A stretch of DNA of 64,000 bases from assembly GCF_036365825.1 (NCBI RefSeq), contig NZ_CP142675.1:744001-808000 (forward strand). Reading direction: 5' to 3'. The notes under the pieces are model-generated. The model ran no database searches. It had not been told where the DNA came from and worked only from the letters and a program-made list of their open reading frames with translations. This stretch comes from Qipengyuania sp. HL-TH1 (GTDB lineage Bacteria; Pseudomonadota; Alphaproteobacteria; Sphingomonadales; Sphingomonadaceae). Within the stretch, counting starts at the first letter, position 1, and each line of letters begins with the position of its first letter. This document shows positions 1 to 64,000 of this stretch, one piece after another. Made by a program: the position numbers and the translations under genes.

Positions 1-1778
1 CGCGCGCGGCCGGCGTGCTTGGCGCGATATAGCGCGTCGTCGGCCGACCGCAGCAGCTGGCTTTCGTCCCAGCGCACGTCATATTCCGCGATGCCTATAC
101 TGACAGTCACCGGTTCGAGGCCGGCTTTGTGCCATTCGGTAGCTGCCAGCGCGCGGCCGATGGCCAGGCAGCGTTCGCGTGCCGCAAGCGCGTCACTGCC
201 CGGCCAGACGAAGAGGAATTCCTCGCCGCCGACGCGGCCCACCATTTCGCCCGAGCGCAAATGCGCCTCCAGCACCTGGCTGACCTTTACCAGCGTGAGA
301 TCGCCGATCTCGTGGCCGAACCGGTCGTTGATGGTTTTGAAGTGATCGATGTCGATCATCGCGATGGTGAACCGATGCCTGCCGGAAAAGGCTTTCGCTA
401 TCTGCCCGCCGATCCGGGACAGCACCTTGCGGCGGTTGGGAATGCCCGTGAGATGGTCGGTCTCGGCCAGGATCCTGACTTCGGCTGCCTCGGTCTCGGC
501 CCGCAGCTTTGCCTGCTCGAGTTCGCGCATGGCCTCGGTGCGTTCGGTCACATCCATGATGGTGCCGAAGATGATCGCGGGCCCATGGCGAGTGTTCGTT
601 TCCACCTCGTTGCGGCATTCGAAATAGCCCGGCGTGCCATCGGGTGAATCGATGCGGGCTTCGAATATGAACGGGATGCCGGTGTGGCGTGCGCCCGCCA
701 GCAAGCCCATCACCCGCGGGCGGTCATCCTCGTGGAACATCTCCGCCATCTCGGTCAGTGTGGCAGGCAGGGGGTCGCGCGCCAGCATCCTGCCGGCTTC
801 TTCCGACCAATAGATGGCATCGGTATCCGGGTCATGCCGCCAATGGCCGACCTTGGCGGCGCGCTCCGCAGCTTCGAGAAGCCGCTTGCTGGTGGCAATT
901 TCCTCGAGATCGCGCCGGTTGCGGGCGAGCGACAGCGCAACGGGCAGGGTCGAGACCAGCAGGGCGAGCAGGTAGACCTGGAACACCAGCACCTGCTGCT
1001 CGACCGGGGGGAAGAAGGCACCCACCGGACCGAGATCGAACATCGTCAGGACCGAGCCGATCGCGGTCACGAGCAGCAGCGCGACCATCGCGCCGCTCAG
1101 ACCTAATGCCGCAGTGGTGATCGAGATCGCGACCAGCGGCAGGATCAGCAAGGGGAACTCGGCCTGCCCGAAGGCCGCCAGCGCGGTCAGCGCGACGAAT
1201 ACGAAGGTCCAGAAGCCGCGCAGCGACAGCATGCGGGTCTCGTGCGCTTCGTCCTGATGGAGGAACATGACGACCGGGGTCACCACGAGCATGCCCAGCG
1301 TCACCGTGCTCATCCACGAGGTAAGGAACACGGTATCGAAATTGCTGGAAAGGATGCCCGCCATGATTGCGCTGGCAATGCCGCCTACCAATGCGGAGGC
1401 GGCGAAACGGAGCAGGTTGAGCGGACGCGCCAGCAGGACATGTTCCGCACGCCCGCCGCCCATCAGCACGAAGACCAGCCAGCCTTCGATCAGATTGGCA
1501 ATGGTATATCCCACCGAGGGCAAGACCCCCACGCCGGACCACATATTTGCTGCAAAGCTGGCGAGGGCTACGCCGATGCTGGTCAGCTTGCGCCCGCGGG
1601 GGCCGAGCAGCAGCAGCGCAGCGACGAAAATGCCGCTGGAAGGCCAGACCGCCGCCAGGCCATCCGCACCTTGGGTGAGCTCGAGTGCGATCATCGCGCA
1701 CACGAGCCAGCCGAGGCTGAAGATGATCGCCCACGTCAGTTCCGAGCCCGCCGAAACCGCAAACTTTTGCCTGCCCAA
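1..1778 (-). CDS. MASE1-PAS-GGDEF diguanylate cyclase (3' end off window)
   Basis: Reading leftward, the frame stays open to the window edge and gives about 592 residues without a stop. The first ~290 residues are strongly hydrophobic with about eight membrane segments, as in the MASE1 sensory domain. A PAS-like domain follows (about 310-430), then a short helical linker and a GGDEF domain with the active-site motif VGGEEF. The C-terminal signature DDALYRAKHAGR lies right at the edge, so few codons are missing. The allosteric I-site position reads RSGE instead of RxxD, so product inhibition may be weak. The start is inferred as TTG at 1778 because a G-rich ribosome site (AAGGGGGGA) lies just upstream and no ATG precedes the first membrane segment. 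Likely role: membrane-sensed c-di-GMP synthesis. Confidence 0.85.
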   Translation of the reverse strand, partial: MGRQKFAVSAGSELTWAIIFSLGWLVCAMIALELTQGADGLAAVWPSSGIFVAALLLLGPRGRKLTSIGVALASFAANMWSGVGVLPSVGYTIANLIEGWLVFVLMGGGRAEHVLLARPLNLLRFAASALVGGIASAIMAGILSSNFDTVFLTSWMSTVTLGMLVVTPVVMFLHQDEAHETRMLSLRGFWTFVFVALTALAAFGQAEFPLLILPLVAISITTAALGLSGAMVALLLVTAIGSVLTMFDLGPVGAFFPPVEQQVLVFQVYLLALLVSTLPVALSLARNRRDLEEIATSKRLLEAAERAAKVGHWRHDPDTDAIYWSEEAGRMLARDPLPATLTEMAEMFHEDDRPRVMGLLAGARHTGIPFIFEARIDSPDGTPGYFECRNEVETNTRHGPAIIFGTIMDVTERTEAMRELEQAKLRAETEAAEVRILAETDHLTGIPNRRKVLSRIGGQIAKAFSGRHRFTIAMIDIDHFKTINDRFGHEIGDLTLVKVSQVLEAHLRSGEMVGRVGGEEFLFVWPGSDALAARERCLAIGRALAATEWHKAGLEPVTVSIGIAEYDVRWDESQLLRSADDALYRAKHAGRA

Positions 1779-1827
1779 CTCAGTCCCCCCTTGGCCGCGG
1801 CGTGGATGGCCGGGCCTTACCGGAGGC

Positions 1828-3507
<1,680 letters not shown>

Positions 3508-3781
3508 CGGGCGAAAATCCTTCGAGAAATGGAATTGGCTGGGCGGGCACAGTGGCCCTCATGTTTGGGGGCGCAGATAGTCGTCCGAGCCTCGCGGGGC
3601 AAGTATGACGAGGGCACAGCTTCGCCGCTGCAGGTATCGCGACGGGAATTGCGTGTTAACGCGCAATGACATCTGGACAAAGCCGGCAATAAAACGAATG
3701 GGGCCGGCACTCGGGGGTTTCACCTACACCAACTCTTAACCGAACCTCTTTATCGCATTGGCAGGAGGGCAGGGGCAGTCC

Positions 3782-4993
3782 ATGCGCGAACAGATTCTAG
3801 GGCTGATAACACCGATGATGGCGATGGTATTCGTCGTCGTCTTTCTCGTGCTGTGGCGGCGAGGCCGGATGGGCGACTACGTCCTGGCATTCGCCGGTGC
3901 CTATTTCTTTTTCGGCCTCGGCTTTCTTGCGACCCATGCGGTCGATCCGGGCCAATGGTATGTGTTCCACCTGACGCAAGGCCTCTATTCGCTGGGGAGT
4001 GTCGCCGCCGTTTGGGGGGCCGCGCGGCGAATGGGGCAGCCGATCTCGCTGACGGGCCTAGGTATTGTCTATCTGTTGTCAGCAACCACATTGGCGGTCG
4101 CCGTAGCGCTGTCGTCGCAGACAGAACCCCGCCTCTATATCGTGAATGCGGGCTATGCCGTCATGTTCCTGATGGGCGCGTTGGCAATGCTGCAGGCCCA
4201 GCGCCGTACCGCGATCGACACGCTGGTTATCCTATTGTTCGCTGTCTCATCGGCTCAGTTCCTCATCCGGCCGGTGCTCACGCTGCTTTTGGCTGGCGGC
4301 AGCGAAGCGAGCGCCTATCGCGAATCCATCTACTATTCGGTTCTGAGCGTGGCCGTCACCATTCAGTCGTTAATGACGGCCGTCACGCTGGTCGGTGCGT
4401 GCGTCTACGACCAGATCAAGGCGGTGCGCGAACAGGCCGAGGTGGACGGGCTGACCGGGCTGCGCACGCGGCGCGCCTTCGAACAGGATGTCGTCGAACT
4501 GCTCGAGCGAGCGAAGCAGGAATGCCTGCCGGTCTCGCTGGTGGTGGCCGATATCGACCACTTCAAGGCGGTCAACGATGTCTGGGGTCACCAGGTCGGC
4601 GACCATGCGATCGCGCAATTCGGCCAGATCATCACCGGGACAATTCGCGATAGCGACCTTGCCGGGCGTATCGGCGGCGAAGAATTCTGCATTCTCGCGT
4701 GGAATTGCGACGAAACCGCGGCGGTCACCATGGCCGAGCGCATCCGCGCCAAGTTCGCGCACACACAGGTTGAGGGCATGCCCGACGATCACCGGCTCAC
4801 CGCCAGCTTCGGCGCTGCCGGGCGGATCGAGGGCGAAGGTTACGGCCGACTGTTCGCGCGGACCGACGCGGCGCTCTACCGGGCCAAGGAAGGCGGCCGC
4901 AACCGCACGGTGCGCGACAGTGCGGGTAAGAAACGCAACGTGGTCACCTCGATCACGCAGAGCGTCGAGGAGCGGCGCGAAGCGAGCGTTTAG
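3782..4993 (+). CDS. Membrane GGDEF diguanylate cyclase
   Basis: A 403-residue protein with six or more hydrophobic helices in the first ~220 residues, then a GGDEF domain. The catalytic motif is GGEEF and the inhibitory I-site RDSD sits just before it, so a feedback-controlled active cyclase is expected. The ATG at 3782 follows a purine-rich stretch (GGAGGGCAGGGG). An upstream TTG at 3758 is open in frame but overlaps that ribosome site and is less likely. It is a close paralogue of the next gene in architecture and C-terminal sequence, with about 130 bases between them. Confidence 0.88.
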   Translation: MREQILGLITPMMAMVFVVVFLVLWRRGRMGDYVLAFAGAYFFFGLGFLATHAVDPGQWYVFHLTQGLYSLGSVAAVWGAARRMGQPISLTGLGIVYLLSATTLAVAVALSSQTEPRLYIVNAGYAVMFLMGALAMLQAQRRTAIDTLVILLFAVSSAQFLIRPVLTLLLAGGSEASAYRESIYYSVLSVAVTIQSLMTAVTLVGACVYDQIKAVREQAEVDGLTGLRTRRAFEQDVVELLERAKQECLPVSLVVADIDHFKAVNDVWGHQVGDHAIAQFGQIITGTIRDSDLAGRIGGEEFCILAWNCDETAAVTMAERIRAKFAHTQVEGMPDDHRLTASFGAAGRIEGEGYGRLFARTDAALYRAKEGGRNRTVRDSAGKKRNVVTSITQSVEERREASV

Positions 4994-5124
4994 CCAAGAA
5001 CTCGAATCAAGCTGCGCTATGTCCCTGCGCCAAGCCACTTGTCCTGCGAAAACTAAACCGATGTTTTTCAATCGGGCCTTAACTGTTATCACCTAGGGAT
5101 CGGGTGAGAGGGTCGGGGTAGCGC

Positions 5125-6333
5125 ATGTCAGAGAACATTTTAGCTTTGGCGAATCCGATGCTTAGCACGGTATTCGCCCTTGCGTTCTTCATCTTGTGGC
5201 GACGCGACCCCAGCGCCACTTGGATCGCGATCATAGCCGTGGGATATTTCTCCAGCGCGCTTGGGTTTTTCATTTTCCATTTCACCGACGACCCCAATGG
5301 GATCATCGCGATCGTGTTGATGCACTTGTGCTATTCGCTCGGCACGATCAGCCTGGTGTGGGGAATATGCGCACGGTACGGGCAGCCGATCAATCACAGG
5401 CTCTATATCGCGATTGCCGTTACCGGCATGATCCTGATGATCGGCGCGAGCTTCGGGGTAGATTACAATGCCCGTCTGTATACCGCCAACGCCTGTTACG
5501 GCCTGATCCTTGCTCTCGGCACCCAGACAGCCGCGCGCAAGGCAGGCACGGAGTTGCTCGACAAGGCGATAATTCTCCTTCTTGCCATCGGCACCTTCCA
5601 GTTCTTCGTCCGCCCGCTGGTCGCGATCATGGTCGAAGGGTCGATGACCGCTGCCGAATATCGCGAAACGCCGTTCTACGCCCTGATGGTCGTGTCGCTG
5701 GCGCTTGCGGCGGTATCTCTGGCGCTGATCTTGCTGGGGGCGGCCTTGACCGACCAGACCAAGGCGGTGCGCGAAGATGCGGAGCGCGATGCGCTGACCG
5801 GTTTGAAGATGCGGGGCCCCTTCGAAGCCCAGGCAATCGCCATGCTGAACCGCGCTCGCGACAAGGACGTCCCGGTGAGCGTGATCGTGGCCGATATCGA
5901 TCACTTCAAGCGGGTCAACGATATCTGGGGGCACCAGGTCGGCGATACGGCGATCGCCAGCTTCGGGGACCTGCTGCGCTCGACGATCCGGGATACCGAC
6001 ATTGCCGGGCGCATCGGTGGGGAGGAGTTCTGCATCCTCGTGTGGAACTGCCCGGAGGAGCCCACGCTTAACCTAGCCGAACGTATCCGCGCGCGGTTCG
6101 AGCAATTGCCGATCGAGGGCATTTCGGATGACGTCCGGCTGACGGCTAGCTTCGGCGTCGCCCAATGGGTCACGGACGAAGGTTATGGCAGGCTGTTCGC
6201 GCGTGCCGACGCCGCGCTCTACCGGGCAAAGGAAGGCGGCCGCAATTGCACTTCCGCCGATGGCGACGACAGACCACGCGCCGTCGTCTCCCCCCTCAAG
6301 CAGGGTCCCGATCCGCGCGAAGTGCGCGCCTAG
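5125..6333 (+). CDS. Membrane GGDEF diguanylate cyclase, tandem paralogue
   Basis: A 402-residue protein with the same layout as its upstream neighbour: N-terminal hydrophobic sensor of about 220 residues, then a GGDEF domain with GGEEF and I-site RDTD. Shared blocks such as VIVADIDHFK, NDIWGHQVGD and DAALYRAKEGGRN show that the two arose by duplication. The membrane halves have diverged, so the input signals may differ. The stop codon overlaps the stop of the convergent MATE gene in a shared CTAG. Confidence 0.88.
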   Translation: MSENILALANPMLSTVFALAFFILWRRDPSATWIAIIAVGYFSSALGFFIFHFTDDPNGIIAIVLMHLCYSLGTISLVWGICARYGQPINHRLYIAIAVTGMILMIGASFGVDYNARLYTANACYGLILALGTQTAARKAGTELLDKAIILLLAIGTFQFFVRPLVAIMVEGSMTAAEYRETPFYALMVVSLALAAVSLALILLGAALTDQTKAVREDAERDALTGLKMRGPFEAQAIAMLNRARDKDVPVSVIVADIDHFKRVNDIWGHQVGDTAIASFGDLLRSTIRDTDIAGRIGGEEFCILVWNCPEEPTLNLAERIRARFEQLPIEGISDDVRLTASFGVAQWVTDEGYGRLFARADAALYRAKEGGRNCTSADGDDRPRAVVSPLKQGPDPREVRA

Positions 6334-7673
6334 CCCAGTTCCCGCCGCAGCAAGCGCGGCATGAGCGCTGCTTGCATCGCCGCACGCAGCAGCAGGAACC
6401 CGACGAAGCTGGCCCATAATCCATGATTACCAAGCGGCCAGGTTAGCCACAGCATTACGCCATAGCCCGCCGCCGCGCCTGCCATTGCGAGGAGGAGTGC
6501 GCGGGTCCAGCTGGCGCCCACGAACACGCCGTCGAGTACGAAACCCGCAAAGCCCGCCAGCGGGATCGCCACCAGCCACGGCCACAGCGTTCGCGCTTCG
6601 GCGGCGACTGCGGCGGTGGCGGCAAAACTGTCGGTGATCGGCCCGCCGAGGAGGGCAAACAACAGCGCCAGCACGGCCGCCACGCCCAGGCAGCGCCACA
6701 GGATCGCGCGGATATAGAGCGTGAAGCCAGCGCGGTCCTTGTCCCCGGCGCGTTCGCCATTGAGCACCTGCGCGGCATTCTCGAATCCGTCGAGCAGCAG
6801 CGCGGAGAGCACGAAGAGCTGGTACACGATCCCGTTCGCCGCGAGCGCCACCGGTCCGCGTTCTGCCCCCAGCCGGGTTAGCGCGGCAATGGCGATGATC
6901 AGCACCACCGTGCGCAGGAACAGGTCGCGATTGACCGACAGGAAGGGCCTGAGCGCTGCGAGCGACATGCTGGTCCCAGTGTGCAGCGCCGCGCGGATAT
7001 CGCTGCCTGCAATCCGCCAGATCACGACGCCCGCGACGGCGAGCTTGGCGAATTCGGCGATAAAGCTCGACCAGCCGATCCCCGCGATGCCCCAGTCGAG
7101 CGCCAGCGCCAGCCATAGGCCCAGCGCGACATTGAGCAGATTGTAGAATACCTCGATCGCCAGCACCTCGCGCATGCGGCGGCGTCCGACGAGAAAGCCG
7201 ACCAGCGCGAAATTCGCCATTACGGCGGGGGCGCTCCAGTACCGGATATCGGCATAGACCAGCGCCGCGCTGCGCACCTGCGCCTCGGCTCCCAGCGCGT
7301 CGAGCAACAGCGGGAGCAGCACCGGCTTGGCGAGCAGCAGCAGCGCGGCGATCGACAGGCCGACCACCAGCCCCTTGATCAGCACCTCGGCCTGCGCCTG
7401 CGCGCCCGAACGCGTACCCGCCTGCGCGACCATGCCCGTGGTGCCGGTCTTGAGGAAGTTCATCACGGTGAACAGCGCCGCGAACAGCTTGGCGCCGACA
7501 TCGACCGCGCCCTGCGTCGAGGCATCGCCCAGCCGCCCGACGATCCACATATCGCCAACGCCGATCAGTGCGGTGGCGACATTGGTCACCATGGCGGGCA
7601 GCGCGATGGCCCAGATCAGCCGGGTGTCGATGGTGGGCGAGGCGGCGGTGTTCAAACGGTGGAACTCCCGCAA
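6330..7673 (-). CDS. MATE family efflux transporter (DinF-like)
   Basis: A 447-residue polytopic membrane protein with about twelve hydrophobic helices in two related halves, the usual size for MATE cation/drug antiporters. The N-terminal helix region [19 protein letters not shown] with the following [12 protein letters not shown] matches the first conserved MATE block. The family exports organic cations or lipophilic compounds in exchange for Na+ or H+. The substrate cannot be predicted. It ends in a tail-to-tail overlap with the GGDEF gene and lies downstream of two tRNA genes on the same strand. Confidence 0.85.
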
Positions 7674-7732
7674 CGGCGGCTGAAGCCTGCCGGACGAAGC
7701 CGCCCACGCGGCGGCTTCGCATTACGAAATAC

Positions 7733-7809
7733 TGGTCGGGGAGACTGGATTCGAACCAGCGACCCCTTGTACCCAAAACAAGTGCGCTACCAGGCTGCGC
7801 CACTCCCCG
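7733..7809 (-). tRNA. tRNA-Pro (anticodon TGG)
   Basis: A 77-base cloverleaf on the minus strand with encoded CCA. The acceptor stem CGGGGAG/CTCCCCG closes fully, the anticodon stem is CTTGT/ACAAG around loop TTTGGGT (anticodon TGG), and the T-arm holds GGTTCGAATCC. It lies 26 bases from the next tRNA gene on the same strand, so the two are probably co-transcribed. Confidence 0.95.
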
Positions 7810-7835
7810 ACCGATTTCCCGCAAGACGCCGAGCT

Positions 7836-7912
7836 TGGTGGGCCCGGCAGGACTCGAACCCGCGACCTAGCCGTTATGAGCGGCCAGCTCTAACCAACTG
7901 AGCTACAGGCCC
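7836..7912 (-). tRNA. tRNA with CAT anticodon, probably tRNA-Ile2 (lysidine type)
   Basis: A 77-base cloverleaf with encoded CCA. Acceptor stem GGGCCTG/CGGGCCC, anticodon stem GGCCG/CGGCT, anticodon loop CTCATAA. CAT can mean elongator Met or the TilS-modified Ile2. The C4-G69 and C5-G68 acceptor pairs and the GGC-rich anticodon stem resemble tRNA-Ile2, so Ile is preferred. A formal identity call needs a tRNA classifier. Confidence 0.85.
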
Positions 7913-7968
7913 CAAGGCACGCCCTGCGGAACAGCGCGCCTAGCCCCGGGGCGTGAGGCATGCAAGCG

Positions 7969-8970
7969 CTAGGCGTCCACTGCCGTCATGATTTCCGCGA
8001 CCGTGGTCGGACGGACGCCGCGCATGTCGAGATAGCCGTAGACCCCGCGCAGCCAGTCATAGAGCGCGTCGAGGTCTTCTTCGGTGCGGACGTAGGGTGT
8101 GTGACCGGGCGCCAGCGAGGGGCTGTGGAAGCTCAGCACCAGTACCGGCAGGCCGTCGTCGATCGCGATATCGACCGCGCGCAGCGCCTCTTCCTTGGTC
8201 ACGCCTTCGGGGGTGAGCCCGATGCGTTCGAGTAGCCCGAGCTTCGCCAGCGCGCCGCCGAGCAGCGGGAGTTTGCGGGCAAGCGGGAAGATCTGCTGGC
8301 CCTGCTTGCGCAACATGCCCCAGAACACGCTGGTAAGCGGGAGTTCGAGCAATGTGCGCTCGGCATCGGTCCAGTAGGGGACGACCGGATGGCGGCTGTA
8401 ATCGGGGCCGTGCGCGTCGGAATAATCGTAACGCGCGCGCACCGAACTATCGATCGCCACGCCGGTCTCGCTCAACACTTTGGCGGTTTGCGGGCCGAGG
8501 CCATAGCGGCCCGCGCGATAAATCCGCGGAACGGTGCCGAAGCCTTCTTCGATCGCATCGCGCAGGCGGCAAAACTTGTCCCGCTCCAGCTCGTGCGGGA
8601 GGTTGCCGGCAAAGCTATTGTACGTGGTAACTTCTTCCTCGTGCGGCGGATTGACCCAGGGGTGCAATTGCACGCCCACTTCGGCCTTTTTCGCGCGCAC
8701 CGCATCGCCGATGATCTCGCGCGCCAGCGGGTCGGTCGCGATCGGCCAGTCGACCATGTAAACGGGCGAGACGCCGAGCCCTTCGCAGAACTCCTGGAAA
8801 CCGGTGATCGCGCGGACATGGTCCAGCCCATAGCCATCGGCGCGAAACGGGGCGTTCCAGTCGAATTCTTCCTCGGTATCGACCGTCAGCAGCGAACGCT
8901 GGCCGAACCCGTCTGCATAGCGCGCGACCTGCGATGGGTGGGGCGGGTCGAGGAGGTTGGCATGGGCGAT
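7969..8970 (-). CDS. Polysaccharide deacetylase family protein, start unresolved
   Basis: The reading frame encodes up to 333 residues. The N-terminal block LLTVDTEEEFDW carries the metal-site Asp and the first conserved motif of NodB/WalW-type deacetylases. Later blocks HPWVNPP, RAGRYGLG and LVLSFHSPSL supply the further conserved His and Arg positions. These enzymes remove N-acetyl groups from glycans. The first ordinary in-frame start is ATG at 8757, which would delete the catalytic Asp motif. Upstream of it the frame is open to a TGA at 9000-8998 but holds no ATG, GTG or TTG. An ATC at 8970 is the placeholder start used here. Either a non-standard start or a sequence error near the N-terminus is implied. 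Confidence 0.7.
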   Translation of the reverse strand: MAHANLLDPPHPSQVARYADGFGQRSLLTVDTEEEFDWNAPFRADGYGLDHVRAITGFQEFCEGLGVSPVYMVDWPIATDPLAREIIGDAVRAKKAEVGVQLHPWVNPPHEEEVTTYNSFAGNLPHELERDKFCRLRDAIEEGFGTVPRIYRAGRYGLGPQTAKVLSETGVAIDSSVRARYDYSDAHGPDYSRHPVVPYWTDAERTLLELPLTSVFWGMLRKQGQQIFPLARKLPLLGGALAKLGLLERIGLTPEGVTKEEALRAVDIAIDDGLPVLVLSFHSPSLAPGHTPYVRTEEDLDALYDWLRGVYGYLDMRGVRPTTVAEIMTAVDA

Positions 8971-8981
8971 GGCGGTGGGTC

Positions 8982-10787
8982 CTAGCCGGCGGCGCGATCA
9001 GGTGCATCGGCAGGGCTAGGCAGCGCATCCACGCCGGTCAAGAGCGGGAGCGCGAGGATGAGGACGCCCTCTTCGCGCAGGAGCTCGCCGCCAGCCGCGC
9101 GGGCTTCAGCGCGCGCGAGGCGGAGCGAGAAGCCGGCGCCGAAAATGCCCGAGCTCAAGGTGCTGCCACCCGAGCGGACATCGGAGACGAAGACGTCCTC
9201 GGTTTCAGCCAGCTTGGCGGGTAGCTGCACACGCAGCGCAACCTGTTCGCCATCCAGCGCGAGGGCCAGCGCGACGTTCTCGCCCGCTCCGGTCGCTCCT
9301 GCAAGCGTCGCCAGGATGCGCCAGCCAAGCATCTCGGCTTCGTTCTGCGCCAGCGCCATTGGGGCAGGCGCTTCGGCGATCTCTGCATCGAACCGCGCAA
9401 CCCGCGGGCCCAGCACAGTCTGCAACTGACCGACCTGCGCGCGAACGATGGCAGCAAAATCGCTCTCGCCCGCTTCCAGATCCAATTCGCCGGTCTCGAG
9501 CCGCGCGAGCCGGTCGAGCTCGTCGAACCCGGCAAGGATGCGCGCGGAATCGCCCGCGATCGTCGCGGCCAATGCGCGGTATTCATGCGGGGTGGGCCCG
9601 AAGACCTGCTGCTGGATCACCTCGGCATAGCCCTGCATCGCATTAACCGGCGTGCGCAGCTCATGAAGCAACTGGCGCAGGCGATCGGCGCTGCGCTGGG
9701 CGCGGTTGTCGACCGGTGCGAGCGCGCGGCGGAAGCGCCCGACATAGCCATAGAAACGCCCGTCGCCGCGAGTGAAACGCGGGGCGGCATCGACGATCCA
9801 GTTACCTTCGATCGCCTCGGCCCCGCGCAGGCTGATCGGCACGTCGCGGACCGGTTGGCGGTTGACGAAGGCGGTGGCGAAATCCTCGCCCACCTGGCTA
9901 CCTGCGCGCCGCTGCGAAAGGTCGATCCCGATCACCAATGGAGCGATTTCGGGTTCGGCCCAGTCGATCCGGCCTTCGGACCCGGTCCCAAAGCTGAACC
10001 CGTCAAGCGGTTTGCGCTGCGCCGTCTCTTCGAGCCCCGCCATCGGCAGTGTCGGCGCACTGGCTCCCTGTGCGCCGGGCGCACGGGCCTTGCGGAACGT
10101 CTCGATCCGCTCGACCAGCGCACGGATGCCATCGGATTTGGCAGGCGTTTCCGCCTCGGATGCTGGAGCGGTGTCTTCAGCGACTGGTACCGGCGCGGGC
10201 TGCGGATCCGCTTCAACGATGCCGTCGGGCTCATCCGTGGGCACGGCATTCTCGTTCGCGGGGCGCAGTACCAGCGGTTCGAGCTCTTCGAGATCGATCG
10301 GGTCGCGTGTGTCCTGCGCGGCCGGTTTGCGCTGGGGCGCAGGTGCTGGCGCCGGCAGCGCGCGATCCGATACGCCGAGCCGGTCGAGCACGCGCACCGC
10401 ACCGGCGGGCAAATCGCGGCGATGGCGTAGGAAGCCGCGCGCGCGGATCGGCAGGCGCGGAATCAGCGCAGCCCATTCCTCGTCGGTCAATTGCGCGCGA
10501 TACAGCGCGGCCCCGGCGATGGCGGGATGCGCTTCGCCGAACCAGCGCACGAGTTCGGGGTTGCGGAAGCGCCAGCCGTTCTCGCCCACGATGCCCGCGC
10601 GTTCGTCGGTCGGGATCACCTCGGCGAGCGCGATCAGCCGCAGATACGCCGCCGCCTTGAGCGCAGGATCACCGCCTTGCGGCCGCTCGCCAAGCAGATC
10701 GAGCAATTGCCGGAACTGCGTCTTCGCCGCGCGCTCGCCCGCAGCGCGGTGGCGCAGCACAGTGGCAAGGCGATCGTCGAAATGCAT
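8982..10787 (-). CDS. Cytoplasmic sensor histidine kinase with divergent ATPase domain
   Basis: A 601-residue soluble protein without membrane segments. An N-terminal helical region (about 1-140) is followed by a Pro/Ala-rich acidic linker (about 145-240) and a PAS-like middle region. The dimerisation and phosphoacceptor helix is clear: LLHELRTPVNAMQGYAEVI with the phospho-His. The C-terminal ATPase part is degenerate: the G1 box reads DVRSGGS instead of DxGxG and the G2 region is weak. It could be a divergent kinase or a pseudokinase. No response regulator adjoins it. GGAG precedes the ATG. The next gene downstream is the deacetylase, only 11 bases away on the start used here. Confidence 0.75.
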   Translation of the reverse strand: MHFDDRLATVLRHRAAGERAAKTQFRQLLDLLGERPQGGDPALKAAAYLRLIALAEVIPTDERAGIVGENGWRFRNPELVRWFGEAHPAIAGAALYRAQLTDEEWAALIPRLPIRARGFLRHRRDLPAGAVRVLDRLGVSDRALPAPAPAPQRKPAAQDTRDPIDLEELEPLVLRPANENAVPTDEPDGIVEADPQPAPVPVAEDTAPASEAETPAKSDGIRALVERIETFRKARAPGAQGASAPTLPMAGLEETAQRKPLDGFSFGTGSEGRIDWAEPEIAPLVIGIDLSQRRAGSQVGEDFATAFVNRQPVRDVPISLRGAEAIEGNWIVDAAPRFTRGDGRFYGYVGRFRRALAPVDNRAQRSADRLRQLLHELRTPVNAMQGYAEVIQQQVFGPTPHEYRALAATIAGDSARILAGFDELDRLARLETGELDLEAGESDFAAIVRAQVGQLQTVLGPRVARFDAEIAEAPAPMALAQNEAEMLGWRILATLAGATGAGENVALALALDGEQVALRVQLPAKLAETEDVFVSDVRSGGSTLSSGIFGAGFSLRLARAEARAAGGELLREEGVLILALPLLTGVDALPSPADAPDRAAG

Positions 10788-11014
10788 TGATTCTCCGGGT
10801 GGCGTGGGGGTCCGCTACACGTAACCCATCGCAGCACAACGTTTCTACAGGTGTAAAACTTAGGCTGAACGGAAAGTTGCCTTCGCGTTGCAAAGCGGGA
10901 CAATTGCTGGCAGAGCTAATAATGTTAGCCAAGAGGGCTGCATCGCGTTTCCAACATTTCGTGGAAGTTTCGCGATGACTCGCTCGTGGCGCAGGGTTAG
11001 CAGGGGCAGCGTAT

Positions 11015-11476
11015 ATGGCCAATCTTGATGATATCGACCGTCGTTTGCTGGCGGAACTCCAGTCCGAAGGACGAATCACCAATGTCGAACTGGCCCATCG
11101 GGTCGGGTTGACCGCACCGCCGTGCCTGCGGCGCGTGCGCGCGCTCGAGGAAGAGGGCGTTATCCGCGGCTATCATGCCGAGCTCGATCCGTCGAAGCTG
11201 GGCTTCTCGATCACCGTCTTCGCGATGGTCAGTCTGAAGAGCCAGGCGGAAGACGCCTTGCGCGAATTCGAAGTCGCGATGCGCGACCTGCCCGAGGTGC
11301 GCGAAGTGCACATGCTCAACGGCGAGATCGATTTCATCATCAAGATCGTCAGCAGGGATCTGCAAAGCTTCCAGGAATTCCTGACCAGCAAGCTCACGCC
11401 GGCGCCCAATGTGGAGAGCGTGAAAACCTCGCTCACCATCCGCACCAGCAAGCACGAACCCGGCGTCCCGCTATGA
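11015..11476 (+). CDS. Lrp/AsnC family transcriptional regulator
   Basis: A 153-residue protein. An N-terminal winged helix-turn-helix (LDDIDRRLLAELQSEGRIT, then LAHRVGLTAPPCLRRVRALE) precedes a RAM effector domain, the Lrp arrangement and length. Family members bind amino acids and regulate metabolism as octamers. The start at 11015 follows AGGGGCAG. The stop overlaps the next start as ATGA, so the regulator and the GFA protein are translationally coupled. It is transcribed divergently from the histidine kinase across 227 bases. Confidence 0.92.
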   Translation: MANLDDIDRRLLAELQSEGRITNVELAHRVGLTAPPCLRRVRALEEEGVIRGYHAELDPSKLGFSITVFAMVSLKSQAEDALREFEVAMRDLPEVREVHMLNGEIDFIIKIVSRDLQSFQEFLTSKLTPAPNVESVKTSLTIRTSKHEPGVPL

Positions 11477-11907
11477 GCGCGGTCGAGCGGATCGAGGGCC
11501 ATTGCCTGTGCGGCGCGGTCACCATCGCGCTCGACAATCCGGCGCATGAAATCGAGATCTGCCAGTGCGCCATGTGTCGGCGCTGGGGCGGCTCGTTCTA
11601 CACTGCGCAGACCGGTGAGCGCGTTGAGATTACGGGCGAGGACAAGGCCACCATATACCGCTCGAGCGAATGGGCCGAACGCGCCTTCTGCTCGCAATGC
11701 GGCAGCAATCTGTGGTTCCGCTTCCTGCCGACCGGCAACCGCAGCTTTTCCGCGGGCCTGTTCGATGCGGCGGCCCACCATGCGATCGAGAAAGAGATCT
11801 TCGTCGACGAACGCGCCGACTGGTGCCGCATCGAAGGCGACCATCCGCGCCAGACCGGCGAAGAGGTGATCGCGGAAGCCAAGGCTGCGGGTTTCACCTT
11901 CGACTAG
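11473..11907 (+). CDS. GFA family protein (Mss4-like zinc fold)
   Basis: A 144-residue protein of the glutathione-dependent formaldehyde-activating enzyme family. The paired zinc-binding cysteines are visible: GHCLCGAV near residue 11, CQCAMCRRWGG near residue 33 and FCSQCGS near residue 73. Most members are of unknown substrate, so catalysis on S-hydroxymethylglutathione should not be assumed. It overlaps the Lrp gene by four bases and is probably in its operon. Confidence 0.88.
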   Translation: MSAVERIEGHCLCGAVTIALDNPAHEIEICQCAMCRRWGGSFYTAQTGERVEITGEDKATIYRSSEWAERAFCSQCGSNLWFRFLPTGNRSFSAGLFDAAAHHAIEKEIFVDERADWCRIEGDHPRQTGEEVIAEAKAAGFTFD

Positions 11908-11958
11908 CGTCAGCGGTGGCGGGCAGGGACTGGCGCCCACCTGCAAGGTATCGGGCAA

Positions 11959-11992
11959 GCCGGGCGAGGCGAGAGAACCCGCCCCGCCCGGC
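11959..11992. terminator. GC-rich hairpin between convergent genes
   Basis: CCGGGCG-A-GGCG pairs with CGCC-C-CGCCCGG around a short loop in the 92-base gap between two convergent genes. There is no T-tract, so it may stop transcripts weakly or with help from Rho. Confidence 0.4.
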
Positions 11993-11999
11993 GCCGGGG

Positions 12000-12497
12000 T
12001 TACGAGTACGCGCCTTCCGAATAGGTAAGCTCGTAGCTGTGGCTGTAGATTTCGAAGACGATCCCGAACGGGTCCTCGACATAGCACATGCGATAGGGCT
12101 TCTCGCCGGGGTAATATTCGCGGATCGGCATGCGCTGCTTGCCACCGGCAGCGACGATCTTTTCGACCAGCCCTTCGACGTCGGGATCCTGCACGCAGAA
12201 GTGGAACGTTCCGTGGCGTTTGTGGGCGAGATTGTCCTCGGGGGCATAATTGCCCGGAAACTCGAAGATTTCGATGCCCACGCGGTCGGCGGTGGCAAGG
12301 TGCACGATCTTCAGCGATTTCCAGTTCGGGCCGAACACATCGGTGCACATCACGCCGATCGGGCTGTCGTCCTCGAACACCTCGGTCGGCTCCATGATGG
12401 TGTAGAGACCGAGGACTTCGGTGTAGAATTTGACCGCGGCTTCGAGGTCGGGGACCGAGAGGCCGATATGGGAGAAGGTCTTGGGCGATACGTTCAT
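12000..12497 (-). CDS. VOC family protein (glyoxalase/dioxygenase fold)
   Basis: A 165-residue protein starting MNVSPKTFSHIGLSVPDLEAA, with AAGGA eight bases upstream. It shows the paired beta-alpha-beta-beta-beta modules of the vicinal oxygen chelate fold. Candidate metal ligands are the His in FSHIGLSV, the His in GTFHFCVQDPD and the Glu in DPFGIVFEIYSHS. The family includes glyoxalase I, ring-cleavage dioxygenases and resistance proteins, and the substrate is not evident. It is transcribed divergently from a LysR regulator that probably controls it. An in-frame ATG at 12563 lies within the operator region and is unlikely as a start. Confidence 0.85.
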   Translation of the reverse strand: MNVSPKTFSHIGLSVPDLEAAVKFYTEVLGLYTIMEPTEVFEDDSPIGVMCTDVFGPNWKSLKIVHLATADRVGIEIFEFPGNYAPEDNLAHKRHGTFHFCVQDPDVEGLVEKIVAAGGKQRMPIREYYPGEKPYRMCYVEDPFGIVFEIYSHSYELTYSEGAYS

Positions 12498-12556
12498 GGG
12501 GGATCCTTTCACTCGCTGACCCCGCCGATATCGACCTCGCACATGACAATTTGAAA

Positions 12557-12581
12557 TTATCATATCTCATAATCGTGATAA
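12557..12581. promoter_or_regulatory. Candidate LysR operator
   Basis: A perfect inverted repeat TTATCA-N13-TGATAA lies in the 93-base gap between the divergent VOC and LysR genes. It contains the T-N11-A spacing typical of LysR-type binding sites. It sits ten bases before the LysR start, a position suited to autoregulation. Confidence 0.6.
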
Positions 12582-12590
12582 GGTCAGGTT

Positions 12591-13493
12591 ATGAATGACC
12601 TCAATTCCCTATGGCTAAAGTCCTTCACCGTCCTGTGCGAGGAACGCCATTTCACCCGAGCGGCAGCGCGCCTCAACATGACCCAGCCCGGCATGTCCCA
12701 GCACATTGCGAAGCTGGAGCAGAAACTGGGCGTGGCGCTTATCGAACGCGATGCCCCGGGGTTCGCCCTGACCGATGCAGGAGAGAAAACCCTCGCCATG
12801 GCGCGCGCGCGATGGCGCGAGGAACGCGACTTTCTCGAAAGCCTCGATGATGAAGACGAAGACCGCGGCAAGATTAGCGCGGCGAGTTCGAGCAGCTTCG
12901 CAATGCTGCTCTATCCTGCCCTGATACAGTGGATGGCGGACGCGCCCGGAATTTCCGCAAGCCTTACGGCGGCGCCCGAGGACAGTATCGTCGCGGGGGT
13001 CCTGTCAGGGAGCTACGATGTCGGCGTGATCGCGAACGCGCCGCGCCATCCCCGCCTGACCGCCGAATATCTGGGGGCGGAGCCGCTGGACCTCATCCTG
13101 CCCCGCAAATGGGACGGACGCCAGCCGCGTTTCGAGGACCTGCAATCGCTGGGGTTCGTCCAGCATCCGGACGGCACGACCTATGCGGATGCCGTGCTCG
13201 GATCGAACTTCGCCAAGGAATACCGGGGCGCGGAAAGACTGCACGTCCGCAGCACCGTCAACCAGATCGGGCAAATTCCCGAGCCCGTGGCGCGGGGACT
13301 GGGCTATTCGATCCTCCCGCGCAGCGGGGTCCTCGCGTACCCGGGGCGCGAGCAGCTTTCGATTGCGCAATGCCCCCAGCCCAGTTTCCTCGAACTGCAT
13401 CTGGTGGAACTCAAGCGAAGGGCCCGGTCACCGCGGGTCGAGAAACTGTTCCGCCTGGTTCGAAAAGAGGCCGGAAAGCTTGAATGCCGGTAG
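12591..13493 (+). CDS. LysR family transcriptional regulator
   Basis: A 300-residue protein with the N-terminal LysR helix-turn-helix: LWLKSFTVLCEERHFTRAAA, then LNMTQPGMSQHIAKLEQKLG. The rest forms the periplasmic-binding-like effector domain (about 95-295), with the family's usual length. The shared intergenic region and its palindrome suggest control of the divergent VOC gene. The inducer is unknown. Confidence 0.9.
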   Translation: MNDLNSLWLKSFTVLCEERHFTRAAARLNMTQPGMSQHIAKLEQKLGVALIERDAPGFALTDAGEKTLAMARARWREERDFLESLDDEDEDRGKISAASSSSFAMLLYPALIQWMADAPGISASLTAAPEDSIVAGVLSGSYDVGVIANAPRHPRLTAEYLGAEPLDLILPRKWDGRQPRFEDLQSLGFVQHPDGTTYADAVLGSNFAKEYRGAERLHVRSTVNQIGQIPEPVARGLGYSILPRSGVLAYPGREQLSIAQCPQPSFLELHLVELKRRARSPRVEKLFRLVRKEAGKLECR

Positions 13494-13517
13494 CTGCCAT
13501 CCGGCCGATAGCCGTCG

Positions 13518-14867
13518 TCACCCCTCGCGCGTCTTGAGCCATTCCTCGAGCCATTTGATCGAGTAGTTCCCGCTCTTCACATCGTCCTGCTGCAGCAGTT
13601 CCTGGTGCAGCGGGATGCTGGTCTTGACGCCTTCGACCACCATTTCCTCCAGCGCGCGCTTGAGGCGCATCATGCAGCCTTCGCGGGTGCGGCCATAGAC
13701 GATCAGCTTGGCAATCATGCTGTCGTAATAGGGCGGAATCCGGTAACCGGCATAAAGCCCGCTATCGACGCGCACATGCATGCCGCCGGCCGCGTGATAA
13801 TGTGTCACTTCGCCGGGCGAGGGGGCAAAGGTCCAGGGATCTTCGGCGTTGATGCGGCATTCGATCGCGTGGCCCTTGAACTCGATTTCGTCCTGCGTGA
13901 TCGAGAGCGGCCTGCCCTCGGCGATACGGATCTGTTCGCGCACCAGATCGACGCCGGTGATTGCTTCCGTAACCGGGTGTTCGACCTGCAGGCGGGTGTT
14001 CATTTCGATGAAATAGAACTCGCCGTTTTCCCACAGGAATTCGATCGTCCCCGCGCCGCGATAGGCCATGTCGCGCATGGCCTGCGCGCAAATTTCGCCC
14101 ATCCGCATGCGGTCGTCCTCGCCCAGCACGGGGGAGGGGGCCTCCTCGAACACCTTCTGGTGACGGCGCTGGAGCGAACAGTCGCGCTCGCCCAGGTGGA
14201 TTGCCCCGCCATTGCCGTCGCCGAAGACTTGGAATTCGATATGCCGCGGGTCGCCGAGATATTTCTCGATATAGACGGTGGCGTCGCCGAAGGCGGCCTT
14301 GGCCTCGCTGCCCGCCTGCTTCATCAGCGTTTCGAGCTGGTCTTCGCTTTCGCAGACCTTCATGCCGCGCCCGCCGCCGCCGCTGGCAGCCTTGATGATC
14401 ACCGGATAGCCGATTTCGTCCGCGATCGCGCGGCCCTGCTCGACCGTTTCGACCGCGCCGTCGGAACCCGGGACCAGCGGCAGGCCAAGCGCGCCGGCGG
14501 TCTTCTTCGCCGCGACCTTGTCGCCCATGGTACGGATATGCTCGGGCTTGGGCCCGATCCAGGCGATGTCATGCGCCTCGACGATCTCGGCGAACTTGGC
14601 GTTTTCCGACAGGAAGCCGTAGCCCGGGTGGATCGCGTCAGCCTGGCTGACCTCGGCCGCGGAAATGATGTTGGCCACATTGAGATAGCTGTCGGTCGCG
14701 GGCGGCGGCCCGATGCACACCGCGTGATCGGCGAGCCGGACATGCATGGCATCGGCGTCGGCAGTGGAATGCACCGCGACGGTCTCGATACCCATTTCAT
14801 GTGCCGCGCGGTGGATACGCAGCGCGATTTCGCCGCGATTGGCGATCAATATGCGCGAGATACCCAT
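13518..14867 (-). CDS. accC: Acetyl-CoA carboxylase biotin carboxylase subunit
   Basis: A 449-residue enzyme that carboxylates biotin on AccB using ATP and bicarbonate, the first step of fatty acid synthesis. The start MGISRILIANRGEIALRIHRA is the standard AccC N-terminus. The glycine-rich ATP-grasp loop KAASGGGGRGMK (near 165) and the catalytic region IEMNTRLQVEHPVTE (near 285) are intact. It lies three bases downstream of accB in the order aroQ-accB-accC. Confidence 0.97.
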   Translation of the reverse strand: MGISRILIANRGEIALRIHRAAHEMGIETVAVHSTADADAMHVRLADHAVCIGPPPATDSYLNVANIISAAEVSQADAIHPGYGFLSENAKFAEIVEAHDIAWIGPKPEHIRTMGDKVAAKKTAGALGLPLVPGSDGAVETVEQGRAIADEIGYPVIIKAASGGGGRGMKVCESEDQLETLMKQAGSEAKAAFGDATVYIEKYLGDPRHIEFQVFGDGNGGAIHLGERDCSLQRRHQKVFEEAPSPVLGEDDRMRMGEICAQAMRDMAYRGAGTIEFLWENGEFYFIEMNTRLQVEHPVTEAITGVDLVREQIRIAEGRPLSITQDEIEFKGHAIECRINAEDPWTFAPSPGEVTHYHAAGGMHVRVDSGLYAGYRIPPYYDSMIAKLIVYGRTREGCMMRLKRALEEMVVEGVKTSIPLHQELLQQDDVKSGNYSIKWLEEWLKTREG

Positions 14868-14870
14868 GGC

Positions 14871-15368
14871 TTACGCGACGACGACGAGCGGCTGGTCAAA
14901 TTCGACCGGCTGGGCGTTTTCGACGAGGATCGCCTTCACCGTTCCTGCCTTGTCGGCCGTGATCGGGTTCATCACCTTCATCGCTTCGACAATGACCAGC
15001 GTCTGGCCTTCCTTGACGCTGTCGCCGACCTTGATGAAATCGGCCGCACCCGGTTCGGGGGCCAGATAGACCGTGCCGACCATCGGCGATTTGGTCGCCC
15101 CGGCGGTGTCCGCTTGCGCGGCGCCTGCGCTTTCAGGTGTCGGAGCCGCAGCAGCAGGCGCTGCCGGAGCCGCCGCCGCTGGCGCCGCCATCGCGGGAGC
15201 GGCTGCCATGGCCACGCCGCCGCCGCGCGCAACGCGGATCTTGCGGTCGCCATCCTCGACTTCGATTTCGGTAAGTCCGGTGTCGTCCAGCATCTCGGCC
15301 AGCTCGCGTACGAGAGCGGTGTCGACATTCATGCCGGATTTGCCGGCGCTGGCTTTACGATCGGCCAT
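14871..15368 (-). CDS. accB: Acetyl-CoA carboxylase biotin carboxyl carrier protein
   Basis: A 165-residue carrier. The C-terminal biotinyl domain holds the biotinylation motif EAMKVMN with the target Lys near residue 131. A flexible Ala/Pro-rich linker (about 65-90) separates it from the N-terminal region. It pairs with AccC, the next gene, and with AccA/AccD encoded elsewhere. Confidence 0.96.
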
Positions 15369-15440
15369 GGAACCCCTTGTGTGTTGTTTGCGCCGCCTAT
15401 GCTACCCGCGCGGCGATAGGGCAAGGGGTGTGCGGGCGAA

Positions 15441-15875
15441 TTAGAGCGCGGCCGCTTTCTCCAACGCTACGGCATAGCCCCGCGCGCCCAGTCCTTTGAC
15501 CTCGTCCACCGCGCCCATGCCCACATAGGAGATGTGACGGAAGGCTTCGCGCGTCGCAGGGTCGGACAGATGGACCTCGATTACGGGCAATTCGATCGCC
15601 TTGATCGCATCGAGCAGCGCGATCGAGGTATGCGTATAGGCCGCGGCGTTGAGCAGCACCGCCTTGGCTCCGACATTGCGTGCCTCGTGCAGCCAGTCGA
15701 CCAGCACGCCCTCGTGATTGGTCTGGCGAAATTCGATCTCGAGGCCCAGTTCGCGCGCCTTCTCGCCTAGCATAGCCTCGATATCGGCGAGCGTATCGGA
15801 GCCGTAGATCTCCGGTTCGCGCGTGCCGAGCAGGTTGAGATTGGGGCCGTTTAGAACAAAGACGGTGTCGGTCAT
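15441..15875 (-). CDS. aroQ: Type II 3-dehydroquinate dehydratase
   Basis: A 144-residue enzyme of the shikimate pathway converting 3-dehydroquinate to 3-dehydroshikimate. The family opening VFVLNGPNLNLLGTREP with the active-site loop Arg, the RQTNHEG block, NAAAYTHTSIA and EVHLSDPATRE are all present. The ATG at 15875 gives the usual length. An in-frame start nine codons upstream is possible but adds unconserved residues. It is the first gene of an aroQ-accB-accC set. Confidence 0.95.
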   Translation of the reverse strand: MTDTVFVLNGPNLNLLGTREPEIYGSDTLADIEAMLGEKARELGLEIEFRQTNHEGVLVDWLHEARNVGAKAVLLNAAAYTHTSIALLDAIKAIELPVIEVHLSDPATREAFRHISYVGMGAVDEVKGLGARGYAVALEKAAAL

Positions 15876-15971
15876 GGGGAAGGGGTTAGCGGCTGCCCGC
15901 AATATGGCAAAGCGGAAGGTCGGCTGGCGACCTGATAACGGACCTTCAAGCGCGTCAGCGAAGGATATGAA

Positions 15972-16448
15972 CTATCGCTGGGCGGTGACGGGTTCGAGCG
16001 AGATAATTTGGTCAATGATCATGAGGTGCTCGTAGCTGGCGGCGTGGCCGAAGTATCCTGGCACCTTGGTTCGTCTCCCCACAAACTCGATGCGATGGAT
16101 ACCATCAGGTGGAATGTCATCCAGTTCAACGTTATCCGCAAACTCAAGCCAAATGCCGCGCTTTGCCATCCAATCGCAAGTATCTGCTGGGTCAGGACAG
16201 AAGTTAGTCCATTCCCACCCATGCTCCCAAAGCCCACTCCATCGCTGTGCTGGGAGCATTTCATAGCAATCAGGGTCGTCAGGGCGCCACTCGATGAAAC
16301 CACCAAAGCGAACCTCGTCTAGACAGGTTTGGACCATGCCCGGATGGGATTCCCGGAACGCGATAAATTCCTCATCCGAAATGGCAGGTTGAGGTTGCTC
16401 GCAACCGAGAAGTGGCGTCAACAAAGGGAGAACGAAGATAGCTTTCAC
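15972..16448 (-). CDS. Putative lipoprotein, unknown function
   Basis: Starting at GTG 16448 the product begins MKAIFVLPLLTPLLGC, a short signal peptide ending in the lipobox LLGC, so a lipid-anchored 158-residue precursor is expected. The mature part is Trp/Asp-rich with several cysteines and matches no family I recognise. Longer in-frame starts as far as 16673 add sequence without protein character. Base composition is clearly lower in GC than the neighbours, and an insertion sequence lies 205 bases upstream. The gene may therefore be acquired, and its promoter region may have been altered. Confidence 0.65.
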   Translation of the reverse strand: MKAIFVLPLLTPLLGCEQPQPAISDEEFIAFRESHPGMVQTCLDEVRFGGFIEWRPDDPDCYEMLPAQRWSGLWEHGWEWTNFCPDPADTCDWMAKRGIWLEFADNVELDDIPPDGIHRIEFVGRRTKVPGYFGHAASYEHLMIIDQIISLEPVTAQR

Positions 16449-16653
16449 CAAACGACTATGAAACGCTTCGCTGCCGATGACAATTGAACCCTCTCGAATG
16501 GTCCGCTTTCCATCTGTGGACGCCCCGCAGGATGCAAGCGGATTTTTGAGAGTTTTGGCACGTAGTCGGATGCTGCCATCTGTCCGGCCTCCTGGTGCAG
16601 CTTTTTGTGCTGCGGGCCCGTATGGGAGTTCGCGGACCGGAACCACATCACCC

Positions 16654-17881
16654 TTAGCGTGCTGATGAAGCACGGTGGAAAGCCCTGGTTCTTCCGATCC
16701 CGTCTCGCCGACTGTTTTGCCATACTCTCCTTCGTCCGCCTACGTCCTTCCGACGACCTCTGGTCCGCCTCGGCTTACGCCGCGACCGCGACCGGAGCTC
16801 TGTAATCCTCGTTCCTGGTCATCACTGCCCAAACGATCCGCGCCGTCTTGTTGGCCAGCGCGACCGTTACCAGCATGCGCGGTTTGCGCGCCAGCATCTG
16901 TTCCAGCCACGATCCTTTGGGCGCACCGCGTCTGCTGGCCTGGAGCACGACTGCGCTGCTGCCGATGATCAGCAGCCTTCGCAATGTGCGCTCGCCCATC
17001 TTTGAGATCGCGCCCAGCTTCTGTTTGCCGCCAGTCGAGTGCTGCCTGGGAGTAAGCCCGACCCATGCGGCAAAGTCGCGGCCCTTGGCAAAGGTGCCCG
17101 GCGGCGGCGCCAGCGCGGTGATCGCGGTAGCAGTGATCGGCCCGATGCCCGGAATCGTCATGAGCCGGCGCGCGGTCTCGTCCTCGCGAGCACGCCGAGC
17201 GATCTCCTTATCCAGTTCGGTAATGCGGTCGCTCAGCACTGCCATCTGGTCCAGCAAGGTTCTCAGCACTGGCCTTGCAGCCTGCGGAACTGCATCTGGA
17301 TCCTCCAGCAGCGCGGCCAGCTTCTTCATATGCGCCAGACCCTGCGGCGCGATCCAGCCATGCTCGGTCATGTGGCCGCGAACGGCGTTGCTGATTTGCG
17401 TGCGCTGCTTGACCAGCAGGTCGCGCGCCCGGAACACCAGCGCGGCTGCCTGCTGCGCCTCCGTCTTCACCGGCACAAACCGCATGCTCGGCCGCTGTGC
17501 CGCCTCGCAGATAGCTTCGGCATCCGCCGCATCGTTCTTCTGACGCTTCACGAACGGCTTTACGTAAGCCGGCGCGATCAAACGGACATCGTGGCCCAGC
17601 TTGCTCAGCTCGCGAGCCCAGTGATGCGCGCCGCCGCAGGCCTCCAGCACTACTTGGCAGGGCGGCTGCGAGGCGAAGAACTCCAGCAGCCTGGCTCTGC
17701 TGACCTTCTTGCGGAGCACCGCGCGCCCCGATGCATCCGCGCCGTGCACCTGAAAAACAGACTTTGCGATATCGAGACCAATTATGCTAACTTCCGACAT
17801 GGACGCCTCCTTCACTAGTGGTGTGTAAACACCTCCACTATGGCACATCGATGCCGTCGGGGGGCGTCCACCCCATCACCC
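16654..17881 (-). mobile_element. IS110 family (IS1111-type) insertion sequence
   Basis: About 1.23 kb containing one DEDD transposase gene. An 8-base direct repeat CATCACCC occurs at 16646-16653 and 17874-17881. Subterminal inverted repeats lie at 16674-16685 (GGTGGAAAGCCC) and 17861-17872 (complement GGTGGACGCCCC). They are offset about 20 bases from one boundary and next to the other, as in the IS1111 subgroup. Non-coding flanks are about 120 bases 3' and 73 bases 5' of the transposase. The exact ends are inferred from these repeats. The element inserted 18 bases downstream of the holin stop. Confidence 0.75.
16775..17800 (-). CDS. IS110 family transposase
   Basis: A 341-residue intact DEDD recombinase. 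The N-terminal RuvC-like domain starts VSIIGLDIAKSVFQVHG with the first catalytic Asp, and DAADAEAI carries the later acidic pair. The C-terminal Tnp domain has MTIPGIGPITATAI with the serine-type region further on (SSAVVLQASRRG). AGGAGG precedes the ATG at 17800. A longer frame from 17848 covers the element's non-coding end. This family uses a bridge RNA from the element's non-coding end to choose target and donor. Confidence 0.93.
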   Translation of the reverse strand: MSEVSIIGLDIAKSVFQVHGADASGRAVLRKKVSRARLLEFFASQPPCQVVLEACGGAHHWARELSKLGHDVRLIAPAYVKPFVKRQKNDAADAEAICEAAQRPSMRFVPVKTEAQQAAALVFRARDLLVKQRTQISNAVRGHMTEHGWIAPQGLAHMKKLAALLEDPDAVPQAARPVLRTLLDQMAVLSDRITELDKEIARRAREDETARRLMTIPGIGPITATAITALAPPPGTFAKGRDFAAWVGLTPRQHSTGGKQKLGAISKMGERTLRRLLIIGSSAVVLQASRRGAPKGSWLEQMLARKPRMLVTVALANKTARIVWAVMTRNEDYRAPVAVAA

Positions 17882-17898
17882 AATAGCAGCCTCCCCAA

Positions 17899-18312
17899 CT
17901 ACTGGTCCACGCCCTTGACCTTTCCCCATTGGCGCGCCGCGGTGTAGCCGAGGTAGCCGGTGCCGAAGAGCGCGTAGAGCGCTTCGGGCAGGGCGGCGAG
18001 GTAGCGGGTCATGCCTTCGCCGATCGCGCGCGCGGCGGTGGGGTCGAAGGCGGCGATCACGCCCATCGGGACGCTGAACAGGATCAGCGCATACATGACA
18101 TAAAGAAAGCTCGGCCGTGCGCGGCTGGTCCAGGGGTCGGCGCTCTGTGCCTCTGCGACGATAGCGGACAGGCGCGCCTCGATTTGCTGCAGTTCCTGCG
18201 TGCCCTCGAGCGCGAGCAGTTCGAGCTTGGCCTTCGCCCGCGCTTCCTTGTCGGGGATCACCTTGTCGATGATCGAGGCGATCGGGCCGATAAGCGATTC
18301 GATAAGCGGCAT
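17899..18312 (-). CDS. GTA-type 3-TM holin family protein
   Basis: A 137-residue protein of the three-helix holin family associated with gene transfer agent release. The N-terminal amphipathic helices (IESLIGPIASIIDKVIPDKE) precede a charged helical segment. Then come hydrophobic helices FLYVMYALILFSVPMGVIAA and a second near ALPEALYALFGTGYLGYTAA. No endolysin, capsid or tail gene lies nearby, so it is an orphan within this window. It sits between tRNA-Pro and the insertion sequence. Confidence 0.75.
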   Translation of the reverse strand: MPLIESLIGPIASIIDKVIPDKEARAKAKLELLALEGTQELQQIEARLSAIVAEAQSADPWTSRARPSFLYVMYALILFSVPMGVIAAFDPTAARAIGEGMTRYLAALPEALYALFGTGYLGYTAARQWGKVKGVDQ

Positions 18313-18432
18313 AAGGCGTCTCCGGTTGGTGAGACCGAATCAGATAACCACATCGGTTCGTGTAGGAAAATGATTCGCGTGTTTGCGCGTCCGCTTGGGC
18401 GCGTCGGTTCGGCGAAATGGGAGGGAAACCAC

Positions 18433-18509
18433 TGGTCGGGATGACTGGATTCGAACCAGCGACCCCCACACCCCCAGTATGGTGCGCTACCAGGCTGCGC
18501 TACATCCCG
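18433..18509 (-). tRNA. tRNA-Pro (anticodon GGG)
   Basis: A 77-base cloverleaf with encoded CCA. Acceptor CGGGATG/CATCCCG, anticodon stem CCATA/TGTGG around loop CTGGGGG (anticodon GGG), T-arm GGTTCGAATCC. CCAC and GTGG immediately outside could extend the acceptor stem in the precursor. Confidence 0.95.
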
Positions 18510-18711
18510 AAACCAGTGGAGGCGGCCCTATAGGGCGGGTGTTTGTGCATGGCAAGCGGAGTTCGCAGGCATTTCGTTGCCCCGGCATCGCAATGCTGCT
18601 AACCGCGCCGCACTTTCGCAAGAAGGACTGCGCAGGCCGCTTGAACCGGCCGCGCGCATCGCCCAATTGCGGATCCGACCGACACGCAAATTTCCGACAG
18701 GTATTCCTCCG

Positions 18712-19038
18712 ATGATCGATTTTCTCGCCGCCGCCGGAAGCGCCGCCGCCGGGCCGCCCGCATGGACCGGCTGGGTGCTGCCGCTGGGCATGCTGCTGAT
18801 CCTGTGGTTCCTCATCCTGCGCCCGCAGATGCGCCAGCAGAAACAGCACCGCGAACGCGTTGCCGGGCTTGGCAAGGGTGACGAAGTGGTCACCGCCGGC
18901 GGTCTCGTCGGCAAGATCACCAAGGTAGACGAGCATTTCGTCCACGTCGAACTTGCCAAGGGCATGACCGTCAAGGCGGTGCGCAACACGATCGGCGAAG
19001 TGCTGTCGTCGCGCAACACGCCCGCCGCGAACGACTAG
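18712..19038 (+). CDS. yajC: Sec translocon accessory subunit YajC
   Basis: A 108-residue protein with one N-terminal membrane helix (WTGWVLPLGMLLILWFLIL) and the conserved block RPQMRQQKQHRERV, then the small beta-rich YajC domain with GDEVVTAGGLVGKI. YajC associates with SecDF at the SecYEG translocon. The ATG at 18712 is chosen because longer frames add residues outside the family profile. secD follows after 15 bases. Confidence 0.95.
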   Translation: MIDFLAAAGSAAAGPPAWTGWVLPLGMLLILWFLILRPQMRQQKQHRERVAGLGKGDEVVTAGGLVGKITKVDEHFVHVELAKGMTVKAVRNTIGEVLSSRNTPAAND

Positions 19039-19053
19039 GGACGCCTCACCTCC

Positions 19054-20652
19054 ATGCTCGATTTCCCTACCTGGCGTAAGGTCTGGCTCTGGCTGATTAC
19101 CGGTCTGTGCATCGCCGCCGCGCTGCCCTCGCTGCTGTCGGCCACCAGTGTCCGCTGGCCCGATGCGCTGCCCGACCCGATGGTCAACCTCGGTCTCGAC
19201 CTTGCCGGTGGCAGCCATATCCTGCTCGAGGCCGATGCCGCGCAGGTGGCGACGCAGCGGCTCGAGAACATGGAAGAGAATGTGCGCAACACCATGCGCC
19301 GCGCCGAACCGCGGATCCGCATCGGTGACGTATCGACCCGTGACGGACGGCTGAGCTTCATGCTCGACGATCCGGGGCAGGTCGACCGCGCACGCGAACT
19401 GCTGCTGCCGTCGATCAATGGCACCGGATTGGTGCGCGAATGGGATCTGGCGGTCGAGGATGGCAATCGCATGATCCTCACCCCCACCTCCGAGGGGATC
19501 GACCAGGCGGTCGGCGATGCAATGGAAAGCGCGACCGAAGTCGTGCGCAAGCGTATCGACGAACTCGGCACGCGCGAACCGACGATCATCCGCCAGGGCG
19601 ATACGCGCATCGTGGTGCAGGTCCCCGGCCTGCAGGACCCCGACCAGCTCAAGGCGCTGCTCGGCCAGACCGCCAAGCTCGAATTCAAGCTCGTCGACCA
19701 GAACGCGCTGCCCAGCGATGTGCAGCAGGGCCTCGCCCCGCCGGGGTCCGAAATCTTCGCCTATGCCGATACGTCCGCCTTTGCCGGATCCTCGCTCGCA
19801 GTGCGCCGCCTCGGCGGCATCCGCGGCGACAATCTGACCGGCGCGCAGCAGAGCTTCGACCCGCAGACCAATGAGCCGGTGGTCAATATCCAGTTCGACA
19901 GCGATGGCGGGCGCCGCTTCGCCAAGCTGACCACCGAGAACGTGGGCAAGCCCTTCGCGATCATCCTCGACGATACGGTGCTGTCCGCGCCCAATATCAA
20001 CGAGCCGATCCGGGGCGGTACGGCGCAGATCTCGGGCGGTTTCTCGGTCGAGACTGCCAACCAGCTGGCGATTTCGCTTCGCTCGGGCGCGCTCCCGGTC
20101 GACCTCGCAGTGATCGAGGAACGCACCGTGGGTCCCGATCTCGGCGCCGATTCGATCAAGCGCGGCATGCTCGCCATGCTGGTCGGTTCGCTGCTGGTCA
20201 TCGCGCTGATGATTGCCAGCTATGGCCGTTTCGGCGTTTACGCCACGGTCGCGCTGGTCATCAACGTCGCCATGCTGCTGGGCATCATGGCCGCGCTCAA
20301 CACCACGCTGACCTTGCCCGGTATTGCCGGTTTCGTGCTGACGATCGGTGCGGCGGTGGACGCCAACGTGCTGATCAACGAGCGTATCCGCGAGGAACGC
20401 AAGCGCGGGCGCCGCGTGGTTGCCGCGGTCGAGAACGGCTACAAGGAAGCCAGCCGTGCGATCTACGACGCCAACGTCACCAATTTCATCGCCGGCGTGC
20501 TGCTGTTCCTGTTCGGATCGGGCCCCATCCGCGGCTTCGCGGTGGTGCTGATCATCGGCCTGTTCACCAGCGTCTTCACCGCGGTCACGCTGACCCGCAT
20601 GTGGGTGGCCGACTGGCTGCGCAAGGCCAAGCCCAAAGACATCGTGCTGTAA
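19054..20652 (+). CDS. secD: Protein translocase subunit SecD
   Basis: A 532-residue RND-type subunit that uses proton motive force to pull secreted proteins across the inner membrane. The first helix is near 8-30 and is followed by NLGLDLAGGSHILLE, the conserved D1 motif. A periplasmic P1 domain follows, then the membrane half with LGADSIKRGMLAMLVG and GAAVDANVLINERIREE (D4). It is middle gene of yajC-secD-secF. Confidence 0.97.
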   Translation: MLDFPTWRKVWLWLITGLCIAAALPSLLSATSVRWPDALPDPMVNLGLDLAGGSHILLEADAAQVATQRLENMEENVRNTMRRAEPRIRIGDVSTRDGRLSFMLDDPGQVDRARELLLPSINGTGLVREWDLAVEDGNRMILTPTSEGIDQAVGDAMESATEVVRKRIDELGTREPTIIRQGDTRIVVQVPGLQDPDQLKALLGQTAKLEFKLVDQNALPSDVQQGLAPPGSEIFAYADTSAFAGSSLAVRRLGGIRGDNLTGAQQSFDPQTNEPVVNIQFDSDGGRRFAKLTTENVGKPFAIILDDTVLSAPNINEPIRGGTAQISGGFSVETANQLAISLRSGALPVDLAVIEERTVGPDLGADSIKRGMLAMLVGSLLVIALMIASYGRFGVYATVALVINVAMLLGIMAALNTTLTLPGIAGFVLTIGAAVDANVLINERIREERKRGRRVVAAVENGYKEASRAIYDANVTNFIAGVLLFLFGSGPIRGFAVVLIIGLFTSVFTAVTLTRMWVADWLRKAKPKDIVL

Positions 20653-20665
20653 GGAGGGCGACGAT

Positions 20666-21643
20666 ATGAAACTGCTCAAGCTCGTCCCCGACGACACCAA
20701 CATCAAGTTCCTCCGCTGGCGCGTGCCCTTCTTCGCCATCAGCATCCTGTTGATCGCGGCCAGCTGGGCGCTGGTCTTCACCAAGGGGCTCAATTACGGC
20801 GTCGACTTCGCCGGCGGCCTCGAAGTGCGCGCGACCTTCACCCAGAGCGTCGAAGCCCCGGTGGGCGAATTGCGCGAAAAGGTGGCCACACTCGGCTATG
20901 GCGATCCGGTGGTCCAGCGCTTCGGCGAAGACAACCAGGTCTCGATCCGCGTGCGCCTGCCCGACGAGGTTTCGGCCGACAAGGAAGCCGCTCAGGCTGC
21001 CGCGAACGATATCGTCGAGACGCTGCAGACCGATTACGAGGACTTCCGGCTCGACGGGAATGACAATGTCTCGGGCAAGGTCTCGGGCGAATTCCGCCAA
21101 ACAGCGCTGTATGCACTGCTGGCCGCGATGGGGGCGATCGCGCTCTACATCTGGATCCGGTTCGAATGGCAGTTCGGCGTGGGGGCGCTGTTCGCGCTGT
21201 TCCACGATGTCAGCCTGACGCTGGGCATGTTCTCCCTGTTCCAGATGGAATTCAGCCTGCAGATCATCGCGGCGATTCTCGCGATCATCGGCTATTCGCT
21301 CAACGATACCATCGTCGTTTACGACCGCATCCGCGAGAATCTGAAGAAGTTCCGCAAGATGGAATTGCCTGCGCTCCTTGACCTGTCGGTCAATGAAACG
21401 TTGGCGCGGACGGTGATGACCTCGCTGACGCTGCTGATCGCTCTGCTGCCGCTGCTGCTGTTCGGGCCGGCCAGCCTGTTCGGCATGGTCGCTGGCATCA
21501 CGCTGGGCCTGTTCGTGGGTACCTACAGCTCGGTCTATATGGCGGCGCCGATCCTCGTCTGGCTGGGCGTCACCAGCGACAGCTTCGTGCCTACCGAAAC
21601 CGTGGCCGACCAGCAGGAAAAGAAGGCGCGCGGCCTGGTCTAG
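20666..21643 (+). CDS. secF: Protein translocase subunit SecF
   Basis: A 325-residue partner of SecD. The N-terminal helix and the GVDFAGGLEVRATF motif (D1) are followed by a periplasmic loop and five C-terminal helices with IGYSLNDTIVVYDRIREN (D4). AAGGAGGGCGACG precedes the ATG, 13 bases after secD. Its stop shares a CTAG with the convergent glycosyltransferase stop. Confidence 0.97.
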   Translation: MKLLKLVPDDTNIKFLRWRVPFFAISILLIAASWALVFTKGLNYGVDFAGGLEVRATFTQSVEAPVGELREKVATLGYGDPVVQRFGEDNQVSIRVRLPDEVSADKEAAQAAANDIVETLQTDYEDFRLDGNDNVSGKVSGEFRQTALYALLAAMGAIALYIWIRFEWQFGVGALFALFHDVSLTLGMFSLFQMEFSLQIIAAILAIIGYSLNDTIVVYDRIRENLKKFRKMELPALLDLSVNETLARTVMTSLTLLIALLPLLLFGPASLFGMVAGITLGLFVGTYSSVYMAAPILVWLGVTSDSFVPTETVADQQEKKARGLV

Positions 21644-22830
21644 GCAATCGCGTCGTAATGGGCGGCGAGCGCCGCGGCGTTCGCTTCCCAACTGAATTTC
21701 TCGACCGTCGCCGCCACCGTCTCGGGTGAGCGGGGGCGGCGGGTCACCAGGTCGATCCCCTCGCGAATGGCGCGGCAATTGCGCGCGACGATGACCCCGG
21801 CTTCGGGCGCGGTCACCACTTCGCGCGCGCCGCCCGCGTCGGTGATGACCAGCGGCGTTCCGCAGGCCAGCGCCTCGATCCAGGCATTGGCAAGGCCCTC
21901 GCTGGCCGAAGGCAGCACCATGGCATCGGCAGCCGACAGGATCGGCGGCAGCATCGTCGGGGCCAAGCTGCCAAGGAAATGGACCCGCTCGGCCACGCCG
22001 ACTTCTTTCGCCAGCGCGCGCAGGCTCGTTTCGTCTTCGCCCTTGCCGACCAATAGCAATCGCGCCTGCGCCAGATCGGCCAGCGCCTTGATCACCAAAG
22101 ACTGGCCCTTGCGTTCGATCAGCGCGCCGACACTCACCAGCAGCCGATCGCCGCTGGCGATGGGAATCGAGAAGGTCTCGCCCAGCCGCGCGCGCAGCCC
22201 GACATGGTCCATCGGGCGGAACAGGTCGCGGTCGAGCCCGGTGTAATGCACGGTGATCGTGTCGCGTGCCATGCCCAGCGTGGCCATGTCATCGGCCAGC
22301 GCCGCGCATACCGCCAGCACACCCGCCGCCTCGCGCGCGGTTTCGAGCAATGCGTCGCGGCCATAGGCGCGTGCGCCCCAGTAATGGATATCGGCCCCGC
22401 GCGCCTTGACCGAGAAGGGTAGGCCGAGTTCGCGCGCGATGATCATCGCCGCGGGTCCGTCGGGATAGAAGAACTGCGCATCGACCAGGTCGAACGGATG
22501 GTCCGCATGCAGGCGGCGGGCGAGGGGGAGCACCGCCTTGGCGATCAACCCGGGGTTGAGCCTGCCACCGATCTTCGGAAGCAGCCGAAAGGTCGGGCGA
22601 TAAACTGCCATTCCGAACTCGCGCCCATCCTCGGCGGCACCCGCCAATGCGCGGTAGCGCCCGAGCGCGACCGGGGGCAGGCCGAGCGGATTGATCACCG
22701 TGACATCCCAATGCGTATCGCGCTGCAGCGCCTCGAGCGATTTGGCCACGAAGACGCCGAAGCGCGGATTGGCGGCATTGGGAAACAGCGTCGCCAGCGA
22801 CAGCACGCGGCGGGTCTTGGCGACGCTCAC
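21640..22830 (-). CDS. Glycosyltransferase family 4 protein
   Basis: A 396-residue GT-B fold enzyme. The acceptor half spans about 1-190. The donor-binding half contains LLVSVGALIERKGQSLVI, the GSLAP block and the family-4 signature PSASEGLANAWIEALACGTP with EG...E for the nucleotide-sugar phosphates. It probably transfers a sugar to a surface polysaccharide or lipid. The donor and acceptor cannot be told. It overlaps the XRE regulator gene by four bases upstream, implying joint transcription. Confidence 0.88.
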   Translation of the reverse strand: MSVAKTRRVLSLATLFPNAANPRFGVFVAKSLEALQRDTHWDVTVINPLGLPPVALGRYRALAGAAEDGREFGMAVYRPTFRLLPKIGGRLNPGLIAKAVLPLARRLHADHPFDLVDAQFFYPDGPAAMIIARELGLPFSVKARGADIHYWGARAYGRDALLETAREAAGVLAVCAALADDMATLGMARDTITVHYTGLDRDLFRPMDHVGLRARLGETFSIPIASGDRLLVSVGALIERKGQSLVIKALADLAQARLLLVGKGEDETSLRALAKEVGVAERVHFLGSLAPTMLPPILSAADAMVLPSASEGLANAWIEALACGTPLVITDAGGAREVVTAPEAGVIVARNCRAIREGIDLVTRRPRSPETVAATVEKFSWEANAAALAAHYDAIA

Positions 22831-23399
22831 AGCCGGCGCACCAGCATTTCCGCCACCGCGATCCAGGCGGGACTATCGACCACCTGCTGCTTCTCGCCAT
22901 GCCCGGGAGGGAGCAGGCCGACCATCTTGCCCTGCCGGTCGATCAGCCGCCCGAAGGCGAAGCGCCCGCCCTTTTTGGGGACCAGCACATCGCGGTTGAT
23001 CGCGCGCGCCGCCTCTTCGGGATTGAGCTGGCGTAACCACAGTTGGTCGCCTGGGCGGTACTCGCCATGCGGATAGGCGATATCGAGCACCATCAGCGAA
23101 CCATCGCCGCCCAGATCGGTGGCGAGGATGGCATCCTGCGGCGTAGCAAGCGCTTCGGGTCCGGTCTTTGCCAGCGTGGCGACGACCTGCGGGTGCCCGG
23201 CCTTTTCGCTCCGCACCAGCATTTCGGGATCGACCTCGAGCGCCGCGGCGATCCGCTCCATCCATTTGAGCGAGAGATTGCGCATCCCGGTCTCGAGCCG
23301 TCCGACCGTCTGCGGGGTGGTCGGCGGCGTGCAGGCCTCGGCCAAGTCGGCCAGCGTCAGGCCCTTCTGCTTGCGGATGTCGCGGATCCGGTTGATCAC
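22827..23399 (-). CDS. XRE family regulator with S24-like C-terminus
   Basis: A 190-residue protein. An N-terminal Cro/CI helix-turn-helix (IRDIRKQKGLTLADLAEACT, then TVGRLETGMRNLSLKWMERIA) is joined to a C-terminal region resembling the S24/LexA-like fold, with HGEYRPGDQLWLRQLNP. Clear catalytic Ser-Lys residues are not obvious, so autocleavage is doubtful. The start is GTG at 23399. A perfect palindrome between it and the divergent DUF6456 gene is a likely autoregulatory site. The glycosyltransferase is its overlapping downstream partner. Confidence 0.82.
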   Translation of the reverse strand: MINRIRDIRKQKGLTLADLAEACTPPTTPQTVGRLETGMRNLSLKWMERIAAALEVDPEMLVRSEKAGHPQVVATLAKTGPEALATPQDAILATDLGGDGSLMVLDIAYPHGEYRPGDQLWLRQLNPEEAARAINRDVLVPKKGGRFAFGRLIDRQGKMVGLLPPGHGEKQQVVDSPAWIAVAEMLVRRL

Positions 23400-23430
23400 T
23401 TGGCTGCCCCACAGATAACCGATTTGGTTT

Positions 23431-23449
23431 TTCCTGTTTCCTACAGGAA
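23431..23449. promoter_or_regulatory. Candidate operator of the XRE regulator
   Basis: Perfect inverted repeat TTCCTGT-N5-ACAGGAA in the 94-base divergent gap, 32 bases before the regulator's start. Dyad sites of this size suit dimeric Cro/CI-type proteins. Confidence 0.55.
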
Positions 23450-23493
23450 CCGACTCGGCGCAAGGTCAAACTTTCAGAACTAGGGAGACTGCC

Positions 23494-23970
23494 ATGCGCC
23501 GCACACTTGTCGAACGCGAACTGACCGAGGAAGGGCCGCGCCGCGGCGCCGCCGCGCATGGCAAACGGCGCAGCGTAACGGTCAATCTCGCCGAAAGCCC
23601 GCTTACCTGGCTGCATGCACGCGGGCATCTGACCGAGCGACAGTTCGATGCCGGGGAACGGCTACGCGCCGATTACGAACGCGCGCAGATCGCCCCTTCG
23701 ACCTCCATGCGTTGGGATCCAGTGCGGGTCGATGGCGGCGCCGCGGACCGCGACCTTACCCCGACCGAGCACCAGCTTGCGGCAAAGGACCGCTTCGATT
23801 GTGCGATGCGCGAGGCAGGACCCGGGCTCAGCGACATTCTATGGCGTGTCGCGTGTGCGGGCGAGGGGCTGCCGGGGGCCGAACGCGCGCTTGAATGGCC
23901 CGCACGCAGCGGCAAGCTGGTGCTCAAGCTCGCGCTCGACCGGGTGGCGGTTTTCTACCGGATCGGCTGA
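23494..23970 (+). CDS. DUF6456 domain-containing protein
   Basis: A 158-residue protein of a family found in alphaproteobacteria. The conserved core includes SPLTWLHARGHLTERQFDAGERLRADYERAQ (positions about 35-65) and a C-terminal helical part with AKDRFDCAMREAGPGLSDILWRVAC. This looks like a helix-turn-helix type fold, and regulation of transcription is possible but not shown. AGGGAG precedes the ATG. It is transcribed away from the XRE regulator. Confidence 0.8.
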   Translation: MRRTLVERELTEEGPRRGAAAHGKRRSVTVNLAESPLTWLHARGHLTERQFDAGERLRADYERAQIAPSTSMRWDPVRVDGGAADRDLTPTEHQLAAKDRFDCAMREAGPGLSDILWRVACAGEGLPGAERALEWPARSGKLVLKLALDRVAVFYRIG

Positions 23971-24036
23971 GGCGGGATATTTTGCGCAGGACAGTGGTCC
24001 ATGTGGTCCATGTCGTTGGGAGCCAACCGTCCAGTC

Positions 24037-24603
24037 CTATACGCGCTGCGCAACCGCCTTGCGCAATACGGGCAGCACTTCGGCTTCGAACCACGGGTGC
24101 TGGCGCATCCAGATGGTCGAGCGCCACGCGGGGTGGGGCAGGGGGATGAAGTGCGGGAGGTAGTCGCGGAATTGGCGTACCCGGTCGGTCATCGACAGCG
24201 TGCGCGCCGCGGGCAGATATCGCGCCTGCGCGTAGGTGCCGACCAGCAGGGTCAGCCGGTCCTCGGGCAGCACGTCGAGCACGCGCTCGTGCCACTGTGC
24301 GGCGCATTCGCGGCGCGGCGGTTTGTCGCCGCCGCTCGCCTTGCCAGGATAGCAGAACCCCATCGGGACCAGCGCGACTCGCGCAGGGTCGTACATCTGG
24401 TCCTTGCTCAGCCCGGTCCATTCGCGCAGCCGGTCGCCGCTGGCATCATCCCACGGAATGCCGCTTTCATGGACCTTCGATCCGGGCGCCTGACCGATGA
24501 TCAGCAACCGCGCGGTTGCCGAGAAGCTGGCCACGGGGCGCACGCCGTGCGGCAAGTGATCGGCGCAGATGCGGCAGGCCGCGATCTCGGCCTCGAGGCT
24601 CAC
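24037..24603 (-). CDS. Uracil-DNA glycosylase family protein
   Basis: A 188-residue member of the uracil-DNA glycosylase superfamily. Motif 1 is LLIIGQAPGSKVHESGIPWDD and motif 2 is PLPHPAWRSTIWMRQHPWF. Paired cysteines CRICAD near the N-terminus suggest the cluster-containing branch, but only two are obvious. The family excises deaminated bases, though some members have other DNA-repair substrates. The start overlaps the uup stop by four bases. Confidence 0.82.
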   Translation of the reverse strand: MSLEAEIAACRICADHLPHGVRPVASFSATARLLIIGQAPGSKVHESGIPWDDASGDRLREWTGLSKDQMYDPARVALVPMGFCYPGKASGGDKPPRRECAAQWHERVLDVLPEDRLTLLVGTYAQARYLPAARTLSMTDRVRQFRDYLPHFIPLPHPAWRSTIWMRQHPWFEAEVLPVLRKAVAQRV

Positions 24604-26403
24604 CCTTCGACCGCCTCCGCCAGCATCAGCCAGCGCTCCTCCGCGGCATCCTTCTCGGCGCGGGCGTTCTCCAGGCCCTTGGAGATATTGGCGAAGCGCT
24701 GCGGATCGGCAGTGTAGAGTTCGGGATCGGACAGGATCGCCTCGCCCTTGGAAATCGCGGTTTCGAGTTCCTCGATGCGCGTCGGCAGCAGTTCGAAGTC
24801 GCGTTGGTCCTTGTAGGAAAGCTTGTTCGACTTTGCGGGGGGCGGCGGGGCGGCGGGTTTCTCGGCCTGCTTCTCAGCCTTGGGTTTGCCCGCGACCGGC
24901 TGGCGGCGCTTGCGCTCCCAGTCCTCGTAGCCGCCCGCGACCACATCGACCTTGCCGGTCCCGTCGAGGCCGAGCGTAATGGTCACCGTGCGGTCGAGGA
25001 AGTCGCGGTCATGGCTGACGATCAGCACCGTGCCTTCGTAGTCGGCGATGACCTCCTGCAGCAGGTCGAGCGTTTCGAGGTCGAGGTCGTTGGTCGGCTC
25101 GTCGAGCACCAGCAGGTTGCTCGCCTTGGCGAACTCGCGCGCCAGCAGCAGCCGGCTGCGTTCGCCGCCCGACAGCACGCTGACCTTCATGTCGACGATC
25201 TTTGGATCGAACAGGAAGTCCTTGAGATAGGCCTGCACATGCTTGCGATTGCCGCGCACATCGATCCAGTCGCCGCCTTCGGCGAGCACGTGCCGCACCG
25301 TCTTGTCGGCGGTGAGCAGCTGGCGTTGCTGGTCGATCATCACCCCGGTCAGCGTCTTGGCGATGTCGACCTTGCCGCTGTCGGGTGCGAGTTCGCCGGT
25401 AAGCATCTTGAGCAGCGTGGTCTTGCCCGCGCCATTGGCGCCGACAATGCCGATCCGGTCACCGCGCTGGATCTCGCAGCGAGAACGGCTTGATGATCGT
25501 CCGGTCGCCATAGGCCTTGGTGATGTTCTCGGCCGCGATCACCGATTTGGACTTGAAGTCTTCCTCGGTCGCCAGCTTGAGCTTGGCGGTGCCAGCGGCG
25601 TCGATCATCGAAGCGCGTTGCGCGCGCATCTGGCCCAGCTTCTCGAGCCTGCCCTGGTTGCGCTTGCGCCGCGCGGTGACCCCGCGCTCGAGCCAGTGTG
25701 CCTCGAGCTTGAGCTTGGCGTCGAGCTTCTCCGCCGCGCGGGCTTCCTCGGCATAGACCTGTTCTTCCCATGCCTCGTAGCCGCCAAAGCCCACTTCCTT
25801 GCGGCGCAGGCTTCCGCGGTCGAGCCACAGCGTGGTGCGGGTCAGGCGTTTGAGGAAGGTCCGGTCGTGGCTGATGACGAGAAAGGCGCCCTTGTAGCGT
25901 TCGAGCCAGCTTTCGAGCCAGTCGATCGCGCCGAGGTCGAGATGGTTGGTCGGCTCGTCCATCAGCAGCAGGTCGGGGTCCTGCGCCAGCGCTCGCGCGA
26001 TCGCTGCGCGGCGTTTCTCGCCCCCGCTTGCGCCCTTGGTCTCGCGCGCCATGTCGATACCGAGCTGGCCGGCAATGGCGTCGATCTCGTGCTCCTGCGG
26101 CGCATGTTCGCCCGCCAGCGCCCACTCCATCAGCGTGGCATGGCCCGAAAGGTCGGGGTCCTGTTCGAGTACGACGATCCGCGTGCCCGGTTTGGTCTTG
26201 CGGATGCCGGCATCGGTTTCGACCTGCCCGTCGATCATCCGGAACAGCGTGGTCTTGCCCACCCCATTGCGCCCGATCAGCGCGATGCGGTCGCGCGGGC
26301 CGACATGCAGGTCGAGCGGGTCGTGATCGGGCCCGCCGAACAGCCATTTGCCGCCCTGTTGCAGCGCGATGCCTTCGAGGCTGAGAATGGGGGGCTGTGC
26401 CAT
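24600..26403 (-). pseudogene. uup: ABC-F ATPase Uup, interrupted by a frameshift
   Basis: Two reading frames together make one Uup-type ABC-F protein of about 600 residues. The N-terminal part (26403 to about 25480) has GRNGVGKTT, SGGEKRRAAIARAL and LLMDEPTNHLD and breaks off after TIIKPFSL. The C-terminal part resumes with IQRGDRIGIVGANGAGKTT, SGGERSRLLLAREFA and LLVLDEPTNDLD and ends in the Uup coiled-coil domain. One extra base near 25471-25484 (complement CTGCGAGATCCAG) shifts the frame and gives a stop soon after. All motifs on both sides are intact, so a sequencing error or a recent mutation fits better than old decay. Confidence 0.85.
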
Positions 26404-26445
26404 AGGCCGCGCGAGGTAGGCGCGCGGACGCCGCTCCGCAAGACG

Positions 26446-28008
26446 CTAGCGCGCCGCCTCCTGCTCCGCGACCATCCGCGCGACGTCGGCGAGCAATTGC
26501 GGCGCATCGTAAACGATCCCGTCCTTGATGGTCCAGCGCACCCCGCCGACCTGCTCGATCACGCCGGTCTCGCGATTGAGCCGAGTATGGCCCGTGCCAT
26601 AGAGCACCTTGAGATTGGCCAGCGGGTTCTCGGGCACGATCACCAGATCGGCCAGCTGGCCCACGGCAATCCGGCCCATCGGCGGTTCCTCGCCCAGCGG
26701 TTCGTACAGCGCACGCGCCCCGTCGAGCGTTGCCGCGCGAATGACGGCGAGCGGCGACAGGCCCGCCTCGCGCAGCATTTCCAGCTCGCCGATATAGGCG
26801 AAGCCCCAGGTCTGGTAGATGTAACCGGGGTCGGAACCGGCGGTGACGCGCCCGCCGCGGTCATGGAAGTCCTTGGTCAGCGCAAACCACTTGGCGTAGA
26901 AATTCCGCCACTCGACCTCGTCCTCGCTCGTCCAGTCCTTGTAATAGCTGCCGTGATTGGTCGCGCTGGGCGCGTAGAAATCCATCAACGAGGGCAGTGT
27001 GTACCGTGCATGCCAATCGAACCCGCGCGCACGCATCACGTCGCGGCTGGCGGCGTAGATGTTGAAGGTCGGGCTCAGCGTCACGCCGCTCTCGATCAGC
27101 AGGTCAACGTAATCGTCCCACGTCTCGCTACCGGGTTCGACGGCCTGCGGGGCAAGCCGGGCAACCCAGGCGAAGCGCGATTGCTCGTCGAAATAATTGT
27201 AGTCCTCGGGATAATAGGGGAGCGCGGCGTCTTTCAGCAGGCTTTCGAAATGGCCGTAGAAATGCGTCACGTCGTCGAGGCCGAGTTCGACCGCCTTGCG
27301 CGCATTGACTTCGGCCACGCCGGTCTGCGCGAGATGCGCGACGGTGCCCATCTGCTGCTTCTCCGCCTCGTCGAAAGCCGCCGCGAAGACTGCGGGCGAA
27401 TAGCCGTTGAAGAATTTGACACCCCAATAGCCCTGCGCCTTGGCCCAGCGGACCCATTCGCGCGCCTCGGTTGGGGTGTCGGGCGCTCCGCGCGACCATT
27501 TATCGCCAAAGACGGCGTAGGGGATCAGGCGCGGAGCGGTGATGGTGTTGGCGGCGCTGCGGCGCGCGTCCGAAAGGTCGGGCGTATCGGGGCCGAAGTA
27601 GAAGCTCACCCCGCGGACCGTGGTCACGCCATGCGCGAGCCACAGCTTGTAGCCATAGGATGGCTGCGGCGCTTTCGAAGCATCGCCATTGTGGCCATGC
27701 ACGTCGACGAAGCCGGGCAGGATATACATGCCCTTGGCATCGATCACGCGCTGCACGTCTTGCGCCTCGGCGGCGGGGGCGCCGCCCGGATAAAGCGCAG
27801 CGATGCGATTGCCTTCGACCATGATGTCGATCGGTCCCGCCGGCGGCGCGCCGCTGCCCTCGATCACCGTCGCGCCGCGGATCAGCAGCTTGCCGAAGGG
27901 ACCTTCGCCCTCGTCGGCGGCGCGCGCGGGCACGGGCTCCATCTGCGCGACCAGCGGCTGCGTCGCTACCATGGCCAAGGCGGCCAGCGCATATTTCCAG
28001 GCTGTCAT
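26446..28008 (-). CDS. Secreted amidohydrolase family protein
   Basis: A 520-residue protein with an N-terminal signal peptide (MTAWKYALAALAMVATQPLVAQ). The amidohydrolase metal-site start GFVDVHGHNGD (near 100) is followed by a TIM-barrel region with THFYGHFESL and the Asp-containing block VTAGSDPGYIYQTW, ending in a typical GQLADLVIV beta segment. The family includes imidazolonepropionase-like and peptidase-like hydrolases. The substrate is unknown. It is expected in the periplasm. Confidence 0.85.
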   Translation of the reverse strand: MTAWKYALAALAMVATQPLVAQMEPVPARAADEGEGPFGKLLIRGATVIEGSGAPPAGPIDIMVEGNRIAALYPGGAPAAEAQDVQRVIDAKGMYILPGFVDVHGHNGDASKAPQPSYGYKLWLAHGVTTVRGVSFYFGPDTPDLSDARRSAANTITAPRLIPYAVFGDKWSRGAPDTPTEAREWVRWAKAQGYWGVKFFNGYSPAVFAAAFDEAEKQQMGTVAHLAQTGVAEVNARKAVELGLDDVTHFYGHFESLLKDAALPYYPEDYNYFDEQSRFAWVARLAPQAVEPGSETWDDYVDLLIESGVTLSPTFNIYAASRDVMRARGFDWHARYTLPSLMDFYAPSATNHGSYYKDWTSEDEVEWRNFYAKWFALTKDFHDRGGRVTAGSDPGYIYQTWGFAYIGELEMLREAGLSPLAVIRAATLDGARALYEPLGEEPPMGRIAVGQLADLVIVPENPLANLKVLYGTGHTRLNRETGVIEQVGGVRWTIKDGIVYDAPQLLADVARMVAEQEAAR

Positions 28009-28134
28009 TCATTCCCTCTCGATCGGCGCTATGGCTAGCGGCAAGCAAGGGCCGAGAAAAGCGGGAACACTTCCGTTCAGCAAGCCGTAAAGCTGTAAAG
28101 CCGACATTACGCTCGACAAATGAGGAGCAAATCC

Positions 28135-28854
28135 ATGATCCGTTTCGCTATTCCCGCGCTGGCCATTGCCGCCACCGCTTCGCAGGTACAGGCCGCCGAA
28201 GTCCAGATCGTCAGCCAGGGGCCGGTGGTCGAACTGTCGGTGAGCGAAACCGTCGATGCCAAGCCCGACATCGTCGACATCAGCGCCGGCGTGACCAGCC
28301 AGGCGCGCACCGCGGTCGAGGCGATGCAGATCAACGCGCGGGAAATGACCGCGGTGATCGACCGCATCAAGGCGCTCGGGATCGATGAAGACGATATCCA
28401 GACGACCGGAATCAATCTTGGCGCGCAGTACGATTACGACCAGTCGACCCGCCAGCAGGTGTTCCGCGGCTACCAGGCCTCGAACCGCGTGAGCGTCACC
28501 TTGCGCGACGTGAAGCGGGCCGGCGAGGTGCTCGATGCGCTGGTCGCTGCAGGAGCGACCGATATCGGCGGTCCGCGCTTCTCGCTCGACGATGACAGCC
28601 CGGCGCGCGCGCAGGCGCGCAAGGCGGCGTTCGACAAGGCGAGGGCACAGGCGGAGGAATATGCCCAATGGTCGGGTTTTGGCGGCGTGAGGCTGCTCGA
28701 AGTGAGCGAATCCGTCGCATCGAGCGGACCGATGCCTTTTGCCGAATCGGATGCCCGCCAGGCGATCAAGGTATCGGCGGCGCCGACGCCGGTCGAACCG
28801 GGTCTGGTTGGCACGATGGTTTCGCTGACCGTAAAATTCGAGATGACCCGCTAG
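28135..28854 (+). CDS. SIMPL domain-containing periplasmic protein
   Basis: A 239-residue precursor with signal peptide MIRFAIPALAIAATASQVQA and a SIMPL (DUF541) domain. The conserved pieces ARTAVEAMQINAREMTAVID, DIQTTGINLGAQYDYD and ASNRVSVTLRDV are clear. Family members are periplasmic or outer-membrane linked and of loosely defined function. The ATG at 28135 follows GAGGAG. The in-frame ATG at 28120 lies inside that ribosome site. Confidence 0.88.
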   Translation: MIRFAIPALAIAATASQVQAAEVQIVSQGPVVELSVSETVDAKPDIVDISAGVTSQARTAVEAMQINAREMTAVIDRIKALGIDEDDIQTTGINLGAQYDYDQSTRQQVFRGYQASNRVSVTLRDVKRAGEVLDALVAAGATDIGGPRFSLDDDSPARAQARKAAFDKARAQAEEYAQWSGFGGVRLLEVSESVASSGPMPFAESDARQAIKVSAAPTPVEPGLVGTMVSLTVKFEMTR

Positions 28855-28921
28855 GCCGGATGAGCGCAAGCACGGACATTCAGTCCTTGTTCAATGCCCC
28901 AAGGCTAGGCAGGTTCGCATT

Positions 28922-29227
28922 ATGAAACGCATTTTCGCCTCTTTCCTCGCCTTGGGGCTCGTTACCGGCCCGATCATGGCCGCGCCCGCTGTCGCACAGC
29001 CCCGTTCCGAACAGGGCGAGGCGCGGCGTGAGATGAGTGCGGGCAATATCCTGCAACTGCGCGATATCGAGGCGCGTATCCTGCCGACCATGCGCGGGGC
29101 GGAATATCTCGGCCCGGCCTACGATTCGACCGCGATGGCCTATCGCCTGAAGTTTATCAGGGATGGCCGCGTGATGTATGTCGATGTCGATGCGCGCACC
29201 GGGAAAGTCCTTCGGCGCAGCCGCTGA
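28922..29227 (+). CDS. Small secreted PepSY-like protein
   Basis: A 101-residue precursor with signal peptide MKRIFASFLALGLVTGPIMA and a mature part ending in RDGRVMYVDVDARTGKVLR, a PepSY-type beta hairpin. It lies 84 bases upstream of a response regulator and sensor kinase. PepSY proteins beside two-component genes often modulate the sensor, which is the inferred role. Confidence 0.75.
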   Translation: MKRIFASFLALGLVTGPIMAAPAVAQPRSEQGEARREMSAGNILQLRDIEARILPTMRGAEYLGPAYDSTAMAYRLKFIRDGRVMYVDVDARTGKVLRRSR

Positions 29228-29311
29228 TTTCCGCCGGTGCAACTCCGTTCAGGTTGACGCGTTCATCTACATGAACGAAACGCGCTTCAAACAATCCGAG
29301 GACGGACATTT

Positions 29312-29989
29312 ATGCGGATCCTGATCGTCGAGGATGAGCCCACCCTGGGCCAGCAACTCAAGTCGACGCTCGAGCAGAACGGCTATGCGGTGGATCTGTC
29401 CACCGATGGCGAAGACGGCCATTTTCTCGGCAGCACCGAGGATTACGACGCCGTGATCCTCGATCTCGGCCTGCCTGAAATCGACGGGCTGACCGTGCTC
29501 GGCATGTGGCGCAAGGAAGGCCGCAAGTTCCCGGTCCTGGTCCTGACCGCGCGCGACAGCTGGTCGGACAAGGTCGCCGGCCTCGATGCAGGCGCGGACG
29601 ATTACCTCGCCAAGCCCTTCCAGACCGAAGAACTGATAGCCCGTCTGCGTGCGTTGATCCGCCGCGCATCGGGCAACACGTCGAGCGAACTGACTGCCGG
29701 CCATGTCCGGCTGGACACGCGCTCAGGCCGCGTCACGCTCAAGGGTGAACCGGTCAAGCTGACCGCGCAGGAATACAAGCTGCTGAGCTACCTCATGCAC
29801 CACAAGGGCAAGGTGGTCAGCCGCACCGAACTGATCGAGCATATCTACGATCAGGATTTCGACCGCGATTCGAACACGATCGAGGTCTTCGTCACGCGCA
29901 TCCGCAAGAAGCTGGGCGCCGAAGTGATCACGACGATCCGTGGACTCGGATACAGCCTCGACGACCCCGCCGACCAGCCGCGCGCCTGA
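29312..29989 (+). CDS. OmpR/PhoB family response regulator
   Basis: A 225-residue regulator. The receiver domain opens MRILIVEDEPTLGQQLKSTL, has the phosphoacceptor Asp in YDAVILDLGLPEIDGL and the Lys in DDYLAKPFQTEEL. The C-terminal winged helix carries LTAQEYKLLSYLMHH and DSNTIEVFVTRIRKKLG. It is followed, with overlap, by its sensor kinase, and resembles PhoP/QseB-type systems responding to envelope conditions. Confidence 0.95.
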   Translation: MRILIVEDEPTLGQQLKSTLEQNGYAVDLSTDGEDGHFLGSTEDYDAVILDLGLPEIDGLTVLGMWRKEGRKFPVLVLTARDSWSDKVAGLDAGADDYLAKPFQTEELIARLRALIRRASGNTSSELTAGHVRLDTRSGRVTLKGEPVKLTAQEYKLLSYLMHHKGKVVSRTELIEHIYDQDFDRDSNTIEVFVTRIRKKLGAEVITTIRGLGYSLDDPADQPRA

Positions 29990-31418
29990 TGCTGCGCCCG
30001 GCACGGTGCTGAAGGTCGGGCGATCCCCGCCGCCAGACCCGGCTGCCGACAGCCCGGTGACCCTCGCTGCACCGCCGGCGAAGCGCAGTCTTGCGCGGCG
30101 CATGATGGCGATCGCCGCGCTGTGGATCGGCGTGTTGCTGCTCGGCGGCGGCTTTGCGCTCGACCGCACGCTGGTCCGGCTGGTCGAGGACAATTTCGAC
30201 GAGCAGCTCGAATATGTGCAGACCGCGCTGATTACCTCGGCCGAAATCGACAGCTTCGGCGATGTGCAGCTCTACCGCTCGCTCGGCGACCAGCGCTTTC
30301 TCGAACCCAATAGCGGCGTCTATTGGCAGATCACCGGTGAGGGGCACCAGCCGTTTCCCAGCCGCAGCCTGTGGGATCGCAGCCTGACGGTCGAGGGCGA
30401 CCACATCGACAACGAGCCGCATTTCTACAATTCGGACCAGTTCGAGAACGAACCCCTGCGGATCGTCGAACGGACCGTCATCCTGCCAGATAGCGACACG
30501 CGCTGGACCTTCGCGGTTGCCTCGGCGCGCGGCGAACTCGACTACCAGATTACGCGGATCCGCTCGATTCTCGTCTGGAGTTTCGCCGCCCTGGCGCTTG
30601 GCCTGCTGGCGATGGCGATGCTGCAAAGCTGGTACGGCCTTTCGCCGCTGCGGCGTGTGCGCAACGCAATCCAGGCCATGCGCACCCACGGCACCAATCG
30701 GATCACCGATCCGCTCCCGCTCGAAGTCGAGCCGCTGGTCGATGAGATCAACGCGCTGCTCGCGCATACCGAACAGCAGGCGGAGGAAGCGCGGATGCAT
30801 GCGGGCAACCTGGCGCATGCGCTCAAGACCCCGCTGACGGTGCTGACCAATGCCGCCACCGCGCATGATCCGCGTCTGTCCGACCTTGTCTGCCGCGAAA
30901 CCAAGACCATGCAGCGCCATGTCGAACATCACCTGGCGCGCGCCCGCGCGGTGGGCCGCCGCGCCAGCGGGCATGCCCGCGCCGAGGTCTGGCCCAGCGC
31001 CGAAAGCGTGCTGCGTGCGGTAACCCGTATCTACGAGGAAACCCGCTTCGACCTCGATGGCAATCGAGATGCCGCGGTTTCGATGGAGCGGCAGGATCTC
31101 GATGAAATCCTTGGCAATCTGATCGAGAATGCGGCCAAATACGGCGGGGGCAGCGTGTTCGTCACCATCGATGCCGATCCGGCAGCAAGCCGCTGCATCA
31201 TCTGGATCGAGGATGACGGTATCGGTATCCCGGAAAGCGAACGCCCGCGCATCTTCGACCGCGGTGCACGGCTCGATACGGGCAAGCCCGGAACCGGACT
31301 TGGCCTCGCCATCGTGCGCGATGTGGTAGAGATCTACGGCGGCTCGGTCGAACTGGGCGAGAGCGAGGATTTGGGCGGCCTGCTGGTCAAGCTCACCCTG
31401 CCGCGCAGCGCGCTGTAA
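29940..31418 (+). CDS. Membrane sensor histidine kinase
   Basis: A 492-residue kinase if begun at GTG 29940, overlapping the regulator by 50 bases. GTG 30006 is an alternative start. Two membrane helices (about 55-75 and 205-225) flank a periplasmic domain of about 130 residues. HAMP-like and HisKA regions follow with the phospho-His in NLAHALKTPLTVL. The ATPase domain has LGNLIENAAKYG (N box), WIEDDGIGIP (G1) and GTGLGLAIV (G2). It is cognate to the upstream response regulator and is PhoQ-like in layout. Confidence 0.93.
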   Translation: MDSDTASTTPPTSRAPDAAPGTVLKVGRSPPPDPAADSPVTLAAPPAKRSLARRMMAIAALWIGVLLLGGGFALDRTLVRLVEDNFDEQLEYVQTALITSAEIDSFGDVQLYRSLGDQRFLEPNSGVYWQITGEGHQPFPSRSLWDRSLTVEGDHIDNEPHFYNSDQFENEPLRIVERTVILPDSDTRWTFAVASARGELDYQITRIRSILVWSFAALALGLLAMAMLQSWYGLSPLRRVRNAIQAMRTHGTNRITDPLPLEVEPLVDEINALLAHTEQQAEEARMHAGNLAHALKTPLTVLTNAATAHDPRLSDLVCRETKTMQRHVEHHLARARAVGRRASGHARAEVWPSAESVLRAVTRIYEETRFDLDGNRDAAVSMERQDLDEILGNLIENAAKYGGGSVFVTIDADPAASRCIIWIEDDGIGIPESERPRIFDRGARLDTGKPGTGLGLAIVRDVVEIYGGSVELGESEDLGGLLVKLTLPRSAL

Positions 31419-31425
31419 GCCGGAT

Positions 31426-31722
31426 CTAGCGCCGCGCCGCGCGTTCGTGGTGGCGGATCACCTCGTCGATGATGAAGCGCAGGAATTTCTCGCTGAACTC
31501 GGGATCGAGCTCGCTGTCTTCGGCCAACCGGCGCAGCCGCATGATCTGTTCCTGCTCGCGCGCCGGATCGGCCGGGGGCAGCGTGACCCTGGCCTTGTAT
31601 TCGCCAACCGCCTGCGTGATCCGGAACCGCTCGGCGAGCATATGGATGAGCGCGGCATCGATATTGTCGATGCTTTTGCGAAAGCCGGCAAGGACGGCAT
31701 CGGTCTGTGGGGCGTCGGACAT
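31426..31722 (-). CDS. Chorismate mutase, AroQ class
   Basis: A 98-residue all-helical monofunctional mutase converting chorismate to prephenate for Phe/Tyr synthesis. The N-terminal active-site Arg lies in FRKSIDNIDAALIHMLAERF, with the downstream helix containing RITQAVGEYKARVTLP and the C-terminal LRFIIDEVIRHHE. It is convergent with the sensor kinase and divergent from the polyprenyl synthase. Confidence 0.9.
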   Translation of the reverse strand: MSDAPQTDAVLAGFRKSIDNIDAALIHMLAERFRITQAVGEYKARVTLPPADPAREQEQIMRLRRLAEDSELDPEFSEKFLRFIIDEVIRHHERAARR

Positions 31723-31787
31723 GCGATCACGCTAACAGCAAATCCCGTCTTGCCAAGAAAGCTTGGGCAGACCATGGCCAAGCCGAA

Positions 31788-32804
31788 ATGTCTGCCGACG
31801 TAATCCCCCTGAATCGCGCAGAGCCCGAGGGCTCGATCGAACCCATGCTGGCTCTCACTGCGCAGGGCATGAACCGGGTCAACCAGGTCATCCTCGACCG
31901 GATGCAGAGCGAAGTGCCGCTGATCCCCGCGCTTGCCGGGCATCTGATCGCGGGCGGGGGCAAGCGCCTGCGCCCGATGCTGACGCTCGCGGGGGCCGAA
32001 CTGGTCGGTTACAGCGGCACGCGCCAGCACAAGCTCGCTGCCGCAGTGGAGTTCATTCACACCGCCACGCTGCTGCACGACGATGTCGTCGACGGGTCCG
32101 ACCTGCGCCGCGGCAAGGCAGCCGCCAATATCATCTATGGCAATCCCGCGACCGTGCTGGTCGGCGATTTCCTTTTCAGCCGCTCGTTCGAACTGATGAC
32201 CGAGGACGGCAGCCTCAAGGTGCTCAAGATCCTCTCGGGTGCGAGCGCGATCATTGCCGAGGGTGAGGTCGACCAGCTCACCGCGCAGCGCAAGATCGAC
32301 ACCAGCGAGGAACGCTACCTCAATATCATCCGCGCCAAGACCGCAGCGCTGTTTGCCGCGGCCAGCCGGATTGCCGCCGTCATTGCCGAGTGCAGCGACG
32401 AGCAGGAGCAGGCGCTCGACGAATACGGTCGCAATCTCGGCGTTGCATTCCAGCTGGTCGACGATGCGCTCGATTACGATTCGAACGCCGCTACCATGGG
32501 CAAGGATCGCGGCGACGATTTCCGCGAGGGCAAGATGACGCTGCCGGTCATCCTCGCCTATGCCCGCGGCGACGAGGAAGAGCGGGCCTTCTGGAAAGCC
32601 GCGATCGGCGGCTTCCGGACCAGCGACGATGACCTCGAACAGGCAATTGCGCTGATCGACCGCCATGGCGCGGTCGACGATACCAAACTGCGCGCGCGGC
32701 ACTTTGCCCAGCGGGCGATCGATGCACTGTCGATCTTCCCCGACAGCACCGCGCGCCAGGCGATGACGCAGGCGGCGCTGTTCGCGGTAGCGCGCGGGTA
32801 CTGA
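31788..32804 (+). CDS. ispB: Trans-polyprenyl diphosphate synthase (octaprenyl type)
   Basis: A 338-residue isoprenoid chain elongation enzyme. The first Asp-rich motif is LLHDDVVDGSDLRRG and the second is QLVDDALDYDSN. GGGKRLRPML supplies the IPP-binding Lys/Arg. These enzymes make the side chain of ubiquinone. Chain length (C40-C50) cannot be fixed by eye. The ATG at 31788 gives the usual N-terminus; an earlier in-frame start would overlap the chorismate mutase start region. Confidence 0.9.
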   Translation: MSADVIPLNRAEPEGSIEPMLALTAQGMNRVNQVILDRMQSEVPLIPALAGHLIAGGGKRLRPMLTLAGAELVGYSGTRQHKLAAAVEFIHTATLLHDDVVDGSDLRRGKAAANIIYGNPATVLVGDFLFSRSFELMTEDGSLKVLKILSGASAIIAEGEVDQLTAQRKIDTSEERYLNIIRAKTAALFAAASRIAAVIAECSDEQEQALDEYGRNLGVAFQLVDDALDYDSNAATMGKDRGDDFREGKMTLPVILAYARGDEEERAFWKAAIGGFRTSDDDLEQAIALIDRHGAVDDTKLRARHFAQRAIDALSIFPDSTARQAMTQAALFAVARGY

Positions 32805-32824
32805 TCCGTCCTAGGGCCACTGGC

Positions 32825-35247
32825 GTGCCCGCACTGCCGATCCACTCCGTCCTTCCCGAATTGCTCGATGCTCTGCGCGAGCAGACCGGTGCCGTGCTGG
32901 TCGCACCGCCCGGCGCGGGCAAGACCACTGCGGTCGCGCCCGCGCTGCTCGACCAGGACTGGTGTCGCGGGACGATAATCCTGACGTCGCCGCGCCGGGT
33001 TGCCGCGCGCGCAGCGGCCGAGCGAATGGCCGAAACGCTGGGGGAGAAACCTGGCGAAACGATCGGCTATCTCACCCGCCTCGACAGCAAGCGTTCGGTA
33101 CGAACCCGCGTGCTCGTCGTGACCGAGGCTATTTTCGTGAACACGATCCTCGCCGATCCCGAACTGTCCGGCATATCGGCGGTGCTGTTCGATGAGGCGC
33201 ATGAACGCCATCTCGACAGCGATTTCGGGCTGGCGCTGGCGCTCGAAAGCCGCGCGGTGCTGCGCGAGGATTTGCGCGTCCTGGTCATGTCGGCGACCAT
33301 CGACGGCAGCCGCTTTGCGCGCTTGCTGGGGGATGATGCACCGGTCATCGAAAGCGCCGGCCGGGCCTATCCGCTGCGTATCGAATGGCTCGGCTCGTCG
33401 CCGCAGGTCGCAGTCGAGGACGCCATGGCGCAGGCCATCGGCACCGCATGGCGTCAGGAGGAAGGCGATATCCTAGCCTTCCTTCCTGGTGTCCGCGAGA
33501 TCGAGCGGACGCGCGAACGGCTCGAAGCGCGGCTGCCCGCTGCGCTCATCCTGCCGCTACACGGACAGGTCGACCCGGCGGGCCAGCGCGCGGCGATCAA
33601 ACGCGATCCCGGCGAGCGGCGCAGGGTGGTGCTTGCGACCGCGATCGCGGAGACTTCGCTCACGCTCGACGGGGTCTCGGTAGTGGTCGATGCGGGGCTG
33701 TCGCGCAGGGCCGAATTCGACCGGGCCGCAGGCACGACGCATCTGGTGACGCATCGCGCAAGCCAGGCAGCGGCGGCGCAGCGCGCCGGGCGCGCGGCCC
33801 GCCAGGGGCCAGGGGTGGCATACCGCTTGTGGGAGGAAGCCGGGCACGCCGGGCGGCCCGCCTACGATCCGCCCGAAATGGTGACGGCCGACCTTGCCCC
33901 GCTGGTGCTGGCACTGGCGCAATGGGGAAGCGGCGATCCTGCGGACCTCGCATGGCTCGATCCACCCCCGGAAGCTTCGGTCGGCGCGGCGCGGCAATGC
34001 TGGCGGCGCTGGACGCGCTGGATGAAACCGGCCGGATTACGCCGCGTGGCAGCAAGCTCGCGCAACTGCCGCTCGATCCGCAAGGTGCGGCGACCGTGCT
34101 GTTCGGGGCCGAGCATGGCGCAGCCGAACAAGCCGCGCGGCTGGCGCTGTTGCTACAGGAACGCGGGCTGGGTGGTCCGGGGGAGGATCTGGAAGCGCGT
34201 CTGTCGCGCTGGAATGCCGATCGCGGTCGCCGGGCCGATGCCAGTCGCAAGCTGGCCGGGCGATGGGCCAAGCGCGCCGCCGACCTTGCCGGTCCGGTTT
34301 CGACCGGCAATGCGCCGCCGCCCGCGATCCTGCTGGCGGCTGGGCGGCCTGAATTCATTGCCAAGCGGCGCGATGCCAGCGGTGAACAGTGGCTCGCCGC
34401 AGGCGGCAGGGGTTTCGTCCTTGACCCGACTTCCCCGCTCGCTCGCGCGGCGTTCATGGTCGTGGGCGATGCGCAGGGGCAAGCGAAGGGCGCGCGGATA
34501 ACCTCGGGTATTGCTCTGGAAGAAATCGAGCTGGAACGCTGGCTCCCCGACCGTATCGAGCGCCGACAGGTCCTGCGCTGGACGGGGGACCGGGTCGAGG
34601 CCTTGCTCGAGCGCAGGCTCGGCGCGATCACGCTGGCGCGCGGTCCCGATCCCGCACCCGACCCCCGCGCAATTGTGGACATGCTTGTGGACAAGGCTCT
34701 GGAGAACCCGGCGAAGCTGCTTCCGCAAGCGCTGCTTGCTCGGGCCGGTCATGCCGGCATCGAAAGCCTTTCCAGTGCGAGCCTCGCCGCTACCGCACAT
34801 GTGTGGCTGGCACCCCTACTTCAGGACAGGCGTGATCTGGCGCTGCCGCAGGGCAGGCTGGTCGATGCCGTGCTCGGCCAGATCGATTGGGACAGCCGCC
34901 AGCGGCTCGACCGGCTGGCGCCCCGCGCTTTTACCTCGCCTGCAGGGACCACCCACGAGATCGACTACATTGGCGACGATGCCCCGAGCGTCGAGGTTCG
35001 CGTCCAGGCACTGTTCGGGCTGGAGCGCCATCCCATGGTCGGCGACACGCCGTTGCTACTCAAGCTGACCAGCCCGGCGGGGCGGCCGATCCAGTCGACG
35101 CGCGACTTGCCCGGCTTCTGGCGGGGAAGCTGGGCCGAAGTGCGCAAGGAAATGAAGGGGCGCTATCCCAAACATCGCTGGCCGGAGGAACCCTGGACCG
35201 AAGCGCCAAGTTTGAAGACCAGGAACGCCTTCGACCGCTCGCGCTAG
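32825..35247 (+). pseudogene. hrpB: ATP-dependent helicase HrpB, interrupted by a frameshift
   Basis: A DEAH-box helicase in two frames, about 807 residues when joined. The first part (GTG 32825 to about 33990) has APPGAGKTTAV, SPRRVAARA, LFDEAHERHLDSD, VMSATIDGSRF and the RASQAAAAQRAGRAAR motif VI. The second part picks up at MLAALDALDETGRITPRGSK and continues through the HrpB C-terminal domain to the ending ...GRYPKHRWPEEPWTEAP. One base is missing in the GC run at about 33984-33995. Both halves look fully conserved, so an assembly error or very recent lesion is more likely than old decay. Confidence 0.85.
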
Positions 35248-35352
35248 TTGACTTCCACGCCGAAGGCGAGGCAAGGGCGAGCCTGTTTAGGGTTCATGCG
35301 AGGTAGCCAGGCGAGGGGTGTTTGCCGCCCGGCGCCTGAAGGATCGAGAGAA

Positions 35353-35631
35353 ATGTCAGCACGTATCTACCAGCGACCGAAGAACGCCATGCAGTCCGGC
35401 AGGGCACGTACCGACGAATGGGTGCTCGAATTCGAGCAGTCCGAAGCGCGCAAGGCCGATCCGCTGATGGGTTGGACCGGCAGCGGCGATACGCAGGCAC
35501 AAGTCCAGTTGACCTTCCCGAGCAAGGATGAAGCAAAGGCCTATGCCGAGAAATACGGCATTGTCGCGCGCGTTCACGCGACGCCTGCCAAAAGCCTCAA
35601 GCTGCAGGCCTACGCCGACAATTTTCGGTAA
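35353..35631 (+). CDS. ETC complex I accessory subunit (NDUFS4-like)
   Basis: A 92-residue protein of the alphaproteobacterial/mitochondrial complex I accessory family. It opens with ARIYQRPKNAMQSGRA and has the core EWVLEFEQ, DPLMGWTGSGDTQAQVQLTF and the DEAKAYAEKYGI helix. It is thought to stabilise the NADH-binding arm of NADH:ubiquinone oxidoreductase. The family's restriction to alphaproteobacteria and mitochondria supports the taxonomic call. The ATG at 35353 follows a GAGAGAA site. Confidence 0.92.
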   Translation: MSARIYQRPKNAMQSGRARTDEWVLEFEQSEARKADPLMGWTGSGDTQAQVQLTFPSKDEAKAYAEKYGIVARVHATPAKSLKLQAYADNFR

Positions 35632-35664
35632 TTGATTTTTCTCGCTCCCGCCGCCATATGGCGC

Positions 35665-35757
35665 GCCGGGAGTCGGTCGGACGTTTGCGTTCGCTCACCG
35701 GGTCAGGTCCGGAAGGAAGCAGCCCAGGTGGATTGCGGCGGGTCGGCCGGCTCCTTT
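35665..35757 (+). ncRNA. ffs: Signal recognition particle RNA (4.5S type)
   Basis: The invariant SRP domain IV sequence GTCAGGTCCGGAAGGAAGCA with the returning strand GCCCAGGTG is present at about 35702-35730. The flanks GGGAGTCGGTCGG and CGGCCGGCTCC pair to close the rod. A T-run follows. ffs immediately before dnaX is the usual gene order. Ends are approximate. Confidence 0.93.
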
Positions 35758-35821
35758 TTCACCCACATTTCGTATGCGCCATGGCATGACTTTTGCCGCG
35801 CCAGTGCCTACCTAGTCGGGC

Positions 35822-37645
35822 ATGGGTGATTCACCGGACAATCCTGACGGCCTTCCGTGGGAAAGCGGGGCCGAAGAGGCTGACACGCCGAGCGTGGCGG
35901 AACTCGAGGACGCCGGACAGGAAGCGATGTTCGGCGGTGCGCCTGCTGGCGAGCCCGAGCAGAAGGCCGAGCTTGAGACCGCGCCCCCAACCGCTCCCGT
36001 GACCCCACCGGTTACACCCGATCCGGCGCAGCCCTATCGCGTACTGGCACGCAAATACCGCCCGCAGACCTTTGCCGAGCTTATCGGGCAGGAGGCGATG
36101 GTGCGCACGCTCGCCAATGCGATTGCGCGCGATCGGTTGGCGCATGCCTTCCTGATGACCGGCGTGCGCGGGGTCGGCAAGACCTCGACCGCGCGGCTGA
36201 TCGCCAAGGCCCTCAATTGTATCGGCCCGGACGGGCAGGGTGGCCCGACGATCAGCCCCTGCGGTCAATGCGAACCATGCCGCGCGATTGCCGAAGGGCG
36301 CCATATCGATGTCATCGAAATGGACGCGGCGAGCCATACCGGTGTCGACGACGTGCGCGAGATCATCGAGGCGGTGCGCTATGCGGCGGTTTCGGCGCGC
36401 TACAAGATCTACATCATCGACGAAGTCCACATGCTGTCGCGCAATGCCTTCAATGCGCTGCTCAAGACGCTCGAAGAGCCGCCGGCGCATGTGAAGTTCC
36501 TCTTCGCCACGACCGAAGTCGAGAAACTGCCGGTCACAGTGCTCAGCCGCACGCAGCGCTTCGACCTGCGGCGAATCCCGGTCGAACTGCTCGAAGCGCA
36601 TTTTGCCGAAATCTGCCGCAAGGAAGGCGTCGAGGCCGATGCCGAAGCGCTGCACATCGTTGCCAATGCCGCCGAGGGTTCGGTCCGCGACGGGCTTTCG
36701 ATCCTCGACCAGGCGATCGCGCATGCCGATCTCGATACCGAGGGACGGGTGAGCGCGGCGCGGGTGCGCGACATGCTCGGCCTTGCAGACAAAGGCGCGC
36801 AGCGCCGCCTGTTCGGCCATATTCTCGAAGGCGAGGGCAAGGCCCTGCTGGAGGCAGTGGACGAGCAATATGCGCTTGGTGTGGAACCGCTTGCACTGAT
36901 GCGCGCCCAGATGGACGTCGCCCATCGTATCACCGTCGCGCAGGTCTCGGGCAGCGAACCCGAAGGCGCCAGCGCCGACGAACGCGAGCAATTGGCCGAA
37001 TGGGCATCGCGCCTGCCGGCAGGTCAACTGCACCGGCTGTGGCAATTGCTGCTCAAGGGGCACGAGGAAGTCCGGCTGGCACCCGATCCGCTGGTGGCGC
37101 TGCGCATGGCACTGCTGCGGACGCTGCATGCCGGGCAAATGCCCGATCCGGGCAAGCTGGCGAAGAAGATCGAGGCGCTCGCGGAAGCTGGGCCGGCTCC
37201 CACATCCATGCCCGCCGGCGGGGGTGAGGCAGCGCCGACCGCTACCGCGCAACCGGACTGGCAGGGACTGGTCGACGCCATCGATGCATCCGGCCTGTTG
37301 CAGGAAGCCAGCATCATGCGTCTGCAGGTGCGGGTCGTCGAGCTTGCCGACGGCATCTTGCGCTACGGGCGCGACGGCAAGTTCACCGACGATATCGCCC
37401 CGGTCCTGCGCGAGGCGCTGCATCGCCATACCGGCAAGCGCTGGACGGTCGAGGAAGTGGCCGGCGGTGCCGGTGCGCCGTCGCTGGTCGAAGTGCTCGA
37501 AGCGGAACGCACGGCTGCAGCCGCTGCCATGCGCTCGCACCCGCTGGTGAAGGCGGCATTCGATGCCTTCCCCGATGCCGAATTGATCGAAGAAGGCGGC
37601 GCGCCCCCCGAGCGCCGCGAAATACCCTGGAGTAGAAAAGCATGA
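35822..37645 (+). CDS. dnaX: DNA polymerase III subunit gamma/tau
   Basis: A 607-residue clamp-loader ATPase. An acidic N-terminal extension of about 70 residues precedes the AAA+ module: YRPQTFAELIGQEAMVRTL, Walker A GVRGVGKTSTA, the zinc cluster CGQCEPCRA, Walker B IYIIDEVHMLS and sensor LFATTEVEKLP. The tau C-terminus is Ala/Gly-rich and then helical. No slippery A/T run for gamma production was noticed. It overlaps ybaB by four bases. Confidence 0.96.
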   Translation: MGDSPDNPDGLPWESGAEEADTPSVAELEDAGQEAMFGGAPAGEPEQKAELETAPPTAPVTPPVTPDPAQPYRVLARKYRPQTFAELIGQEAMVRTLANAIARDRLAHAFLMTGVRGVGKTSTARLIAKALNCIGPDGQGGPTISPCGQCEPCRAIAEGRHIDVIEMDAASHTGVDDVREIIEAVRYAAVSARYKIYIIDEVHMLSRNAFNALLKTLEEPPAHVKFLFATTEVEKLPVTVLSRTQRFDLRRIPVELLEAHFAEICRKEGVEADAEALHIVANAAEGSVRDGLSILDQAIAHADLDTEGRVSAARVRDMLGLADKGAQRRLFGHILEGEGKALLEAVDEQYALGVEPLALMRAQMDVAHRITVAQVSGSEPEGASADEREQLAEWASRLPAGQLHRLWQLLLKGHEEVRLAPDPLVALRMALLRTLHAGQMPDPGKLAKKIEALAEAGPAPTSMPAGGGEAAPTATAQPDWQGLVDAIDASGLLQEASIMRLQVRVVELADGILRYGRDGKFTDDIAPVLREALHRHTGKRWTVEEVAGGAGAPSLVEVLEAERTAAAAAMRSHPLVKAAFDAFPDAELIEEGGAPPERREIPWSRKA

Positions 37646-37977
37646 ACATGGAAGAAATGCTCGCGCAGGCCAAGCAGGCCGCCGAGACCATCCAGAAGCA
37701 GATGGGCGAAGCGCAGGCCAAGCTTGATGATATCGAAGTCGAGGGTTCGGCCGGCGGCGGACTGGTCAAGGTGCGCGCGACTGCTCGCGGACGCATCCTT
37801 GGCGTTGCGATCGACGATAGCCTGATGAAACCCGAAGAAAAGCAGATGGTCGAGGATCTGGTGACCGCGGCGTTCAACGATGCGCGCGACCGGGCCGATC
37901 GCGTTTCCGCCGAGGAAATGAACAAAATCCAGCAGGACGTGGGCTTGCCGCCGGGTTTCAAACTGCCGGGAATGTGA
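37642..37977 (+). CDS. YbaB/EbfC family nucleoid-associated protein
   Basis: A 111-residue DNA-binding protein. The helical start MNMEEMLAQAKQAAETIQKQ leads into the beta-strand core with VKVRATARGRILGVAID and the closing ...KIQQDVGLPPGFKLPGM, all family landmarks. It overlaps the dnaX stop (ATGA). In many bacteria recR follows, but here a short gene on the other strand does. Confidence 0.94.
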   Translation: MNMEEMLAQAKQAAETIQKQMGEAQAKLDDIEVEGSAGGGLVKVRATARGRILGVAIDDSLMKPEEKQMVEDLVTAAFNDARDRADRVSAEEMNKIQQDVGLPPGFKLPGM

Positions 37978-38088
37978 GCGCGGAGTTCGGGCTTCCGAGA
38001 GCGAGACGGAAACCCGGCGACCCTTCGTGCGGCATACCATGGGGTGCGTGCCGAGCCGCAAAGGCCGAGTTATTTTGCGCGCGCTCCA

Positions 38089-38286
38089 TCACGCATGATG
38101 GGGATGACCCTTGCGATGGGCCTGGTGGTCGCGCGCGCTGTCGAACGGCCGCCACCCCTTCGCCATATCGCGGATCAAGGGAAGGTCGCACCGTTCGCAA
38201 TTGGTACGAAAATCCAATCCATCGTGCCACACACGACGCCGGTTTACCCGATGGCCGCTAACTTTGCAGATTACCGAACCCAGCAT
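38089..38286 (-). CDS. Small conserved-looking protein, unknown function
   Basis: A 65-residue frame opening MLGSVICKVSGHRVNRRRVW with GGAG 8 bases upstream. It is basic and carries CK...H and NCERCDLPLIRD, a Cys/His pattern that could bind zinc, similar in feel to short DUF1660-type proteins. Coding appearance and the ribosome site support it. A longer frame from 38418 adds residues of no clear character. Function unknown. Confidence 0.6.
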   Translation of the reverse strand: MLGSVICKVSGHRVNRRRVWHDGLDFRTNCERCDLPLIRDMAKGWRPFDSARDHQAHRKGHPHHA

Positions 38287-38474
38287 TGTCCTGACTCCAA
38301 AAGGAAATAAATTTCCTCTCCCCACCTCCCGGCGCATATACCTTACCTTAACGAGCGATTCATTGTAATAGTGCGCCATCCACATGACTTTGGTGCATGG
38401 CGTTGCGTTGCGGGACACGGCTCACCATATTCCTTGCGAACGGCCACAGACGGCCTCGATTTGGAATTTGATTG

Positions 38475-40862
<2,388 letters not shown>

Positions 40863-40890
40863 CAAAAGATGTGCTGCGCTGCAGCGAATC

Positions 40891-40923
40891 GGACGGGCTC
40901 CGGTGATATGCCGGGGCCCGTCC
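40891..40923 (+). terminator. Strong hairpin after lon
   Basis: GGACGGGCTCCGG pairs with CCGGGGCCCGTCC (13 bp with one G-T) around a 7-base loop, 28 bases after the lon stop. There is no T-run, so it could act as an RNA 3' barrier instead of an intrinsic terminator. Confidence 0.45.
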
Positions 40924-41021
40924 CGCCGCTGCGGGTCGGGTATCGGGATGGTGAATAAGTGCTTCACCCTAATATTAACCGCTTCAGCCCCGGAAACCGC
41001 CGTTTTTAGCCGATTTTGCCT

Positions 41022-41050
41022 TTGACAGTGCGGGCAAAAAACTCTCAATT
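41022..41050 (+). promoter_or_regulatory. Possible promoter of the HU gene
   Basis: A perfect TTGACA at 41022-41027 is followed 17 bases later by TCAATT, a weak -10. It lies 66 bases before the HU start. Only the -35 is convincing. Confidence 0.3.
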
Positions 41051-41115
41051 TGGGCGTCTTCGCCGAGGCGATTCAGCCAATACCATTTCCCGATAAGAAC
41101 AAGGGGGTTTTCCTA

Positions 41116-41388
41116 ATGAATAAGAACGACCTGATCAGCGCGGTTGCCGATTCCAGCGGCCTTTCCAAGAGCGATGCAGCGAGCTCCGTCGAAGGCGTGT
41201 TCGATGCCATCACCAAGGCCCTGTCGAGCGGTGACGAAGTGCGCCTGGTCGGCTTTGGCACGTTCTCGGTAGCCAAGCGCAAGGCCTCGACGGGCCGCAA
41301 CCCGCGCACCGGCGAACCGATGACGATCAAGGCATCCAACCAGCCCAAGTTCAAGGCGGGCAAGGGTCTCAAGGACGCAGTCAACTAA
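41116..41388 (+). CDS. hup: DNA-binding protein HU
   Basis: A 90-residue histone-like protein. MNKNDLISAVADSSGLSKSDA, GFGTFSVAKRKASTGRNPRTGEP and the final KAGKGLKDAVN are the HU signature, including the beta-arm Arg/Pro tip (GRNPRTGEP). It bends and compacts DNA and could assist the island integrase. AAGGGGG precedes the start and a strong terminator follows. Confidence 0.96.
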   Translation: MNKNDLISAVADSSGLSKSDAASSVEGVFDAITKALSSGDEVRLVGFGTFSVAKRKASTGRNPRTGEPMTIKASNQPKFKAGKGLKDAVN

Positions 41389-41447
41389 GCCGGTTTCTCT
41401 CACCGGCGCGCCGCCACGCCTCGCGGTGCGACAACGGGATCGAACCT

Positions 41448-41482
41448 CGCCGCGCATTCCAATCCGGAATGCGCGGCGTTTT
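41448..41482. terminator. Intrinsic terminator after the HU gene
   Basis: A perfect 13-bp stem CGCCGCGCATTCC/GGAATGCGCGGCG with a 5-base loop, followed by TTTT. It lies between the convergent HU and lipoprotein genes. Confidence 0.85.
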
Positions 41483-41490
41483 CCTATCGG

Positions 41491-42324
41491 TCAGTCGAAG
41501 GCGATCAGCGCGGTCGGCGCCTGCCGTGTCGTGGCCCCGATCTTCCACGACAGCGACTGGCCCGCAGCGTGTGGGGCAGGGCCTTCGTCGGTATTGTTGG
41601 CCAGCACGCGGCCATCGGTCACGATGGTGAAGGTCCCTTCGGGCATGACGATCTGGGGCATGTCCCCGCCATCATCGGCTTCGGCCATGGCGGCAAACGC
41701 CGCAAGCGAGCCGCCACCGAACATCGGGTTGCTGTCCTGTTGCCGGCTGAAACCCGGCGCATCGACGCGGACTTGCGCCCCATCGCGCAGATTGACGCTG
41801 ACGAACGCATTGGCGCCCAACATTCCCTCGATTGTGGGGAAGGTGAAGTCATGCGTGAGAGTGCCGGATACGGCGAACGCCACGTCGAACACGCCATCGC
41901 CCTTGTAGGTAACGCGCTGCCAACCGCGCTGGCGTTCGAGCCGTGCGGCCACTTCCTGTGCGGCTTCGGGGTTCGCCGGATCGATACCGCCCAGAACGGC
42001 GCGCATCTTTTCGGCTTCGCGGGCCTGCTCGGCGCGCCGATCCCCGGCACCCGCATCCCATTCTGCCCGTTGCTCGGCGATCTCCGCCTCCGAACATTCG
42101 GCCATATCGAAATCGGCGTCATAACATTCCGCGACGAAGTTCTCGTCGCTGTTGTTGGCCATTTCGGCGAGCTTGCCCAGCGCCAGCATCTGGATCTCGC
42201 CGTCATAGGTGAACGCGAATTGGTCATTGGCGAACAGCTGCAATTCGCTGGTGAATTTGCCGGGTGAAAACAGGCACCCGCCCAGCAGTAGCGGTGCTAG
42301 CAAAGCGATCACGATGCGTTTCAT
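41491..42324 (-). CDS. Putative lipoprotein, unknown function
   Basis: A 277-residue precursor beginning MKRIVIALLAPLLLGGCLFSPG, with a clear lipobox LGGC. The mature protein is acidic, with a Glu/Ala-rich helical middle (about 95-135) and beta-rich ends. Its terminal TRQAPTALIAFD and FAFTYDGEIQMLA parts suggest a conserved alphaproteobacterial envelope protein, but I do not recognise a named family. The ATG at 42324 is chosen for its signal peptide. Confidence 0.75.
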   Translation of the reverse strand: MKRIVIALLAPLLLGGCLFSPGKFTSELQLFANDQFAFTYDGEIQMLALGKLAEMANNSDENFVAECYDADFDMAECSEAEIAEQRAEWDAGAGDRRAEQAREAEKMRAVLGGIDPANPEAAQEVAARLERQRGWQRVTYKGDGVFDVAFAVSGTLTHDFTFPTIEGMLGANAFVSVNLRDGAQVRVDAPGFSRQQDSNPMFGGGSLAAFAAMAEADDGGDMPQIVMPEGTFTIVTDGRVLANNTDEGPAPHAAGQSLSWKIGATTRQAPTALIAFD

Positions 42325-42349
42325 ATGAACTCCCCCCATTCGAATTAAT

Positions 42350-43138
42350 TTACCTAGTGGCGACCGCATAAAGCGCGATGGCTGCCGCGTTCGAGACGTT
42401 GAGGCTCTCGATCTGGTCGCCAATCGGCAGCTTGGCCAGCGCGTCGCAATGCGATTCGATATTCTGGCGCATCCCTTCGCCTTCCGCGCCCAGCACCAGC
42501 GCCACGGGGCCTGCCGGCAGCGCTTCTGCCAGCGTTGCCTCCGCCGCGCCGGTCAGGCCGATGCGCCAGTATCCGGCCTCGGCAATTTGCTCGAGCGCGC
42601 GCGCGAGATTGATCACGCGGACCCAAGGCACGGTTTCGAGCGCACCCGATGCGGATTTGGCAATCACCCCGCCTTCGGGCGGCGCATGGCGATCCTGCGT
42701 GACCAGTGCGGCCGCCCCGAAAGCCGCGGCCGAGCGCAGGATTGCGCCGACATTATGCGGATCGGTAACCTGGTCGAGCACGATGATGGGACGGGTGGGC
42801 TCGCTGTCGAGAACCTCGTCGAGATGGATATCTTCCAGCGCGGCGCATTCGAGCACCAGCCCCTGGTGCGGGGCATCCTTGGCGACCATCCGGGCGAGAT
42901 CGGCAACATCGGCATATTCGATCGGGAAGTCGGCCGGCAGTTCGCCGTCGAGCGTGTCGATCGCTTCGCGCGTCGCCCACAGCTTCTGATGGACCCGGTC
43001 GGGGTTCTTTATCGCGGCTTCCACCGCATGGCGGCCCCACAGCCGGACCTGCCCGGTGCTCGCGCGCCCGCTGCCGCGACCGCCCTTCATTCGTCCTGCC
43101 CGTCCACGGAGCGCGCGTCTGCGTTCGCCTTTGGCCAT
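42350..43138 (-). CDS. rlmB: 23S rRNA 2'-O-methyltransferase RlmB-type (SpoU)
   Basis: A 262-residue SPOUT enzyme. A basic N-terminal extension (GERRRALRGRAGRMKGGRGS) precedes WGRHAVEAAI. The knot motifs are IIVLDQVTDPHNVGAILRSA, VALVLGAEGEGMR and IESLNVSNAAAIALYA. RlmB methylates G2251 of 23S rRNA in the peptidyl-transferase loop. Related TrmH-type proteins have similar motifs, so the exact target is inferred. It is transcribed away from tRNA-Tyr. Confidence 0.88.
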   Translation of the reverse strand: MAKGERRRALRGRAGRMKGGRGSGRASTGQVRLWGRHAVEAAIKNPDRVHQKLWATREAIDTLDGELPADFPIEYADVADLARMVAKDAPHQGLVLECAALEDIHLDEVLDSEPTRPIIVLDQVTDPHNVGAILRSAAAFGAAALVTQDRHAPPEGGVIAKSASGALETVPWVRVINLARALEQIAEAGYWRIGLTGAAEATLAEALPAGPVALVLGAEGEGMRQNIESHCDALAKLPIGDQIESLNVSNAAAIALYAVATR

Positions 43139-43280
43139 CAAATTCGTCCTGTCTGCATCATTGGTTGCGGCCTGTGCCAGCGAGGGCATTGACAGGCAAG
43201 CGTCGCTTCGCCAAAGGGGCGCCTCTCGGCACGGGGTCGGCTTGTCGATCCCTCGATTTCCTCAGCGAAATGGCCCGTGT

Positions 43281-43366
43281 GGACAGGTGGCCGAGTGGTT
43301 AAAGGCAGCAGACTGTAAATCTGCCCGCGCAAGCGTACGCTGGTTCGAATCCAGCCCTGTCCACCA
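43281..43366 (+). tRNA. tRNA-Tyr (anticodon GTA), island attachment site
   Basis: An 86-base class II tRNA. Acceptor GGACAGG/CCTGTCC, anticodon stem GCAGA/TCTGC around CTGTAAA (anticodon GTA), a long variable arm CCGCGCAAGCGTACGC-like, T-arm GGTTCGAATCC and encoded CCA. The gene is intact although an island is integrated at its 3' end, as expected when the integrating element restores the tRNA. Confidence 0.96.
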
Positions 43367-43376
43367 CCGCCCTTTC
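43343..43376 (+). other. attL: tRNA-Tyr T-arm to 3' flank
   Basis: The stretch begins GTTCGAATCCAGCCCTGTCC and runs through CCACCACCGCCCTTTC. It is matched by the right-end copy with two substitutions and small indels. It spans the T loop, acceptor strand, CCA and a short flank, the usual target of tRNA integrases. Confidence 0.8.
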
Positions 43377-43398
43377 TTTTAGCATCTATCTGCATCCC

Positions 43399-43428
43399 CA
43401 GAAATCCATGGAAACCCCTGGATTTCTG
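43399..43428. repeat. Perfect stem-loop next to attL
   Basis: CAGAAATCCA pairs with TGGATTTCTG (10 bp) around a 10-base loop. It lies 32 bases after the tRNA. It could end the tRNA transcript or be a recombination or accessory-protein site. No T-run follows. Confidence 0.6.
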
Positions 43429-43490
43429 CGGTATATTACCTCTATTCCGTCCACCTCTGACCATCGCGATCCACCCGCATCCGAGGTCAA

Positions 43491-43570
43491 GTGTGGGGGT
43501 AATGTGGGGGTAAAGGTGCTTACCCCCACACTTCGGATTGGCGATCTCATGCGGAAAGGTGTGGGGGTAA
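43491..43570. repeat. Integrase arm-type repeats, left end
   Basis: Four copies of GTGTGGGGGTAA (one with A at the first base): 43491-43502, 43502-43513, 43559-43570 on the plus strand and 43520-43531 inverted. The last copy overlaps the integrase ribosome site, so binding there could repress integrase. Related copies occur at the right end of the island. Confidence 0.75.
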
Positions 43571-43574
43571 GATT

Positions 43575-44804
43575 ATGGGTAAACTTTCGGCGGTAGCGGT
43601 AAAGGCAGCCTTGGCGAATCCGGGGACCTATCAGGACGGTGACGGCCTTTTTCTGAAAGTGGACAAGCGCGGAGGCGCTTATTGGAATTTGCGACTTCAG
43701 CGGGACGGCAAGCGACAAGACCTAGGACTGGGCAGCGCTAAACTCGTGACGCTTGCTGACGCACGCGAAAAAGCAAACGAACTCCGCAAGGCCATAAAGG
43801 TCGAAAAGCGCGACGTTCTCACGGAGCGCAAGGACGAGGCTGCCGCCAAGGTGACCTTTCGCGAAGCCGCCACACAGTATCACTCCGAAAACGAGGCGGG
43901 CTGGAAGAGCGCTGTATACGCGCGCCAGTGGCTGGCCAGTCTGGAGAACTACGCTTTCCCGAAGCTTGGCGATTTGCCGACTGGTAGCATCACAGCGGCT
44001 GACATCATCGAGGTCCTGACGCCGATCTGGCAGGAAATCCCGGAAACCGCGCGCCAGGTACGCAACCGGATTTGCGCCGTGCTGGATTATGCACACGCCA
44101 AAGGCTGGCGTTCGACCGAAGCGCCATCTGGCAACAGCAGCCTGAAAGCGGGGAGAGGCCTCCCACGGCAGATCAAGAAAACCCAGAATCGGAAGGCGAT
44201 GCCCTATGTCGCCATTCCAGCGTTTCTGACCGCATTGAGGCGCAGACCATCCTTCGGACGCTTCGCGCTCGATCTCCTGATCCTGACCGGCACGCGCTCG
44301 CAGGAGGTCCGACTCGCGACGTGGGAAGAATTCGATCTGGAGGAACGGCTCTGGACGATCCCTGCCGAACATATGAAGCGCAGCAAGGCACATGTGGTCC
44401 CGCTCTCGGAGGCTGCATTGGGAGTGCTAGCGAAAGCAGATGCATTCCGGATCGAAGGTGCCGAAGTCGTCTTCTCTGGTGCAACCGGCAAAGCGATGTC
44501 CGACATGACGCTGCTAAAGGTGCTGCGCGACATGCAGGAGCCTTTCCACGTTCACGGCTTTCGCTCGGCCTTCACGGACTGGGCGGCGAATGCGGGCTTC
44601 CCTAACGCGGTGGTAGAGGCCGCGCTGGCGCACAAGACGCCCGACGCGGTGCAGGCTGCCTATCGCCGTACCACATACCTTGGCACCAAAGAGGACCCCG
44701 GTATGCGAGTGAAGCTCATGGATGCGTGGGGTGCCTATTGCTCCGGTACAGTCACAGTCAGCGAAGCTCTCAACGCGCAAGACCAGCGCGACGCCCTCGG
44801 CTGA
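43575..44804 (+). CDS. P4-type tyrosine recombinase/integrase
   Basis: A 409-residue integrase. The N-terminal arm-binding domain (DUF4102-like, [20 protein letters not shown] near residue 25) is followed by a core-binding helical domain (about 95-195) and the catalytic domain. Catalytic residues visible are Arg in [12 protein letters not shown], His-x-x-Arg in HVHGFRSAF, His in EAALAHKT and the Tyr in AYRRTTYLG, where either Tyr could be the nucleophile. Its position just after tRNA-Tyr and the matching right-end repeat identify it as the island integrase. Confidence 0.93.
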
Positions 44805-44811
44805 CACACCA

Positions 44812-45319
44812 CTCCCACCGCTGGCGCGCATGGCTTCGCCATGCCGCCTGCCTTCCGGCGAGGATGGGAGGGGGAGGGAAAACCGCAAATCGATGCTCTG
44901 GCGCGGGCCAGCGGGCGTCAGCCCGCCACCCGGGGGCGTCTATTTGCGGTTTCGGGAACGAGAGGGCGAAGCCCTTGGCGTTCCCGCGCAAGGATCGCGT
45001 CCGCGATCCACACAAACAACGGCACCCTTGCACGGCGCGAAGCAGCCGGACGCCCTGCGCGCGCGAGCAGTGCGCCAGCGGGCTTCCGGCAATGAGAGAG
45101 GCAAGAGTGCCTGCGGGTTAGCTCAAGGACGCCGCGCCCTCAGGAGCGCGCAGCGCGGGACAGAGCGCGTCATCCAGAAATTCCCGCTCAACATCAAACT
45201 GCTCCTGATCGTCACCCGAATGGGCCGGGACTACAGGCCCGGTCCGCGCAGCGGATAGAGCAGGTCGCCCGCAAGGGCAGCCTCTACATGCGATACAAGA
45301 TATGGGCTTTAAAATCTTG
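44812..45319. ncRNA. Candidate large structured RNA or hairpin-rich DNA element
   Basis: No convincing gene lies between the integrase stop and the methylase start, but nearly every base here falls in nested perfect stems: CTCCCA/TGGGAG (44812/44865) enclosing GCATGGC-TTC-GCCATGC; AAACCGCAAAT/ATTTGCGGTTT (44880/44942) enclosing CTGGC-GCGG-GCCAG and CGGGC-GTCA-GCCCG; CGGGAACG/CGTTCCCG (44953/44979) enclosing AGGGC-GAA-GCCCT; GGATCGCG-TC-CGCGATCC (44992); GGCAC..TTGC/GCAA..GTGCC (45021/45101) enclosing GCCGGA/TCCGGC; TCCGC-GCA-GCGGA (45243); TAGAG/CTCTA enclosing GCCC-GCAA-GGGC; and CAAGAT/ATCTTG (45296/45314). The GNRA loop favours RNA. Strand and exact ends are unknown. 45320-45499 shows only a CCCC-GAA-GGGG hairpin and presumably holds the methylase promoter. 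Confidence 0.55.
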
Positions 45320-45499
45320 AGCCTAAATTGAGTAGGTTGTCGGGCTTGCTACCAGCCGCTCCACGAAACGGTGCGACAGAAAGCTTCGGGACGACCGCTG
45401 CTTCTTATCCCCGAAGGGGCGTTGCCAATTCTTGATGTTCACTATATGTTCCTACTCCGCCCTGTTGCCGGGTAGCGCAAATAATCTAAGGTGTGCATC

Positions 45500-46972
45500 A
45501 TGTTGGGTACGTCTCCGGAATTTTCAAAGAAGCGGTCAGGGGCCTATTTTACCCCCGACAGCGTCAGCGCGACGCTCGTTTCCTGGGCTTGCCAAAAGCC
45601 AAGCGATCGCATGATCGACCCCTCGTGTGGCGATGGCGCATTCTTGGCCAAACACCGCAATAGCGTCGGCATTGAGCAAAACCCGGTATCGGCCCATCTA
45701 GCAATCGAGCGTGCTCCAGGCGCGTTGGTCCACGAAGGCGATTTCTTCACTTGGGCAATTGAAACCCATGAGCGCTTCGAATGTGCAGCCGGAAATCCTC
45801 CGTTTATTCGCTACCAGACTTTCAAGGGCGAAATGCGACGTCGCGCACTCGATCTTTGCCTTGATCTCGGCGCACGCTTCAGCGGGCTTACCTCATCTTG
45901 GGCACCGTTTCTGGTCGCTACTGCGGGTCTCCTGAAACAGGGCGGCCGAATGGCTTTCGTCGTGCCAGCTGAGATTGGCCATGCGCCTTACGCAGCACCG
46001 CTTCTCGAATATCTCGTCGCCTCGTTTACCCGAGTGCAGATTGTCGCGGTGCGCAAAAAGCTATTCCCAGATCTCTCGGAAGACTGCTGGTTGCTCTACA
46101 CCGAGGGCTTCGGCGGCAAGAGCGAAGCTATTGAGTTCACTATTGTCGACGAGTTCAAGTCAACGAAGGCTCCGCCTAAGCCAACAATACGGGTCAATCT
46201 CGACGAATGGCGTTCCATCTGGAATCGGCGGCTTCGGCCCTACCTGCTGCCCGTCTCGGTCCGCAATCTTTATGCTGATACGCTCGATGACCAGCAGGCC
46301 CGGCGCCTTGCTGACTTCGCGAATGTCGGAATCGGATATATCAGCGGCGACAACAACTTTTTCCATTTGCGGCCTTCGGAAGCGGAGCGACTTAGTATCC
46401 CCGACAGGTTTCTGCAGCCAGCAGTTCGCAACGGGCGGGCCATGCCAGAGCGGCAAATCACCAAAGCCACCGTCGAGAGTTGGAAGCGCAATGACGACCC
46501 CATATTGTTGCTTCGGCTCACCCGTGATCAGGAGCTGCCGACTTCAATCCGCGATTACCTCAACAGCAGCGCCGGACGAGCTGCGCGACAAGGGTACAAG
46601 TGCCGTAATCGCGCGCCTTGGTATGCAGTGCCTGACGTTCAAATCCCCGACTATGTCCTCAGCTATATGTCTGGACGTCGCGCCAATCTTGTTCGCAATG
46701 CAGCCGGCGTTTCCTGTACGAACAGCGTTCATTCGATCCGGATCAGGGACAAAGAGGCAGCGGCAAAGTATCTTGGACAATGGTCCTCGCCGTTTGTGCG
46801 CCTAAGCTGCGAACTCGAAGGTCACGCGCTAGGCGGCGGAATGCTCAAGCTTGAGCCACGCGAGGCGGGTCGCATCGTCTTCCCTGCTATCCCCACGTTC
46901 GGCAAAGAGCGTGACGAAGAACTCGAAGACGCAGTGAAAACAATGCAACGCTGGCGCCACTATGCTGACTGA
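45500..46972 (+). CDS. N6-adenine DNA methyltransferase, gamma class
   Basis: A 490-residue methylase. RSGAYFTPDSVSATLV gives motif X, MIDPSCGDGAFLAKH motif I for S-adenosylmethionine and CAAGNPPFIRYQ the catalytic motif IV NPPF. The C-terminal half (about 250-490) is probably the target-recognition domain, as in M.TaqI and Eco57I-type enzymes. ATG 45500 is chosen because AAGG lies nine bases upstream; an in-frame GTG at 45491 overlaps that site. The next gene is a likely cognate nuclease. The recognition site cannot be read from the sequence. Confidence 0.85.
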   Translation: MLGTSPEFSKKRSGAYFTPDSVSATLVSWACQKPSDRMIDPSCGDGAFLAKHRNSVGIEQNPVSAHLAIERAPGALVHEGDFFTWAIETHERFECAAGNPPFIRYQTFKGEMRRRALDLCLDLGARFSGLTSSWAPFLVATAGLLKQGGRMAFVVPAEIGHAPYAAPLLEYLVASFTRVQIVAVRKKLFPDLSEDCWLLYTEGFGGKSEAIEFTIVDEFKSTKAPPKPTIRVNLDEWRSIWNRRLRPYLLPVSVRNLYADTLDDQQARRLADFANVGIGYISGDNNFFHLRPSEAERLSIPDRFLQPAVRNGRAMPERQITKATVESWKRNDDPILLLRLTRDQELPTSIRDYLNSSAGRAARQGYKCRNRAPWYAVPDVQIPDYVLSYMSGRRANLVRNAAGVSCTNSVHSIRIRDKEAAAKYLGQWSSPFVRLSCELEGHALGGGMLKLEPREAGRIVFPAIPTFGKERDEELEDAVKTMQRWRHYAD

Positions 46973-47076
46973 AAGGTGGGCATTTGGAAGGGCATGTTCG
47001 GTTGGATCCGCACACTCCACAGCTTGGCAGTCCCGGCTTTCTTCATTCAACAATTTGAACCGTGGAGGCCAAGCGA

Positions 47077-48099
47077 ATGGCTGATTCGACGAAGTCGCAA
47101 GCATGGGTGCTTTTTGACCGCATCGTTTCAGAGGCGGCACCGGACGGTGCGCATACCAACCCTTGGTCGAATTCGGCCAACGGCGAACTGCTATTTGAGC
47201 CCGACTATGCCACCCTTGAACGACTGCTTGGCGTTCCCCTCTATCTCAAAGCAAATACCCAGTCTGGTGTGCCAGCGCTCGCGCTCGACGTCTGGCTGAG
47301 CTACGAACTTCGCCGCGCTGGCTTCGACCGCGATCAGGTTTGGCCGCGCCCGGCAAATCCGCGTATCTTGCCTGCACCCGTCGCATCGTTGATTCAATCG
47401 CTTCCTATGAAGCTGCGTGAGCAAATCGCGCAGCGTGTCGAGAGCAAGTCTTCAATTACCGGGGTGACCTCATCGTCGGCAGCGATCCTGGGCAAGAATT
47501 ATTTGAAGCAGGTCGACGTGATCATGACAGATTGGGCAACAGGGCCCGAGATCCTGATATCGACCAAGCGTATGGATTCCTCCTACGGCAAGAATGCGCC
47601 TAATCGTATTGAAGAATCTTACGGCGACGCCAAGAACTTGCGGCTGCGCCACCCCCTCGCTGCGCTGGGCTTCATGTTCGGACTGCGTTCTGACATTCTG
47701 CAGAAGGAACCCAGAACAGCAGACTGGCTCTTCGATCTTCTGGCGAAGCTTGGGCAGGAAGACGATGCTTACCATGCGACCTGCCTCATTCTGATGCAGT
47801 ACGATGACGACGGCGCAGCGCCTGTAGACGAGACAGAGTCAGATCCCGAAGGCATACTTGAGCCAGGCGCTGAAGCATTAGCAGATGAAGATGATTCAGC
47901 CGCCGCGTCGACGTCAGATCAAGATCAGTCTGTCCCCGAATTGCCTAAAGTGACTATTCTGGCGGATCTCACGCCACCCAACCTGTCACCGTCTTGCTTT
48001 CTGAACGCCATGGTGACGCGAGTTCTGGGCGCAACGCCTGTGAACATGCACGAGCAAGCTCGCCAGCGCCGCGTTGATGCTGTTCAATGGACGACCTAG
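47077..48099 (+). CDS. Candidate restriction endonuclease partner of the methylase
   Basis: A 340-residue protein downstream of the methylase on the same strand. The region KQVDVIMTDWATGPEILIST followed by KRMDSSYGKNA (about residues 145-175) looks like a PD-(D/E)xK core: an Asp after a beta strand, then a strand ending in S-T-K, with a Glu pair (RIEESYG) about 15 residues further on. This arrangement is reminiscent of the SxK enzymes related to Cfr10I. The C-terminal part has a long acidic Ser/Asp/Glu linker (about 245-285). GGAGG sits nine bases before ATG 47077. The family assignment is inferred from position and motif only. Confidence 0.55.
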   Translation: MADSTKSQAWVLFDRIVSEAAPDGAHTNPWSNSANGELLFEPDYATLERLLGVPLYLKANTQSGVPALALDVWLSYELRRAGFDRDQVWPRPANPRILPAPVASLIQSLPMKLREQIAQRVESKSSITGVTSSSAAILGKNYLKQVDVIMTDWATGPEILISTKRMDSSYGKNAPNRIEESYGDAKNLRLRHPLAALGFMFGLRSDILQKEPRTADWLFDLLAKLGQEDDAYHATCLILMQYDDDGAAPVDETESDPEGILEPGAEALADEDDSAAASTSDQDQSVPELPKVTILADLTPPNLSPSCFLNAMVTRVLGATPVNMHEQARQRRVDAVQWTT

Positions 48100-48124
48100 T
48101 CGGCCATATTGCGGAGGGAATGCG

Positions 48125-48343
48125 ATGGACATTATTCGGCTACCTAAGGGAAAACCTGTTGCGTATCTGAAACTCAGCAAGGGCTGGAATGGTCAGGTCC
48201 AATCAGGTTTCATGCTTCAGGGCGCCATGTCCGGATTTTCCGAGAATGGAGAATATGCGACTGTCGAACTTGCCGAAGCGGCAGCTCGGAAGCACGCAGA
48301 GCAGCGCGACGCAGCTTTTCTTATCATTGCTGATGATACCTAA
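48125..48343 (+). CDS. Small protein after the restriction-modification pair
   Basis: A 72-residue protein, MDIIRLPKGKPVAYLKLSKG, with a good GGAGGG ribosome site. Predicted mixed beta/alpha with a helical C-terminus (VELAEAAARKHAEQRDAAF). No helix-turn-helix, so it is not an obvious controller protein. It lies 25 bases after the candidate nuclease and is probably in its operon. Function unknown. Confidence 0.6.
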   Translation: MDIIRLPKGKPVAYLKLSKGWNGQVQSGFMLQGAMSGFSENGEYATVELAEAAARKHAEQRDAAFLIIADDT

Positions 48344-48393
48344 CCTCGTTTCGATATTCTTTGAATGTCGATCCGGAAATCGTGCAGATTGGC

Positions 48394-48894
48394 TCAGGCC
48401 TGAACTTCCACACAATTGACCAGCACGAGCTCACGTTTTTCCTGACCTTTTCCAAGAACGATGCGCCATCTGGTAAAGCCTGCTCTTGCACTGGTTTCGC
48501 ACGTTGGCAGATCGGTTATCATTGGAAGAGACATGGTTTGGCCTACTCGTTCACGCGCACTCCTGACTACTATCTCAAGTCTGTCCTGTGTGCGGATCAA
48601 CGATCCAAGCGCACGATTGCCGCTATCAGGATCATAGACCGACGTTTCATCAAGCTCGATTGCAATCTGCGAAATCACGATACCCTTCAGAAAATAGGCG
48701 TCTTCCTCGTCATCGGGTCTCCCGTAATGAAAGAACCGGAACCGATCTTCACCGGTTAGGAAAACGGCGAAAGTTCCGCGACCTTCCAGTCGCAAGGGGA
48801 TGAAGCATCCTGAACGCTCGTCGTGCGGGATCACCAATGACATGTGAGGTGCGCCGGCTAGCGCGCCTACAGCAAGTTCCGAGGGTGATAGCAT
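48394..48894 (-). CDS. Unknown protein coupled to the TIR gene
   Basis: A 166-residue protein of no family I recognise. It appears mostly beta-stranded, with FAVFLTGEDRFRFFHYGRP in the middle and acidic patches. Its ribosome site GAGAGGAG overlaps the stop region of the TIR gene, 12 bases upstream, so the two are made together. As the fixed partner of a TIR effector it could be a sensor, inhibitor or specificity factor. That is inference from linkage only. Confidence 0.65.
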   Translation of the reverse strand: MLSPSELAVGALAGAPHMSLVIPHDERSGCFIPLRLEGRGTFAVFLTGEDRFRFFHYGRPDDEEDAYFLKGIVISQIAIELDETSVYDPDSGNRALGSLIRTQDRLEIVVRSARERVGQTMSLPMITDLPTCETSARAGFTRWRIVLGKGQEKRELVLVNCVEVQA

Positions 48895-48906
48895 CGACCG
48901 CTCCTC

Positions 48907-49869
48907 TCAATTGTGCTGCAGTGGCTCGATCAGCATTGCCCAGTAATGCTCCGCTGCGCCTTCCTGAGAAAGCTTCGCCTCTTGCTTTCCGTTGATCGCA
49001 GCAGACATTCCAAAGCTCTTCAGAAAGAGCGATTGATCGTCCGCATCGACGGAAAGGGATTCGTTGAGCGTGTTGCTGGAATCCGTTTCACCATGAACGA
49101 AAGCTATGCCGTTCCCGGTGAACCCGCCGCCCAGGAAAATTGTGCAACGGGCAAGTGCTTTGCCACTTCGATAGACCGACGCGGTAAAGCGGTTTCCATC
49201 AACTCGGCGGAATACGCCTTCGATTCCGTCATTGCGATCCTGCAATTCAGCGAGCGAGTTTTGGAAGTACCGAGCGATAAATTCGAAGCTATCGACGCGA
49301 AACTGATCCTTCTGTCTCTCAGTAAATTGCTTCGCCAATCGCAGGTTGCTGGACCTCGGATTCGTCGCCTCGTTCGCCAACCTACCTTGCACTTGAACAG
49401 TAGGGTTTAGTTGAACGGACTGGGCGCCAGGCTCGAGCTTCTCGACCGCTTTTCGGATTGCCTTGGCCACTTCGAGGAAGGCCTGATCGCGGTCTGGCCA
49501 CTGCGTAATCGGCTTTCCATCCGGAGGCGTTGCATTGATCTTACCGAATGGCGCGTGATGCCACTCGCATGCGCGTAGGATTACGGGAATTACGATTGCC
49601 TCGCCAGCCTCGTGGCGCTCCATGGCGCGCAGCATTTCGCGATCATAGCAATAGTCTGATGCGAGGAAATTAGGACTTACCAGCAGCAGAATGATGTCGT
49701 CGTTCTCAACATGCTGCATGATCTCGGGCTCGAATTCATCGCCTGCACCGATACGCCGGTCGTGCCAAACCTCAATCGCGCCTTGCCGCCTTAGCATCGC
49801 AAGCTGAGTTTCCAATTGATCGCGAAGATTTTCGTCCGCGTGCGAATATGAAAAGAACAGGCTTGCCAC
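48907..49869 (-). CDS. TIR domain protein, probable NAD+-consuming effector
   Basis: A 320-residue protein with an N-terminal TIR domain (about 1-145): VASLFFSYSHADENLRDQLE, VWHDRRIGAGDEFEPEI, IILLLVSPNFLASDYCYDRE with the candidate catalytic Glu, and VIPVILRACEWHHAPFG. The C-terminal ~170 residues match no named domain and may sense infection. GTG 49869 is preferred: GGGAGG lies upstream and homologous TIR proteins start at this point. A longer frame to 50010 has low-complexity character. Bacterial TIR domains commonly cleave NAD+ or make cyclic ADP-ribose signals in anti-phage defence. Confidence 0.8.
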   Translation of the reverse strand: MASLFFSYSHADENLRDQLETQLAMLRRQGAIEVWHDRRIGAGDEFEPEIMQHVENDDIILLLVSPNFLASDYCYDREMLRAMERHEAGEAIVIPVILRACEWHHAPFGKINATPPDGKPITQWPDRDQAFLEVAKAIRKAVEKLEPGAQSVQLNPTVQVQGRLANEATNPRSSNLRLAKQFTERQKDQFRVDSFEFIARYFQNSLAELQDRNDGIEGVFRRVDGNRFTASVYRSGKALARCTIFLGGGFTGNGIAFVHGETDSSNTLNESLSVDADDQSLFLKSFGMSAAINGKQEAKLSQEGAAEHYWAMLIEPLQHN

Positions 49870-50169
49870 TTCTCGCGCTTCCTCCCTTGTCGCCTTCGCA
49901 CAATTTGGTACGAACGCCCATAAACACAAGCTCATATCCGGCCAATTAATGCGATCTGGTGAGGCAACTAGGGGGCTTCCGAGACTGGGCATGAAGCGGT
50001 TTGTCTGCATCTGGGCGACCTCCAGAGAAGCGGACGCAACGCTTGCGCAATTTCAACGTCGGTAGCTTACCGCCTTCATTTTCTGTCTCGCAGTGAAAAT
50101 CAATTTCTAGAATTCAATCTGTGTCGGCTCGCTTGATTGAGGAAAAGAGCGGGTGAGGGGAGATTTCCG

Positions 50170-51651
50170 ATGGCCAAGGTGACTGCTGCACAACTTTACG
50201 ACTACATTGCGTGTCCCCACAGAGTTGCGCTCGATACATTCGGGGAAATCGCCGAACGTGAAGAGGTCAGCCCGTTCGTACGCCTCCTTTGGGAGCGGGG
50301 CAGTGCTTTCGAACGGCAGGTCGCTGAAACCCTCCCAGAAGAAACGGAGGTTATCGTGGATTTGGCGGGGGAAGAAAAGCTGAGCCGCACAATCGAAGCA
50401 ATCGCGGCACGCCGTCCGGTCATCTATGGAGGACGCATCGCGTCGGACGGCCTGCTAGGGGAGCCTGACCTTCTGATCTTGCGTGGTAATGGTTACATCG
50501 CGGCTGACATAAAGTCTGGCCGTGGCGAGACCGGCGGCGACGAAGGCGACTATGGATCGCTCAAACCCCACTATGCCGTCCAGGTAGCCCTCTACACAGA
50601 GATTCTGGAGAAGCTCGGCCAAAGCTCGGGGCGCATAGCAGAAATATGGGACATTCGAGGCGAGCGTGTCCCATATGATTTTTCCGAAACACGCACGAAG
50701 ACGGGCACAGAGACTTGGTGGGACTTCTATGAGCGCGTGCGCGACGAGGTCACACTAATTCTTGACGGGGTAGTCGAAACGAAGGGAGCCTTGGCCTCCA
50801 TTTGCGGGCTTTGCCACTGGCGAGCTAAGTGCAAAACTGAGCTCGTCGGAGCCGGCGATCTTTCTCTCATTCCCGCGCTAGGTCGAGCCCTCCGTGACAC
50901 AATGTCGGATACCATTGGCTCGGTCCAGGAGTTTGCGATTAGCGATCCTGAGGCCTTCATCGAAGGGAAGAAGACTCAGTTCCCGAGGCTTGGTGCGGAC
51001 CGGCTGAGACTCTTCCATCAACGAGCGCAAATGCTCACAGAGCCAGAGGCAACAGCTTTCCTGCGCGCTCCAGTTGAGCTTCCGATTACTGACACGGAAA
51101 TCTTCTTTGACATCGAGGCCGACCCGATGCGTGATCTCGTCTATCTTCACGGATTTGTTGAAAGGCTGCGAAGCGATCCGACGAAAGAAACATTCACCGC
51201 CTTCTATGCGGAAGGAGTGGAACGGGAACACGAGCGAGAAGCCTTCGCTGGCGCAATAGATTGGATCAAGCAGCGCCCCAACGCCACGCTTTACTATTAT
51301 TCGAAGTATGAGCGGACGGAATATCGCAAGCTGCAACAGCGTTATCCGGACGTCTGTTCTGCAGAAGATATCGAAGAGCTCTTCACTCCCCCTCGATCCA
51401 TCGATCTCTATTATGATGTCGTCCTGAAAGCGACCGAGTGGCCCACCTATAATCACTCGATCAAGACCTTAGCGAAGCACCTCGGCTTTGAGTGGCGGGA
51501 TACGGATCCTTCAGGAGCCGCATCAATCGAATGGTTTCATCGGTGGGTAGAGAGCGGTGACCCAGCTATCAAGCAGCGTATTCTGGATTACAACGAGGAC
51601 GATTGCCGAGCTACAGCGGTTTTGCTGGACGGTATTAGGCAACTAGACTGA
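50170..51651 (+). CDS. TM0106-type RecB-like nuclease
   Basis: A 493-residue two-part protein. The N-terminal half resembles Cas4/RecB nucleases: YIACPHRVALDTFG, then the PD-(D/E)xK pieces GEPDLLI and YIAADIKSGRGE, and cysteines CGLCHWRAKC that could hold an iron-sulphur cluster with the N-terminal Cys. The C-terminal half is RNase H-like (YprB type): EIFFDIEADPMRDLVYLHGF, YYYSKYERTEY and YNEDDCRATAVLLDG. ATG 50170 follows GGGGAG. It probably processes DNA and may act in defence. It is alone on its strand with the KTSC and OLD genes following. Confidence 0.82.
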   Translation: MAKVTAAQLYDYIACPHRVALDTFGEIAEREEVSPFVRLLWERGSAFERQVAETLPEETEVIVDLAGEEKLSRTIEAIAARRPVIYGGRIASDGLLGEPDLLILRGNGYIAADIKSGRGETGGDEGDYGSLKPHYAVQVALYTEILEKLGQSSGRIAEIWDIRGERVPYDFSETRTKTGTETWWDFYERVRDEVTLILDGVVETKGALASICGLCHWRAKCKTELVGAGDLSLIPALGRALRDTMSDTIGSVQEFAISDPEAFIEGKKTQFPRLGADRLRLFHQRAQMLTEPEATAFLRAPVELPITDTEIFFDIEADPMRDLVYLHGFVERLRSDPTKETFTAFYAEGVEREHEREAFAGAIDWIKQRPNATLYYYSKYERTEYRKLQQRYPDVCSAEDIEELFTPPRSIDLYYDVVLKATEWPTYNHSIKTLAKHLGFEWRDTDPSGAASIEWFHRWVESGDPAIKQRILDYNEDDCRATAVLLDGIRQLD

Positions 51652-51740
51652 TAGGCTAAAAGAAACGTGCCCGCATGTCGTTGATTGCCCGGCGCTTGTC
51701 TCATAGTCTTTTGACCAAACAAACAAGATCGGGATGAACT

Positions 51741-51968
51741 GTGGAACCATATAGAGATTGGGATAACGATTCCGGAGTCCGCGCCTTTGAGATTTCCGAG
51801 GGCCAAATTGACGTTCAATTCAAGACTGGAGCAGTTTACCGATATACAGCTACCTCAGTCGGGCCGGAGAATCTCGATCGAATGGTGACTCTTGCGCGAG
51901 CCGGGGAAGGCCTAAACTCCTTCATAAACAAGGTCGTGAGCAAGCGGTATTCAGCAAAGCTGCGATGA
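51741..51968 (+). CDS. KTSC domain protein
   Basis: A 75-residue protein of the KTSC fold: small beta barrel-like core with GQIDVQFKTGAVYRYTATSV and the tail GLNSFINKVVSKRYSAKL. The name motif (K-T-S-C) is not literal here. The family often accompanies nucleic-acid enzymes and mobile genes. The start is GTG 51741 after GGGATGAACT. It sits 89 bases after the TM0106 nuclease and 97 bases before the OLD nuclease. Confidence 0.75.
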   Translation: MEPYRDWDNDSGVRAFEISEGQIDVQFKTGAVYRYTATSVGPENLDRMVTLARAGEGLNSFINKVVSKRYSAKLR

Positions 51969-52065
51969 AAACGTCGCCCTGGTAGCGGGCTTTCCAAAGA
52001 GCTGGCTGACAAGTCTCTTGGCTGCCTGTGAAATGAGGGCCGTAGCTCACATTTAGGAGGATGAG

Positions 52066-54096
52066 GTGCAGCTTGAACGTGCGCGCATCAAGAATTTTAG
52101 ATCACTGAAAGATGTCGAAGTTGCATTCGGCACGCACACAGCACTGATCGGGGGCAATGGTGCGGGCAAATCCTCAATCCTGAAGGCTATAGAGACCTTT
52201 TACTCTACGTCGAAGACATGCGATGCCGACGACTTTTTCGGCCGTGATCAGACCCAGCCAATAGAGATCGAACTAACGTTTCACCAACTGAGTGACCATG
52301 AGATCGCTGCTTTCGAGGAGCGAGTGCGTGATGGAAAGCTGGTCGTCACAAGAATTTTCGATCAGAGCCCATCAAGCGGCAGGTATCACGGTGTCGTGCC
52401 GCAGAATCCCGATTTTGTAGCAATCCGCGCCCACGCTGCCGCTACGCCAAAACGTGCTGCCTACAATGCGCTCCGCGAGAACAATCCAGTCTATGCTGGG
52501 CTACCGACAGTCGGAAGTCAGGCGGCGGTCGATCAGGCGCTTCTCGATTGGGAAACAAACAATCCAGAGCAACTCGAATTGCTCCTCGATGATGGTCAGT
52601 TTTTTGGCTTCCAAAACAACAGTCGGGGCAAGCTTCAGCAACACACTAGCTTCGTTTTCATCCCTGCCGTCCGAGAGGCGTCTGTAGACGCGGCTGACGG
52701 TAAGGCCAGTGTGATCGGAAAACTGCTCGAACTATTGGTGCGAAGTCAAATTCTCCAACGGCCCGACGTTCAAGCTTTCAAGGCAACTATGACTGAAGCG
52801 TACCAAGCGTTGGTAGCTGACGACAACATGCCGGAACTTGGCGCACTCGCCGGAACGCTCACCAACGATCTGCAAGGCTTGTATCAGGATGCCGAAGTCT
52901 CGTTGAACTGGCGCGAAATTGGCGAAATGCCGGTCCCTCTGCCTATGGCGGACGTATTTCTTAAAGACGATGGTTTTGGCGCTCCTGTCGATCGGCAGGG
53001 CCATGGTCTCCAGCGCGCGTTTATTTTCACGCTCCTCCAGCATCTCGCGCGCGCAACTGTAAAGGAAGGTAACGAAGTTACCGTGGATGCAAACGTCGAT
53101 CCTGATGCGCCTGGGCCGGTTGTTGCACCCGCACAAGCGCCCACTCTGATCTTGGCGATCGAAGAGCCCGAGTTGTACCAGCATCCGACAAAGCAGAGAC
53201 ACTTCGCGGACGTGCTGCGCGGTTTGAGCAGCGGCACGCTCCCAGGCGTGCAAGGTCATACGCAGATAATATTTGGCTCCCATTCGCCTATGTTCATTTC
53301 AATGGGCAAAGCTGATGAGATTAGATTGGCACGGCGGGCGCCCTGCGCCGATAGTGAGTTCAAGCAATGCGTATTGCAGGCACTCGACTTGTCGAACGTT
53401 GCGCACAAACTCAGTGTGGCCTGGGACAAGCCCCCGGAGCAATTTACTGCCCTCACTCTCATTCCGAGATTGCACATTCTCGGCCCCGAACTTTCCGAAG
53501 GCTTTTTTGCGAATGGCGTCATTCTCGTCGAGGGGCGCAGCGATAAGGCGGCGCTCACAGCGACGGCGCGCATGATGGGTGTGAACTTCGAGGCGGCTGG
53601 AATCGCCATTCTCTCAGCCGAAGGAAAGGCAAATCTCGACCGTCCGTATGTGATCTTTCGCGAGTTGGGCATCCCAACCTTTATTCTCTGGGATTGTGAC
53701 CAGCAGTTGCCTGAAGAAAAGCGATCACCCGCAACCGATCTTGCGCTTTCTCGGCTAGCGAAGCCCGAGCAGCAGTTTGAAGCCGCACCGACAACTGATC
53801 TGATTGCGGATTGCTACGCCCACTTCGAGAAAACGCTGGAACTGAAACTCAAGGACGATCTTACGCCTGACGTGCACGCGGCATGTCTTGCTGAAGCGTG
53901 TGAACCATTTGGAGTCCATCCAAGCAAGGACAGCCAAAAAATACCTGACGTCGTCTATGGAACGCTCATTCGGGCGCATGAAGAGGGTCGTGAGAGCGAA
54001 ATGCTCAAGAATCTCGTTCGTGCAATGTGGCGCTACTTTCGAGATGAGGAAATTCCAGACGGGCCGGAGGCAGTAGCTGCGAAAGCTCAGAATTAG
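52066..54096 (+). CDS. OLD family ATP-dependent nuclease
   Basis: A 676-residue protein. N-terminal ABC/SMC-type ATPase: ARIKNFRSLKDVEVAFG, Walker A IGGNGAGKSS, and late ATPase motifs LILAIEEPELYQHPTKQ and IFGSHSPMFIS. The C-terminal TOPRIM domain has VILVEGRSDKAALTA and FILWDCDQQ with the metal-binding acidic residues. This single-chain layout is that of class 1 OLD nucleases (P2 Old, GajA-like). No UvrD-type GajB helicase or reverse transcriptase adjoins, so it is not a standard Gabija or Retron locus. The start is GTG after AGGAGGATGAG. Confidence 0.88.
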   Translation: MQLERARIKNFRSLKDVEVAFGTHTALIGGNGAGKSSILKAIETFYSTSKTCDADDFFGRDQTQPIEIELTFHQLSDHEIAAFEERVRDGKLVVTRIFDQSPSSGRYHGVVPQNPDFVAIRAHAAATPKRAAYNALRENNPVYAGLPTVGSQAAVDQALLDWETNNPEQLELLLDDGQFFGFQNNSRGKLQQHTSFVFIPAVREASVDAADGKASVIGKLLELLVRSQILQRPDVQAFKATMTEAYQALVADDNMPELGALAGTLTNDLQGLYQDAEVSLNWREIGEMPVPLPMADVFLKDDGFGAPVDRQGHGLQRAFIFTLLQHLARATVKEGNEVTVDANVDPDAPGPVVAPAQAPTLILAIEEPELYQHPTKQRHFADVLRGLSSGTLPGVQGHTQIIFGSHSPMFISMGKADEIRLARRAPCADSEFKQCVLQALDLSNVAHKLSVAWDKPPEQFTALTLIPRLHILGPELSEGFFANGVILVEGRSDKAALTATARMMGVNFEAAGIAILSAEGKANLDRPYVIFRELGIPTFILWDCDQQLPEEKRSPATDLALSRLAKPEQQFEAAPTTDLIADCYAHFEKTLELKLKDDLTPDVHAACLAEACEPFGVHPSKDSQKIPDVVYGTLIRAHEEGRESEMLKNLVRAMWRYFRDEEIPDGPEAVAAKAQN

Positions 54097-54164
54097 CTGC
54101 ATTGCTGCTCCAAGAAGCGGTCTTGCCGTGAGGATTCCCGTGTGAACAAGGTGCGGATGTATGG

Positions 54165-54419
54165 TCAAGGAGCCTTGTCGGTAGATTGATTCAATCCTTT
54201 GCGTTTTTTCTCGACAAGAGATCTAAGGCTCTCGGTCAGAACAAGCGTCGAACTGCCGAGCTTAATGATCTCGATCTTACCCTCGTTGATCAGCACATAG
54301 AGAGTGCTTCGTCCGATCCCTAGATAGCGACACGCTTGGGGAACACGCATTGTGATCGGTTCGATGGTGGTTCGGTGCTTAGGGTCAGCGGAAGTCTTGC
54401 TCGTGTCCGGTATCGACAT
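54165..54419 (-). CDS. Excisionase/AlpA-like helix-turn-helix protein
   Basis: An 84-residue protein with a MerR-like winged helix-turn-helix (MRVPQACRYLGIGRSTLYVL, then INEGKIEIIKLGSSTLVL), the form used by excisionases and AlpA-type regulators. The ATG at 54419 follows AAAGGA. A longer frame reaches 54503 without conserved residues. It may regulate island excision or neighbouring genes. Confidence 0.75.
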   Translation of the reverse strand: MSIPDTSKTSADPKHRTTIEPITMRVPQACRYLGIGRSTLYVLINEGKIEIIKLGSSTLVLTESLRSLVEKKRKGLNQSTDKAP

Positions 54420-54886
54420 TCCGGTCGGTCCTTTCATCTTTAGAGTGATGACGGGCCGACCTGGGGACATAGAGGGGGAGCAGGTCAGGCCCGCCATCGA
54501 CACCGATTATCCTTCGATCAGGCCCGATTGCGCCACATGACGTTTCTACGCTGCGGCAGCCGATCTCACTCCAGTGCGCAGGTGTGCGAGATCGCCTGAG
54601 AACGATGCATCTGCACACATCCGTATGGACAAGTTTAGACGAGAGCTCTCTGGCAAATCGTGACGATCTTGAGCATCATTCAAGCAAGCGCCGTCGCCAA
54701 CTAAACTGAAAAAAAACGAAAATTTTTGAAGACCGCCGCACGGTTGCTTTAAGAGCCGTCGCAAATTGCTCAACGAAACCAACCACCTGCCGCCCGACCG
54801 ACGGCGCTGCTTTTATCTCGCCATCCCTTCCATTCCTTCTTATCCTTCTCATCAGCGCCGAAATATAAGGGAGCTCTCAACTTGCC
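54420..54886. other. Non-coding gap between HTH and AlbA genes
   Basis: Of these 467 bases, the left part should hold the promoter of the HTH gene and the right part that of the AlbA gene. An A/T-rich stretch (54705-54732) with A8 and T5 runs lies in the middle. I see no further gene or strong hairpin. Confidence 0.5.
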
Positions 54887-56242
54887 ATGACGGACGAAGT
54901 GCAGGATCGATTTTCGGAACTACTTGTCGAGCCTCGAGAAGATTTGGACGTCGAAGTCAAAAACTGGCTTGATCTGAAGTCAGATGAGAATGCGAAGGCC
55001 AATTTCGCCAAGGCAGCCCTAGCGCTTGCTAACAATGGCGGCGGCATCATCATCATCGGCATGACTGAAACTGACGAAGGGATGGTCCCCTCGGAGGGGC
55101 GACCGCGATCCCTCGAAGCTTATGGGGTAGATCATCTAAACGGGATCATTCACAACTACGCTGATCCGGCATTTCATTGCGCTGTTCATCTTCGTTCGGG
55201 ACCTGACGGGCTGCTCCATCCGATTGTCGTGATACCTGGCGGGCATCGCGTCCCGGTAAGATCCAAGCGCGGCGGCCCAAATGGGCAGATCGTCAAAGAC
55301 AACAGCATCTATATACGGCGTCCCGGACCACGTAGCGAAGTCCCGCAGTCCGCACATGATTGGGACACTCTATTGGCGCGTTGTTTGTCGCACAGGCGTG
55401 ATGAAATGTTCGACCAAATTCGGGCACTAATCTCAGGAGCGGTCCCCGAGGCTTCCCTTGAAACGACACCAGATCGACTGACTGAATGGAGCGAGAAATC
55501 GTTAGAGCGTTGGCTCGATCTACGAGATGGATTGCCAGTAGATGCACCCGAGCGATGCCCTCATGGTTACATGTGGTACGCATTCGAATTTGATGGAGAA
55601 TTGCGCGAGCTTCCAGGCGCCAAATTCAGTGAGGCGTTACGCGACTCTGAGGTCAATCTGAGTGGTTGGCCGCCATTTTGGTACCCGACGCGATTCGGTA
55701 TTCGCCCCTATCCCTTTGAAGGACTGGTAGAATGCTGGATCGGCGGCGACAACGAAGAGGGTTTCGGCAATCACGGAGCCGGAATGGCCGATTTCTGGCG
55801 TGTGTCTCCTGACGGTTTCGGCTTCTTCCTACGGGGCTATCGCGAAGATGATCTATCTGGTTCCCGGAATATGCCCGCTGAACCAGGAACGTGGATCGAG
55901 GTCGAGTGGCCCGTAGCGATCACAGCTGAAGTCTTGGCGTATATTGAAAGTCTGGCAAGTCGCTTATTGAGCGGCTCCTACAGTGTGAGATTGTTGGCTT
56001 CTTACACAGGGATGGAAGGTCGTAGGCTATACAGCATCGGAACCAGATACATTCACCATAGGATTTCCCGCCAAGCGACAATTTCGCTTGGATCAGCGTT
56101 CGATGGCGCGATGCTGGGGCCGAACTCAAACGAGCTGGTCCACCAGTTCCTCCAACCGTTCTACAATGTCTTCGATTTCTTCGATCTACCGACATCGCTT
56201 GTGACCGAGGTGATGAGTGCACTGCGCCAGCGGAAATATTGA
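54887..56242 (+). CDS. AlbA/Schlafen-like putative DNA-binding protein
   Basis: A 451-residue protein. The N-terminal ~110 residues match the AlbA_2 (Schlafen-type) domain: LDVEVKNWLDLKSDENAKAN, then AKAALALANNGGGIIIIGMT, with SIYIRRPGPRSEVP closing the domain. The remaining ~320 residues are Trp-rich and unassigned. Such proteins occur in mobile elements and defence islands, where some act as ATPases, regulators or RNases. It is downstream of and divergent from the HTH gene. Confidence 0.7.
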   Translation: MTDEVQDRFSELLVEPREDLDVEVKNWLDLKSDENAKANFAKAALALANNGGGIIIIGMTETDEGMVPSEGRPRSLEAYGVDHLNGIIHNYADPAFHCAVHLRSGPDGLLHPIVVIPGGHRVPVRSKRGGPNGQIVKDNSIYIRRPGPRSEVPQSAHDWDTLLARCLSHRRDEMFDQIRALISGAVPEASLETTPDRLTEWSEKSLERWLDLRDGLPVDAPERCPHGYMWYAFEFDGELRELPGAKFSEALRDSEVNLSGWPPFWYPTRFGIRPYPFEGLVECWIGGDNEEGFGNHGAGMADFWRVSPDGFGFFLRGYREDDLSGSRNMPAEPGTWIEVEWPVAITAEVLAYIESLASRLLSGSYSVRLLASYTGMEGRRLYSIGTRYIHHRISRQATISLGSAFDGAMLGPNSNELVHQFLQPFYNVFDFFDLPTSLVTEVMSALRQRKY

Positions 56243-56287
56243 TCTGACCTAACGTTGATGACTGTGGCCATTGACCGCTGATCTCAA

Positions 56288-57211
56288 TCAGTCGTTGGTT
56301 TCAGTCCTCAACTTTGCAAGCCGCTCCGAGCACACCGCGTGCACGACACGGCCTAGCTCCTCGACTTGCTCGCCGAGCCACTCAAGTTCTTCCTTCGTGA
56401 TGCGATAGTGTTTCGAGTAGCGCGCCTTGACGTAGGCTTCCTTGAGCTTCTCGAAGCGCGCACGATCGCGTTTGGTCTCGCGAGGCCAGACATAGGTGAG
56501 ACGCGCGTCGATGCGTTCAGCTTGGGTGCGTAGAAAGCCGAGATTGTGAACGTGGGGTGTGTAAAAAGTGCACACAAGGAGAACTGTATGGTACATCCGC
56601 TCTGCCGATTGGTGCAGATCGAACACAGCTTTTTTGAACTTCCCACGAGCCTTAGCGTCGACATAGCCGTCGAAGAAATCTGATGCGCTCGGCATCCAGT
56701 CTTCAAAATACTCCTGCGCCATCGCCAATGCCTGCTGCGGGGTCTTGGGCTTGGGCGTGTGGAGCTCAGTTTCATCGGACTGGTAGAGCGCGATCCCGTC
56801 CTGCTTTACGTCCATGAAGAAGTAGCGCCCGTGCGCCAGCCCATCGTTCACTTCCTGCAGGGTGTGCACGATGAAATTGACCGGAGTCTTGAGCGACTTG
56901 GTCACGCCATATTCGCGCATCAGCCTGTCATCGAGCTTCGACCAGTATTTGACCCGGTCGACCAGCCGCTTGTCGTTGACGATAACGAGCAGGTCGTAGT
57001 CCGACTGATAGCCCTTGGCGGTATGCGGCTCATCGACCCAGGTACCGCGCGCGTAGCTGCCGTAGAGGATCACCTTGAGGATGCGCCCGGCTTTCTTCCA
57101 TTCGTGCCTGGCGAGCGCGAAGGCATCGTCGAACTCTTCGAAGATCAGCTGCACCACGCGTTCCAGCTCGCGCTGCTTCTGTGGCGGCAGGTGATCAAGG
57201 TCGGTCTTCAT
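56288..57211 (-). CDS. Fused nucleotidyltransferase-HEPN protein
   Basis: A 307-residue protein. The N-terminal minimal nucleotidyltransferase has KVILYGSYARGTWVDEP and GYQSDYDLLVIVND, giving the GS and DxD catalytic motifs. The C-terminal helical HEPN domain (about 165-300) has FDLHQSAERMYHTVLLV and KARYSKHYRI with an R-x3-H pattern. Paired MNT and HEPN proteins form toxin-antitoxin modules in which the transferase AMPylates or otherwise restrains a HEPN RNase. A single-chain form may be self-regulated. ATG 57211 is preferred over 57271. It is the last gene before attR. Confidence 0.8.
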   Translation of the reverse strand: MKTDLDHLPPQKQRELERVVQLIFEEFDDAFALARHEWKKAGRILKVILYGSYARGTWVDEPHTAKGYQSDYDLLVIVNDKRLVDRVKYWSKLDDRLMREYGVTKSLKTPVNFIVHTLQEVNDGLAHGRYFFMDVKQDGIALYQSDETELHTPKPKTPQQALAMAQEYFEDWMPSASDFFDGYVDAKARGKFKKAVFDLHQSAERMYHTVLLVCTFYTPHVHNLGFLRTQAERIDARLTYVWPRETKRDRARFEKLKEAYVKARYSKHYRITKEELEWLGEQVEELGRVVHAVCSERLAKLRTETND

Positions 57212-57469
57212 TATCCGACGCCTAGCAAGATGCTGGAATGGTTGCACCTGCCGATCAGATTTCGTCCGCAATGTCTTCTCATCGGACTCCTTGAGTCAGT
57301 GTGAGCTTCGTACGTCAATACCAAGAACTGGGGAGGGGGCCAAATTTAGTTCTCGCGTCAAACTTGCACCCAGGTGCTCGACGGCCGTGAACGGTGCCTG
57401 TAGGTGGAGTTCGGTAGGTCTCCAACGACCCCGAAAATCGCATGTGAGTGTCTTGCGAAAGACCGAAAT

Positions 57470-57497
57470 ATTCAGCTTAATTGACGAAAAGCTGAAT
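57470..57497. repeat. Inverted repeat near the right island end
   Basis: ATTCAGCTT pairs with AAGCTGAAT (9 bp) around a 10-base loop, about 25 bases before the right arm repeats. The rest of 57212-57595 has no gene I can support. Confidence 0.45.
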
Positions 57498-57521
57498 CGA
57501 ACAAGGCTTATATGAACAAAA

Positions 57522-57545
57522 ATGTGGGGGAGAGTGTGGGGGAGC
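57522..57545 (+). repeat. Integrase arm-type repeats, right end
   Basis: ATGTGGGGGAGA at 57522-57533 and GTGTGGGGGAGC at 57534-57545, directly repeated. They share the GTGTGGGGG core with the four left-end copies and lie about 50 bases inside attR. Confidence 0.7.
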
Positions 57546-57595
57546 GTTTACGCTGCATCTGAGTACTAGATTGATTTCAAAGTCTTATTTTTGAA

Positions 57596-57632
57596 GTTCG
57601 ATTCAAGCCCTGCCACCACCGCCACCCTTTCC
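57596..57632 (+). other. attR: imperfect copy of the tRNA-Tyr 3' end
   Basis: GTTCGATTCAAGCCCTGCCA and the following CCACCGCCACCCTTTCC match the tRNA-Tyr T-arm to 3' flank with substitutions at two T-arm positions, one lost base and a short insertion. No other tRNA part is present, so this is an attachment remnant and not a tRNA gene. Confidence 0.8.
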
Positions 57633-57691
57633 GAAACTCTCATATCCGTTGACGTCGTCGGGATCTTCGGCGGCAATCCGCGTGATTGGGA

Positions 57692-58402
57692 TTACCCTGC
57701 GCGCTGCTCGAGGTCGGCGCGGTCGCGCAGGATGATTTCGCGCCGCGAGGGGAGTTCGATCGCGCCTGCGCTGCGCAGGCGGGTCAATTGACGGCTGACC
57801 GTTTCGATCGTGAGGCCGAGTACATCGGCGATCTGCTGTCGTGACACGGGCAGGATCAGGCTGGTCTGCGCGCCCGCGACGCCGTTGCCCAGTCGGTCGG
57901 CCATTTCGAGCAGGAAGCTGGCGACCTTTTGTTCGGCATTCATGCGGCCAAGCAGCAGCATCCAGCGCCGGGTTCGGTCGAGTTCGCCGAGCGTGCGTTC
58001 GAGCAATTTGTGTTCGAGGCGCGGATGTTCGCGGGCAAAATGGTCGAAGTCCGCGCGTTCGAACACGCAGATCTGCGCCTCGGTCAGCGCTTCGACGCCA
58101 TAAGGTGAGGTTTCCCCGAAGGGCCGACCGAGGAAATCGGAAGGATAGACGAGGCCGAGGATCTGCTCCTTGCCGTCGGCCGAGTGCGATGACAATTTGA
58201 GCACGCCCTCGATCACATTGGCGACCAGCACCGCCTCGTCGCCTTCCCACATCAGCTGTTCGCCCGCTGCCAGGGTGCGGCGCCGCCCGATGGTGTTGAG
58301 CAGGTCGATCTCGCGCTCGTCCAGCTCGGCGCAGATCGCCCGGTTGCGAATGGCGCAGCTATCGCAAAAGTTGCGGGGGCGCGAAGGCTGCATATCCTGC
58401 AT
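57692..58402 (-). CDS. CRP/FNR family regulator, FnrL-type
   Basis: A 236-residue regulator beginning MQDMQPSRPRNFCDSCAIRN. The N-terminal cysteines NFCDSCAIRNRAIC plus a central Cys (AQICVFERADF) match the four ligands of an oxygen-sensing 4Fe-4S cluster. A cyclic-nucleotide-type beta barrel, a dimer helix and a C-terminal helix-turn-helix (VSRQQIADVLGLTIETVSRQ) follow. It probably switches genes for low-oxygen respiration or haem/photosynthesis functions. A longer frame from 58513 overlaps the divergent gene's start and is unlikely. Confidence 0.88.
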   Translation of the reverse strand: MQDMQPSRPRNFCDSCAIRNRAICAELDEREIDLLNTIGRRRTLAAGEQLMWEGDEAVLVANVIEGVLKLSSHSADGKEQILGLVYPSDFLGRPFGETSPYGVEALTEAQICVFERADFDHFAREHPRLEHKLLERTLGELDRTRRWMLLLGRMNAEQKVASFLLEMADRLGNGVAGAQTSLILPVSRQQIADVLGLTIETVSRQLTRLRSAGAIELPSRREIILRDRADLEQRAG

Positions 58403-58504
58403 GTCGCCAGCACTATCGGGTGCCCGCGGCGATGCCAAGGCATGTCTGCACCGCGGGCAGGACCGGAACTTGCGGGATGGCCGGAGCCGGACTAACCAGC
58501 CGGC

Positions 58505-59647
58505 ATGAGTCACGATAGCAATTTAACGGGGCGCCCCGTCATCTCCTCCACCGGGCTGTTCACGCCCGAAGGCACCATCACCAACGAAGAGCTCGTCGAA
58601 AGCTACAATCGCTACGTCGAGATATTCAATGCCGACAATGCGGAAGCCATTGCATCGGGGGAAGTCGAAGCGCTTCAGCCGAGTTCGGTCGAATTCATCG
58701 AAAAGGCGAGCGGAATCAAGGCGCGCCATGTGATGACCAAGGCGCCCATCCTCGATCCGGAAATCATGGCGCCACGGCTGCGCGAGCGGTCGAACGACGA
58801 ACTTTCGGTGATGGCGGAAATCGGCGTGAAGGCGGCGCGGCAGGCGCTCGAGCGGGCGGGCCGCGATGTTGCGGATGTCGATGCGGTGGTATGCGCGGCG
58901 TCAAACATGGAACGGGGCTATCCGGCAATGGCGATCGAAATCCAGCAGGCGCTGGGCATCGACGGCTTCGGCTTCGACATGAATGTCGCCTGCTCCTCGG
59001 CGACCTTCGGCATCCAGACTGCGGCCGACTATATCCGCTCGGGCAATGCCAGGAGCGTGCTCGTGGTCAGCCCGGAGATTACCAGCGGCCATCTCAACTG
59101 GCGCGATCGTGACAGCCATTTCATCTTTGGCGATGTGGCCACGGCGGTGCTGGTCGAGGATGTCGCTGTGGCGCCCAAGCAGCATTGGGATATTCTCGGC
59201 ACGCGGCTGAAGACCGTGTTCTCGAACAACATCCGCAACAATTTCGGCTTCCTCAACCGCGCTTCGCCCGAGGGTGAGGGCAAGCCGGACAAGCTGTTCG
59301 TCCAGGAAGGCCGCAAGGTGTTCAAGGAAGTCGTCCCGATGGTGGCCGAGATGATCGTCACCGAAGCCGAGCGGCTGGGCATCGAACCGCAGACGCTGAG
59401 GCGGCTGTGGCTGCACCAGGCCAATGCCGGGATGAACCGCCTGATCGCACAGCGCGTCTTGGGCCACGAGGCCACGCCGGACGAGAGCCCGACGGTGCTC
59501 GATACCTATGCGAATACGTCGAGCGCGGGTTCGATCATCGCCTTTCACAAGCACAATGAAGACCTTGCCGCGGGCGATACGGGCCTGATCTGCAGCTTCG
59601 GCGCGGGCTATTCGGCGGGTGCGGTGTTCGTGCGTAAGGTGGCATAA
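58505..59647 (+). CDS. Beta-ketoacyl-ACP synthase III family protein
   Basis: A 380-residue thiolase-fold condensing enzyme. The catalytic triad is visible: Cys163 in MNVACSSATFG, His in WLHQANAGMNRL and Asn in TYANTSSAGSIIAF. It is longer than FabH of E. coli because of insertions near residues 35-60 and 210-240. It condenses an acyl-CoA with malonyl-ACP to start chains, or a related reaction. Divergent from the FnrL-type gene with 102 bases between. Confidence 0.88.
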   Translation: MSHDSNLTGRPVISSTGLFTPEGTITNEELVESYNRYVEIFNADNAEAIASGEVEALQPSSVEFIEKASGIKARHVMTKAPILDPEIMAPRLRERSNDELSVMAEIGVKAARQALERAGRDVADVDAVVCAASNMERGYPAMAIEIQQALGIDGFGFDMNVACSSATFGIQTAADYIRSGNARSVLVVSPEITSGHLNWRDRDSHFIFGDVATAVLVEDVAVAPKQHWDILGTRLKTVFSNNIRNNFGFLNRASPEGEGKPDKLFVQEGRKVFKEVVPMVAEMIVTEAERLGIEPQTLRRLWLHQANAGMNRLIAQRVLGHEATPDESPTVLDTYANTSSAGSIIAFHKHNEDLAAGDTGLICSFGAGYSAGAVFVRKVA

Positions 59648-59686
59648 CATCTTGTGACTGCTGCCCGCAGGCCCTACTTGGCCGAC

Positions 59687-60439
59687 ATGGCAGGTGATTT
59701 ACTCGACAATCGTGGCCGCGGCGATGTTCGCTGGTCATGGCCCCCGATCCATCCCGAAGGTCGCAAGTTCGGCGTCATCGCGGTGCTTGTCAGCCTTGTG
59801 TTCCTGATCGGTCTCGACTGGGAAATCATTGGCTGGCCGCTGTTGCTGCTGTCGCTTGGCGTGTTCGCGTTCTTCCGCGATCCCGAGCGCGTGGTGCCGC
59901 AGGATGACAATCTGCTCGTCGCCCCGGCCGATGGCCTGGTGTCGCTGATCGCCGAAGTCGAACCGCCCGAGGAATTGATGATCGACGATGGCAGCGGCCA
60001 TGCCGGGCTGACGCCGGGACCGGTCACGCGCATTTCGATCTTCATGTCGGTGTTCGATGTCCACATCAACCGCACCCCGATCGCCGGGACCGTGCGCCGC
60101 GTGGTCTATATCCCCGGCAGTTTCGTCGACGCGGGCCTCGACAAGGCGAGCGAGGAAAACGAACGCCAGCACGTCCTGATCGAACGGATGGACGGCCAGA
60201 AGATCGGCTTCACGCAGATCGCCGGCCTCGTCGCGCGGCGGATCGTGCCCTTCGTCAAGCCCGGCGACAGTGTCGGCGTGGGCCAACGGATCGGCCTGAT
60301 CCGCTTTGGCAGCCGGGTCGATGTCTATCTGCCCGCCGGGACCGATTCCCGGGTCCTGCTCGGGCAGAAGGTCATCGCGGGTGAAACCGTGCTGGCCGAA
60401 ATCGGTTCGCAGCGGTTGATCGAGGGCGTGTCGCAGTGA
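59687..60439 (+). CDS. psd: Phosphatidylserine decarboxylase
   Basis: A 250-residue proenzyme of the short (type II) class that forms phosphatidylethanolamine. Two hydrophobic helices near the N-terminus precede [36 protein letters not shown] and the self-cleavage site [12 protein letters not shown], where the Ser becomes the pyruvoyl group. ATG 59687 and GTG 59654 are both possible starts. The stop overlaps the pssA start (GTGA). Confidence 0.92.
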
Positions 60440-61248
60440 CCCCCCCAAGCGCCGACCCGGAGGGCGGAGCCCGCCTCGGCCCGAAGGCGACGGAAGACGA
60501 GCAACCCACCGAGGTACACACGCGGGCGCTGACCCTACGCGCGATGATCCCCAATGCGATCACCGCGGCCGCGCTGTGTTCGGGCCTGACCGGGATCCGG
60601 TTCGCGATTGACGAGAACTGGTCTGCTGCAGTGGTGGCAGTGATCATCGCCGGGATCCTTGACGGGGTCGACGGACGGATCGCGCGCGCGCTCAAGGCGC
60701 AGTCGCGGTTCGGTGCGGAGCTCGACAGTCTCGCTGATTCGCTGAGCTTCGGGACTGCACCGGCAATCATCATCTTCCTGTGGTCGCTGGTGGCCGAGCC
60801 GCGCCTCGGCTGGTTTGCCGCGCTGGCGTTCGCGATTTGCTGCGCGCTGCGCCTTGCGCGCTTCAATGCGCAGATCGATGTGTCCGAGCAGCCGCACAAA
60901 TCGCTTGGCTTCCTGACCGGCGTTCCCGCACCGATCGGGGCGGGGCTCGCCTTTTCGCCCTTCTATCTGTGGATGGCCACTGGTCTCGACTTGCTGCGCC
61001 ATCCGCTGCTGGTGGGGATCTGGCTGACCGTCATTGCGCTGCTGATGATTTCGAACATGGCCACGCCGAGTTGGACCTCGCTGCGTCCGCGCCGCGGGAT
61101 ACGGCTGGAGGTTCTGGCATTTGTGGGCCTGACCTTCGCGGCGCTGCTGGTCGAACCCTGGTGGACGCTGAGCGCCATTTGCGCCGGGTATCTGTTGCTG
61201 CTCCCCTACAGCCTGCTGCGCTATTCGCGGGTCAAGCGGCGTAGCTGA
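60436..61248 (+). CDS. pssA: CDP-diacylglycerol-serine O-phosphatidyltransferase
   Basis: A 270-residue membrane enzyme making phosphatidylserine, the substrate of Psd encoded just upstream. The CDP-alcohol phosphotransferase motif DGxxAR-x8-Gx3Dx3D is read as [19 protein letters not shown] followed by SLAD near residues 75-97. Six or more membrane helices follow. A GTG start overlaps the psd stop by four bases, so the two are coupled. Confidence 0.94.
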
Positions 61249-61468
61249 CCCTACCGCCGGCGGAACGTACCGTACCCGACCGATCGAACGCGGCCTGCGC
61301 AACGGCAGTCGTGGCCGGTCGCAGTGCTGGCAATGGGGCGGGCGCGCCCTTCAATTCACTCCGCAGCCGGGCGAAAGTGGACCACCAGCGCAGCCCGCTG
61401 TCGGCGAGCACGGTCGCGGTTGCCAGGCCGATGGCAGCGAGAAGGGTAATGAGGAACAATGCGAACAT
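61232..61468 (-). CDS. Small single-pass membrane protein, possibly SOS-controlled
   Basis: A 78-residue protein: MFALFLITLLAAIGLATATV forms one membrane helix, followed by a basic, Ala/Pro-rich tail. GGGAG lies nine bases before ATG 61468. It overlaps the 3' end of pssA by 17 bases in the convergent sense. An SOS-box match lies about 105 bases upstream. Small one-helix SOS proteins in other alphaproteobacteria (SidA of Caulobacter) block division, so a similar role is a testable guess. No family is recognised. Confidence 0.65.
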   Translation of the reverse strand: MFALFLITLLAAIGLATATVLADSGLRWWSTFARLRSELKGAPAPLPALRPATTAVAQAAFDRSGTVRSAGGRVSYAA

Positions 61469-61563
61469 CGCGAAATCTCCCTGCCCGGTTGCCGACAAGC
61501 CTGTTGACAGACCGGGGAAATCTAGTGGAAAACCCGTAGCGCCCGCCGGAGGTTCCGGCGAAT

Positions 61564-61590
61564 GAGAACAATGTTCCCTTTTTGTTCTCG
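61564..61590. promoter_or_regulatory. Candidate LexA (SOS) box
   Basis: GTTC-N7-GTTC at 61573-61587 is the alphaproteobacterial LexA consensus. It is nested in an inverted repeat GAGAACA/TGTTCTC (61564-61570, 61583-61589). It lies in the 351-base gap between the small membrane protein gene (minus) and rpsB (plus), about 105 bases from the former and 230 from the latter. The rest of the gap carries the rpsB leader, in which I see no clear riboswitch. Confidence 0.6.
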
Positions 61591-61819
61591 ACTGTCAAGC
61601 GGTTTCCCGTTCGGCCCCGCATTTTTTGCGGCAAATCGAGTCTGGATTTTCCCACTCATCGGCGCTAAGTGCGCGCGGTCCGCAGCGGATTCGGCCGATT
61701 TTCGGCTGCAGCGCAGCGGGCAAATCCACATGGAAGGCGCACAGACCGGTGCCCGCCGCGGGACATCACCGCATTCGGGTTCCAGCTTTCCAGAGGCATA
61801 ACCGGAAAGGAATTTACTT

Positions 61820-62572
61820 ATGGCGGCTCCTACCGTCACGATGCAGGAACTGATCGAGGCCGGCACGCATTTCGGCCACCAGACCCACCGTTGGAACCCG
61901 CGCATGAAGCCGTATATCTTCGGCGCGCGCAATGGCATCCACATTATCGACCTGTCGCAGACCGTGCCGCTGTTCGCGCGTGCGCTCGACTTCATCCAGC
62001 AGACGGCACGTTCGGGCGGCAAGGTGCTGTTCGTCGGTACCAAGCGCCAGGCACAGGACGCGATCCGCGAAGCCGCGCTCGCTTCGGGCCAGCACTTCGT
62101 CAACCATCGCTGGCTCGGCGGCATGCTGACCAACTGGAAGACCATCAGCGAACGCATCAAGTACCTCAAGACGCTCGACGAGCGCCTGTCGGGGGACACT
62201 GCGGGCCTGACCAAGAAGGAAGTGCTCGACCTGACCCGCAAGCGGGACAAGCTTGAAATGTCGCTCGGCGGCATTCGCAACATGGGCGGCATTCCCGACG
62301 TGATGTTCGTGATCGATGCCAACATGGAAGACCTGGCGATCAAGGAAGCCAACGTCCTCGGCATCCCGGTGGTTGCGGTGCTCGACACCAATGTCGATCC
62401 CGAAGGCATCGCCTTCCCGATCCCGGGCAATGACGACGCGGCCCGCGCTATCCGCCTGTACTGCGATGCAGTCGCCAATGCCGCGAAGAGCGGCAAGGGT
62501 GACAGCGTGCAGGATTCGGGTGCCGATGTCGGCGCGATGGAAAACCCGCCGGAAGAAACCGTCGAGGCCTGA
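61820..62572 (+). CDS. rpsB: 30S ribosomal protein S2
   Basis: A 250-residue protein opening [20 protein letters not shown] and containing [37 protein letters not shown] and [19 protein letters not shown], all S2 landmarks. GGAAAGGA precedes the ATG. First gene of rpsB-tsf-pyrH. Confidence 0.98.
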
Positions 62573-62682
62573 TCCCTCGATTGACCGGGCGCCATCATGC
62601 GCCCGTCACAAAGCGGAGTTACGCGCCGGGCCGCCCACCAGCTGGCCCGGTGCCCGCACACCATACCAAGAAGGAAACGACC

Positions 62683-63609
62683 ATGGCTGCATTCACTGCT
62701 GCTGACGTAAAGGCCCTGCGCGAGAAGACCGGCGCGGGCATGATGGACGCCAAGAAGGCCCTCGAAGGCGCCAATGGCGATATCGAAGCCGCGGTCGACG
62801 CACTGCGCGCCAAGGGTCTCGCCACCGCCCAGAAGAAGTCGAGCCGCACCGCGGCCGAAGGTCTTGTCGGCGTGGCCGTCGAAGGCACCAAGGGCGTGGC
62901 CGTCGAAGTGAACTCGGAAACCGACTTCGTCGCCAAGAACGACAAGTTCCAGGACTTCGTCCGCAAGACCACGCAGGTCGCGCTGGGCGTTTCGGGTGAC
63001 GACATCGACACGCTCAAGGCTGCTTCCTATCCCGATGGCGGCACCGTCTCGGACAAGCTGACCGACAATGTCGCGACCATCGGTGAGAACCAGCAGGTTC
63101 GCCGCATGAAGACCGTTTCGGTCACCAACGGCGTGATCGTGCCCTATATGCACAACGCGGTTGCCCCCGACCTCGGCAAGATCGGCGTGCTCGTCGCACT
63201 CGAGAGCGAAGGCGATACCGCCAAGCTCGAAGAACTCGGCAAGAAGCTGGCCATGCACATCGCCGCGGCATTCCCGCAGGCGCTGACCGCCGAAGGCCTC
63301 GACGCCGACGTGATCGAGCGTGAACGCGCGATCGCCAAGGAAAAGGCTGCCGAAAGCGGCAAGCCCGAAGCCGTGCAGGACAAGATGGTCGAAGGCGCGA
63401 TCGGCAAGTACGCCAAGGAAAACGCGCTGCTCAGCCAGGTCTTCGTGATGGATAACAAGACCCCCATCGCGCAGGTCGTCGAGCAGGCCGGCAAGGATGC
63501 CGGCGCCAAGATCGAACTGGTGGATTATGTCCGCTTCCAGCTCGGCGAAGGCATCGAGAAGGAAGAAAGCGATTTCGCCGCGGAAGTCGCGGCAGCCGTC
63601 GCTGGCTAA
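62683..63609 (+). CDS. tsf: Elongation factor Ts
   Basis: A 308-residue nucleotide exchange factor for EF-Tu. The N-terminal UBA-like region [20 protein letters not shown] and the core [17 protein letters not shown] (the TDFV motif contacting EF-Tu) are intact. ATG 62683 follows AAGGAAACGACC. It is 110 bases after rpsB. Confidence 0.98.
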
Positions 63610-63896
63610 TTCTGTGTATCGCGCACGATAAAGGGCTGGACCGTCAGTTCTTTATCTGTGCAGTTTCCTGCGCCCGATGTTTCCGGGACGCGTGAATTCG
63701 GGAGCGGTCGTCGGACTTCGGTTCGGCGACCGCTTTCGTGTCCGGCGGGCCGTTTGCCTCGCGCTCGCGCGAGGTCTCCGAACTGGGACCCGCCGTTTTC
63801 CCCTCCCGCGCCGAACCCCGGCTTTCCCTTTGCGCGTTTCCTGCTTCATGGCTAAGGACCCGCAACTCCCTACGCTACACGGATACCTCTCCGCCC

Positions 63897-64000
63897 ATGC
63901 CTCTTTCGACGATGAAACGTGTCCTCCTCAAGCTTTCGGGCGAGGTGCTGATGGGCGACCAGCAATTCGGGATCGATCCGGCCTTCGTGCTGGAACTCGC
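63897..64000 (+). CDS. pyrH: UMP kinase, 5' part (runs off window)
   Basis: The last 104 bases encode MPLSTMKRVLLKLSGEVLMG and the next residues, the conserved N-terminus of bacterial UMP kinase with the KLSGE phosphate-binding motif. Start may be ATG 63897 or ATG 63912. PyrH phosphorylates UMP to UDP. The order rpsB-tsf-pyrH supports the call. The 287 bases before it hold no gene I can support, only a weak GATAAAG/CTTTATC inverted repeat near 63627-63656. Confidence 0.92.
   Translation, partial: MPLSTMKRVLLKLSGEVLMGDQQFGIDPAFVLEL

Follow-up and report, generated by a model that had tools for sequence, protein, structure and literature searches.

We analyzed a window of 64,000 nucleotides from Qipengyuania sp. 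HL-TH1 (NZ_CP142675.1, positions 744,001 to 808,000), whose numbering is used throughout. A tRNA-Tyr gene at 43281-43366 is followed by a tyrosine integrase gene (43575..44804, plus strand; Pfam Phage_integrase, Phage_int_M, and Arm-DNA-bind_3), and the first cargo gene to the right, at 45491..46972 on the plus strand, encodes an N6/Eco57I-type DNA methylase (M_Eco57I_C and N6_Mtase); the Pfam matches agree with the two neighbors named in an initial annotation. Further cargo of the island comprises TIR, OLD-like, RNase_H_2/PD-(D/E)XK, and HEPN/nucleotidyltransferase genes. The island gave no match to MobA/MobL, Relaxase, or TrwC, and the Pfam scan identified no establishment gene in it. When the tRNA-Tyr end was searched for as a repeat, with three mismatches allowed, the tRNA itself was the only hit.

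Between the integrase and methylase genes lies a conserved, hairpin-rich noncoding unit of 460 bases (44823..45282, plus strand), slightly shorter than the 44812..45319 originally marked out. Its limits are given by the match ends of full-length homologues, which cluster at query positions 24-38 and 482-483; aligned chromosomal units span 406 to 533 nt, and one relative, in genome G404, is much shorter. All modules are described on the plus strand. Its leftmost module is a cap hairpin, GCATGGC-TTC-GCCATGC (44828..44844), which is specific to copies without an adjoining establishment gene (here called gene-less) and among which the loop varies and the stem is kept. The block CTGCCTTCCGGCGAGGATGGGAGGGGGAGGG (44848..44878), taken from the alignment of homologues, is invariant in the 75 loci described below by construction, since these were fetched with the same 31-mer (one degenerate base). 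It is followed by hairpin A (44880..44952), a candidate initiation hairpin supported by compensatory changes, with an inner hairpin at 44911-44926, the stem AAACCGCAAAT/ATTTGCGGTTT, and, in the window copy, TCTATT in its 3' arm. Hairpin B, CGGGAACG...CGTTCCCG (44953..44986), has an inner stem around a GAA loop and is likewise drawn from the compensatory-change alignment, and hairpin C, GGATCGCG/CGCGATCC (44992..45009), differs among copies. All three of these stems had been picked out in the initial annotation and are present as described. Farther right, a long-range helix, GGCACCCTTGC/GCAAGAGTGCC (45021..45111), encloses hairpin E (45046-45089), and is followed by the C-module (45132..45171), which also occurs alone elsewhere, and the D-module, GATCGTCACCCG...GATAGAGC (45207..45261), which is present on the host's own plasmid as well. 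Lone C-module copies have a minus-strand ORF at the left and, in L004 and L005 from the host chromosome, an ssb-like ORF at the right; the minus-strand ORF of L004 is presumably akin to a plasmid replication initiator.

ORFs do cross the element, for example one of 178 amino acids at 44722-45258 on the plus strand, but no frame is conserved: only 16 of 414 copy-frames (69 copies in six frames) are open throughout, and indels relative to the nearest relative leave a remainder of 1 on division by three in 183 cases, 2 in 25, and 0 in 13. A protein-coding reading was therefore rejected, in line with the earlier judgment that no frame has protein character. Identity with a known RNA was rejected as well; the search of Rfam that had been proposed gave no family match inside the element in release 15, where a scan of the whole window at the gathering score produced five matches, all elsewhere, and none for 44700-45500 even at an E value of ≤1. 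A bacterial small SRP RNA (RF00169) is found at 35666-35760 of the window. With DNA parameters, the window copy folds at -127.4 on the plus strand (z = -4.3 against 100 dinucleotide shuffles) and -120.0 on the minus strand (z = -3.2); with RNA parameters, the corresponding z values are -3.4 and -1.6. Two further copies were shuffled with DNA parameters: L040 gave -4.2 on the plus strand and -3.2 on the minus strand, and L069 gave -2.1 and -2.3, making it the one copy of the three that scored slightly better on the minus strand.

The host genome contains three long copies of the element. Within the order, 86 of 396 genomes have some match at an E value of ≤0.001, many of them to short modules only; the 30 best loci, 29 of them outside the host genome and one within it, were retrieved. 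A scan of genome contigs with the single exact 31-mer pattern yielded 75 loci, a set biased toward copies that retain it; all come from what we take to be Sphingomonadales, or from metagenome-assembled genomes named only as Alphaproteobacteria or Proteobacteria. The same 31-mer, the sole pattern tried there, matched no viral contig, which argues against a phage origin. A class-level search of 385 genomes gave two with a match at an E value of ≤1e-8, the host and G404, which belongs to another family of the same class and carries a short form of the element immediately in front of ardA (PF07275, 3.5e-44); a SIR2_2 gene flanks the opposite side. Nine plasmid records also match by blastn, so that the initial description of the element as carried by sphingomonad islands holds for the islands and has to be widened to plasmids.

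The left edge of the element is tied to a gene in most loci. In 59 of the 75, a minus-strand gene encoding some 60 residues begins at the element, and in 3 others the gene in this position is ardC-like; a second class of 11 loci has an integrase or other sequence at the left together with the cap hairpin, and the remaining two, L061 (at a contig edge) and L064, were left unplaced. A cluster of minus-strand ORFs occupies the position of DUF3768 in 46 of the 75 loci. All 16 DUF3768 genes (PF12599) that adjoin an element lie on the strand opposite to it, as counted by eye, and one of these genes is interrupted by stops; five further DUF3768 places are not near an element. A gene pair common at the element is seen at 9815-10494 of L118, where a protein of about 60 residues without a Pfam match is followed by DUF3768. 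We regard both as candidates for uncharacterized anti-defense proteins; a literature search conducted mostly outside subscription journals found no paper on DUF3768. On plasmids, the copies whose neighbors were examined (a survey that covers one copy each of NZ_CP065669, NZ_CP065714, and NZ_CP009431) lie upstream of a minus-strand DUF3768 gene, of a small ORF and then a ParB-like gene, or of ArdC. Each of the six two-copy plasmids has two matches to the hairpin B pattern in the same orientation. The element thus forms a hairpin-rich unit upstream of the ribosome-binding site of ardC or another establishment gene, with several units per plasmid.

No comparable order was found on the right. Sequence beyond the element is not conserved among 20 aligned copies, and flanks are not conserved across classes. 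The nearest right-hand ORF of at least 200 amino acids was scanned for 60 of the 75 loci; within the first 25 entries of lists of 76 and 321 families, the Pfam matches include ResIII (9), HATPase_c_3 (5), C5 methylase (4), DrmD (4), reverse transcriptase (3), and GmrSD_N (2), counts that stand without a background set. These ORFs point both ways (28 plus and 32 minus; 4:5 among gene-less copies), which rules out the element as the leader of a right-hand cargo gene.

Covariation among homologues, the check named in the initial annotation, is present. From 73 copies with both ends aligned, 4 were removed at 97% identity, and columns with at least half gaps were deleted from the resulting alignment of 69 (598 to 452 columns), which gave consensus energies of -293 for the plus strand and -277 for the minus strand. 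Changes at the 86 pairs common to the predictions for both strands were counted by parsimony on a FastTree tree of the 69 copies, and compared with eight controls in which the 3' partner was slid by 3, 4, 5, or 7 columns in either direction. Double changes from one Watson-Crick pair to another numbered 48, against 5 to 9 in the controls; the long-range helix accounts for 8 of them and the main stem of hairpin E for 7. A second alignment, built from the 5' halves of 28 diverse copies, among them four from plasmids and that of G404, showed at least one double change in 13 of 38 pairs; at its columns 49/141, U-G occurs in 22 rows and C-G in 4.

The changes also bear on which strand folds. Read on the plus strand, Watson-Crick pairs changed to G-U 113 times and to A-C 50 times, against 399 and 333 in the pooled controls (Fisher P = 0.0006, merely indicative because the pooled controls reuse the same columns). 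Among 15 helices, G-U exceeds A-C in 12 and equals it in one; A-C outnumbers G-U in the remaining two, hairpin C (10:7) and a stem of just two pairs (2:1). Under DNA parameters, 65 of 69 copies fold more stably on the plus strand, and under RNA parameters 60 of 69 do, counts that are not independent, since the copies are related. From the wobble bias and the stability together, sequence comparison indicates that the plus strand is the folding strand. Covariation and strand signals do not distinguish folded DNA from folded RNA.

A conserved sigma-70 promoter (-35/-10) was found on neither strand of the chromosomal copies, and an ordinary promoter on either strand of the element was accordingly rejected. 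The window copy has none; the sole promoter-like match within 44780-45500 lies outside it, at 45422-45450 on the plus strand. In four of six plasmid copies examined, the 3' arm of hairpin A contains TTGGCG-N17-TATTTT, and in the one copy folded (L114), most of this sequence, though not the first T of TATTTT, is base paired in the DNA structure. Chromosomal copies mostly retain TCTATT or a similar sequence, without a -35.

The orientation of relaxase genes was used as a proxy for the transferred strand. MobA/MobL was searched for in 25 genomes, which gave eight pairs of element and relaxase gene no more than 60 kb apart on the same contig. In every pair the two are on opposite strands, with the relaxase gene at the left of the element in five and at the right in three, although these are not independent events, as several of the mobile elements are related. 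Among eight plasmids, the relaxase is opposite to the element in three of three with MOBP and in three of five with MOBF, the exceptions being NZ_CP110113 and NZ_CP009453; on the host's own plasmid, three D-module matches share a strand, and a TrwC relaxase is encoded opposite to them. The relaxase is typically encoded in the lagging region (PMC11541004). Assuming that transcription of the relaxase gene leads away from oriT, the plus strand, which is the template of the establishment genes, would be the one transferred. The F plasmid fits this rule of direction.

In the tree, the window copy groups with nine other gene-less copies (support for this clade of 10, 0.93), and the eleventh gene-less copy, L084, falls outside it. 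Across all 11, Watson-Crick pairing holds in 94.3% of the 926 cells at the 86 paired positions, compared with 89.9% in the 55 other copies not associated with ardC, and the clade of 10 shows 6 double changes against 0 to 2 in six shifted controls, with a G-U to A-C ratio of 18:7. Pair retention and double changes together show that the structure is still maintained in the gene-less copies. The second host copy falls in the same clade; it lies beside a tRNA-Arg gene, with a relaxase about 23 kb away and, at the far end of its island, an integrase-like ORF identified by eye, and no exact 15-base repeat of the tRNA-Arg end was found near it. The island of the third copy (L118, 2061-19271), which contains a MobA/MobL relaxase, an AbiEii-like gene, restriction-type cargo, and an integrase near tRNA-Leu, is likely mobilizable. 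All three islands contain a HEPN/nucleotidyltransferase gene with a closely similar N terminus (56288-57271 in the window, 5677-6654 in L118, and 24696-25607 in the joined stretch of the second island), the Pfam assignment being that of the window copy.

Given these contexts, we propose that the unit is a control element for the establishment genes of conjugative or mobilizable DNA and acts as folded single-stranded DNA, an interpretation to which we give an even chance. The co-oriented pairs of copies on plasmids, the adjoining ardC and ardA genes, the folding of the template strand, and the relaxase polarity together fit action on DNA as it enters a cell as a single strand. On this model, the plus strand of the unit would fold when the mobile element enters a new cell, and host RNA polymerase would start on the folded strand, most probably at hairpin A, producing an RNA that runs leftward. 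That RNA would be the mRNA of the establishment genes (ardC, ardA, DUF3768, or ParB-like), and the same RNA could prime the second strand; conversion to the double strand would then switch the element off. The window copy is an orphan, and most likely it has been retained because it serves as a site of single-strand initiation (priming) for an island that would be moved in trans. A bolder extension, which we consider speculative and would sooner doubt than assert, is that gene-less copies in general are stand-alone single-strand initiation sites, the passport with which defense islands lacking a relaxase travel as transferred single-stranded DNA. If so, defense genes hitchhike on the conjugation of other elements, and the sole transfer-related part that such islands must carry is a folded start site for the second strand.

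Several other explanations fit part of these data. One of them retains single-stranded DNA and assigns it another function, as an oriT, a single-strand origin for rolling-circle replication, or a site of recombination bordering the variable cargo. Plus-strand folding, the sharp ends with variable cargo on the right, and the position of gene-less copies beside an integrase or attachment site would all suit it; the paired copies on plasmids, which precede establishment genes wherever examined, fit gene control better than an oriT, and we consider this alternative unlikely. Alternatively, the minus strand could provide a 5' leader RNA of the establishment genes that controls expression after initiation, for example by attenuation or antitermination. 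Such a leader would account for the position directly upstream of a start codon in the 59 loci and the 3 with ardC, and the minus strand, too, folds better than its shuffles in the three copies tested. The strand signals, however, favor the plus strand (G-U to A-C, 113:50; 65 of 69 copies), gene-less copies retain the pairing, and the 20 aligned copies show no conservation to the right, where such a leader would need its promoter; together these points make a leader distinctly improbable.

The initial annotation had left the choice between a large structured RNA and a DNA element active as a single strand. The context favors the second, since the copies directly precede anti-restriction and establishment genes in a single orientation and it is the template strand that folds, and an independent RNA from the plus strand is not favored. 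It would agree with the folding strand, and TTGGCG-N17-TATTTT on plasmids could be its ordinary promoter; yet no such -35 is conserved in chromosomal copies, flanks differ across classes, right-hand ORFs show no preferred direction, either overall or among gene-less copies, and Rfam holds no match, so that we rate it as slightly more improbable still than a leader.

For F-like plasmids, it is fairly well understood how anti-restriction genes of incoming conjugative DNA come to be expressed before the host can destroy that DNA. The present family is large and alphaproteobacterial, covaries, shows a strand signal, and includes orphan copies, so that the question can be approached comparatively, and the element may serve as a marker for establishment genes and mobilizable defense islands in sphingomonads. 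Among the matches listed by a literature search on leading-region promoters of sphingomonads or other Alphaproteobacteria, largely outside subscription journals and screened by title and opening of the abstract, there was none on such an element.

Three known systems offer comparisons. Single-strand origins (sso) of rolling-circle and integrative elements are strand-specific folded DNA on which RNA polymerase primes the second strand; they are shorter than the present element and are not known to be tied to anti-restriction genes. In the pLS20 family, EGeRS1 is 400 to 600 bp long, hairpin rich, and present in several copies per plasmid directly upstream of ardC or other establishment genes, without a strong conventional promoter (PMC8708921), features that it shares with our element. 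The differences are that EGeRS1 belongs to Gram-positive plasmids and ours to Alphaproteobacteria, and that in pLS20 the zincin-metallopeptidase gene (taken as ardC) is on the strand opposite to the relaxase gene, whereas the MobA/MobL relaxase and establishment genes share a strand in the present case. Regions of pLS20 and F for comparison were located as repeats upstream of the zincin and ssb genes, respectively, and not by published coordinates. Folded per strand, the three EGeRS1 copies (44008-44427, 45760-46377, and 48993-49499 of pLS20) gave -165.7, -127.0, and -117.3 for the template strand and -136.1, -109.5, and -91.1 for the other; the template strand is far more stable in all three, the same sign as in F Frpo. 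The authors of the EGeRS1 report state that the transferred strand is the nontemplate strand, argue against a single-stranded DNA promoter, and describe no agreed mechanism (PMC8708921). Strand asymmetry alone is thus no proof of mechanism.

The Frpo/ssi regions of F-like plasmids also occur in repeated copies at leading-region establishment genes (PMC9849209, PMC11541004), a position in one orientation that our element takes in the 59 plus 3 of 75 loci and not at the window copy. No sequence similarity to either system was found, as the 69 copies gave no blastn match at an E value of ≤0.01 to F 50-68 kb or pLS20 1-50 kb; by comparison, the F copies align with each other over a block of 464 bases (88.8% identity). 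Unlike Frpo, where the -35/-10 is rebuilt in the folded stem, chromosomal copies have no recognizable -35/-10 pair, and orphan copies occur in islands without establishment genes. As chromosomal copies lack the promoter boxes and no copy matches Frpo in sequence, we do not class the element as Frpo; our claim is that it works like Frpo, whose template strand likewise folds more stably than the other, at -118.2 versus -110.0 and -124.2 versus -112.8 in the two F copies that served as our yardstick.
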